Notes under the pieces: generated by a model
Seen by the model: only the letters and a program-made list of their open reading frames with translations
The model's database searches: none
What the model was told of the DNA's origin: nothing
Shown: piece after piece, positions 1 through 31,567 of the stretch
Position numbering within the stretch: position 1 is the stretch's first letter
Layout of the letters: each line of letters opens with the position of its first letter
Position numbers and translations under genes: made by a program
IMG/VR virus record: IMGVR_UViG_3300046009_012758
Location: 1-31,567 of that record
Length of the DNA stretch: 31,567 nt
Strand: one strand, 5' to 3'
Source of the DNA: a virus

Positions 1-1
1 C

Positions 2-112
2 TGCAAAGATTATGCGCTTGGATTTGATCTTATGTTTGCTTATAATGATCCAAATGAGCGTTCTTATGGTGAGTTGTACATTGGTCACTTTAATGATGGC
101 ATAGTAAAATAA
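2..112 (+). CDS. C-terminal end of an unidentified protein (5' truncated)
   Basis: An open frame enters from the left edge and stops at TAA (110-112). It gives 36 residues ending in GELYIGHFNDGIVK. There is no start inside the window, so this is the tail of a longer gene. The stop is followed within six bases by the ATG of the next gene, the close same-strand packing seen throughout this arm. The peptide is too short to assign a family. Confidence 0.6.
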   Translation, partial: CKDYALGFDLMFAYNDPNERSYGELYIGHFNDGIVK

Positions 113-117
113 ATAAT

Positions 118-459
118 ATGAGCTACATTGGCGTTGCCCCGCAAGATCAAGAGAACTTTCAACATAAGGTAGTTGAAGCTCAAATTGATTTTAGTAATTA
201 CATTTATCCTGATTCAAAAGAAAGTTACTGGGCAACTGTAGATCGCTACTGGCCCCAGATTAAAGATATTGTTTTGATGTTTACTTTGCTTGATGAAGAT
301 GAATTAGATAGGTGCGTCAAAGAAAGAAGCCCTGCAATTGGCAGTATTTTTAATAATGCTTGGTTTAAAGCTCCTGATGATGGCAGAATTCATTTGATTC
401 CTGCTTGGCATATCTTTTGTGATCTTTGTTCCGAAAGCTACTTACTCCATGAAAATTGA
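118..459 (+). CDS. Small hypothetical phage protein, 113 aa
   Basis: The ATG follows the spacer AAATAAT directly and there is no Shine-Dalgarno sequence. The product is an acidic soluble protein with a Trp/Tyr-rich stretch (SYWATVDRYWPQIKD, about residues 40-54) followed by acidic residues (LLDEDELDRC). I see no signal peptide, membrane segment or catalytic motif and do not recognise the family. It belongs to the early small-gene arm. Its end overlaps the next possible start (ATG 449) by 11 bases. Confidence 0.7.
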   Translation: MSYIGVAPQDQENFQHKVVEAQIDFSNYIYPDSKESYWATVDRYWPQIKDIVLMFTLLDEDELDRCVKERSPAIGSIFNNAWFKAPDDGRIHLIPAWHIFCDLCSESYLLHEN

Positions 460-631
460 CAAAAAAAACCTCTTGACAGTGGGTCTGGCGGGGCTTATAA
501 GCGCGACTCTGCTGGCAGTTGGGCCTAAACCAACCTACGTTCATTGTCAACTCTCAATTTGGCTGATGAAATTTTCGATAGTTTCCCTTGCAATCTGGTT
601 CTGCACCAGCGAGACTAGCAAAAATGAATAA
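449..631 (+). CDS. Possible 60-aa two-span membrane protein
   Basis: The frame from ATG 449 overlaps the end of the preceding gene. It encodes two hydrophobic segments (about residues 8-25 and 35-52) joined by a short Pro-containing loop, with a polar tail ending SETSKNE. It could be a small inner-membrane protein. Against this, a near-perfect sigma-70 promoter (473-501) lies inside it, and the frame overlaps the start of the next gene by eight bases. The hydrophobic frame could therefore be incidental to a promoter and leader region. An internal ATG at 566 would give a 21-aa hydrophobic peptide. Confidence 0.35.
   Translation: MKIDKKNLLTVGLAGLISATLLAVGPKPTYVHCQLSIWLMKFSIVSLAIWFCTSETSKNE
473..501 (+). 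promoter_or_regulatory. Sigma-70-type promoter TTGACA-17-TATAAG
   Basis: The -35 is a perfect TTGACA (473-478), the spacer is 17 bases and the -10 is TATAAG (496-501). An A-tract lies just upstream at 460-468. Transcription would start near 508 and serve the genes from 624 onward with a leader of about 115 bases. It is the closest match to consensus in the left arm. Confidence 0.65.
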
Positions 632-920
632 GCTGGAGAAGGCCCGATACCGTAATATCTTGAAGAAGGCGGCGAAAGTTAATCGTCTTCTCAAGAAAGG
701 TTATCTTGTATTTGATCACTACGGAAACAAGACAGAAAAATTCAAATACTGTAAAAAACAAAAATACCTTTACCAAGGCAATGAGCAGGGCCGAGTAGTT
801 TATGTAGGCAGAAAAGAGTCTCTCTGGGTTTCTGCTCTTGACATTTCCATCAAAGAGTACAATGCTAATCGCTTCGACAAATGGACAGCAGTTCATCCCA
901 AGGATATTAAAAAAATTTAA
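624..920 (+). CDS. Small basic hypothetical protein, 98 aa
   Basis: I chose ATG 624 over an upstream TTG at 588 because the 12 extra residues look non-native. The product is strongly basic, with Lys/Arg-rich helices in the first 30 residues (KLEKARYRNILKKAAKVNRL) and several Tyr/Lys pairs, so nucleic-acid binding is plausible but unproven. The first gene downstream of the promoter at 473-501, it is followed after five bases by the next gene. I do not recognise the family. Confidence 0.7.
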   Translation: MNKLEKARYRNILKKAAKVNRLLKKGYLVFDHYGNKTEKFKYCKKQKYLYQGNEQGRVVYVGRKESLWVSALDISIKEYNANRFDKWTAVHPKDIKKI

Positions 921-925
921 ATAAT

Positions 926-1072
926 ATGGAAGAAACCGTTACAATTAGCAAAAAAGAATACGAACAACTGCAAAGAGACCAATGGTTCTTGGAATGTCTG
1001 CGAGGAGCAGGAGTAGATAATTGGGAAGGTTATGATTGCGCCATTGAAATGATGAATGAGGATACGGAGTAA
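926..1072 (+). CDS. Small conserved phage-type protein, 48 aa
   Basis: ATG 926 lies five bases after the previous stop. The 48-aa product begins METTVTISKKEY-like (METVTI pattern with ISKKEYEQLQRD) and then carries LECLRGAGVDNWEGYD. This Cys-Leu-x-x-x-Gly-Val-Asp-Asn-Trp-x-Gly-Tyr-Asp pattern recurs in small proteins of phages and bacteria, from memory and without a known function. The stop and next start form the coupled junction TAATATG. Confidence 0.7.
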   Translation: MEETVTISKKEYEQLQRDQWFLECLRGAGVDNWEGYDCAIEMMNEDTE

Positions 1073-1073
1073 T

Positions 1074-1259
1074 ATGACAATTTATCTTGTCTATGGCTTC
1101 GATGGATATGATGCTTGCAACGAACCTTATCTTAAAAAAGCTTTTGCTTGTAAAATAGAAGCAGAAAAATACTGCAAATCAAAAGCTATATATCCTTATA
1201 ATCAGGGAGTTTGGTATGTTGAAGAAATGGAACTAGAGCGGCCTCCTAATTTAGATTAA
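1074..1259 (+). CDS. Small hypothetical protein, paralogue of the 3813-3965 gene
   Basis: I chose ATG 1074 because it sits one base after the previous stop (TAATATG) and because the protein then begins MTIYLVYGFDG. That start aligns with the product of the gene at 3813. Shared features are the N-terminal YLVYG, an acidic/aromatic turn, a central Lys/Glu region and a C-terminal VEEMELE. The fold is probably a small alpha/beta protein with a first beta-strand YLVYG. Function is unknown. The C-terminal PPNLD is absent from the paralogue. Confidence 0.75.
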   Translation: MTIYLVYGFDGYDACNEPYLKKAFACKIEAEKYCKSKAIYPYNQGVWYVEEMELERPPNLD

Positions 1260-1261
1260 CT

Positions 1262-1495
1262 ATGAAAGTAAAAGACTTAATTCAAGAATTGCAAAAACTC
1301 GACCCTGAGTTACTTGTTGTGGTTGCAGGATATGAGGGAGGAGTAGATGAAGTTAAGAATATTACTCAATATAAGATTGAATTAGATGCCTATAAAGATT
1401 GGGCGTTTTTTGGAGATCATGCTGCTTTAGATGATATTGAAGACAGATATAGTTTGTCTTCTACTATTGTTGATGGGGTAAAATTAGAAAAATAA
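1262..1495 (+). CDS. Small conserved phage hypothetical protein, 77 aa
   Basis: The start is two bases after the preceding stop. The N-terminal half (MKVKDLIQELQKLDPELLVVV, then AGYEGGVDEV) is a pattern I recognise from many phage and bacterial small proteins. In those proteins a helix with LIxxLQxLDP is followed by a beta-strand and a Gly-Gly turn. No function is established. The C-terminal half is acidic. It is part of the 624-1812 operon. Confidence 0.75.
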   Translation: MKVKDLIQELQKLDPELLVVVAGYEGGVDEVKNITQYKIELDAYKDWAFFGDHAALDDIEDRYSLSSTIVDGVKLEK

Positions 1496-1497
1496 TT

Positions 1498-1812
1498 ATG
1501 AAAATTAAACACATTAATGGACTAGAAGTAGATACAGACAAATTGCCAGACATGGAAGCAATGGCAATTGAAAAAGTAGAAGAGTTTAGATTATTCTGTT
1601 TAGATAATAAAATTCCTTTTCTTTTGTTTGTTGACCCTAAAGGAACTGCAAAAGTAGGAGATTTTCTTTCCTTCTGGAATTATAGCAACAGATCAATAGA
1701 ATATAAACAAGGAGATCCAATTAATATGTATCCCATATTTGTTTGTGTCGATGCTTATATTAGACACGTTTCAAACAATCAGATTGCCCTAAAAGATATA
1801 AGTCAAGAATAA
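1498..1812 (+). CDS. Hypothetical protein, 104 aa
   Basis: The ATG lies two bases after the previous stop without a Shine-Dalgarno sequence. The product has a hydrophobic beta-like stretch (PFLLFVDPKGT) and aromatic residues but no membrane segment long enough to span. I do not recognise the family. It is the last gene of the 624-1812 operon. After it come an A-rich segment and the promoter of the next gene at 1851. Confidence 0.7.
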   Translation: MKIKHINGLEVDTDKLPDMEAMAIEKVEEFRLFCLDNKIPFLLFVDPKGTAKVGDFLSFWNYSNRSIEYKQGDPINMYPIFVCVDAYIRHVSNNQIALKDISQE

Positions 1813-1850
1813 AAAAAAGAAATTTTTCGTTCCAACAGGCGAAAAACCGC

Positions 1851-1878
1851 TTGACGACTGCGGAAAACCTGATAATTT
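1851..1878 (+). promoter_or_regulatory. Early promoter TTGACG-16-TAATTT, leaderless type
   Basis: The -35 is TTGACG (1851-1856), the spacer is 16 bases ending in TGA (extended -10), and the -10 is TAATTT (1873-1878). GAAAAA lies a few bases upstream. Only eight bases separate the -10 from ATG 1887, so the transcript should begin at or next to the start codon. Confidence 0.65.
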
Positions 1879-1886
1879 GATCCCGC

Positions 1887-2147
1887 ATGACGATCAAAAC
1901 CTATTTGGCGCACCTTGAGCAGGTCAAACAAGATCTTTTGGCACTTGACTTGCCAGAAAATACTAGGCTAGTTAATCCTTCTGACATGGGATTTATGTCT
2001 GATTTTGGAGATTGCAGTATGGAATTTATTCCAAAGGAAGTATTTGTTTCAAATGAACGCTGCTATGCTTATGAATACTTGTGCGACAAGCAATTGACAG
2101 AAAAAGAAAATGTTGTTGTTGTTCGTAATATTTGTTTTATTCGCTAA
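1887..2147 (+). CDS. Hypothetical protein, 86 aa, predicted leaderless
   Basis: ATG 1887 lies eight bases after the -10 element TAATTT, leaving no room for a ribosome-binding site. The product starts with a helical segment (about residues 2-24) and ends with a beta-like hydrophobic segment (ENVVVVRNICFIR). There are three cysteines in the C-terminal half but no clear metal-binding spacing. I do not recognise the family. Confidence 0.7.
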   Translation: MTIKTYLAHLEQVKQDLLALDLPENTRLVNPSDMGFMSDFGDCSMEFIPKEVFVSNERCYAYEYLCDKQLTEKENVVVVRNICFIR

Positions 2148-2159
2148 AAATATTTGACC

Positions 2160-2360
2160 ATGAAAACCTTCATCGAAGAAAAAACGGAACTGCTTAACAA
2201 GATTTCAGCCTGTGATGGTGATACAGCTAAACTGGCTCATGCTCTTTCGCAAGCTCTTGACAGGTTGCAAGCGGTGATTTCACAAGCTGAAGCTCAATTC
2301 AAGGTTGGTGATCGCCATGCCACCTTCAATAAAAATTTCATCGAAAATCTGAAAAAATAG
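2160..2360 (+). CDS. Small helical protein, 66 aa
   Basis: I chose ATG 2160 because the bases before it, TTTGACCATG, match those before ATG 2395. An in-frame TTG at 2154 would add only two residues. The product is largely helical, with heptad-like spacing over residues 5-45 (LLNKISA, then LAHALSQALDRLQAVIS), suggesting a short coiled coil. No recognised family. It ends one base before the next promoter. Confidence 0.65.
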   Translation: MKTFIEEKTELLNKISACDGDTAKLAHALSQALDRLQAVISQAEAQFKVGDRHATFNKNFIENLKK

Positions 2361-2388
2361 TTGACCGGCTCGAAAGACCTGATACCTT
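2361..2388 (+). promoter_or_regulatory. Early promoter TTGACC-16-TACCTT, leaderless type
   Basis: TTGACC (2361-2366) abuts the stop codon of the previous gene. The 16-base spacer ends in TGA and the -10 is TACCTT (2383-2388). GAAAAAA precedes the -35. ATG 2395 is six bases after the -10, so predicted +1 falls on the start codon. Confidence 0.7.
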
Positions 2389-2394
2389 TTGACC

Positions 2395-2616
2395 ATGCAA
2401 AACGAAATTGACGCTATTGAGTTCCTTCGCTGCGACCCTGTTGATGGAGTGGGTGTCCGTGTGTCCGAAAAAATCGCAAGAAAATGGTTGCTTGAAAACA
2501 AAGGGATTATTTCAGGTGGAACTGTTTTTTTCTTGAAAATCAAGAATCTTGGTGCGGGTGTTTATAAGGTTAATAAAGCTCCGTTGACTGTCCGAGAGAC
2601 TTTAATGATTAAGTGA
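2395..2616 (+). CDS. Hypothetical protein, 73 aa, predicted leaderless
   Basis: ATG 2395 is six bases after the -10 TACCTT, and the local sequence TTTTGACCATG resembles that of the 2160 gene. The product combines an N-terminal acidic helix (MQNEIDAIEFLR), a Val-Gly-rich strand region and a basic C-terminal half. There is no Cys or His cluster and no membrane segment. Function is unknown. It forms a one-gene transcription unit between promoters at 2361 and 2626. Confidence 0.7.
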   Translation: MQNEIDAIEFLRCDPVDGVGVRVSEKIARKWLLENKGIISGGTVFFLKIKNLGAGVYKVNKAPLTVRETLMIK

Positions 2617-2625
2617 AAAAATCTG

Positions 2626-2654
2626 TTGACCGCCCACAAAAAATCAAATCTCTT
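2626..2654 (+). promoter_or_regulatory. Early promoter, TTGACC with weak -10
   Basis: TTGACC (2626-2631) is followed by the same GCCCACAAAAA spacer as the promoter at 2917, and GAAAAAA lies upstream. The -10 is poor (TCTCTT or ATCTCT at 16-17 bases spacing), unlike other members. Assignment rests on similarity to its relatives. ATG 2663 lies within about ten bases. Confidence 0.5.
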
Positions 2655-2662
2655 TTGAAATT

Positions 2663-2896
2663 ATGAAATACATTATTGTTGAGGATCGTGGAACTGGTCT
2701 TGAACTTGGAATTATCTTTTCGGAATATTTGAATCATCGTGATGTTGCTGGAGATCAAAAAGTTACGGGTGCTGGATTTTGCTGTTTTGTAGATGGAAAA
2801 TGTCTTGCATGGGGAGAAAGTATTGGATTAGGAATCAAGGCTCGTCCGCAAGATGAAAAAATTCTAAATAAAAGTCTGAAACTGGCAAAATGCTAG
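2663..2896 (+). CDS. Hypothetical protein, 77 aa
   Basis: The start ATG 2663 is placed by the upstream promoter-like sequence. The product begins MKYIIVEDRGTGLELGIIF and contains two phenylalanine/cysteine-rich beta strands (GAGFCCFVDGKCLAWGES, about residues 38-55). That suggests a small beta-sheet protein. From memory, similar short proteins with SxSxGL-type ends occur in phages without a known role. The last residues (KSLKLAKC) are basic. Confidence 0.7.
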   Translation: MKYIIVEDRGTGLELGIIFSEYLNHRDVAGDQKVTGAGFCCFVDGKCLAWGESIGLGIKARPQDEKILNKSLKLAKC

Positions 2897-2916
2897 ATTT
2901 TTTCTGAAAAAAGCTG

Positions 2917-2944
2917 TTGACCGCCCACAAAAATCTGATAACCT
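2917..2944 (+). promoter_or_regulatory. Early promoter TTGACC-16-TAACCT without a gene behind it
   Basis: TTGACC (2917-2922), a 16-base spacer ending in TGA, and TAACCT (2939-2944) make a good member of the repeated promoter family, with GAAAAAA upstream. No credible reading frame follows. The predicted transcript begins around 2951 and enters the two 37-base repeats at 2953-3026. Confidence 0.65.
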
Positions 2945-2952
2945 TTTTTTAG

Positions 2953-3026
2953 TTGATCGTTAGACTATGCAAAAGTTGAAAATCAACTATTGATCGCTAG
3001 ACTCTAAAAGAGTTGAAAATCAATCA
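2953..3026 (+). repeat. Two tandem 37-base imperfect repeats
   Basis: Copies at 2953-2989 and 2990-3026 each begin TTGATCG, continue TAGACT, and contain GTTGAAAATCAA. Within each copy GTTGA and TCAA(C) can pair, so each unit can fold as a hairpin in RNA. They lie immediately behind an orphan promoter. They could be a non-coding transcript, iteron-like protein-binding sites, or both. Confidence 0.7.
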
Positions 3027-3151
3027 GCTAACCAAGAGAGTGCCAATCAAAAAATGCCGAGCATGGGGCGGTTGGTGATGCGGCTTGGGAAATGGGATCT
3101 GGACCTGCTGAACAAAAAATGAAAACCAGAGCAATTTTTAGAAAAAGCTCG

Positions 3152-3179
3152 CTGACAAGTCAGAGAAATCTGATAAGAT
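3152..3179 (+). promoter_or_regulatory. Promoter CTGACA-16-TAAGAT for ncRNA/tRNA
   Basis: CTGACA (3152-3157), a 16-base spacer ending in TGA and TAAGAT (3174-3179) match the family. The upstream sequence TTTTAGAAAAAG is also shared with the promoter at 3392. The predicted start site, seven bases after the -10, is 3186, the first base of the stem that closes the structured RNA described next. Confidence 0.65.
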
Positions 3180-3185
3180 ATTTTC

Positions 3186-3276
3186 AGTTGATAAAAGCAC
3201 GAAGCGGAAAGTGTGTGGGAGAACGTAGCCGCTAACTTGAGTAGTAAAATACGCATAAGTCAACCACTATCAACTG
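3186..3276 (+). ncRNA. Predicted structured non-coding RNA upstream of the tRNA
   Basis: The interval begins at the predicted start site of the promoter at 3152-3179. Its ends can form a perfect nine-base helix: CAGTTGATA (3185-3193) with TATCAACTG (3268-3276). Inside, AGCGG (3203-3207) can pair with CCGCT (3229-3233), and GCAC (3197-3200) with GTGT (3211-3214), though not both as simple nested stems. No coding potential is evident. It is about the size of a long-arm tRNA but I could not fit a cloverleaf. The tRNA follows after seven bases, so both may come from one precursor. Confidence 0.45.
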
Positions 3277-3283
3277 CACAATT

Positions 3284-3359
3284 TCTGGGATAGTGTATCT
3301 CTTCAGCACGGCAGTATGTTATACTGTTAGACAGGGTATGAAATCCCGTCCCAGAGCCA
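3284..3359 (+). tRNA. tRNA-Asn (GTT anticodon), atypical D and T loops
   Basis: A 76-base cloverleaf can be drawn. The acceptor stem is a perfect 7 bp (TCTGGGA 3284-3290 with TCCCAGA 3349-3355), followed by G73 and encoded CCA (3357-3359). T8 and A9 are present. The D stem is GTGT/GCAC with loop ATCTCTTCA. The anticodon stem is GCAGT/ACTGT with loop ATGTTAT, giving anticodon GTT (3318-3320), T33 and A37. The variable loop has four bases. The T stem CAGGG/TCCCG has an A-C mismatch and loop TATGAAA. The D loop lacks GG and the T loop lacks the usual TTC, so the normal elbow contacts are lost together. Acceptor start U1-A72 and G73 agree with bacterial tRNA-Asn. Confidence 0.75.
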
Positions 3360-3391
3360 ATTTTGTTAGTCAAGATTTTAGAAAAAGTTCG

Positions 3392-3420
3392 TTGACCGGC
3401 GCGAAAAAATCAGCTAACTT
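3392..3420 (+). promoter_or_regulatory. Early promoter TTGACC-17-TAACTT, leaderless type
   Basis: TTGACC (3392-3397), 17 bases, TAACTT (3415-3420). TTTTAGAAAAAG upstream is shared with the promoter at 3152. ATG 3427 follows after six bases (TTCACC), so +1 is predicted at the start codon. Confidence 0.7.
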
Positions 3421-3426
3421 TTCACC

Positions 3427-3588
3427 ATGAAAAACGACAACGACTTCCGAAAAGAGTACGCGACCAAGTTCAGGAAGTTTCAAGCTGGCGAAATCAGCGC
3501 GAATGACTGGCGCGAATTTTGCAACAAATATTTTGACAAGCTGGTCAGCGACAACAAGGATGTTTTTGTGCGGCTGAAAAATCGCTGA
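3427..3588 (+). CDS. Small charged hypothetical protein, 53 aa, leaderless
   Basis: ATG 3427 lies six bases after a -10 element. The frame gives 53 residues beginning MKNDNDFRKEY and ending VRLKNR, rich in Lys, Arg, Asp and Glu and probably all helical. A central segment reads FQAGEISANDWREFCNKYF. The precise promoter-to-start spacing, the same as at 2361-2395, supports its being real despite its size. Family unknown. Confidence 0.6.
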   Translation: MKNDNDFRKEYATKFRKFQAGEISANDWREFCNKYFDKLVSDNKDVFVRLKNR

Positions 3589-3597
3589 AAAAACCCT

Positions 3598-3625
3598 TTG
3601 ACAGGCGCGAAAAATCTGATAGGAT
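3598..3625 (+). promoter_or_regulatory. Early promoter TTGACA-16-TAGGAT, leaderless type
   Basis: TTGACA (3598-3603), a 16-base spacer GGCGCGAAAAATCTGA (extended -10 TGA), TAGGAT (3620-3625). GAAAAAA lies upstream. ATG 3635 is nine bases beyond the -10. It is the only promoter seen for the 3635-5166 operon. Confidence 0.7.
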
Positions 3626-3634
3626 TTTCCCAAG

Positions 3635-3811
3635 ATGAAGCTGAAAGGCGCGAACAACGACGAGGTTGAAGTCGAGGATTCTTGGCAAGAGGAGTGTCCC
3701 CAGTGCGGCGACTTAAACGTCGAATGTTACTACATCCCAAGTTGGGCGGCAACTCGTTGTTATGGTTGTTTGGTAAATGAAGCAATTAAATTTAATTACG
3801 TTGTTGAATAA
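3635..3811 (+). CDS. Small zinc-ribbon-like protein, 58 aa, leaderless
   Basis: This frame begins nine bases after the -10 TAGGAT. It encodes an acidic N-terminus, a CPQC knuckle (residues 21-24), a further Cys31, and a second CxxC pair (Cys42, Cys45). That spacing fits a four-cysteine zinc ribbon, so nucleic-acid or protein binding is likely, inferred from the fold only. Its stop joins the next start as TAATATG, and it heads a six-gene operon ending at the terminator at 5172. Confidence 0.65.
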   Translation: MKLKGANNDEVEVEDSWQEECPQCGDLNVECYYIPSWAATRCYGCLVNEAIKFNYVVE

Positions 3812-3812
3812 T

Positions 3813-3965
3813 ATGAAAGTTTATCTTGTTTATGGTTTAGATTTAGACGATTTTTGTGAAGAGCCTTTTGTTAAGAAAGTTTTCGCCAATAAAGACAAAG
3901 CAGATAAATACGCAAGAGAATCTTCTTTAGATAGAGCGTTTGTTGAAGAAATGGAATTAGAATAA
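3813..3965 (+). CDS. Small hypothetical protein, paralogue of the 1074-1259 gene
   Basis: ATG 3813 sits one base after the preceding stop (TAATATG). The 50-aa product MKVYLVYGLDLDDF... keeps the N-terminal YLVYG strand, the EPFVKKVFA segment and the C-terminal VEEMELE of the 1074 product. It lacks that protein's extra C-terminal residues. A longer reading from 3777 would overlap the previous gene and break the alignment with the paralogue. The two copies occupy similar positions within separate early operons. Confidence 0.75.
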   Translation: MKVYLVYGLDLDDFCEEPFVKKVFANKDKADKYARESSLDRAFVEEMELE

Positions 3966-3967
3966 AT

Positions 3968-4201
3968 ATGAGTATGTCTGGAAGCATTGTCCTCTCTGTG
4001 TTAGATAAAGCTGTTAAATACAGCATGACACCAGATGATGTGGCGGAACTGTATAATAATATTGTTGACATTCTTGAATGGGACAACGATTGTCCTTATA
4101 CAAGAGAAGATGCAATTAACGCTGTTGACTATTTAATTAATGACAAATACAGCAGCATTGATAAACAAGCAGGTGCTGATTGGTTAAATAAGTATAAATA
4201 A
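3968..4201 (+). CDS. Hypothetical protein, 77 aa
   Basis: The ATG lies two bases after the previous stop; a second in-frame ATG (residue 3) is also possible. The product is helical and acidic, with DDVAELYNNIVDILEWDND in the middle and a basic end (ADWLNKYK). The alternation of helices with TPDDVAELY and TREDAINAVDYL suggests a small helical bundle. No family recognised. The stop and next start form TAATATG. Confidence 0.7.
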   Translation: MSMSGSIVLSVLDKAVKYSMTPDDVAELYNNIVDILEWDNDCPYTREDAINAVDYLINDKYSSIDKQAGADWLNKYK

Positions 4202-4202
4202 T

Positions 4203-4484
4203 ATGGACACAAAATACTTTCGACTTACAGATAATTTTGTAGATGATTCTTTTAATCTTGCGTTTTTCGCCAGAAGCATAGAGAATGATCTTCACAGGCT
4301 TTCTATGTCTTTTTACACAACTGGCAATGAAAAAATGTCTGATGAACTTTCTGAATTAGCCACAAAAGCAAGTCTAATTCACGACAATATTATCAAAATT
4401 TGCCAGAATAGAATATCTTCTGACTTCAAAAAGTCACAAGAAATGCAAGCAGAAGTTATCAATAAAATTCTTACTCAAAAATAA
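4203..4484 (+). CDS. Hypothetical helical protein, 93 aa
   Basis: It is coupled to its neighbours on both sides by TAATATG junctions without Shine-Dalgarno sequences. After a polar N-terminus (MDTKYFRLTDNFVDDSFN) the protein is largely helical and polar, rich in Lys, Glu and Ser, with no cysteine cluster and no membrane segment. Function unknown. It belongs to the 3635-5166 operon. Confidence 0.7.
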   Translation: MDTKYFRLTDNFVDDSFNLAFFARSIENDLHRLSMSFYTTGNEKMSDELSELATKASLIHDNIIKICQNRISSDFKKSQEMQAEVINKILTQK

Positions 4485-4485
4485 T

Positions 4486-4857
4486 ATGGAAATTAAATTC
4501 AAAGACGGCAATTTGCAGATTGACTTGCACAGTCTTCTTGATAATATCAGGGAAGAAGATTTGAGTGAATTTCTGGAGAGCATTTCCTGCAATGATAAGG
4601 TAATTAAACACGTTACCGATCAGATCCTTGACAAGTGGACCGAAAATGTCTACTCTGGAAGCTCAAACATCACTGCCTCTGCCGAGGTTTACCTTGGCCT
4701 TGACAAGGCATGGCGAGAGGTGGCAAAACGCTCAGGCGAGGTCGCAAAGCGCGAAATTGAGAGGCTAGAGGAAGCTCTCAGACGGCGCAATCAGGAGTAT
4801 TTTGATCTAGTTAATGAGTATTCAAGAAAGAATAGAGAGAATAGATATCAGGATTAA
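4486..4857 (+). CDS. Hypothetical protein with C-terminal coiled coil, 123 aa
   Basis: The start follows TAATATG. The N-terminal half is acidic (IREEDLSEFLESISCNDK). From about residue 75 to the end the sequence is a long charged amphipathic helix (AWREVAKRSGEVAKREIERL and onward, EEALRRRNQEYFDL) typical of a coiled coil, so oligomerisation is likely. Its codon use is more GC-rich than that of its neighbours in the middle portion. Family not recognised. Confidence 0.7.
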   Translation: MEIKFKDGNLQIDLHSLLDNIREEDLSEFLESISCNDKVIKHVTDQILDKWTENVYSGSSNITASAEVYLGLDKAWREVAKRSGEVAKREIERLEEALRRRNQEYFDLVNEYSRKNRENRYQD

Positions 4858-4860
4858 TTT

Positions 4861-5166
4861 ATGATGCATCCATATCATAAGTATGTTGTTTTATTTGATA
4901 GAGATTTAGACTTTATGGTCTCAGAATCTTTAGAAGGTAATGTGCTTGATTCAGAAAATTTTGTAAAAAGAATTGAGTTTGATGTAGCTCAGTTAAAGAA
5001 AAAGAACAAATTGTCTGAAGTTGAATTGAGAGAAAATGACTTGAGGATAGCCAAAAAAATACTATCTGAAAGTAAGCATAAGTTAGAACTCTGGTATTCC
5101 AAGCAAGTTACTCGTATTACTGAAGAGCAAAAAGAGGCTTTGTTTGATAACAAAACAGCATCTTAA
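4861..5166 (+). CDS. Hypothetical helical protein, 101 aa
   Basis: The start is three bases after the previous stop; ATG ATG gives two adjacent candidate starts. The protein is strongly charged and helical, with Lys/Glu-rich segments over residues 38-90. It has an N-terminal strand (HKYVVLFDRDLDFMV). It is the last gene of the 3635 operon and is followed directly by a candidate terminator. No family recognised. Confidence 0.7.
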   Translation: MMHPYHKYVVLFDRDLDFMVSESLEGNVLDSENFVKRIEFDVAQLKKKNKLSEVELRENDLRIAKKILSESKHKLELWYSKQVTRITEEQKEALFDNKTAS

Positions 5167-5171
5167 AAGAC

Positions 5172-5209
5172 AAAAGACCCCATTCGGGGCTGAGAATTAG
5201 TTCTTTTTT
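5172..5209 (+). terminator. Probable transcription terminator after the 3635-5166 operon
   Basis: Two short hairpins (CCCC-ATTC-GGGG at 5178-5189 and AGAA-TTAG-TTCT) can be enclosed by pairing of AAAAGA (5172-5177) with TCTTTT (5202-5207), ending in a T-run. It is weaker than the other terminators but well placed. Confidence 0.45.
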
Positions 5210-5279
5210 GTTTCTTTTTAGATATAAATAAGGGTAGATAAGGTTTCTATTAGGGAAATATAGGGGAGACTAGTAATAT

Positions 5280-5366
5280 ATGTTATTTGAGACAGTATTG
5301 ATGTTCATTTTAAGTGCTATTTTTGTTGTTGCTTCTTTGGTGTTTTATAGTATGTTTGAGGACTAG
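5280..5366 (+). CDS. Tiny single-span membrane protein, 28 aa
   Basis: ATG 5280 begins a 28-residue frame with one strongly hydrophobic segment (LMFILSAIFVVASLVFYSMF) and an acidic tail FED. AGGGGAG lies 11 bases upstream. A strong terminator hairpin starts three bases after the stop, the best sign that this is a transcribed gene. A holin-like or regulatory role is possible because a lysozyme-like gene lies downstream, but nothing in the sequence proves it. Confidence 0.45.
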   Translation: MLFETVLMFILSAIFVVASLVFYSMFED

Positions 5367-5368
5367 GA

Positions 5369-5403
5369 AAGCCACTGAAAAACAGCGTTTTTGTTGGCTT
5401 TTT
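5369..5403 (+). terminator. Strong intrinsic terminator with AAAAACAGCGTTTTT core
   Basis: AAGCCA (5369-5374) pairs with TGGCTT (5395-5400), and AAAAAC (5378-5383) pairs with GTTTTT (5387-5392) around loop AGC, followed by T's. The 15-base core is the same as in the terminator at 12588-12621. Confidence 0.75.
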
Positions 5404-5869
5404 ATCAAATATTACCATCTTTATCACATAATAAGAAATAAGAGTAAATATACAAAGAATAGATAAGGATAATATACATAAGAATATAGTATAGATTATA
5501 GGAGAGTTTATTAGAGTTGGTTCTGCCCCCAATATATATCTACAACTATATTACTATATACTCATATAAGAAAAATCAACAAAAAGCCCAATAAAATGGC
5601 CCTTTTTTGCAATTTTGTCAAATAAAAAAATATTCAATTTCAGTAAATTAATTTTAATTTTGCCAGAGATTGCCAGTAATAGCACTTTGCCTGTTGTTTG
5701 TAATAATAAGCAATAATAAGTGAAATAATGCCTAATAATAATTGTAATAATTACATAGTGTATTAAGTTTCTCCTAGGGTTTAATAAAACTAACACAAAT
5801 AAAAATGCCCCTTTTAGGTACTTTTAAGGTATTTTGAGGTATTTTGCGCGAAATAAGAATAATAATGGT
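5404..5869 (+). other. AT-rich non-coding stretch
   Basis: This stretch is very AT-rich with many TAATAA strings (for example 5701-5757) and no credible + strand gene. The two minus-strand frames are low-complexity hydrophobic sequence without start signals. Direct repeats of AGGTA(T/C)TTTT lie at 5816-5846. The base composition would suit a replication origin, but I see no DnaA boxes or iteron array strong enough to call one. Confidence 0.5.
5816..5846 (+). repeat. Three short direct repeats AGGTAyTTTT
   Basis: AGGTACTTTTA, AGGTATTTTG and AGGTATTTTG occur head to tail at 5816, 5827 and 5837, ending just before GCGCG. They sit 24 bases upstream of the small membrane-protein frame at 5870 and could be regulator sites. 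Confidence 0.6.
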
Positions 5870-5983
5870 ATGCTTTTGTTTTCTCTGGTAGTAATGTTTA
5901 TTTGCGTACAGAGTAATAATGGGTGGGGAGTTGCTGCTGGATTTTTTTGCTTGCTGATTTCTCCACTTTGCGATAATGAGTGA
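5870..5983 (+). CDS. Tiny two-span membrane protein, 37 aa
   Basis: ATG 5870 starts a 37-residue frame with two hydrophobic segments (LLFSLVVMFICV and WGVAAGFFCLLISPLC) separated by a short polar turn QSNNG, and an acidic end DNE. The hairpin topology resembles very small holins or membrane regulators. It is followed after five bases by another small membrane-protein frame. The evidence is topology and packing only; no family match is recognised. Confidence 0.4.
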   Translation: MLLFSLVVMFICVQSNNGWGVAAGFFCLLISPLCDNE

Positions 5984-5988
5984 TCTAT

Positions 5989-6084
5989 ATGATAATAGAT
6001 AAAGACAAAATAAAACCCATTGACATCTTTGTTCTAGTTTGCATTATTTTGTTCTTAATAATGGCTAGTTCTAGGGGAAAATAA
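5989..6084 (+). CDS. Tiny single-span membrane protein, 31 aa
   Basis: ATG 5989 begins a 31-residue frame: a charged N-terminus (MIIDKDKIKP), one hydrophobic segment (IDIFVLVCIILFLIMA) and a basic tail SSRGK, the usual layout of a single-pass protein. Its stop overlaps the next start (TAATG at 6082-6086), which supports translation and coupling to the 6084 gene. Function unknown. Confidence 0.5.
   Translation: MIIDKDKIKPIDIFVLVCIILFLIMASSRGK
6020..6047 (+). promoter_or_regulatory. Candidate promoter TTGACA-16-CATTAT
   Basis: TTGACA (6020-6025), 16 bases, CATTAT (6042-6047), inside the 31-aa membrane-protein frame. It could drive the gene at 6084 with a leader of about 30 bases. The -10 is imperfect and there is no family-type spacer. 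Confidence 0.4.
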
Positions 6085-6275
6085 TGAAATATATTCTTGA
6101 GATAGAAACAAATACCTGCATTAATATTTTCTTTTACGAAAAATCTAGTGTAGGATTAAATGATGCTTTTTTGAGAGTAGAGAGTTTTTTTTGCTTGCGT
6201 CCCGAATCTAAGGCCACCATAGTGGAGGATTCCACTGGAGATCTGGTCTGGAGTTCGGAGATTCTTCCCCTGTAG
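6084..6275 (+). CDS. Hypothetical protein, 63 aa
   Basis: The ATG overlaps the stop of the preceding membrane-protein frame. The product begins with a beta-strand-like MKYILEIETNTCINIFFYE and includes an aromatic FFCLRPESKATIVE segment. It is soluble in prediction and has no recognised motif. The codon use toward the end is more GC-rich. It ends just before the promoter at 6304. Confidence 0.6.
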   Translation: MKYILEIETNTCINIFFYEKSSVGLNDAFLRVESFFCLRPESKATIVEDSTGDLVWSSEILPL

Positions 6276-6303
6276 AAATAAATAAAATAAATTGAAAAAA
6301 CTC

Positions 6304-6331
6304 TTGTAGGTCTCTTGGGGGCTGCTAGATT
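6304..6331 (+). promoter_or_regulatory. Early promoter TTGTAG-16-TAGATT with extended -10, leaderless type
   Basis: TTGTAG (6304-6309), 16 bases ending TGC, TAGATT (6326-6331), then eight bases to ATG 6340. It has the same geometry as the TTGACC promoters but a weaker -35. Confidence 0.6.
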
Positions 6332-6339
6332 AGCTCCCG

Positions 6340-6597
6340 ATGAAAGCACGAAAGACCATAGAGGTCGAGGTCATCAAAGAGCGTGTAAACCGCTTCCTCG
6401 CCCAGAGCCGCAACGAAGACTCTGAGATCCGAAAGGGTCATCACGGCTTGGCGACCATACTTCTGATGGAAGTTGGAGCCTACAGGGGATTTAATTACCT
6501 GCGAAAAGAAGATGTTGCACCGGGGCTTTCTTTCGGAGTAGATTGGTCCGGTGGCAAGCCTGTATTTCACGACGAAACCAGAACATTTTTTCGTTAA
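6340..6597 (+). CDS. Conserved phage-type hypothetical protein, 85 aa, leaderless
   Basis: ATG 6340 is eight bases after the -10. The protein reads KERVNRFLAQS, then EIRKGHHGLATILLMEVG, then YRGFNYLRKEDV, a pattern familiar from small proteins of diverse phages. In those, VNxFLxxS precedes RxGL and GxYxGFxYL. Their function is not known to me. The C-terminal part is Gly/Trp-rich (SFGVDWSGGKPVFHDE). It heads the 6340-7474 operon and couples to the next gene by TAATATG. Confidence 0.75.
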   Translation: MKARKTIEVEVIKERVNRFLAQSRNEDSEIRKGHHGLATILLMEVGAYRGFNYLRKEDVAPGLSFGVDWSGGKPVFHDETRTFFR

Positions 6598-6598
6598 T

Positions 6599-6784
6599 AT
6601 GAAGATTGCATACTTTACGGTAGATGATGTAGTTAAAATGCGAGCAGCATTAAATCATGCAGAGAATGCTCTCAAAAGACTTGCAATAGAGAATGAAAGC
6701 TGGAAAACTATCTTCAATGGAGAACTTCAGCAGGTAAAAGAAGCAAAAGAAGCTCTAAACGAAGCTATTCGCCGCGAACCTTAA
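6599..6784 (+). CDS. Small helical protein, 61 aa
   Basis: I chose ATG 6599 over an upstream in-frame start at 6551 because it forms the TAATATG junction and removes an overlap with the previous gene. The product is an acidic/basic amphipathic helix for most of its length (VVKMRAALNHAENALKRLA, then QQVKEAKEALNEAIRRE), probably a coiled coil. No family recognised. Confidence 0.65.
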   Translation: MKIAYFTVDDVVKMRAALNHAENALKRLAIENESWKTIFNGELQQVKEAKEALNEAIRREP

Positions 6785-6797
6785 TTATTTTAATCTT

Positions 6798-6995
6798 GTG
6801 AAGAAAACAATTTTGTTTTACTCAAGGGAAGTTTATGGCAACTCTCTTGAATACATAGTAAATGAAGCAGATGCTAATATTGTCAGGCAATTAACAGGAA
6901 AGAAAACTATTTCTAGCAAGGAAAGAGAATTAATAAGAGATTTAACTGGCAGTCTTGTTGATTTTAAAGAAGTTTTAGCCCCGAAGAATAAATAA
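6798..6995 (+). CDS. Conserved phage-type small protein with GTG start, 65 aa
   Basis: The start is GTG 6798, giving MKKTILFYSREVYGN. Phage relatives known to me have the same FYSREVYG opening and a LTGxKTIS motif, here at about residues 32-38. Function unknown. The 17 bases from the second base of its start codon are repeated exactly at the start of the next gene (7006), although the proteins then diverge. The spacing of 13 bases to the previous gene contains no Shine-Dalgarno sequence. Confidence 0.7.
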   Translation: MKKTILFYSREVYGNSLEYIVNEADANIVRQLTGKKTISSKERELIRDLTGSLVDFKEVLAPKNK

Positions 6996-7004
6996 ATTAA
7001 ATCT

Positions 7005-7406
7005 ATGAAGAAAACAATTTTGGTATTTGCTTGTGCTTCTATTTTGCTCTATGGGTTTTCGGGCAAAAACTATTCTAATAAGGAATTAGCCAAAGCTATT
7101 CATCAGGTAGAAAGCGGCGGCAGAACTGGCAATAATATTATTGGGGACAAAGGAAAAGCAATTGGCCCCTTGCAAATCCACTTTGAAAACTGGAAGGATG
7201 CCACAGACTTTGACAAATCTATTCGGGGCAAATATTCTGATTGCCATGATTTAGATTATTCCTATAGGATTTTTAATGCTTATTTAAATAAATACGCCAG
7301 CGGAAAGAGTGCGGAAGACAGGGCAAGAATCTGGAATGGCGGACCCAAGGGGTCAGAAAAGAGTGCAACAAAAAAATACTGGAAGAAAGTAAAGGATAAT
7401 TTGTGA
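7005..7406 (+). CDS. Secreted lysozyme / lytic transglycosylase-like protein, 133 aa
   Basis: An N-terminal signal peptide (residues 1 to about 19, hydrophobic core ILVFACASILLYGF) precedes a compact lysozyme-like domain. Visible motifs are AIHQVESGG (31-39, with Glu36 in the catalytic-acid position), GPLQIH (54-59), YxxCHDLDYS and RIWNGGPKG (108-116). Proteins with this E...GPLQIH...NGGP order are lysozyme-superfamily peptidoglycan hydrolases. The likely role is peptidoglycan cleavage in the periplasm at host lysis, with export by the host Sec system. Tiny membrane proteins upstream and immediately downstream (7403) are candidates for holin-type partners. Confidence 0.8.
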   Translation: MKKTILVFACASILLYGFSGKNYSNKELAKAIHQVESGGRTGNNIIGDKGKAIGPLQIHFENWKDATDFDKSIRGKYSDCHDLDYSYRIFNAYLNKYASGKSAEDRARIWNGGPKGSEKSATKKYWKKVKDNL

Positions 7407-7474
7407 TTTATTTTATTATTGCAGTTATTTTAATCTTTGCTATTTTGCTTTTCCCTGTGGACGTAGATGAGTAA
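7403..7474 (+). CDS. Micro membrane protein overlapping the lysozyme stop, 23 aa
   Basis: GTG 7403 overlaps the lysozyme stop codon as GTGA. The 23-residue frame is one continuous hydrophobic segment (IYFIIAVILIFAILLFP) with an acidic tail VDVDE, a single-pass membrane peptide. The overlap implies coupled translation with the lysozyme-like gene. It could assist lysis, but no family match is known to me. The same stop-overlap layout recurs at 8172 and 11803. Confidence 0.45.
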   Translation: MIYFIIAVILIFAILLFPVDVDE

Positions 7475-7514
7475 AAACGATACCTAAAAATTAAATAAAA
7501 TATTTGTTGCAAAA

Positions 7515-7529
7515 GGTCAGTCCCTGACC
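7515..7529 (+). promoter_or_regulatory. Palindromic operator candidate GGTCAG-TCC-CTGACC
   Basis: A perfect six-base inverted repeat with a three-base centre lies 16 bases upstream of ATG 7546, behind TTGCAA (7507-7512). It could be a repressor site or a small hairpin controlling the GP88-like gene. No good -10 hexamer accompanies it. Confidence 0.5.
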
Positions 7530-7545
7530 CAAAGTGTGTCCCGTT

Positions 7546-8172
7546 ATGACGCTACTTCAAGCAATCGAAAAGATCGGTGGGTTTTCCAAGCCCAGCAAAA
7601 TGCCCTGCCATTCTTGGTCTATTCCTGCCAAGAACTGCAAGATGGGTTCCAAGCTGGCGAGGCTCAAAACTAGCGTCTGCAATAAATGCTACGCTATGCG
7701 GGGGTTCTATCCTACGCCAAACGTCGTTAATGCCTTGGCCCGTCGCTTTGATTCTCTTTCCAATCCTGATTGGGTGGAAGCAATGACCCTTGCAATTTCA
7801 GGCACTGAGGGCAGTGGTTACTTTCGCTGGTTTGATTCTGGGGACATTCAATCCTTGGCGCACCTAAAGCAAATTGCCCAGATTGCAATTAATTTGCCGG
7901 GGATTAAATTCTGGTTGCCTACGAAAGAGTATCTGATTGTTGCTGATTTCCTGCGGGGAAATAAACTGCCAGAGAATTTGACCATCAGGATCTCAGGTTA
8001 CATGATCGACGGACCCGCTCCGGTGGCAATGGCAAAGGGCATGGGGGTTGTTACCTCTACGGTTTCCAAGACAGAATGGACTTGTCCTGCTCCAAATCAG
8101 GGGAATAAATGCTTGTCGTGCCGCTTTTGCTGGGATAAAAACGTGCAAAATGTAACCTATAAATACCACTAA
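7546..8172 (+). CDS. GP88-family phage protein, 208 aa
   Basis: I chose ATG 7546; an in-frame GTG at 7534 would add four residues. The order of motifs matches the phage gene-product-88 family. N-terminal cysteines (Cys21, Cys31, Cys45, Cys48 in NKCYAMRG) are followed by NALARRF, a strand with FRWFDSGDIQS, and IKFWLPTKE. A C-terminal Cys cluster (CLSCRFCWD) follows. The cysteines suggest a metal or iron-sulfur site. The biochemical role of this family is not established. Its stop overlaps the next start (TAATG), coupling it to the micro-protein at 8172. Confidence 0.75.
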   Translation: MTLLQAIEKIGGFSKPSKMPCHSWSIPAKNCKMGSKLARLKTSVCNKCYAMRGFYPTPNVVNALARRFDSLSNPDWVEAMTLAISGTEGSGYFRWFDSGDIQSLAHLKQIAQIAINLPGIKFWLPTKEYLIVADFLRGNKLPENLTIRISGYMIDGPAPVAMAKGMGVVTSTVSKTEWTCPAPNQGNKCLSCRFCWDKNVQNVTYKYH

Positions 8173-8234
8173 TGATTGGGCCGATTCTTTTAATTCTGCT
8201 TTTAATCTTTCTGCGTAATTTAAGGAAGAAATAA
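8172..8234 (+). CDS. Micro membrane protein with LRNLRKK tail, 20 aa
   Basis: ATG 8172 overlaps the stop of the GP88-like gene (TAATG). The 20 residues are MIGPI, an unbroken Leu/Ile/Phe segment, then LRNLRKK. The organisation matches the micro-protein at 11803, which also begins MIG and ends LRELRKRKR, and each overlaps the end of a larger gene. The positive tail predicts a cytoplasmic C-terminus. Function unknown. From 8235 to 8413 I see only a weak GTG frame (8261-8389). Confidence 0.5.
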   Translation: MIGPILLILLLIFLRNLRKK

Positions 8235-8425
8235 ATTTTAAACCAAAGCGCAACGAATCAGTGACAAAGAGGGCAAAGCATGGGTTAAGCTCAAAGGTAG
8301 TCACTGAAGGGAAATTGCAAGAGAATAAGATCAGGAAAGAGATTGCCCCCGGTAGGCCAAATCCTCTGTTCTCCTTTGGTTTCTTTTAGCCTTAGAAATA
8401 AATAATAAAAAATATGAAAAACTCC

Positions 8426-8453
8426 TTGCTAAAGCTTTTGAGCCTGCTAGGCT
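8426..8453 (+). promoter_or_regulatory. Promoter TTGCTA-16-TAGGCT with extended -10
   Basis: TTGCTA (8426-8431), 16 bases ending TGC, TAGGCT (8448-8453), the same geometry as the promoter at 6304. Predicted start is near 8460, giving a leader of about 29 A-rich bases before ATG 8489. It lies inside a 17-codon frame (8414-8467), which is therefore probably not a gene. Confidence 0.55.
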
Positions 8454-8488
8454 CTGTCCGTTGGTAGAAACACAAATAAACAAAAAAT

Positions 8489-9361
8489 ATGAAAAACGAC
8501 TGCAAAAACGCCATCCGATACCTGACCACTAAAACCTACGAAAGGTTTGCCAAATACAAGGAATCAGTCTCTGTGCTTTCCTTGCCGGGAGAAAGCTGGG
8601 AGTTTGAGAATCACATCCTGAACCATCAGGACTACCGAAACTGCATCCAGCAAATTCCCTTGGATCTGCAATTGGTTTGCTTTGAGAAGAGTTTCCGCAC
8701 CTATTCTGTCAATAACTTGCTAGACAGAAATAAAGACAATAAAACCAAATACATCAACGACAAGCTCAACCAAGATCACCTAAAATTACTTCAGAGCAAA
8801 AATAAATTCTTGTGGTTTGACTTTTGCGGCAACCCCTCGGTGGAATGCCTGAGGTTCCTTAATAGCTCTTTTGTTCAAGGGGAAAAGATTTGTGCAATAT
8901 TTACTTTCACTTTGGGCTGGCGACACAGGGACAATTTGCCAAAGGAAATAAATTTTTTGTCACAAAATAGTGCCACCAATGAGCAAGCTGTTGAGGCTTA
9001 TTTTAGAGTAGCACTAAAAGAAATGAATGCCAGCATTGAAGGCTACTCCAATAAAATTAATTTACTGTGGAAATACACCTACATCAGCAGCCGTGCGCCA
9101 ATGATCTGCCTGTGCGTCACCAATGACCCCGCCTTGAAGCAGGAAAGCGCACTGAAAGGTCAGGGAGAACTTTTGAAGCCCGATCAGGAAATTACTCCTG
9201 CCGCAGAAATAAAGGGAGATCTGGGAGCGGGAGAGGAGTTGGTTCAGCAGATGAGGACCACCAAGCAAAGCCTCGCAGCACAGAAGGCTTGGGTGACCCG
9301 CAGGGCAAATGCGGCAAAAGCCGCTCTGGCAGTCGCTCAACCTGCCGCAGAAAATATTTAA
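8489..9361 (+). CDS. Hypothetical protein, 290 aa, possible methyltransferase-like core
   Basis: The ATG follows an A-rich leader. Residues about 1-95 are mixed alpha/beta. A strand FLWFDFCGNPSVECLRFL (about 110-127) followed by CAIFTFTLGWRHR resembles motifs IV and V of Rossmann-fold methyltransferases seen in some phage proteins, but no glycine-rich SAM loop is obvious. The tail from about residue 225 is low-complexity, then helical (AAQKAWVTRRANAAKAALAV), and looks like a basic DNA- or protein-binding extension. The tail's base composition is more GC-rich. Function remains open. Confidence 0.65.
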   Translation: MKNDCKNAIRYLTTKTYERFAKYKESVSVLSLPGESWEFENHILNHQDYRNCIQQIPLDLQLVCFEKSFRTYSVNNLLDRNKDNKTKYINDKLNQDHLKLLQSKNKFLWFDFCGNPSVECLRFLNSSFVQGEKICAIFTFTLGWRHRDNLPKEINFLSQNSATNEQAVEAYFRVALKEMNASIEGYSNKINLLWKYTYISSRAPMICLCVTNDPALKQESALKGQGELLKPDQEITPAAEIKGDLGAGEELVQQMRTTKQSLAAQKAWVTRRANAAKAALAVAQPAAENI

Positions 9362-9407
9362 AATAAATATTGCAAGGGCCACCATTCTAGCCCAGACTAG
9401 CCTCTCA

Positions 9408-9596
9408 ATGATCACCTTAGAACTAGATCAGCAAGCGAACGGGCAGTGGCGTTACCGCATTCTCCAATGCTTCCACAAAGAGCAATTTGTTAAGGTAGAC
9501 TGGCAATGGGGACCGTTCAGCGAAATGGAAACAATCCAACAGGCAAAGGACCGCTTTGGTCGCTTTGACAAGATTTTAATTCTGGACTGGATTTAA
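9408..9596 (+). CDS. Hypothetical protein, 62 aa
   Basis: I chose ATG 9408 over a longer frame from 9309 because the extension would overlap the preceding gene and looks non-native. The product (MITLELDQQANGQWRYRIL...) is rich in Trp and Gln with alternating beta-strand character. It contains WQWGPFSEMETIQQAKDRFG, resembling small beta-beta-alpha phage proteins. The upstream sequence TTGCAA...CAGACTAGC resembles that before ATG 624 but is a poor promoter. Family unknown. Confidence 0.65.
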   Translation: MITLELDQQANGQWRYRILQCFHKEQFVKVDWQWGPFSEMETIQQAKDRFGRFDKILILDWI

Positions 9597-9609
9597 ATAA
9601 AAAACAACC

Positions 9610-9639
9610 TTGGGGTCAGGTCTAAAAGCCCCGTTTTAT
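9610..9639 (+). promoter_or_regulatory. Candidate promoter TTGGGG-18-TTTTAT
   Basis: TTGGGG (9610-9615), 18 bases, TTTTAT (9634-9639), then six bases to ATG 9646. The spacing from -10 to ATG matches the leaderless pattern, but both hexamers are weak. GGGG and CCCC in the same stretch could instead form a weak hairpin followed by T's. Confidence 0.35.
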
Positions 9640-9645
9640 TTTAAG

Positions 9646-9825
9646 ATGAAAATTCCTTACGACAGCCGAGTTGCAATCAGGACCGCTCTTCAATTGCGCC
9701 TAGAAGATCTTGAGAAGCGCATCCAACGGGCAGAACAAAATAAAGACAAAATAAATTTAGAATTCTGGACAGAAAAACACCAAGCTCTTGTTACTGCAAT
9801 CCAAGACCTGCAAGAAGTTCTTTAG
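9646..9825 (+). CDS. Small coiled-coil protein, 59 aa
   Basis: ATG 9646 is favoured over 9610 because the upstream residues derive from promoter-like sequence. After MKIPYDSRVAIRTALQ the protein is one charged amphipathic helix (RLEDLEKRIQRAEQNKDKIN and LEFWTEKHQALVTAIQDLQEVL), a likely dimeric or trimeric coiled coil. No family recognised. Confidence 0.65.
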   Translation: MKIPYDSRVAIRTALQLRLEDLEKRIQRAEQNKDKINLEFWTEKHQALVTAIQDLQEVL

Positions 9826-9843
9826 TCTTAAATAATAAATAAT

Positions 9844-10026
9844 ATGAAGATGGAAATAAACACAGAAGATTTGGTTGTTCCCCTGCGCTACTACAAGGGC
9901 TGGCGCATTGAATTTTCAGTTAAGACAGAAAGATTTGATTCTCCTATCCTTTGTTTATTTGGGTTTTCTTCTGTAGCTGATTTGGAAAAGGCTATGGACT
10001 ATGCTATTGACCAGCGGAGCAAATAA
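9844..10026 (+). CDS. Hypothetical protein, 60 aa
   Basis: The ATG follows the spacer AATAAATAAT, as at 118; a second in-frame ATG is two codons in. The product contains RYYKGWRIEFSVKTERFDSP followed by LCLFGFSSVADLEKAMDYAID, a beta-hairpin then helix layout like other small phage proteins. Function unknown. The next start follows one base after the stop (TAAAATG). Confidence 0.65.
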   Translation: MKMEINTEDLVVPLRYYKGWRIEFSVKTERFDSPILCLFGFSSVADLEKAMDYAIDQRSK

Positions 10027-10027
10027 A

Positions 10028-10246
10028 ATGAAAGTGCTTCTTAAGGTCAGCACCTTTACCACAGAAACAATTGTCGAAATAAATAAAATAAAATACAGAA
10101 TAACTACCAGAGGAGGAATTTGCCCAGAAACAAATAAGAAGAGCCGGGCTATTACTTTTGATTTTGTAAGAGTAGATAAAACTAGATTGACAGAAAAAGA
10201 AGAAAAGATTGGCGACGAAATCTTTGAATCAATAATCAGGGATTAA
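10028..10246 (+). CDS. Hypothetical protein, 72 aa
   Basis: I chose ATG 10028, one base after the preceding stop, over an earlier in-frame start at 10001 that would overlap the previous gene. The product is basic with alternating strands (MKVLLKVSTFTTETIVEINK, then KYRITTRGG) and a charged helical end (LTEKEEKIGDEIFESIIRD). It uses the ATA and AAT codons heavily, producing the string AAATAAATAAAATAAAA inside the gene. Family unknown. Confidence 0.65.
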   Translation: MKVLLKVSTFTTETIVEINKIKYRITTRGGICPETNKKSRAITFDFVRVDKTRLTEKEEKIGDEIFESIIRD

Positions 10247-10276
10247 TAAATAATAACAGAAATAATAATAAATAAC

Positions 10277-10405
10277 ATGAATCCCCTAGAAGAAATTCTC
10301 AATAGACTAGAAGAGGCCAAGCTTCAAATAAATAACTCTGAAATAAAAGAAATCCTTGATGAAATAACTTTTGCTTTGGATCTTTTAGCAGAAGAAATAA
10401 AATAA
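10277..10405 (+). CDS. Small acidic helical protein, 42 aa
   Basis: ATG 10277 follows the spacer AATAATAATAAATAAC. The frame gives 42 residues (MNPLEEILNRLEEAKLQI...) that form one acidic amphipathic helix pair, with the end LLAEEIK. It is the last small gene before a strong terminator at 10453. I count it as real from packing and helical periodicity rather than family recognition. Confidence 0.5.
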   Translation: MNPLEEILNRLEEAKLQINNSEIKEILDEITFALDLLAEEIK

Positions 10406-10452
10406 CTTGCCAAGCTTTAAATAATAAAGGCAGAAATAAAGAAGGTCTCCTG

Positions 10453-10485
10453 GCTCTTTTGCTTAGCTGCAAAGGGGCTTTTTTT
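10453..10485 (+). terminator. Strong intrinsic terminator closing the left arm
   Basis: GCTCTTTTGC (10453-10462) pairs with GCAAAGGGGC (10469-10478), ten pairs including two G-U, around loop TTAGCT, followed by seven T's. It marks the boundary between the AT-rich early arm and the GC-rich island. Confidence 0.8.
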
Positions 10486-10526
10486 ATTTTACCAGAGAAA
10501 AGAAAAGGAGTCAAACAAAAACTTTC

Positions 10527-10605
10527 CCCAGGCGAAAAGAATTTTTAAGGTGCGCGGCTAGTCAAACCCAGGCGGAAAGGTTTTCAGGTGGACAGCTACT
10601 TAAAA
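10527..10605 (+). repeat. Two abutting 40-base imperfect direct repeats
   Basis: Copy 1 (10527-10566) and copy 2 (10567-10605) both begin CCCAGGCG(A/G)AAAG and continue with TTTT, AGGTG, GCTA and AAA in register. They run straight into the parS-like palindrome at 10606. The arrangement looks like a regulator-binding, partition or replication site. Confidence 0.65.
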
Positions 10606-10621
10606 TGTTCCATGTGGAACA
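10606..10621 (+). promoter_or_regulatory. parS-like 16-base palindrome TGTTCCATGTGGAACA
   Basis: The site is two perfect seven-base arms around TG. It differs from TGTTCCACGTGGAACA, a variant of the bacterial chromosomal parS consensus (TGTTtCACGTGaAACA), at one central base. ParB/Spo0J proteins bind such sites. No ParB gene is in this window, so a host ParB, a phage protein elsewhere, or an unrelated repressor could be the ligand. Confidence 0.55.
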
Positions 10622-10630
10622 AAAGGAGCC

Positions 10631-10663
10631 GGGAGCCGACAGGGAGCCGACAGGGAGCGAAAG
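10631..10663 (+). repeat. Tandem 11-base repeats GGGAGCCGACA
   Basis: Two exact copies (10631-10641 and 10642-10652) and a degenerate third (GGGAGCGAAAG, 10653-10663), with a partial GGAGCC before them. They lie between the parS-like site and the promoter at 10671. Confidence 0.75.
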
Positions 10664-10670
10664 AAAAAAC

Positions 10671-10699
10671 TCGACAGAAAGAAAGTGAGGGACTAGGTT
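10671..10699 (+). promoter_or_regulatory. Promoter TCGACA-17-TAGGTT for the DUF932 gene
   Basis: TCGACA (10671-10676), exactly 17 bases, TAGGTT (10694-10699). Expected start is about 10706. The transcript would carry a hairpin CGCACC-GGCAA-GGTGCG (10732-10748) and a GC-rich leader to ATG 10817, or begin almost at ATG 10715. Confidence 0.5.
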
Positions 10700-10816
10700 G
10701 GCTCCGTTCTTTGGATGCCTTCAATTGAGACCGCACCGGCAAGGTGCGCGGGGGAACCTTCTGACTGTTCTATGCGGGACGGGAAGGGGAACCGGGCAGA
10801 AAAGGGACAATTTACT

Positions 10817-11806
10817 ATGGGTCACGGGATCAATTCAAAGCGGGACTTTCAAGCCGGGACAACGATGGCTTGGCATCAATTGACGAGACTTCTGAAGGTG
10901 ATCGGGCGGGATGTTTTCCCGGAGATAGTTTCGGTCCCCCTACTGTACACGGTGGGGGATCAATTGAAGGAATGGGAAGGCGTCACGGTTCCGATTAGCG
11001 CGGACGATGGGCTTCCGGTTGGGGTTTCAAGCGAGGAAAGCTACACGGTATTTCAACCCAGAGCCGCTTTTGACTTTGTGGCGGAAACCTTGGCGGGGAC
11101 TCGGTTCACGGTTGAAAGCGCGGGAATGCTCTTCAACCGGAGCCGTTGGTTCCTCTCGGTTCACTTGGACGAGCTAAAGGACGTCGCTCCTGAAGGCCAG
11201 CAATTCAACCTTGTTTGGAGTGGTGGGCTGGCGCATAACCAGCGTCCAATGTGCGTTCTTACGGCGTATCGGGCAGTGTGCGCCAACACGGTTGCAATGG
11301 GCCGGGAGGAAGGCAAGGCACTGTTCGCGGCAAGATGTACAAAAGGCTTCAACGCGAAACTGGAGGGGAGCCGAGCGGAGATAGAATCGGCGGTTGGCAT
11401 GGCGCGGATCTTTGCGGCAACGCTGGCGGGACTGGACACTATCCCGGCGACGGTAGACAAGGCGCGGCAAGTTTACGCTGGAGAACTGGCGGAGGCTGGC
11501 GCGGATCTTGCCTCAACCCGGAGCCGCAACACTCTCGACGATATGGTAACGCTGTTCCGGAGCGGGGCAGGGAATGACGGTGACGATAGGGGTGACGTGT
11601 TAAACGGGTTTACCGAGTATTTTGGGCGCGGCATTGCAGGGGGAACTAAGGACAAGTTCTCCCGTTGGGCATCGTCTGAGTTTGGCGCAAGCGCGGAGCG
11701 CAAAGCCGGGTTCCTGCGGGACATTGCCGGGAGCGGATGGGACAGGCTGGAGGCAGTGGGCAAGGCAGCACTGGCGGACGCTAGAAAGGCAACGGTGACG
11801 GTTTGA
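10817..11806 (+). CDS. DUF932-family phage/plasmid protein, 329 aa
   Basis: From ATG 10817 the protein begins MGHGINSKRDFQAGTTMAWH, aligning with the usual DUF932 opening (MAHxI...PWHGLG). It continues with SYTVFQPRAAFDFV, ESAGMLFNRSRWFLSV and a core VLTAYRAVCANTVAMG that matches the RVVCxNT signature. The family is common in phages and plasmids; its activity is unknown. The frame stays open up to ATG 10715, but those 34 extra residues are poor-quality sequence overlapping a hairpin, so I prefer 10817. The gene is far more GC-rich than either arm, suggesting separate origin. It ends overlapping the micro-protein at 11803 and is followed by a terminator. Confidence 0.75.
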   Translation: MGHGINSKRDFQAGTTMAWHQLTRLLKVIGRDVFPEIVSVPLLYTVGDQLKEWEGVTVPISADDGLPVGVSSEESYTVFQPRAAFDFVAETLAGTRFTVESAGMLFNRSRWFLSVHLDELKDVAPEGQQFNLVWSGGLAHNQRPMCVLTAYRAVCANTVAMGREEGKALFAARCTKGFNAKLEGSRAEIESAVGMARIFAATLAGLDTIPATVDKARQVYAGELAEAGADLASTRSRNTLDDMVTLFRSGAGNDGDDRGDVLNGFTEYFGRGIAGGTKDKFSRWASSEFGASAERKAGFLRDIAGSGWDRLEAVGKAALADARKATVTV

Positions 11807-11871
11807 TCGGTTGGGCTTTGCTGCTCTTCCTGTTCCTGTTCCTGCGGGAACTTAGAAAGCGGAAACGATAG
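11803..11871 (+). CDS. Micro membrane protein with LRELRKRKR tail, 22 aa
   Basis: TTG 11803 overlaps the DUF932 stop as TTGA. The 22-residue frame is MIGWA, an unbroken Leu/Phe segment, then LRELRKRKR. It matches the layout of the 8172 micro-protein (MIG, hydrophobic core, LRNLRKK), also overlapping its upstream gene, although base composition differs. It is followed after 12 bases by a terminator. This recurrence across unrelated DNA backgrounds is the main argument that it is translated. Confidence 0.5.
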   Translation: MIGWALLLFLFLFLRELRKRKR

Positions 11872-11883
11872 GATAGGACAAAA

Positions 11884-11912
11884 GCCGGAGGGGAAACCCT
11901 CCGGCGTTTTTT
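11884..11912 (+). terminator. Strong intrinsic terminator after DUF932
   Basis: GCCGGAGGG (11884-11892), tetraloop GAAA, CCCTCCGGC (11897-11905), then G and six T's. Perfect nine-base stem. Confidence 0.85.
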
Positions 11913-11953
11913 ATTTATAGACAGGAAACAAGTCCGCCTGTACCTTGTCCCCT

Positions 11954-11982
11954 GTCCGGTGCGGATTCCCGCAGCACCGGAC
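11954..11982 (+). other. Perfect nine-base inverted repeat, non-terminator hairpin
   Basis: GTCCGGTGC (11954-11962) and GCACCGGAC (11974-11982) can pair, and the loop can itself pair as TGCGG-ATTC-CCGCA. No T-run follows. The preceding bases CCGCCTGTACCTTGTCCCCTGTCC resemble the 42-base tandem repeat at 12409. It lies 15 bases upstream of the next promoter and may be a regulatory site. Confidence 0.55.
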
Positions 11983-11996
11983 GCAATCAAACCAGC

Positions 11997-12025
11997 GGGA
12001 CAAGCCGGGGCAGGGCCGGTAATTC
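11997..12025 (+). promoter_or_regulatory. Promoter GGGACA-17-TAATTC, leaderless type
   Basis: GGGACA (11997-12002), 17 bases, TAATTC (12020-12025), then six bases to GTG 12032. The -35 is weak but the -10-to-start distance fits the leaderless pattern. Confidence 0.4.
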
Positions 12026-12031
12026 TATACA

Positions 12032-12346
12032 GTGAAAAACAAAATCGTCAGCGCGTCCCAATTGATGGCATTTGCCGCAATGCTTGAAGAAAAGAGGTTA
12101 ACAGCCGCCGCCGCAGCAAAGGCCAGCAAAAAGGCCAAAGAGATGGCGGAGGCTTTGGGGCTATCGGCGGAAAGTTACATCCTGAAGTCGGACGACAAAG
12201 CCACCGAAGTGGTGGCACTGTTTAATGTGCGGCCAGTGGCCGCAATTGCGGAGAGGGAAGACCGCTTTCACTCTTTCAAGGTCACAAAGTTACCCCCATA
12301 CGCGGGAGCCACTGCGGTGGCCGAGGCTTTAATTTGCGCCAGCTAG
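12032..12346 (+). CDS. Hypothetical helical protein with GTG start, 104 aa
   Basis: The GTG start is six bases after a -10-like TAATTC. The product has an Ala/Lys-rich helix (residues about 20-45, with AAAAAKASKKAKEMAEALG) and an Ala/Val-rich C-terminal half with conserved-looking VTKLPPYAGATAV. There is no signal peptide or membrane segment. Family unrecognised. A very strong terminator starts 22 bases after the stop, so it is a single-gene unit within the GC-rich island. Confidence 0.6.
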   Translation: MKNKIVSASQLMAFAAMLEEKRLTAAAAAKASKKAKEMAEALGLSAESYILKSDDKATEVVALFNVRPVAAIAEREDRFHSFKVTKLPPYAGATAVAEALICAS

Positions 12347-12368
12347 GTTGACGTTCAAGTTCCCAATG

Positions 12369-12393
12369 CCCCCGGCGCAAGCCGGGGGTTTTT
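12369..12393 (+). terminator. Strong intrinsic terminator
   Basis: CCCCCGGC (12369-12376), tetraloop GCAA, GCCGGGGG (12381-12388), then five T's. Perfect eight-base GC stem with a GNRA loop. Confidence 0.85.
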
Positions 12394-12408
12394 CTTTGCG
12401 CCTGTCCC

Positions 12409-12492
12409 CGCCTGTCCCCTGTCCCCTGTCCCCGCTTGTCCCCCTGTCCCCGCCTGTCCCCTGTCCCCTGTCCCCGCTTGTCCCCCTGTCCC
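12409..12492 (+). repeat. 42-base tandem repeat, two exact copies
   Basis: Copies at 12409-12450 and 12451-12492 are identical and themselves consist of shorter units of the type (C)CTGTCCC(C) and GCTTGTCCC. A partial unit precedes at 12400. The run is almost entirely C and T on this strand, so the opposite strand is G/A-rich and could form unusual structure. No coding role is evident. Confidence 0.85.
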
Positions 12493-12511
12493 CGGCCCAA
12501 AGTGTCGTTTT

Positions 12512-12540
12512 TTGACCACCCTTTACGTTAGCGTTAAATT
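12512..12540 (+). promoter_or_regulatory. Promoter TTGACC-17-TAAATT for a predicted small RNA
   Basis: TTGACC (12512-12517), exactly 17 bases, TAAATT (12535-12540). The only frame behind it is a four-codon GTG frame. A terminator follows at 12588, so the likely product is a short RNA. Confidence 0.6.
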
Positions 12541-12546
12541 TCGCAT

Positions 12547-12621
12547 CGTGTTTTCCCGGTAGGGTAAGGACAGCGGGCAATTTTGGACCCCTCAAAAAAC
12601 AGCGTTTTTACAGGGGTTTTT
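12547..12621 (+). ncRNA. Predicted small RNA of about 75 bases
   Basis: The interval runs from the predicted start (about seven bases after TAAATT) to the terminator at 12588-12621. It contains no meaningful frame. The 5' half is CCGGTAGGG-rich and single-stranded in appearance. The 3' half is the terminator hairpin whose loop region is shared with the hairpin at 5369. A regulatory RNA or an antisense transcript to another genome region is possible. Confidence 0.4.
12588..12621 (+). terminator. Intrinsic terminator sharing the AAAAACAGCGTTTTT core
   Basis: CCCCT (12588-12592) pairs with AGGGG (12612-12616), and AAAAAC (12595-12600) with GTTTTT (12604-12609) around AGC, followed by five T's. 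The inner 15 bases are identical to the 5369-5403 terminator. Confidence 0.75.
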
Positions 12622-12800
12622 GCAAAAAATCTCCAAGTCAAGCACAAAATAAAATGCGCCAAATCGAATCCTAGCGCGTTTTTTCGGCATATTGACCGCC
12701 TGGGATCGGCCCACCACCTGGAAAAATACGCAAGCAAAATCGTAAAAATATTTTCATGCCAAGTGCCTGGGATTTTGTGAAATTTTTTTTCACTTTTCGC

Positions 12801-12829
12801 TTGACACCCCCTTTCTGAAATGTTACAAT
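12801..12829 (+). promoter_or_regulatory. Near-consensus promoter TTGACA-17-TACAAT with no gene close by
   Basis: Perfect TTGACA (12801-12806), 17 bases, TACAAT (12824-12829). The predicted start near 12836 is followed by a GC-rich hairpin (CGCCC-GTTCG-GGGCG region) and then 300 bases of AT-rich DNA without a frame. The transcript is either a non-coding RNA or a long leader for the gene at 13184. Confidence 0.65.
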
Positions 12830-13146
12830 CCCGCCCGTTCGGGGGCGCGCGGGGGGGCCATTTTCTCAATCTCCCCTATTTCATTATATTCTTCTAATAA
12901 GTCAAAATAAAAAATTCATGGGCCTTTATTTTCTATATAGTTCTTTTAATATACATAACAAAAAAACAAAAGCTCTACCCCTATACATTAGTTATATTTA
13001 ATTTATCTTTATAGGAGGCCATAGGCCGTACCCCCCTATTTTCTTTTCTTTAATAAAAATAAACAACACAAACAAAAACAAAGATCAAAAATTCCCCGGG
13101 GCTTTTTTTTTCTATAGGGGTCTTTTAAGATACTAGAAGAATTTTC
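12830..13146 (+). other. AT-rich non-coding region with a 50-base imperfect direct repeat
   Basis: No credible gene is present. Segments 12904-12954 and 13080-13133 are related: both run AAAA-ATTC, GGGsC, CTTTwTTTT, CTATA, TCTTTTAA, then ATAC. Between them, AGGAGGCCATAGGCC (13013-13027) has a perfect Shine-Dalgarno-like AGGAGG with no start codon behind it, and a GGCC-ATA-GGCC hairpin. The region separates the GC-rich island from the outer-membrane protein gene. Confidence 0.55.
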
Positions 13147-13175
13147 TTGACAAAATGCCCCGAATGATCAACAAT
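13147..13175 (+). promoter_or_regulatory. Promoter TTGACA-17-AACAAT, leaderless type
   Basis: Perfect TTGACA (13147-13152), 17 bases, AACAAT (13170-13175), then eight bases to ATG 13184. The same -10-to-ATG distance as at 1887 and 6340. Confidence 0.6.
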
Positions 13176-13183
13176 AGTACGCT

Positions 13184-13882
13184 ATGAATAAATTACTAAA
13201 ACTAGCATTCTTAATTGCAACACTAACTACAGCGGCCTTTGCCCAAAATGCCCCAGTTCGCGCTTCTTTTGAAGCCGGGTATGCCTCAACGTACCTTGTG
13301 AACGGCTTGTCTCGAACCAAGGCAACTCCTTTTGCAGGAGTTGGTCTAGGCTCAACATACTATGGGGTTGATGTAGGCGTGTCTGGTACAATTCTCCCAG
13401 TTAGCGAGAATCTCGATGAGAGCCACTGGGCTTTCAATGTAGGGAAGGGTTTTCAACTCTTTGAGGGCGTAACATTGCGAACAGATGGCGCAGTAATTCG
13501 CCACCAAGCTGGCGACCCAAATATCCCAAACTCCACAGAAGCAAACATTAAGGTTGCTCTACAGAATAATTTCTTTACTCCCTATGCCAAGGCAGTATAT
13601 GACATTAATCTAGAACAATATGGATATGGTGTTGGACTAGAGCGCCCAACCAGCGTATTTGGTTGGTTTACTGTTACTCCTGCTTTGGAGTACCTTAAGC
13701 TAAGTGACTCTGCTAATGCTATTGCAAAGATTGGTGTGAGCCGCACCTTCTTTGAGCATCTAACAGCTTTTGCGGAGGTTACTTACATCAAGAATGACTT
13801 TGATGTTTCTGCATTTAACTTTGCTCGCAAGGAGCTAGACGGTGAAGTAGTTGGCGCTGGCGGTTTGCGCTGGACCTTCTAA
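13184..13882 (+). CDS. Phage-encoded outer-membrane beta-barrel protein, 232 aa
   Basis: A clear signal peptide (MNKLLKLAFLIATLTTAAFA, predicted cleavage after residue 20) is followed by alternating amphipathic beta-strands (ASFEAGYASTYLVNGL, STYYGVDVGVSGTI, AFNVGKGFQLF and similar). The C-terminus is GGLRWTF. A terminal Phe in such a strand is the usual signal for the BAM machinery. The start resembles TorF-like porins. Expected location is the host outer membrane. Phage genes of this kind (Lom, Cor and relatives) alter the host surface or block superinfection, which is inference here. It has its own promoter and terminator. Confidence 0.7.
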   Translation: MNKLLKLAFLIATLTTAAFAQNAPVRASFEAGYASTYLVNGLSRTKATPFAGVGLGSTYYGVDVGVSGTILPVSENLDESHWAFNVGKGFQLFEGVTLRTDGAVIRHQAGDPNIPNSTEANIKVALQNNFFTPYAKAVYDINLEQYGYGVGLERPTSVFGWFTVTPALEYLKLSDSANAIAKIGVSRTFFEHLTAFAEVTYIKNDFDVSAFNFARKELDGEVVGAGGLRWTF

Positions 13883-13906
13883 AAAATATATAAGTTCAGT
13901 AGTTCT

Positions 13907-13938
13907 AATCCTCAAGTTGAAAAACTTGGGGATTTTTT
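13907..13938 (+). terminator. Strong intrinsic terminator after the outer-membrane protein gene
   Basis: AATCCTCAAGTT (13907-13918), loop GAAA, AACTTGGGGATT (13923-13934), running into T's to 13938. Twelve pairs with one G-U. Confidence 0.85.
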
Positions 13939-13960
13939 GTTGTTATATATATAATAGGTA

Positions 13961-14689
13961 ATGTCAAAACAAGATAAGTCCCCAAAGATTCTTCAGAGAG
14001 ACAAGTTCAAAGAAGAAATAAAGATCAGAGAACTCAATTGGACAGACAAACAAAAAGAATTCATAAATATAGCCCTGAATAAGGATGTAAAAATGATGTT
14101 TATTAGCGGCCCCGCAGGGTCTTCCAAGACCCTATTGAGCATCTACTGCGCCCTTCAGCTAATCAAGGACAAGAAGGTCAGTGACATTATGTATATCCGA
14201 TCTCCAGTAGAGAGCAGCGACAGCAAAATTGGATTCCTGCCCGGAGACGCAGACGAAAAGCTAAAATATTACAACCTGCCCTTTTCAGATAAGCTAGAAG
14301 AACTCTTATCTAAGCAATACATTGAAGCTCTTAATAACCAAGGCCGCCTCCAGAGTCACCCATTGTCGTTCGTGCGGGGCATGAGCTGGAATTGTAAGGC
14401 TATTATTCTTGATGAAGCTCAAAACTGCACTCAAAAAGAAATCGTAACCCTAATGACAAGAGTTGGAGAGTTCAGTAAGTGCTTTATTCTTGCTGATCCT
14501 GACCAATCTGATTTGGCTTATGGTAAATCTGGTGGCTTTGAGAAGCTGCAAACTATCTTTGGCGACGAGGAGAGCAAAGAAAAGGGTCTCTACTCATTCC
14601 ACTTCACTGAAGACGACATTAAGAGAAGCGATCTAGTAAAATTTATAGTTAAAAAACTAAAAGGTTTTTCTCCAGCCCTGAGAGTATAA
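13961..14689 (+). CDS. phoH: PhoH-like ATPase, 242 aa
   Basis: Walker A is GPAGSSKT (residues 50-57). A conserved YIRSPVESSDSKIGFLPGD block follows it. Walker B is AIILDEAQN (about 147-155), followed by ILADPDQSD and GGFEKL. This order defines the PhoH P-loop ATPase family, common in phages and related to helicase domains. Its phage role (RNA or phosphate metabolism) is unsettled. The N-terminal 25 residues are a charged extension. Its 3' end overlaps the tail of the minus-strand gene by 33 bases. Confidence 0.9.
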   Translation: MSKQDKSPKILQRDKFKEEIKIRELNWTDKQKEFINIALNKDVKMMFISGPAGSSKTLLSIYCALQLIKDKKVSDIMYIRSPVESSDSKIGFLPGDADEKLKYYNLPFSDKLEELLSKQYIEALNNQGRLQSHPLSFVRGMSWNCKAIILDEAQNCTQKEIVTLMTRVGEFSKCFILADPDQSDLAYGKSGGFEKLQTIFGDEESKEKGLYSFHFTEDDIKRSDLVKFIVKKLKGFSPALRV

Positions 14690-14941
14690 ATATTTTGTTA
14701 GGGTAGCTGAGAATTTTCTTACTTTTTTTTCTGTTTTTTCGAAAAAGAAAGCATGCGCAAACTCTTCAATAGTAACAGCCAGTTCTCTTCTTGGAAGCAA
14801 GGAGGGATCTATGATTATCTTGGGATTTTTGGACTCAGGGTTATCACAAAGGCCCTCAGCAGCGAATTTGTAGTTAGGTTTTACCTTATCTACAGTATAT
14901 TCATAGCCTTCATCTGTTTTGAATTTGAAACCTTTGCTCAT
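14657..14941 (-). CDS. Minus-strand protein of an HExxH-peptidase-like phage family, 94 aa
   Basis: This is the only convincing minus-strand gene. ATG at 14941-14939 gives MSKGFKFKTDEGYEYTVDKV, then KIIIDPSLLPRRELAVTIEE, FAHAFFFEKTEKKVRKFSATL and LYSQGWRK. The order IIIDP, RxEL, (H)ExxHA, and a final helix ending in GWRK matches a small phage protein family from memory. In it the motif is usually HExxH; here it reads EEFAH. The first zinc ligand is therefore missing and catalysis is doubtful. The gene is divergent from the 14962 gene with 20 bases between starts, and convergent with phoH. Confidence 0.7.
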   Translation of the reverse strand: MSKGFKFKTDEGYEYTVDKVKPNYKFAAEGLCDNPESKNPKIIIDPSLLPRRELAVTIEEFAHAFFFEKTEKKVRKFSATLTKYLYSQGWRKTF

Positions 14942-14961
14942 ATTCCTTATAATAATCAACC

Positions 14962-15357
14962 ATGAGAATTTATTGTCAAAAATGCGGGACCGGAATAGAT
15001 TATGCATATGAAAAACCAAATTTCTGCACAAAGTGTGGCTTTAATTTTTCACCAGTCAAATCTGTTGTTGCAAAAACTATTCCTTCCAGACCGAATACTA
15101 TTACACATTCTGAAGAGGAAACAGAAGATATAGAATCTTTGGACAATATTAAGAATATGTCTAAGTTAGATGTTGAAGTTTCTGCTTCGCCAGATCGCAA
15201 GACTAAATTTAAAGACATAATTGGTACAAGGTCGGATCGTCCAATGGAAGACCAGCAAACTCAAGCTGGACCTATAGACAAAAAAGAGTTCTTAGAGTCC
15301 TTCAGGAAAGAAGCTGGATTCTATCCGTCCAGAAACCAAGATAATGAAGAAGAATAA
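14962..15357 (+). CDS. Zinc-ribbon protein with disordered tail, 131 aa
   Basis: Two CxxC knuckles (Cys5, Cys8 and Cys22, Cys25) form a classical zinc ribbon at the N-terminus. Residues from about 30 are polar, acidic and probably disordered. A helix near the C-terminus (DKKEFLESFRKEAGF) may be a docking element. It overlaps the sigma-like gene by 14 bases, so the two are probably co-translated. A role as a transcription co-factor or head-assembly partner would fit the position but is inference. Confidence 0.75.
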   Translation: MRIYCQKCGTGIDYAYEKPNFCTKCGFNFSPVKSVVAKTIPSRPNTITHSEEETEDIESLDNIKNMSKLDVEVSASPDRKTKFKDIIGTRSDRPMEDQQTQAGPIDKKEFLESFRKEAGFYPSRNQDNEEE

Positions 15358-16024
15358 ATTAAAATTTGAGAAAAATTTAGATTTAATTAATGCGGAAATC
15401 CTGAAAAGGAAAAATAAGTGGACCTTATCCGCCCTTAACTGGATCGATTTTGAAGATGTTGCCCAGATTGTTAGGTTCCATTTGTATAAAAAATGGGATC
15501 TCTACGATCCTGCAAAACCGATCTTACCTTGGATAAATAGAATCATATCCAATCAAATAAAAAACATAATTAGAAACAATTATGGCAATTATGCTAGGCC
15601 GTGTTTAAAATGCGCCGCATCTTTAGGAGATTCTGGATGCAGAATATATGGAGAGCAAAACTCAATATGCCCCATGTACGAAAATTGGAAAAATACAAAA
15701 AAGAATGCTTACGATATAAAAATGGCAGTGTCAATTGAAGATCATCCAGCAGAAATAAATAACAGAAGTCAAGAATCCTTAGACATACAAAAAGCAACAG
15801 CAAATTTAAACATAGTAATGCAAAAGGTTCTTAAGCCAATGGAGTGGCAAGTGTATGATCTATTATATATTCAATTGAAAAACGAAGAGCAAGTTTGTAA
15901 AATACTAAAGCTGAAATTTGATAAGAGCTCTAAAACAGGATACAACAAACAGCTTAGAAATATTCAAAAATCTATAATAAAAAAAGCAAAACTTGTCATT
16001 AGAAATGGAGAAATAGATCTATGA
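15344..16024 (+). CDS. Sigma-70-family-like RNA polymerase sigma factor with Cys insertion, 226 aa
   Basis: Residues about 34-80 (DFEDVAQIVRFHLYKKWDLY, then PAKPILPWINRIISNQIKN) match sigma region 2, which binds the polymerase clamp and the -10 element. After it comes a four-cysteine segment (Cys87, Cys90, Cys99, Cys109, pattern CxxC-x8-C-x9-C), likely a zinc-binding insertion. The C-terminal part (about 150-215) has helices that could form a reduced region 4. By position before the virion genes it is the candidate late-gene sigma, as gp55 is in T4. It overlaps genes on both sides (the stop is ATGA). Confidence 0.75.
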   Translation: MKKNKLKFEKNLDLINAEILKRKNKWTLSALNWIDFEDVAQIVRFHLYKKWDLYDPAKPILPWINRIISNQIKNIIRNNYGNYARPCLKCAASLGDSGCRIYGEQNSICPMYENWKNTKKNAYDIKMAVSIEDHPAEINNRSQESLDIQKATANLNIVMQKVLKPMEWQVYDLLYIQLKNEEQVCKILKLKFDKSSKTGYNKQLRNIQKSIIKKAKLVIRNGEIDL

Positions 16025-17112
16025 ATCAACCAACCTTAACAAAAGAGCAAGAAGATTTAATCATTCAAATCTGGAATACCAATAAGGACAACCCACCAAG
16101 TCTGCAAGAGCTTACTCAAAAAGCTTTTCCTGATGTTCCTAATGTTGATGGCAGAAGCGTTTATGGTAAAGCGGTAAAAATTTTTTTAGCCTCTAGATCT
16201 TTAAATGTAAAAACTAAAAGCCAATACACTCCCAAGAATAGAATCGATTTTACTCAAGATCAGAAGGATTATATCTCTAATAATGCTTCTTTAATGTCTG
16301 CTGTAGAAATATCTAGAGAGCTTTTTCAAAACTACTCTTTAAATAACCTCTCAATAGAAGCTAGAAGTGTTCAAGAGTATTTGGACTCCTTACCTAAGCA
16401 GGTTAACCCAGGAACTAGCACAGAAGAGGAAGAGAGTCAGGGAGATTATAAGCCACCTAAGAATTCGGAGCGGGCTTTAGTAAGAGTAAATAAGTATGTT
16501 CTCAATGGATTAGACAAAGACAAAATTACAGCCCGAAACAAAAAAGAATTAACATCTCTAATATCTTATTTACATACCTATAGATTTCTCCATCAGATAG
16601 GAACATACGGAAAGCAAGGGGACAGAGATTTATTTGAGAGCAGCTTCATCAGGTATACCTACGATAAGTCAGATCTTACCCAAGAAGAGGTAGATCAGTA
16701 TATTGTTTTGGCAACAGAGGTAGTAATCTCTTCTAATATTCAAGCAGCAATACAAACTCTGCAAGAGCAGATAGATATAGAAGTAAATTCTGGCAATAGA
16801 ATTCCAATGCCTCTAATAGAAGCAGTAACTTCAGCCCGAACAGAATACAATCAATGTGTTACTCGCCAACAAAAACTTCTTAACGACCTAAAAGTCAAAA
16901 GAAGTGAAAGACTATCTAATCAAGTAAAAGATAATGCCTCTATTCTTAACCTAGTTCAAATGTGGAAAGACGAAGACACTAGAAAAGAAATGATAAAGAT
17001 GGCAGATATGAGAAGAGAAGTCTTAAAGGGAGAAGTCGGCCGTCTCTCATCTATGGACGATGTTAAAGCTCGCATTTTTGGCCTAACAGAGGAGGAAGTT
17101 TTAGATGGTTAA
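16021..17112 (+). CDS. DNA-binding protein, candidate small terminase subunit, 363 aa
   Basis: The start overlaps the sigma stop (ATGA). Two N-terminal segments have helix-turn-helix character: residues about 5-55 (TKEQEDLIIQIWNTNKDNPP and onward) and 76-125 (FTQDQKDYISNNASLMSAVE). Similar to each other, they suggest a duplicated DNA-binding domain. A long helical region (about 230-345, with IQAAIQTLQEQIDIEV and LNLVQMWKDEDTRKEM) could drive oligomerisation. Position two genes before the large terminase makes a small-terminase role plausible, but I cannot show it from sequence. A Shine-Dalgarno-like GGAG lies about ten bases upstream. Confidence 0.65.
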   Translation: MNQPTLTKEQEDLIIQIWNTNKDNPPSLQELTQKAFPDVPNVDGRSVYGKAVKIFLASRSLNVKTKSQYTPKNRIDFTQDQKDYISNNASLMSAVEISRELFQNYSLNNLSIEARSVQEYLDSLPKQVNPGTSTEEEESQGDYKPPKNSERALVRVNKYVLNGLDKDKITARNKKELTSLISYLHTYRFLHQIGTYGKQGDRDLFESSFIRYTYDKSDLTQEEVDQYIVLATEVVISSNIQAAIQTLQEQIDIEVNSGNRIPMPLIEAVTSARTEYNQCVTRQQKLLNDLKVKRSERLSNQVKDNASILNLVQMWKDEDTRKEMIKMADMRREVLKGEVGRLSSMDDVKARIFGLTEEEVLDG

Positions 17113-18025
17113 ATGTAAAATTTGCAACGTAGAGTTTGAAACAGATAAATCTTTTCATGGGCATCTCAAGTCTCATCAATTGAGAATGGTAGAGTACTAC
17201 CAAACTCATGAGCCGAGATACGATTTGCTCACTGGAGAATTAATAAACTTTAAAAACAAAGACTATTACTTCTCTAATGATTTTAATAATAAAGTCTCCA
17301 TGAAAAAATGGCTAAAGCTACAAGACTTAGCCCTTCAAAAAGAATATTTAAAAAAACTTCTCTCTCAAAGAAAAGAAAAACACAACTTAATTTATGCACC
17401 TACTGAAGTGGAGCTTAGATCTATTACTAGCCCGCCCGTTCCTTATTATCACAGTCTTTTCTCTGATTATTATAGCCTTTGTAGTGAAATGGGCTTCAAA
17501 AACAAATACGAATATCCAAAAGAAGAGTTGAAATATAAAATTAAGGACGGCTTTAGTATTTATATTGATACCAGAGAGCAGATGCCTCTTGTTATTGACT
17601 ACCCAACAGAAGTTAAAGGCTTAAAATTCGGAGATTACGCCATTAATGATCCAGAAAATAAATGTTATATTGAAAGAAAGTCTATCTCTGATTTCATTGG
17701 CACAATGAGCGGTGGATACGAGAGATTTTGTAAAGAGATTGAGCGCTCCATAGCAGCAGAAGCCAACCTAATTGTATTGGTAGAGCGCCCGCTTCAAGAG
17801 TGCTTGAGCTTTCAGTATCTCAACTACGTCTCTAAGAAAATTAAAGTCACACCAGAGTTTATTTTCTTTAATGTTAGAGAGCTAATTCAGAAATATAGCA
17901 ATGTACAATTTTTATTCGTAGATGGTAGAGAAGAATGCGTCAGAATAATGAAGAAAGTATTTTTTAGCAATGGCGAATACAAAAAATACGACCTACAATT
18001 AATGTACGACTTAAAACTACTGTAA
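17105..18025 (+). CDS. C2H2 zinc-finger ERCC4-type nuclease, 306 aa
   Basis: An N-terminal C2H2 finger (Cys4, Cys7, His20, His24, spacing C-x2-C-x12-H-x3-H) is joined by a helical linker to an ERCC4/XPF-type nuclease. Its signature is visible: IYIDTREQMP (about 152-161), GDYAI (about 176) and IERKSISDF (about 189-197), the GDx(n)ERKx3D motif. These are the metal-binding catalytic residues of structure-specific endonucleases. A Shine-Dalgarno AGGAGG precedes the start, which overlaps the previous gene by eight bases. Lying directly before the large terminase, it may process branched DNA for packaging, as T4 gp49 does by another fold. Confidence 0.8.
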   Translation: MVKCKICNVEFETDKSFHGHLKSHQLRMVEYYQTHEPRYDLLTGELINFKNKDYYFSNDFNNKVSMKKWLKLQDLALQKEYLKKLLSQRKEKHNLIYAPTEVELRSITSPPVPYYHSLFSDYYSLCSEMGFKNKYEYPKEELKYKIKDGFSIYIDTREQMPLVIDYPTEVKGLKFGDYAINDPENKCYIERKSISDFIGTMSGGYERFCKEIERSIAAEANLIVLVERPLQECLSFQYLNYVSKKIKVTPEFIFFNVRELIQKYSNVQFLFVDGREECVRIMKKVFFSNGEYKKYDLQLMYDLKLL

Positions 18026-18026
18026 T

Positions 18027-19865
18027 ATGTGGCACGAAACAACTAAATACAAAAAGAAGACTCAAAATTATAACGAAATTTTTAGTCAACTTAAGGGAGA
18101 GCTTGAAGATAGAGAAGCAAAGATTACTCTTTGTAAATTTTTGCGGCAAAATCTTTATTTAACTACATATTTGTTGACTGGAATTAAGCTCTCTCCTTAT
18201 CAAGAGATCACTTTAAAGGGAATGTTCAATAGAAACTTCTCTATGTGCGTTTGGGGTCGTGGTTGCGCCAAGTCATTCATTGCTAGTGTGTATTGTGTGC
18301 TGCAATGCATCTTTGAACCAAACACAAAGATACTAATAGCTGGCCCTACTTTTCGTACAGCTAGAGCAATATTCAATAACATAGAAAAAATGTCCGAAAC
18401 TAAAGGCGCGGAATTATTATTCCAAGCTTTTGGAGCTAAGAGCAAAAGAAACGATCTCTATGAATGGGATATCAATGGCGGATCTATCAGAGCTATTCCT
18501 CTAAGCGGCGAAAAGATTCGTGGTTTCCGTGCAAACATTCTTGTACTAGATGAGTTCTTACTTTTGCCAGAAGAGATTATCAAAAATGTATTGATGCCAT
18601 TCCTTGTTGCTCCTCAAGACATGAAAAGGCGTATTGATATTCGAGAAATGGAGGACTTGCTAATTAAAGAAGGTAAGATGAAGGAAGAAGATAGAATGGT
18701 CTTTGTGAATAACTCTAAAATGATAGCTCTTTCTTCTGCAAGCTATACTTTTGAGAATCTTTATAAGACTTATCAAGAGTGGGTCAACAAAATAACATCG
18801 CCAGAAAAAGAAGACTCTACTTATTTCGTTTCTCAGTTAGGATATGAGGCTTTGCCAGCAGAGATGATAGATAAAACAATTATTGAAGAAGCTCAAAGTG
18901 GTGGAACTTCTCACTCTGCATTTCTTAGAGAGTATTGCGCTCAATTTACCGATGGATCAGATAGTTATTTTAGCGCAAAGAAGATGGAAGAGTGTACTCT
19001 TAAAGACGAATACCCTCATACTCTAGTTAGAGGCAGCGCTGGGAAAAGATACGTCATAGGAATTGATCCTAACATGAGCGATAGCCCAAATGCGGACTAT
19101 TTTGCTATGGCTGTTTTAGAAATAGATGATGATACTGGAATAGGAATTCTTGTTCATACTTATTCTGGATTAGGGAACCTAAATAATCACGTTAAATATT
19201 TAGCTTACTTAATGTCAAGCTTTAATGTAGTTCTAGTTATTTGTGATAATGCTGGAGCAGACATATTTTTAGACACTTGCAACGAATCTGACATTTTTAA
19301 ATCCAATAAATTAAAAATCAAAGCATTCGATTTTAATTCAGACCTAGACGGAACAGAGTATGAGACCGAAGCTAGAAACGCAAAAGCTCAGTACAATCAA
19401 TCAGAAGGAAAAATAGCATTTAGCCAAGTCTTCTCCTCTGGATTTATTAGAAAAGGCAACGAATATTTACAAGCTTGCATTGACTATAAGAAAGTTTTAT
19501 TTGGATCTAGAACTTGCTCTAATGAAAAGTTTTTTAGCCAAGTAATAGACAGTCATTTGCCAAGAGAATTAATATTTAATGGCGACAAGCAAGAATGGAC
19601 TAACCTTGATTTTATTGAGAATCAAGATGACTATATATATCAAACAAAAAAACAATGCGCCCTAGTAGAATACACAACCAGCTCTAGAGGAATGCAAAAC
19701 TTTGATTTACCGCAGCATCTTAAGCGTGGATCTTCAGCAACTAGAGCCAGAAAAGATAACTATTCTGCATTTATGTTGGCTAACTGGGGACTCAAGTGCT
19801 ATAATGAAATAATGAAGCAAAATACGGAAAATAATACATTTACATTTACTCCAGTAATGTTTTAG
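18027..19865 (+). CDS. terL: Large terminase subunit, 612 aa
   Basis: The ATPase domain shows Walker A WGRGCAKS (76-83), an ILIAGPTFRTARAIF segment, and Walker B ILVLDE (171-176) followed by EFLLLPEEII. The RNase H-like nuclease domain begins near residue 340 with YVIGIDPNMSDSPNADYFAM, and a second acidic motif VVLVICDNAGAD lies near 400. These are the hallmarks of the packaging motor that threads DNA through the portal and cuts concatemers. The start forms TAATATG with the nuclease gene. Length is typical of T4-type large terminases. Confidence 0.92.
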   Translation: MWHETTKYKKKTQNYNEIFSQLKGELEDREAKITLCKFLRQNLYLTTYLLTGIKLSPYQEITLKGMFNRNFSMCVWGRGCAKSFIASVYCVLQCIFEPNTKILIAGPTFRTARAIFNNIEKMSETKGAELLFQAFGAKSKRNDLYEWDINGGSIRAIPLSGEKIRGFRANILVLDEFLLLPEEIIKNVLMPFLVAPQDMKRRIDIREMEDLLIKEGKMKEEDRMVFVNNSKMIALSSASYTFENLYKTYQEWVNKITSPEKEDSTYFVSQLGYEALPAEMIDKTIIEEAQSGGTSHSAFLREYCAQFTDGSDSYFSAKKMEECTLKDEYPHTLVRGSAGKRYVIGIDPNMSDSPNADYFAMAVLEIDDDTGIGILVHTYSGLGNLNNHVKYLAYLMSSFNVVLVICDNAGADIFLDTCNESDIFKSNKLKIKAFDFNSDLDGTEYETEARNAKAQYNQSEGKIAFSQVFSSGFIRKGNEYLQACIDYKKVLFGSRTCSNEKFFSQVIDSHLPRELIFNGDKQEWTNLDFIENQDDYIYQTKKQCALVEYTTSSRGMQNFDLPQHLKRGSSATRARKDNYSAFMLANWGLKCYNEIMKQNTENNTFTFTPVMF

Positions 19866-19882
19866 TGTAATTCCTTTGGGGT

Positions 19883-20773
19883 ATGCCTAATTTAATCAGA
19901 AGAAAACAAGTTGATCAATCAGAGTTTTCTGGCTTCTTTGTTGATGTCGGAGGCGTTAATTATTACCCTCTAAACACGAACCCCTCAAACTATATTGACA
20001 ATGGAGATCTAGCTACAGCTACTGGTCAAGTTTATGTAGACCTCAACGCTACATCAGGCAATTTAAATACTTCTATTATTTTATCTGGCCAAAATTCAAT
20101 TGCTTATACAAATTTAGTTAGCGGAAACTTATCTACAGTTTTAACTTCTTCTGGGAACTCGTTAACCTCCTCTATTAATTCTCTAAGTGGATATGTGATA
20201 TTGGTTAGCGGAAATTTAACTGGTCAAATATCAAATACTAGTGGAGTTTTAAATGCAAAGATTAATACTACTAGTGGAGATTTAAAATCCTATACTAATG
20301 CAGTATCTGGAAACTTATCTTCCGAGATTTCTGCCACTTCTAGCGCTACTGTTGTTAATTCTATTGTTAGCGGAAACAATTTTAATTTCACTGGTCAAAA
20401 AATATTTAATTCTGCCATATCTGCACCAAGAATTAATTTAAGTGGCTTAGCAGCGCCTAGTCAAATTGCAATTGTAGCATCTTCTGGAATGGTTTCTATA
20501 GTTGGATCTTCCGGAACATTCATATCTTTCGTAGAAACTGGAATTGGCAGTGCGTCTAATTCTCTCTGGGCAGTTACCGATGCCGCTGGCTTGCCCATGT
20601 TAGAATTGTATGATGACTACAAATTAGTTTTAGGTCATGATTCTAGAAAGTCCATAGTTCTAAGTGGTATTTCTGGATATGTAATTATGCCTAGTTTACC
20701 AGACTATACTCAAACCACTAGTTTACCTAGTGGATCAATTTTTAGAAGCGGCAATTTTTTAATGATTAAATAA
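19883..20773 (+). CDS. Fibrous virion protein with SGNL/SG repeats, 296 aa
   Basis: The N-terminus NLIRRKQVDQSEFSGFF closely matches that of the 27057 gene (NLVRIKQIDKPELSGYI), so this is a shared attachment domain. Residues about 45-165 contain many repeats of type (V/T)SGNL, TSSGN and TSGDL, expected to form a trimeric coiled or beta fibre. The C-terminal part (about 170-296) is beta-rich with SGISGYVIMPSLPDY. The placement between terminase and portal suggests a head- or neck-attached fibre, which is inference. Bases before the start (GTGTAATTC) also occur before the paralogue. Confidence 0.75.
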   Translation: MPNLIRRKQVDQSEFSGFFVDVGGVNYYPLNTNPSNYIDNGDLATATGQVYVDLNATSGNLNTSIILSGQNSIAYTNLVSGNLSTVLTSSGNSLTSSINSLSGYVILVSGNLTGQISNTSGVLNAKINTTSGDLKSYTNAVSGNLSSEISATSSATVVNSIVSGNNFNFTGQKIFNSAISAPRINLSGLAAPSQIAIVASSGMVSIVGSSGTFISFVETGIGSASNSLWAVTDAAGLPMLELYDDYKLVLGHDSRKSIVLSGISGYVIMPSLPDYTQTTSLPSGSIFRSGNFLMIK

Positions 20774-20782
20774 GGAACAAGA

Positions 20783-22678
20783 ATGAAGAAAAAAACACTC
20801 CAAGATATAATTCCTTTGATGGCGTCAGCTTCTACGACCTCAGATACTCCCACTTCTGCTCGCAGAAACATAGCTGGCACCATTGAAAGAACAGAACGTT
20901 TTCATAATATTGATTATGGTCTAGTTCCATTCAAGTATTCCAATACCATTTCTAACAAAAGCTCGCTCAATGTAAGAGATGCAGTTATTCTTTGCCAAAA
21001 AGCTTATTATAATTTCTCTTCCTTCAGAAATGTTATTGATTTGATGACGGAGTTTTCTTGCAGCCCTATTTACTTCACAGGCGGTAATAAGAAGTCTAGA
21101 GATTTCCTAAACGCTCTATTCAAAAAGATAAATATAGAGAACTTTATTGATAAATTTTTTAGAGAGTATTATCGTTCTGGTAATGTTTTTATTTATAGAT
21201 TCGATTATAAAGTAGAGCAAGAAGATGTAAATAAAATAACTCAAGTTTTTGGAAGCGAATCTATTGCTGCGGAAAAATTACAGCTTCCATCAATGTACAT
21301 GGTATTAAATCCAGCGGACATTCAATATGGTGGTAATATTTCTTTTGTAGGAACTAATTATTATAAGATCTTAACTGATTATGAGTTGGAAAGACTGCGT
21401 CACCCAACTACTGATGAAGATAAAGAAGTACTCAAGAGTTTAGATGAGCAAAATAAACTAAGATTAAAGAAAAAGACTCTATCTGGAGCAGGAGCGTTTA
21501 TCACAATTCCTCTTAATACAGAAAAAGTTTCTGCTGTATTTTATAAAAAGCAAGATTACGAGCCATTCTCTGTCCCTATGGGCTTCCCAGTTCTTGAAGA
21601 CATAAACTGGAAGCAAGAAATGAAAAAGATGGACATGGCTCTCACTAGAACAACTCAACAAGCTGTTCTATTGATTACTATGGGCTCTGAATTAAAGAGC
21701 GGCGCTTTAAATATTAATCAAAAGAATATTGAAGCTATGCAAGCCCTTTTCCAAAATCAGTCTGTAGGAAAAGTCCTTGTTTCAGACTTTACTACTAAAG
21801 CTGAATTTATAATTCCTGACATTGCTAACATTCTTGATCCCAGAAAATACGAAGTAGTAAACACAGACATTCAACAAGGACTAAATAATATCCTTATTGG
21901 TGACGAGAAGTTCTCTGCCACAAGCATTAAGGTAAATATTTTCATGCAAAGACTTGAGCAGGGAAGACAAGCTTTCATAAATAACTTTTTGGTGCCAGAA
22001 GTAAAGAGACTTTGCAAGAGCTTAGGATTTAAGAATTTCCCAATGCCTCATTTCGAAGAGATAGACATTAGAGACGCTTCAGTTTGGCAAAGAGTTGTTG
22101 CTCAATTGATGCAGTTGGGAGTTTTGACTGCTGAGGAAGGTATGCAAGCTATCTCTACTGGAAGATTGCCAACTCCAGATGAGTCAGTTGAGTCTCAAAG
22201 AAAATACAAAGACCTAAAAGACGAAGGACTCTATGCTCCATTAGCTGGAAATGCTGCTGGCGGGCAAACAGGAAGACCTCCAGGAGTTTCTACTCCTCAA
22301 TCATCAAAAACATCTTCGCCTCCAGGATCTAACAAAAAAGCTCCAGCAATAGCCAATTATTCTGTAGCTAAAATTTCACAATCTTTTAGAGAATACGAAA
22401 ATTTAACTAACGATACAATTGAGGCTTTGAAGAAAAAACACAAAAAGAAATCTCTAAATAAAGAACAAACAGAAATAGCAGAGTCAATTGCTAAAGCTAT
22501 CTTTATGAATGAAGAAAAAGATAATTGGGATTCATCAATTAAAGCTTATTTAGCTGGCAATACTAAATCAAATGCAGATAAAATTAACAAACTAGCTAAA
22601 ATAGCTGAAGATCATTCTGTTGATCTTTTTTCAGCAGCTATATTAAATTTTAGTCAAACATACTCAGAAAAAGTGTAA
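20783..22678 (+). CDS. Portal protein, 631 aa
   Basis: AAGGA seven bases upstream serves as a Shine-Dalgarno sequence. Position between the terminase and protease, length, and mixed alpha/beta sequence with a long helical region fit a portal. Features include VRDAVILCQKAYYNFSSFRN, FFREYYRSGNVFIYRFD, and the stem-like segment DIQQGLNNILIGDEKFS...FMQRLEQGRQAF. The C-terminal 130 residues are a Gly/Pro-rich linker (QTGRPPGVSTPQSSKTSS) followed by a helical domain, an extension beyond minimal portals. It would form the dodecameric ring through which DNA enters. Confidence 0.85.
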   Translation: MKKKTLQDIIPLMASASTTSDTPTSARRNIAGTIERTERFHNIDYGLVPFKYSNTISNKSSLNVRDAVILCQKAYYNFSSFRNVIDLMTEFSCSPIYFTGGNKKSRDFLNALFKKINIENFIDKFFREYYRSGNVFIYRFDYKVEQEDVNKITQVFGSESIAAEKLQLPSMYMVLNPADIQYGGNISFVGTNYYKILTDYELERLRHPTTDEDKEVLKSLDEQNKLRLKKKTLSGAGAFITIPLNTEKVSAVFYKKQDYEPFSVPMGFPVLEDINWKQEMKKMDMALTRTTQQAVLLITMGSELKSGALNINQKNIEAMQALFQNQSVGKVLVSDFTTKAEFIIPDIANILDPRKYEVVNTDIQQGLNNILIGDEKFSATSIKVNIFMQRLEQGRQAFINNFLVPEVKRLCKSLGFKNFPMPHFEEIDIRDASVWQRVVAQLMQLGVLTAEEGMQAISTGRLPTPDESVESQRKYKDLKDEGLYAPLAGNAAGGQTGRPPGVSTPQSSKTSSPPGSNKKAPAIANYSVAKISQSFREYENLTNDTIEALKKKHKKKSLNKEQTEIAESIAKAIFMNEEKDNWDSSIKAYLAGNTKSNADKINKLAKIAEDHSVDLFSAAILNFSQTYSEKV

Positions 22679-22694
22679 TATTTATAGTTACAAA

Positions 22695-23393
22695 ATGAAT
22701 TCAGAAGCTAAAACCAGAAACAATGACAAGAAACACGAATCGGCGAGTTTCTTCATTGACATTTCTAAAAAAGAATGCGGCTCAATCGATAAAGACGATT
22801 CGATTGCTGCTGGAGAGGCTATGAGGAGTAAGGCGGGGCATCTAGATATAGAAATAGAAGCAAAAAGACCAGGGCCAAGAAGCTCAGCTCAAACCCCATC
22901 TTTGCCATCCGAAAAGAAAAAAGGCTCTGAAAAGAACAAGCCCGGATCTGCTGGAGAAAAAAGTTCAGATGCAATTTCTTTTTCAAAAAAAGTAATAGAA
23001 GCACTAAAGAATAAGGTCAGAGAGCACAACTCAAAGCATTCTAGAAAAGTTTCTTTATCACAATTAAAGAAGGTTTACAGAAGAGGAGCTGGAGCTTTTA
23101 GCTCTTCTCATAGACCCGGCAAAACAAGAGGCCAATGGGCCATGGCTAGGGTTAATATGTTTTTAAGAATGATGTCTGGTGGAAAGGTCAAAGACGCTTA
23201 TAGAAAAGCAGACCAAGATGTTGCAAAGTCTTCATTAGATACTATAGATATTTCTAATTTATGGGAGCCAGGGGAGGAAGATTTAGCTCAAGCTTCTTTG
23301 GACATTCAAGAAATTGGCGATTTTGAGTTCGATAGCGTTGATGAGCTTTACTTAGACGAAGACTCTACCGCAGAAAAATGGTACGAAATTTAA
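22695..23393 (+). CDS. Capsid-assembly-associated protein with RGAGAFSSSHRPG domain, 232 aa
   Basis: The first 95 residues are polar and low-complexity. Residues about 110-170 contain SLSQLKKVYRRGAGAFSSSH, then GQWAMARVNMFLRMMSGGK, a compact domain (DUF5824-like, from memory) that I know from tailed-phage head regions and some internal virion proteins. The C-terminus is acidic with two related stretches (SSLDTIDISNLWEPGEEDLA and QASLDIQEIGDFEF). The gene lies between portal and protease, so a head-assembly or internal head protein is likely; the activity is unknown. Confidence 0.7.
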   Translation: MNSEAKTRNNDKKHESASFFIDISKKECGSIDKDDSIAAGEAMRSKAGHLDIEIEAKRPGPRSSAQTPSLPSEKKKGSEKNKPGSAGEKSSDAISFSKKVIEALKNKVREHNSKHSRKVSLSQLKKVYRRGAGAFSSSHRPGKTRGQWAMARVNMFLRMMSGGKVKDAYRKADQDVAKSSLDTIDISNLWEPGEEDLAQASLDIQEIGDFEFDSVDELYLDEDSTAEKWYEI

Positions 23394-23395
23394 TT

Positions 23396-24847
23396 ATGAA
23401 ATTTCAATATACAACAACATTTAGCTCCATACTGAAGCCAATAGTTTCAGAGGAGAAAGACAAATATTTAGCATTAGCTTCTTTAGTGCAATTAGGAGAT
23501 TTTATTCCTAATGTAAATACAGAGAAAAATGTTGATTTACTTCCGGTAGCTTTTAATGCTGCCGTAATTAATAGAGTAAATAAGAATGGAGATGTAATTG
23601 ATACTGCTACCGCAGCTGCTGTTTATAAAGATTTTATCAATAAGCCAATTAACTTAGAGCACAATAGAGAAAAAATTATTGGTGTTATTTTAACTGCTGG
23701 TTTTAGTGAGTTTGGATCTGACACTATTCTAACAGAAGAGGAAATTACAAACCTAAAGGGTCCATTTAATATTACTTTGGGAGGAGTTTTATGGAGAATA
23801 GCTAACCCAACACTAGCAGATATGATAGAAGACTCTGGAGACTCATCTAGTGGCAATTATCAAAAGATCAGCGCTAGTTGGGAACTTGGATTTAGTGAAT
23901 TTAATTTAGTAGTCATAGAGGGAGAATCTAAGAACATCGAAGATGGCTTAGAAATCTCAGACGCTTCTCAGGTAGAAGATATGAAGGCTAATTTGAGAGC
24001 CTTTGGCGGAACTGGAAAAATTGGAAAGAGTAAATCAGTATATAGAAAAGTAGTTGGCAATGTTATTCCTCTAGGAATTGGATTAACAGAGACTCCTGCT
24101 GCTGATGTAAAAGGAATAATTACAACTAAAAATGACTCACAAGAAGTCAAAGCTGAAGAAATTATTTCCAAAAATGAAAATTTGAATGTAAATACTTCTA
24201 TAAATCAAGATACTATGAAAATTACAAGCATCAAGGATATAACAGACGAGAACTTGAAGCAAATTTCCGCTTCGCAGATCTCCGATCTCATTGAACAAGA
24301 ATTGAAGACTGCCTCAGAAAAATTCGCTGCTGAAAAGAGCGCTGTTGATACTGCTCTCAAGGCTGCACAGGAACAATATAATACTCTATTAAGCTCGCAA
24401 GACGCTCTTAAGCAAGAGGTTGATTCGTTGAAGTCTGAACTACAATCTACTCAAGAGGAGATGCAAAAGGCTGCTGCTTCTGAAGCATTTAATTCTAGAA
24501 TGGCCAGCTTTGAAGCTGAGTATGATCTAGATGCTGAAGCCAGAGAGGTTATTGCCAAGGATATTTTCAATCTTGATGACGAATCTTTTGCCGCTTATAA
24601 AAATAAGATGGCTATTTTCATGAAGAATAAGAAGAAGGGCGCTAAAGAGGAGTCCCAAAAAGAAGATTCCATGAAAGAAGACAAGGAAGCTAAGGCTTCT
24701 GTCTCCGAAGTAGTAGAAGACGTTACTGATTCAGCTAAGAAAGAGGTCGTTGGAGTTCCAATGACATCTTCAGCATCAGACTCTTCACTCTTCGATAAAT
24801 ATAAAAAAGCTTTTGATTACGACGGATTCGTAGTCACAAAAAAATAA
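23396..24847 (+). CDS. Prohead protease fused to scaffold, 483 aa
   Basis: I chose ATG 23396 over 23378 because it follows the previous stop by two bases. Residues about 1-250 resemble a phage prohead protease: VNKNGDVIDTATA, then INLEHNREKIIGVIL with the candidate catalytic His, then KISASWELGFSEFNLVVIE. Residues from about 285 are a long coiled coil (SEKFAAEKSAVDTALKAAQE and onward) with a Lys/Glu-rich tail, as in scaffold proteins. ATG 24215 (MKITSIKD) begins exactly at the scaffold part and could give a separate scaffold product. Role: shaping the procapsid, then cleaving it during maturation. Confidence 0.8.
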   Translation: MKFQYTTTFSSILKPIVSEEKDKYLALASLVQLGDFIPNVNTEKNVDLLPVAFNAAVINRVNKNGDVIDTATAAAVYKDFINKPINLEHNREKIIGVILTAGFSEFGSDTILTEEEITNLKGPFNITLGGVLWRIANPTLADMIEDSGDSSSGNYQKISASWELGFSEFNLVVIEGESKNIEDGLEISDASQVEDMKANLRAFGGTGKIGKSKSVYRKVVGNVIPLGIGLTETPAADVKGIITTKNDSQEVKAEEIISKNENLNVNTSINQDTMKITSIKDITDENLKQISASQISDLIEQELKTASEKFAAEKSAVDTALKAAQEQYNTLLSSQDALKQEVDSLKSELQSTQEEMQKAAASEAFNSRMASFEAEYDLDAEAREVIAKDIFNLDDESFAAYKNKMAIFMKNKKKGAKEESQKEDSMKEDKEAKASVSEVVEDVTDSAKKEVVGVPMTSSASDSSLFDKYKKAFDYDGFVVTKK

Positions 24848-24870
24848 CATAATAAAAATAAAGGAAAAAT

Positions 24871-25455
24871 ATGCCTTATCAATTAAGACCTTTTAGAGAT
24901 TATGACGAACATGATGTACTAAATCTGTTCGCATACGACACAACAAACCTAACCGCTGGTCAAATTCAAGTCCCTAAGGGCGTTCTCGTAAAGATCGCCA
25001 CTGGCTGGAAGAACTATGACTCTGGCGCTGTTCTTGGCGGTGGAATTGATTTCATAGGAAGCGCTGGCACCTTGGCTCCAAACAACGTTGTTTCTCAACG
25101 TTATGGAGTTGTCGCTAAAGTAGTTGCTGCAACCACTGGAGAGACTCCAGTAGGTATGATGCTCTACGACGTAAGAGACGTAGACGAGAACGGTGAGCTT
25201 CTCAAGTATAAACCCCGTAAGGCTGCCGAGATGCAGGCTGTAATTCCTGGACAAGCTGTTCCAGTTGTTACCCGTGGCGTTTTCCTAGTTCAAGGCGTTC
25301 TTGGAACTCCTGCTGCTGGAGGCACAGCCTACGCTGGTCTCACTGGTCAAATCACTGCCTCAACCGGAACTCACCCAATTTCAAACGTTGCAATTGGCAG
25401 ATTCCTTGGAGCCGCCGATACAAACGGCGAAACCCTCGTTAAATTGGACCTATAA
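24871..25455 (+). CDS. Head decoration / capsid-stabilising-type protein, 194 aa
   Basis: AAAGGAAA upstream is a Shine-Dalgarno sequence. The protein is Gly/Ala/Val-rich and beta-rich (VVAKVVAATTGETPVGMMLY, VIPGQAVPVVTRGVFLVQGV, TAYAGLTGQI) without Cys, as expected for a small capsid decoration protein. It sits directly between the protease-scaffold and major capsid genes, the usual position. Codon use is biased toward C-ending codons, like the capsid gene, suggesting high expression. Confidence 0.75.
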   Translation: MPYQLRPFRDYDEHDVLNLFAYDTTNLTAGQIQVPKGVLVKIATGWKNYDSGAVLGGGIDFIGSAGTLAPNNVVSQRYGVVAKVVAATTGETPVGMMLYDVRDVDENGELLKYKPRKAAEMQAVIPGQAVPVVTRGVFLVQGVLGTPAAGGTAYAGLTGQITASTGTHPISNVAIGRFLGAADTNGETLVKLDL

Positions 25456-25469
25456 TATAAAGGATTAAC

Positions 25470-26606
25470 ATGAGAATTAAACTTAAAAATACACCTGAAC
25501 AAGTAGAGCTAATCAAAGCCCTTGGTTCTAAAAACAGACTAGTTGCTGCTGAGGCTGCTGAAGCTTTCGCCGCTTTCCTTGGACCTGTTATTCAAAGAGT
25601 TATTTTGCAAGCCGGTACAGCTTCTCAAATCTATACCGATGCACCATTCGATGAGAATGACTCTCCTAGCTATCCTCTTGATCTCTATTATCAAGAGCTA
25701 AACAACGGCTACGTTAGCGTTTGGTCTCAAACTCTAGCTGGCGGTCTTCCTAGCGCTCAAGACGTTTCTGCTATTCAAGAGGTTAAGATTGCTACCTATC
25801 GTCTCGATAGCGCAGTTTCAATCAATAAGAGATATGCTCGTCAAGCTCGCTTGGACGTAATTGCCAAGTTGGTTGAGCGTATGTCCCAAGAAGTTCTTGT
25901 TAAGCAAGAGCGTAATGCTTGGGCCGTTATCCTTAAGGCTCTTGGAGAAGCTTCTACAACTCCTCAAGGTGGATCTGCTCTCAAGCACTACACCGAGGCT
26001 GGTTCCCTAGGCCAATTCAAGCTTGATGACCTCAACAAGCTAATGACCCGCGTCAAGAGAATCAATGAGTCATGGGCTGGCGGTACTCCTGCTGATCCAT
26101 ACAGCACTGGATTGACTGATCTATATGTCTCCCCCGAGATTAAAGAGAACATCCGCTCCTTCGCTTACAACCCATTGAACACAGTTAATCCTGATGGTTC
26201 TGCTGCTGGCGCTTCTACTGTAGGTATTCCTCTCTCAGACAACATGAGAGACGAGATCTATCGCAGTGCTGGTATGCAAGAGATCTATGGTGTAAATATC
26301 GTTGAGTTGATTGAGCTTGGTAAGTCTAAGAAGTACAACATCCTCTTCGACAACTACATCACCAATCTTCCAGTCACCACTGGAACAGCCTTCAACCCTG
26401 GAGTTCACCAAATCTTGGTTGGTGTTGATAACACCAAGGGAGCTTTGATCCGCCCAATTGCTACTACCTCTGAAACCGGTAGCCAATTCAACGTACAACC
26501 AGACGATCAGTTCCTACAAAGAACCGATAAGACTGGATTCTACGGATCAATGGAGGAAGGCCGCATCTGTATTGATGCCCGTGCCCTCTCTGGTATCATT
26601 GTCTAA
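25470..26606 (+). CDS. Major capsid protein, 378 aa
   Basis: AAAGGA seven bases upstream is a Shine-Dalgarno sequence. An N-terminal helix (about 8-40) is followed by a mixed alpha/beta protein with KRYARQARLDVIAKLVERMS (spine-helix-like), LYVSPEIKENIRSFAYNP, and a terminal strand SMEEGRICIDARALSGIIV. Position after protease, scaffold and decoration genes, length, and a strong terminator directly behind support the assignment. The fold is presumed HK97-type. Codon use is the most biased in the window, consistent with the most abundant virion protein. Confidence 0.88.
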   Translation: MRIKLKNTPEQVELIKALGSKNRLVAAEAAEAFAAFLGPVIQRVILQAGTASQIYTDAPFDENDSPSYPLDLYYQELNNGYVSVWSQTLAGGLPSAQDVSAIQEVKIATYRLDSAVSINKRYARQARLDVIAKLVERMSQEVLVKQERNAWAVILKALGEASTTPQGGSALKHYTEAGSLGQFKLDDLNKLMTRVKRINESWAGGTPADPYSTGLTDLYVSPEIKENIRSFAYNPLNTVNPDGSAAGASTVGIPLSDNMRDEIYRSAGMQEIYGVNIVELIELGKSKKYNILFDNYITNLPVTTGTAFNPGVHQILVGVDNTKGALIRPIATTSETGSQFNVQPDDQFLQRTDKTGFYGSMEEGRICIDARALSGIIV

Positions 26607-26624
26607 TATTTAACGGAATTACAA

Positions 26625-26655
26625 AACCCGCTGGGGAAACCTAGCGGGTTTTTTT
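26625..26655 (+). terminator. Strong intrinsic terminator after the capsid gene
   Basis: AACCCGCT (26625-26632) pairs with AGCGGGTT (26643-26650), with GG and CC in the loop able to pair too, followed by a seven-base T-run. Such a terminator or attenuator after the capsid gene is common. Confidence 0.85.
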
Positions 26656-26691
26656 ATTTGATTTATCTAATTTATAATTTTATAATTTATC

Positions 26692-27039
26692 ATGAGTAAA
26701 AAGACAAAGCTCAAGCAACTTAACCAAATTGACGCCAAGGCTGAGCCTCCTAAAGCAATGACACTAGACCAGTTGTGGGGCAGTCAAGGTTTATCAAAAT
26801 ATACAGTAGATAATGCTGAAGACTATAAGGCTTATCTTCGCTCTTTAAATAGAACAGACATTCACGCCCATGCTATTCAAGTAGGAATTTTGCCAAATGA
26901 TAACATGGAAATTCTTTTTTCAAGGCTAGAAAGAGAATTCCAAAGACACCTCTGCTCCTATCAAACTCCTTCTCAAACTCCAAAAAAGGAAAAGAAGGTT
27001 TCTAAAGAAATCGAGAAGATTTTATCAGAGGGTCGATAA
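26692..27039 (+). CDS. Small conserved virion-module protein, 115 aa
   Basis: A perfect TATAAT lies five bases before the ATG. The product has an ordered core (TLDQLWGSQGLSKYTVDNAE, then YLRSLNRTDIHAHAIQVGIL, then LFSRLEREFQRHLC) flanked by Lys-rich tails. Proteins with a MTLDQLWG...DLxxHAxxVGxxP pattern follow capsid genes in other T4-type phages, in my recollection, with no assigned function. It could be a head-completion or capsid-associated protein. Confidence 0.7.
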   Translation: MSKKTKLKQLNQIDAKAEPPKAMTLDQLWGSQGLSKYTVDNAEDYKAYLRSLNRTDIHAHAIQVGILPNDNMEILFSRLEREFQRHLCSYQTPSQTPKKEKKVSKEIEKILSEGR

Positions 27040-27056
27040 TTTGTGTAATTCAATAG

Positions 27057-27845
27057 ATGGGAAACTTAGTTAGGATAAAGCAAATTGACAAACCTGAACT
27101 TTCTGGTTACATAAGAGAGGTAGGAGATGTTAATTATTATCCAATTTCAAATCCATCTGGATACATTTCTTCGGTAAATCAAGATGCCGACTTTTCTCAG
27201 TTGGCTCTTGATGTTTCTACTTTAAGCGGTGACTTATATTCAGACTTAGCCGCGACAGGAGCAACTCTAACTTATAATTTAGGCTCCTCAGGAAATGCAT
27301 TAAATACCAAGATAGATAATTTAAGTGGCTACGTTGAAGTATCTAATGTAAAAATAGCTACTGTTTCTGGTAATGTTGATTATGCTCAATTTTTAGCAAC
27401 TGGATTAGATTATTCTAGTAATATTACTCTTTCTGGAAATATAATTGCTACTAGTGGATACGCTAGTGGAATAAGCGGATTCTTAGACTCAAAAATCACA
27501 ACAACAAGTGGAAGTTTATCCTCCAGAATAACTTCTCTAGAAGGGGTCTTTGCTGCTAGTGGCTCAAACTTTGTTGATATATACTCCAATAATCAAACAG
27601 TTATTGGGCAAAAGAATTTTGACGGCAAGACTAGTTTCAAGTTAATTAATATTGTTCCAATTTCTGGAGACTATTCTAATCCCGGAGGATTAAACAATTA
27701 TTTATACACACAATTCATAGACAACAATATTTTCTATGTTAGCGGGCTAGGATACAGAACTGGAGATTTTTTTGTAACAAAAATTATGTATCCAAACAAC
27801 GAAGAGTGTATTATCTCTTCGAATATTTATACAGGAAATTATTAA
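27057..27845 (+). CDS. Fibrous virion protein, paralogue of the 19883 gene, 262 aa
   Basis: The N-terminal 20 residues align with the 19883 product (xNLxRxKQxDxxExSGxx), followed by VGDVNYYPI in both. Residues about 45-170 carry repeated SG(N/D/Y) turns (TLSGDLYSDLAATGATLTYN, NLSGYVEVSNVK, TTSGSLSSRI). The C-terminal part has Tyr/Asn-rich strands. Both likely use the N-terminus to bind the particle and the repeats as a trimeric shaft. The next gene starts one base after the stop. Confidence 0.72.
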   Translation: MGNLVRIKQIDKPELSGYIREVGDVNYYPISNPSGYISSVNQDADFSQLALDVSTLSGDLYSDLAATGATLTYNLGSSGNALNTKIDNLSGYVEVSNVKIATVSGNVDYAQFLATGLDYSSNITLSGNIIATSGYASGISGFLDSKITTTSGSLSSRITSLEGVFAASGSNFVDIYSNNQTVIGQKNFDGKTSFKLINIVPISGDYSNPGGLNNYLYTQFIDNNIFYVSGLGYRTGDFFVTKIMYPNNEECIISSNIYTGNY

Positions 27846-27846
27846 T

Positions 27847-30423
27847 ATGTCTACAGTATATGGAACATATGATTCTGCTGCAAAAAATTGTGTTTTATTA
27901 TATGATTTTTCTGCGGGATCTTACGATGGCGAGCCAACTACTAATCTATTTTACCAACCTCCAGGTTTTACTCAATACTCTGGCACATATTACAACTCTA
28001 ACTTTAGTTGCGGCGGAGGAAAATATAGAACATTTATTCACACCCAAGAACCAGTCGCTTTTCCCGCTGGCTCTCAAAGAATAACTGGATATGTAGAGTT
28101 TAATAGAACTAGCGGAGTAAATAATCAAGGAACATCTGGATATTTAACTTTATTTACTAGTGGTTTTTCTGATTTTTACTATTGCGATACTGCGCAATCT
28201 AGCGCTGGAGATTCTAAGCTTTATTATGAGGGATTTGACATTAGCCCTTTCTCATACGACACTGGTAGGGCATTCTATAAATTAGATTATTATCAAAATC
28301 TAAATAACCAAGGAACATTTTCAGATAATGCTGCTGGCGCTTATTTGCAATCAGATTCTATTTATAAATATAATTACCAATCGGGCAAGTACGAGTCAAC
28401 TTTAAATGTAGGAAACAAGCACGGCTTTAACATTAAAATTACAAGAGGAGAAACTTACACTGTTTCTACTGATGTTTATGTTTCTACAGGACACCCAAGG
28501 AGTGGATTAGTCCCTGTTGTTAGTTTTACTCCAAATTTAACTGGAACCTTTGCTACTCTTTCTGGAGTTTATGATTGCGACAAAAAAGGCACTTGGCAAA
28601 GCATAAAACAAAAAATATTTGTACCTTCTGCAATTAATACTGTATCTCCAAATCCAACTTATTACGAAGTTTCAGTAGCAGCAAAGACTGCCCAACACCC
28701 TTACTTTACTTCTGGCTCAGCTTATGGATTTGTAATTGGAAATACCCAAGGCAGAACTCTTAATTTATATAAGGGAGGAACTTATGTGTTTGTGCAGTCC
28801 AACGACACAAATGCTAATGATGAATTATACATATCAACAACTCCAGATGCTGGGGCTGGCTCTAATACTTATGCTAATGGGTTCTCTTATTATGGAAATA
28901 AAGGGTTTGATGGCTATGCAGTGTTTAATGTTCCATACAATGCGCCGACTATTCTGTATTATAATTCAAGATCTCAATCTAGCTCTTATGTTGGCGGAAA
29001 AATAAATATAGTTGGTGGCTATAACTCAGGAAATACAGGCAATACTGGTTCAATAGGAAGCGGAGGATCTGCTGGGTCAGCAGGAAGCTCTGGATCAAGC
29101 GGTACGGTTTTAACTTCAGAGTCTTATTCGGTTTGCTTTGATCCAACTAGAGGAGTTTTCAATTCTTCTCAAGGAAATTTGAGCGGAGGATACATTTTGT
29201 ACAAAAACATGCAGTTTGAGAGAAATAAAAAGATGTTCAAGGGCACAATTCATAAAACTCAATTTACTTCTACCTCTAGGTCTGATCTTGCTACTTGTTT
29301 AGACTTAACTGGTGGAAATAATAGTTCTAATTTTATTAACTCTAACTATGACGCCAATGCTTATTTATATTTTTCTAAGAGGCAAAATGTAGGAGACGGT
29401 GGATTTTTAGATATCAACTTAAAGTACAATAAAGAAAAGCAATTTCTAATTGGCAGCGCAAAAACTCAAACTTACGACTTCTGGTTTAAGCAAACTGGAA
29501 TCTCTAATGCTAGAGCGTTTTTATTTTCTAGAGGTTCTTCCTTATCCAATGATTTATTTGTAGAAAATGAAGGCTATCCTCAATTAATATTTATTCAAGA
29601 TAAGAGAGTTTATTTTTCTTTTACTTCTTCTGTTAATAGATCTTTCTCAGGTTATTCTGCTCAAGCTATAGAGCCTAATGTTTTGTATAATGTTAGCGTT
29701 TCTTTGAACTTGAATGCTGTAGAAGGAGAAAAGATAAAAATATATATCAATGGTCAGCAATCCGGAGTAACTGTTCTTTCTATTGTTGACCCTCCTCAAA
29801 ATTTAAACTTTAAGAATGTCTCATCTGCAACTCAAGTAGTTGGCGATTCTTCTGTGGTTTCTGAAAAAGGTTTTAAGAGTAACTCCAATCAATTTTATTG
29901 CATCTCTTCTTACGATATCAATGGAGAATCAAAAGCTTCTGATGTAATTTCTGTTCCTATAAGCACAGTCAGAAAATCAATTCAATTATCTTGGCAGGCT
30001 GTAGAAGGTGCAATAGGATATTATATTTATAGATCTAAGTCTTCTTCATTTAGCTCTTCTTCATTGCTCGCTGACATTAATAGCGGAAAGATTCTTTCTT
30101 TCACTGACGAAAATTTCCCAACAAAAACAGGAGCGCCAAAGCAAGTTGCTGCTTATTCTTATTCTTACGATTCTAATACATTAAATCTTGTTGATGATTC
30201 TACTGCTAAGGTTTGTTTTGGAGATTATCCAACTACTAGTGCAGTGCCTCATTATTTTGAAGGATACATTTACAGAATTGCTATATATAATACAAATATT
30301 AGTGATAAACAAGCCTTTAGAAACTATAATTCTTTACTTTACAAATACATTTCTGGCAATCCTTATTTATCTAGAGAGATATTTAGACCAAGAAGTGTAA
30401 TTTATAAAAAGGTGCAAAACTAA
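27847..30423 (+). CDS. Large modular fibre/adhesin protein, 858 aa
   Basis: A modular beta-rich surface protein. Residues about 1-275 are Tyr/Gly/Ser-rich strands. About 277-392 resemble cupredoxin-like modules of marine phages (TSGSAYGFVIGN, LNLYKGGTYVFVQ, ILYYNSRSQSSSYVGGKI), but the usual Cys and His copper ligands are absent. A short collagen-like linker (GNTGSIGSGGSAGSAGSSG) lies at about 392-420. A concanavalin/LamG-like domain follows (about 460-640 and the end, with FKGTIHKTQF and YFEGYIYRIAIYN), interrupted by a fibronectin-III-like insert (about 680-755: YCISSYDINGESKASD, then LSWQAVEGAIGYYIYRSK). Likely receptor or carbohydrate binding. Confidence 0.75.
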   Translation: MSTVYGTYDSAAKNCVLLYDFSAGSYDGEPTTNLFYQPPGFTQYSGTYYNSNFSCGGGKYRTFIHTQEPVAFPAGSQRITGYVEFNRTSGVNNQGTSGYLTLFTSGFSDFYYCDTAQSSAGDSKLYYEGFDISPFSYDTGRAFYKLDYYQNLNNQGTFSDNAAGAYLQSDSIYKYNYQSGKYESTLNVGNKHGFNIKITRGETYTVSTDVYVSTGHPRSGLVPVVSFTPNLTGTFATLSGVYDCDKKGTWQSIKQKIFVPSAINTVSPNPTYYEVSVAAKTAQHPYFTSGSAYGFVIGNTQGRTLNLYKGGTYVFVQSNDTNANDELYISTTPDAGAGSNTYANGFSYYGNKGFDGYAVFNVPYNAPTILYYNSRSQSSSYVGGKINIVGGYNSGNTGNTGSIGSGGSAGSAGSSGSSGTVLTSESYSVCFDPTRGVFNSSQGNLSGGYILYKNMQFERNKKMFKGTIHKTQFTSTSRSDLATCLDLTGGNNSSNFINSNYDANAYLYFSKRQNVGDGGFLDINLKYNKEKQFLIGSAKTQTYDFWFKQTGISNARAFLFSRGSSLSNDLFVENEGYPQLIFIQDKRVYFSFTSSVNRSFSGYSAQAIEPNVLYNVSVSLNLNAVEGEKIKIYINGQQSGVTVLSIVDPPQNLNFKNVSSATQVVGDSSVVSEKGFKSNSNQFYCISSYDINGESKASDVISVPISTVRKSIQLSWQAVEGAIGYYIYRSKSSSFSSSSLLADINSGKILSFTDENFPTKTGAPKQVAAYSYSYDSNTLNLVDDSTAKVCFGDYPTTSAVPHYFEGYIYRIAIYNTNISDKQAFRNYNSLLYKYISGNPYLSREIFRPRSVIYKKVQN

Positions 30424-30425
30424 TT

Positions 30426-31567
30426 ATGGCTATAACAAGGTATGCGGGAGATAGATTTTATGGTTTAGACGCAGAAAAAAGCTCTCTGCTATCTAAGGTA
30501 ATTGATGGAGCAATATATAATGCTTCAGATAGTCTATTTCAATATGTCAAGATTAATGGATCTTGGGTATTGTCGTCTGGAGGATCTGGATCTGGGTCTA
30601 GCGGATCGTCTGGTTCAAGTGGAAGTAGTGGTACAACCGGAAGTAGTGGTAGTTCAGGTACATCTGGTAGTAGTGGCACTTCAGGTTCATCTGGAACAAG
30701 TGGTGTAAATGGTGTATCAGGAGGTGCTATCTATTACTTTAATGAATCTGTAACACAAACACCATATAAGGAATTTTCTGTAAATCCAACCGCAGCAGCA
30801 GAACAAAGTGTATCTGCTACGATTGCAAGTGGTGTTACATCAACTATTCAATCCTATTTAACAGTTACAAATTTACCCAATGTAACAGCGATACCTGCGG
30901 GTATTTGGGCATTTTTCTTACACGCATATAAGCAAAACACTAATGCTTCATTTAATATATTTTGTGAAGTTTATAAAAGATCTTCTGGGGGAGTTGAAAC
31001 TTTATTATTTACAACAGATCCTGTTGCGGTAACAAGCAATTCTCCTAATCCATCGATGGTGAACTCCGATACATATCAATCGGGTTATTCATTAAATTTA
31101 ACAGATAGAATACTTGTTAAAGTTCGTGCAACAAATACAAGTAATCAATCACATACTATAACATTTGTAACAGAAGGTACAACACACTATTCATTTGCGC
31201 AGACAACATTGGGAATATTTAGTGGATCGTCTGGTACAAGTGGATCAAGTGGATCGAGTGGTAGTAGTGGGTCATCTGGGTCTAGTGGATCATCTGGAGC
31301 TAATGGAGCCCCAGGAGGCGTAGGGTCTTCTGGTAGTAGTGGATCTTCTGGCTCGTCTGGAAGTAGAGGTTCTTCAGGATCATCTGGTTCGTCTGGTTCT
31401 TCCGGATCATCAGGCTCTTCCGGATCGTCTGGTTCTTCTGGGTCTAGCGGTTCTTCTGGATCAAGTGGGTCTAGTGGGTCATCTGGATCAAGCGGCTCAT
31501 CGGGTTCGTCCGGTTCTAGCGGTTCTTCTGGCTCTTCTGGCTCATCTGGATCTAGCGGTTCTTCTGG
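30426..31567 (+). CDS. Collagen-like tail/fibre protein with GSS repeats (3' truncated)
   Basis: ATG 30426 opens a frame that runs off the right edge with 380 complete codons. An N-terminal domain (about 1-50, MAITRYAGDRFYGLDAEKSS) is a likely particle-attachment module. A Gly-Ser-Ser/Gly-Thr-Ser triplet shaft follows (about 52-100), then a beta-rich globular domain (about 100-263, with IPAGIWAFFLHAYKQ and RILVKVRATNTSN). A second, longer triplet shaft continues to the window end. Gly at every third residue resembles collagen, but almost no proline is present. Likely an extended trimeric fibre. Confidence 0.75.
   Translation, partial: MAITRYAGDRFYGLDAEKSSLLSKVIDGAIYNASDSLFQYVKINGSWVLSSGGSGSGSSGSSGSSGSSGTTGSSGSSGTSGSSGTSGSSGTSGVNGVSGGAIYYFNESVTQTPYKEFSVNPTAAAEQSVSATIASGVTSTIQSYLTVTNLPNVTAIPAGIWAFFLHAYKQNTNASFNIFCEVYKRSSGGVETLLFTTDPVAVTSNSPNPSMVNSDTYQSGYSLNLTDRILVKVRATNTSNQSHTITFVTEGTTHYSFAQTTLGIFSGSSGTSGSSGSSGSSGSSGSSGSSGANGAPGGVGSSGSSGSSGSSGSRGSSGSSGSSGSSGSSGSSGSSGSSGSSGSSGSSGSSGSSGSSGSSGSSGSSGSSGSSGSSGSSGSS
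30579..30725 (+). repeat. First Gly-x-x triplet coding repeat
   Basis: A nine-base-period coding repeat for Gly-Ser-Ser, Gly-Thr-Ser and similar triplets. Ser is written with TCT, TCA, TCG, AGT and AGC in mixed order, so the protein repeats exactly while the DNA does not. Confidence 0.8.
31221..31567 (+). repeat. Second Gly-Ser-Ser triplet coding repeat, running off the edge
   Basis: At least 115 residues of Gly-Ser-Ser with rare interruptions (GANGAPGGVG near 31296, and one Gly-Ser-Arg). Codon choice changes from unit to unit. The true length is unknown because the window ends inside it; long repeats of this kind also break assemblies. Confidence 0.85.

Follow-up and report, generated by a model that had tools for sequence, protein, structure and literature searches.

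Repeated sigma-70-type promoters adjoining AUG codons in a phage lineage, and the leaderless, movable promoter-ORF modules that they predict

The 31,567-nt stretch of viral DNA analysed here (hereafter the window, or W) carries seven copies of a promoter cassette, with -35 elements starting at 1851, 2361, 2626, 2917, 3152, 3392 and 3598; these and all other features of the window described below lie on the plus strand. Copy 1 (1840..1886) consists of an A-tract, TTGACG (1851-1856), a 16-nt spacer ending in CCTGA, and TAATTT (1873-1878), which leaves 8 nt before ATG 1887, the first possible start codon of an 86-aa ORF (1887..2147); the ortholog of this ORF in the relative G3 is preceded by TTGACG-16-TAACGT-8-ATG. 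In copy 2 (2350..2394) the -35 element TTGACC (2361-2366) stands immediately 3' of the stop codon of the preceding ORF, and a 16-nt spacer, again ending in CCTGA, leads to TACCTT (2383-2388), 6 nt before ATG 2395 of a 73-aa ORF (2395..2616). Copy 3 (2615..2662) joins TTGACC (2626-2631) through a 17-nt spacer to a degenerate -10 element, TCTCTT (2649-2654), 8 nt before ATG 2663 of a 77-aa ORF (2663..2896) with a weak match to PHROG 3988, of unknown function. Copy 6 (3381..3426) has TTGACC (3392-3397), a 17-nt spacer and TAACTT (3415-3420), 6 nt before ATG 3427 of a 53-aa ORF (3427..3588), and copy 7, within 3588..3819, has TTGACA (3598-3603), a 16-nt spacer and TAGGAT (3620-3625), 9 nt before ATG 3635 of a 58-aa ORF (3635-3811). 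The ATGs at 1887, 2395 and 3427 stand in the geometry of leaderless genes.

Copies 4 and 5 are good promoters with non-coding sequence and no coding ATG downstream. Copy 4 (2906..2951; TTGACC 2917-2922, spacer 16 nt, TAACCT 2939-2944) precedes a non-coding stretch (2951..3130) that is probably an RNA transcribed from it, and that holds a tandem 37-nt hairpin repeat (2953-3023) whose folding was no better than that of shuffles. Copy 5 (3138..3185; CTGACA 3152-3157, a 16-nt spacer ending in TCTGA, TAAGAT 3174-3179) is followed by a second non-coding stretch (3186..3365), which opens with AGTTGAT, as does the putative copy-4 RNA. Positions 3284-3362 fold into a tRNA-like cloverleaf with GUU at the anticodon place and an encoded CCA, though not better than shuffles, and searches of the non-coding units with ARAGORN and against Rfam gave no match above threshold, this cloverleaf included. 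Since these two copies lack a coding ATG, the cassette appears to be primarily a promoter and only secondarily a start-codon device.

Two further promoters of the same kind lie outside this cluster. The promoter of ORF 6340 (6290..6339; TTGTAG 6304-6309, spacer 16 nt, TAGATT 6326-6331) ends 8 nt before ATG 6340, a distance kept in the W, G1 and G3 orthologs; G2 lacks this ORF, and there the same promoter adjoins the next gene, again at 8 nt. The promoter of a porin-like gene (13147..13183; TTGACA, spacer 17 nt, AACAAT 13170-13175) ends 8 nt before ATG 13184 of a 232-aa outer-membrane-like protein (13184..13882), which has a signal-peptide-like N-terminus and gave no Pfam match; the conservation of the N-terminus supports the start codon, and the end of the -10 element lies exactly 8 nt before the ATG in 20/20 distinct contigs with diverged spacers. 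The GP88 gene has a weaker version (7507..7545; TTGCAA 7507-7512, spacer 17 nt, weak -10 CAAAGT, 10 nt to ATG 7546). GP88 promoters also adjoin the ATG in G3, G012 and G013 and, with weaker -35 elements, in L271 and L273. The spacer of the GP88 promoter in the window holds an inverted repeat, GGTCAG-tcc-CTGACC; a palindromic spacer is absent from the early cassettes of the window, and we rejected it as a general feature.

A sequence-only reading of this DNA had listed promoters at 1851, 2361, 3392, 3598, 6304 and 13147, and all six are present at these positions; the geometry it described at 6304 and 13147 is moreover conserved in relatives. Its count of four cassette copies fell short of the total of seven, having missed 2626, 2917 and 3152. 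The distance of 6-9 nt to an ATG that it gave applies to the five copies that precede small ORFs (1851, 2361, 2626, 3392 and 3598) and to 6304 and 13147, but not to 2917 and 3152. In five of six ORFs (1887, 3427, 3635, 6340 and 13184) the ATG is the first ATG, GTG or TTG that follows a stop codon, whereas 2395 has an in-frame TTG 6 nt upstream, at 2389.

The lineage is widespread, with 304 terminase relatives in IMG/VR, and G017, G018 and G3 carry further promoters of the cassette type. Most informative is G012, a distant relative of 182 kb whose terminase is 40% identical to that of the window. Most of its genes in leaderless geometry lie at 76-151 kb, away from the terminase at 168 kb, and the larger ones match DNA repair, ligase and kinase families.

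Is this geometry above chance? In a leave-one-out matrix test the seven copies scored 20-35 bits, while the best score per dinucleotide-shuffled window averaged 12.8 with a maximum of 20.1 (100 shuffles). The pattern TTGAC..TAnnnT..N6-9..ATG occurs 6 times in the window against a shuffle mean of 0.35 and maximum of 3 (200 shuffles); the corresponding TTGAC..ATG matches number 57 in G012 (shuffle mean 2.65, maximum 6), 10 in G017 (0.42) and 8 in G018 (0.36). G3 shows no genome-wide excess of strict TTGAC sites (4 vs 2.2 in shuffles), its signal appearing with a looser -35 only, and the MAG carrying a related phage contig, G016, shows a modest excess (22 vs 15 control matches), G016 being possibly mis-binned. 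A looser sigma-70-like consensus scan of the window found 44 sites against 33 expected, which is weak evidence alone; the signal is carried by the fixed distance to the ATG. When the A-tract-bearing TTG..TAnnnT sites of the window and of three relatives are taken together, 17 lie 5-10 nt before an ATG-ORF and none at 11-20 nt. Of the 109 TTGA[CT]-N17-TAnnnT sites in G012, 47 have an ATG at exactly 6 nt and 6 at 7 nt, with at most 4 at any single distance of 9 nt or more; such a promoter stands 6-8 nt before 53 of its 311 called genes, and no gene has one at 1-5 or 9-13 nt. The check that had been proposed, the distance of cassette matches to the ATG, thus gives non-random distances in the window and in relatives. 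A loose cassette pattern searched across IMG/VR gave 120 matches, most of them due to chance in AT-rich phages whose genes have ordinary leaders, and we drew no evidence from it. Likewise TATATAATA, conserved before the PhoH gene and rare elsewhere, is not claimed as a general late-promoter motif.

By sequence criteria (-35 TTGAC(A), a 16-18-nt spacer, -10 TAnnnT) the cassettes qualify as sigma-70-type promoters, the exceptions to consensus in the window being 2626 and 13147 in the -10 and 6304 in the -35 element. When 30 promoters chosen for TTG and TAnnnT are pooled, the -35 element has TTG in 30/30, A in 23 and C in 20, and the spacer is 16 nt in 20 and 17 nt in 10. Most relatives have in common an extended -10 (TGn) and an AT-rich flank 5' of the -35 element; each is a known contact of the sigma-70 holoenzyme. 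The likeness among spacers had been taken to hint at a regulator or at recent duplication. A phage or host regulator that coordinates the early genes by binding GCGAAAAATCTGA in the spacer is very unlikely: the sequence recurs in several window copies and once each in G3, G017 and G018, but most promoters of this class in G017, G018 and G012 lack it, the TGn common to spacers is the sigma-70 extended -10, and a pattern scan of IMG/VR for GCGAAAAATCTGA found three contigs only, all relatives, as expected of recent copies. The GCGAAAAA part of the spacer is similarly confined to a few near-identical copies, whereas the spacers of relatives vary freely. A dedicated regulator is not needed.

Our preferred reading, to which we give a probability of about 0.8, is that host-type promoters, often with an extended -10, are fused to AUGs and would yield leaderless mRNAs as movable promoter-ORF modules. 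Host RNA polymerase would use the AT-rich flank, TTGAC, the 16-17-nt spacer often ending in TGn, and TAnnnT, and the start codon sits where transcription is expected to begin, so that the first gene of a unit would be on an mRNA with a leader of 0-4 nt. The geometry predicts 5' ends at the AUG or within about 4 nt of it, which agrees with the earlier suggestion that transcription begins at the start codon. In the discriminators of the 30 pooled promoters C makes up 41% and A 14%, which would leave the A of the ATG as the favoured start. The host ribosome would then initiate at the 5'-terminal AUG, and later genes of an operon could be reached via re-initiation at short stop/start junctions such as TAATATG, so that a Shine-Dalgarno sequence would be unnecessary; none was found upstream of the cassette genes. 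Upstream of genes, GGAG, GAGG and AGGA stay near background in G3 and occur only rarely in W and G012; G013, which is more distant, shows a clear enrichment of them. That diverged relatives have kept the geometry, and that one of them uses it pervasively, supports the leaderless prediction; against it stand the poor -10 at 2626, the weak -35 TTGTAG at 6304 and the weak GP88 -10 CAAAGT. Transcripts might instead start upstream, by read-through or from hidden promoters, with long leaders translated without Shine-Dalgarno sites, the geometry being a by-product of compact intergenic space. Intergenic gaps are indeed short and Shine-Dalgarno sites are lacking in these phages in any case, but compactness explains neither the 47/109 sites in G012 at exactly 6 nt nor the fixed 8 nt across 20 diverged porin promoters, and we consider this account highly improbable. 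We infer the early timing of the cassette genes from gene content.

Because promoter and start site fit into about 45 bp, each promoter-ORF pair is self-contained; copies of such units have arisen within the accessory region of the window, and phages have exchanged them. The one clear case of exchange is the 232-bp unit at 3588..3819 (copy 7 and the 58-aa ORF). It is shared at 95% identity with G018, the terminase of which is only 41% identical to that of the window, and the similarity breaks off abruptly at the cassette on one side and at the following start codon on the other. Copy 4 matches over 47 bp (89% identity) a copy in G018 with a lysozyme-like ORF downstream, and matches that cover the cassette alone (34-47 bp) lead into different downstream sequences in G017 and G018. 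The recent duplication or transfer that the sequence-only reading had offered as the other explanation of the shared spacers is thereby supported. One could go further and regard the cassette mainly as a recombination joint for the exchange of small genes, with promoter activity and leaderless translation secondary, as cassettes stand next to small ORFs of unrelated kinds and next to non-coding units alike, and both kinds of match point that way. This is unlikely, for most promoters of G017, G018, G012 and the porin set have almost no common spacer sequence and yet keep the -35, the -10 and the ATG distance, and a role in recombination would not by itself maintain these. Transfer is an addition to the leaderless reading and not an alternative to it.

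Several known systems resemble this arrangement. In bacteria, leaderless genes are recognised by a TANNNT lying about 12 bp before the start codon; such genes are described from bacteria and archaea, including Actinobacteria and Deinococcus-Thermus (PMC3160421). The cassette genes have the same promoter-to-AUG geometry, with the -10 ending about 6-10 nt before the start codon, no Shine-Dalgarno sequence and the start codon at the predicted 5' end (PMC3160421); they differ in being a phage trait with a full -35, tight spacing and near-identical repeated cassettes. Among phages, lambda cI is a leaderless mRNA whose promoter likewise adjoins the start codon, but it is a single gene (PMC3160421, PMC9031893), whereas here the number reaches about 50 within a single genome. 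The arrangement had been called uncommon; phage transcripts are "often leaderless" according to a phage transcriptome paper (PMC5312081), so this is right only in part; in the open-licence literature we found no report of dozens of phage genes driven by leaderless promoters. The promoter-early stem-loop cassettes (PeSLs) of T4-type phages, proposed to mediate module shuffling, are likewise described as repeated early-promoter cassettes between small accessory ORFs (PMC4503421), and as in that model a cassette lies at the edge of an exchanged unit in one clear case (3588-3819 with G018). Compared by that same description, the present cassette differs in having its promoter fused to the AUG and no stem-loop terminator; a terminator-like scan found none within the cassettes, the nearest being 2882-2896, just upstream of copy 4, and a terminator or hairpin role of the cassette was rejected. 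The start-associated sequence (SAS) of Cluster K mycobacteriophages, GGGATAGGAGCCC, is a short repeat placed directly before the start codons of numerous unrelated genes, with potential to pair with 16S rRNA and a proposed role in translation (PMC3203893). The position is similar, but the present cassette is a promoter, and no GGGATAGGAGCCC-like repeat with anti-SD pairing was found in it.

As a tentative proposal, to which we give somewhat less than even odds, this would be a lineage with Shine-Dalgarno-free expression that carries dozens of early genes as mobile promoter-AUG modules, each a few hundred bp long and transcribed and translated at whatever site it lands. Accessory genes (anti-host, counter-defence) could then be exchanged at the cassette, and the phage might be favoured in translation if initiation factors or ribosomes of the host change in the course of infection. 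The AUG-at-+1 layout appears to be standard for about 50 genes of at least one member and travels on units that pass from phage to phage; it offers a natural set for asking how 70S ribosomes initiate on 5'-terminal AUGs. It also bears on whether phages prefer leaderless mRNAs while altering host translation and on how transferred accessory genes remain expressed. In phages of this kind, gene callers that depend on ribosome-binding sites may place start codons wrongly.

The host search by nucleotide or major capsid protein gave no useful phage relatives, and the sole match in a bacterial genome is a phage contig inside an unresolved MAG. Matches to GP88 come from diverse alphaproteobacterial and other phages. 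The phages studied are uncultured and come from lakes.

The window is a 31.6-kb piece of an uncultured virus recorded in IMG/VR. Seven copies of one promoter cassette are found between its positions 1840 and 3634, both by reading the sequence and by scoring it with a repeat-derived matrix. Each is composed of an A-tract, TTGAC, a spacer of 16–17 nt mostly ending in CTGA, and TAnnnT, and the copies score 20–35 bits with a leave-one-out matrix, for which the best score in 100 dinucleotide-shuffled windows averages 12.8 and reaches 20.1 at maximum. The four cassettes listed in the sequence-only reading are real, but three others had been overlooked, with −35 elements at 2626 (weak −10), 2917 and 3152. 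Five of the seven end 6–9 nt ahead of the ATG of a short ORF, and the remaining two (2917 and 3152) lead into non-coding sequence. The 1840–3800 block is missing or reduced in the relatives G1, G2, and G3.

Five lines of sequence evidence argue that the distance between promoter and ATG is meaningful, and the short distance proposed earlier is borne out by non-random spacing in the window, G1–G3, contigs carrying a porin-like gene, and the relatives G017, G018, and G012. In the window and G1–G3, the three relatives with a homologous region, 17 sites with an A-tract and TTG..TAnnnT stand 5–10 nt before an ATG-ORF and none at 11–20 nt, with a flat distribution on the reverse strand, this looser −35 and A-tract rule having been picked after the window copies were seen. 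Strict TTGAC sites in G3 alone are not in excess over shuffles. A cleaner test is provided by the distant relative G012 (182 kb; terminase 40% and GP88, the gene at window 7546, 55% identical to those of the window), because the pattern used there requires neither A-tract nor ATG. Among its 109 TTGA[CT]-N17-TAnnnT sites, 47 lie exactly 6 nt before an ATG-ORF and six at 7 nt, with at most four at any single distance of 9 nt or more; viewed by gene, 53 of 311 possess such a promoter at 6–8 nt and none at 1–5 or 9–13 nt. Genes in the relatives were called by a scripted simple ORF rule. For the porin-like gene at 13184, whose start codon is supported by its conserved N-terminus, the −10 is located exactly 8 nt before the ATG in 20 distinct contigs; these promoters have TTGA(C/T) and a 16–17-nt spacer, and the more diverged contigs share little spacer sequence. 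The promoters of ORF 6340 differ in sequence among the window, G1, and G3 and are all 8 nt from the ATG, and in G2, which lacks this ORF, the promoter stands 8 nt ahead of the next gene. Finally, two relatives were found via the cassette itself: G017 (terminase 64% identical to that of the window), with eight further promoters at 4–9 nt from an ATG, and G018 (41%), with seven or eight.

Since transcription normally starts some 7 nt downstream of the −10 hexamer, the AUG would be at, or at most about 4 nt from, the predicted transcript end. Leaderless genes are frequent in Actinobacteria and Deinococcus-Thermus, and the accepted sign of them is a TANNNT lying about 12 bp ahead of the start codon (PMC3160421). 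The view that such a set is uncommon in a phage holds only in part: a search of open-licence papers turned up no account of promoters at one fixed distance from the AUG in tens of phage genes, but phage transcripts have been termed “often leaderless” (PMC5312081).

In the regions ahead of genes, the motifs GGAG, GAGG, and AGGA stay close to background in G3 and are seldom seen in the window and G012 (AGGA at 7 of 47 genes in the former and 16 of 311 in the latter), while the more distant phage G013, taken as control, is clearly enriched (GGAG at 49 of 274 genes vs. 9). Adjoining genes are often linked by short stop/start junctions, of which TAATATG is the commonest in the window and G3. This scarcity of SD motifs and the junctions fit a model, both steps of which we infer, where the first gene of a unit would be translated by leaderless initiation and the later genes by re-initiation. 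Gene content suggests an early timing for the leaderless genes; the larger ones in G012, most of which are sited away from the terminase, have matches to the families of RNA ligase, RuvB-like proteins, pyrimidine-dimer glycosylase, and dNMP kinase.

Two explanations had been offered for the similarity among spacers, a regulator or recent duplication. In 30 pooled promoters from six related phages, which were chosen for having the geometry and thus inform on promoter sequence and not on distance, the common parts are TTGAC, TAnnnT, and an AT-rich flank 5′ of the −35 (52% A); the discriminators contain 41% C and 14% A. TGn, the extended −10 of sigma-70, precedes the −10 in 14 of the 30. The GCGAAAAA stretch is restricted to a few near-identical cassette copies and occurs in only three IMG/VR contigs, all relatives. 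Because of this limited occurrence, and since the commonly shared TGn belongs to sigma-70 recognition, a dedicated regulator site in the spacer is unlikely, and recent copying of the cassette is likely.

Units larger than the cassette also move between phages. Window 3588–3819, comprising a cassette, a 58-aa ORF and the following ATAATATGAAAG, is 95% identical to G018 over 232 bp, and the rest of the compared region is mostly without detectable nucleotide match. The match begins within the cassette A-tract and ends just past the ATG of the next gene. Shorter matches cover a cassette only: 34 bp in G017, ahead of a different ORF, and 47 bp between cassette 2917 and G018, there ahead of a lysozyme-like ORF. 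These sharp edges and cassette-only matches indicate that the cassette marks the borders of exchanged units. The promoter-early stem-loop (PeSL) cassettes of T4-type phages, covered in PMC4503421, are also proposed to border exchanged units, but the window cassette joins the promoter straight to the start codon.

The non-coding stretches behind cassettes 2917 and 3152 both have predicted beginnings near AGTTGAT. Immediately 3′ of the former, at 2953–3023, is a tandem 37-nt hairpin repeat (TTGATCGYTAGACT..AGTTGAAAATCAA), probably a non-coding RNA. At 3284–3362 a tRNA-like cloverleaf is observed, with acceptor TCTGGGA/TCCCAGA, GUU at the anticodon place and an encoded CCA; neither ARAGORN nor Rfam calls it, and it may represent a decayed tRNA-Asn for which cassette 3152 is the promoter. 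Folding energies of both stretches are indistinguishable from those of shuffles.

The porin-like protein (13184–13882), conserved in about 20 relatives, has a signal-peptide-like N-terminus and no match in a Pfam search, and is unusual cargo for a phage. Likewise conserved in about 20 relatives is the arrangement at 13907–13960, where a terminator precedes TATATAAT(A), which ends only a few nt ahead of the ATG of the PhoH gene and looks like a late-type promoter that would be nearly leaderless too. A sigma-70-like protein at 15344–16024, upstream of the terminase, is a candidate late-gene sigma factor with a counterpart at the same place in a related phage contig (L263). It weakly matches a Rhodopirellula/Verrucomicrobium family, and Verrucomicrobiota include SD-scarce genomes (PMC10783764); together with SD scarcity in the phage, this is only a hint of a PVC host. 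The MAG holding L263, AWTP1-29, has 22 TTGAC-TAnnnT-N5-9-ATG matches vs. 15 for reversed-pattern controls, and is possibly a host using leaderless genes. Several leaderless promoters of G013 (L343–L352, 99–108 kb, minus strand) contain an inverted repeat in the −35/−10 spacer, as do the GP88 promoters of the window (7513–7529) and G3, the symmetry being kept while the letters vary between promoters.
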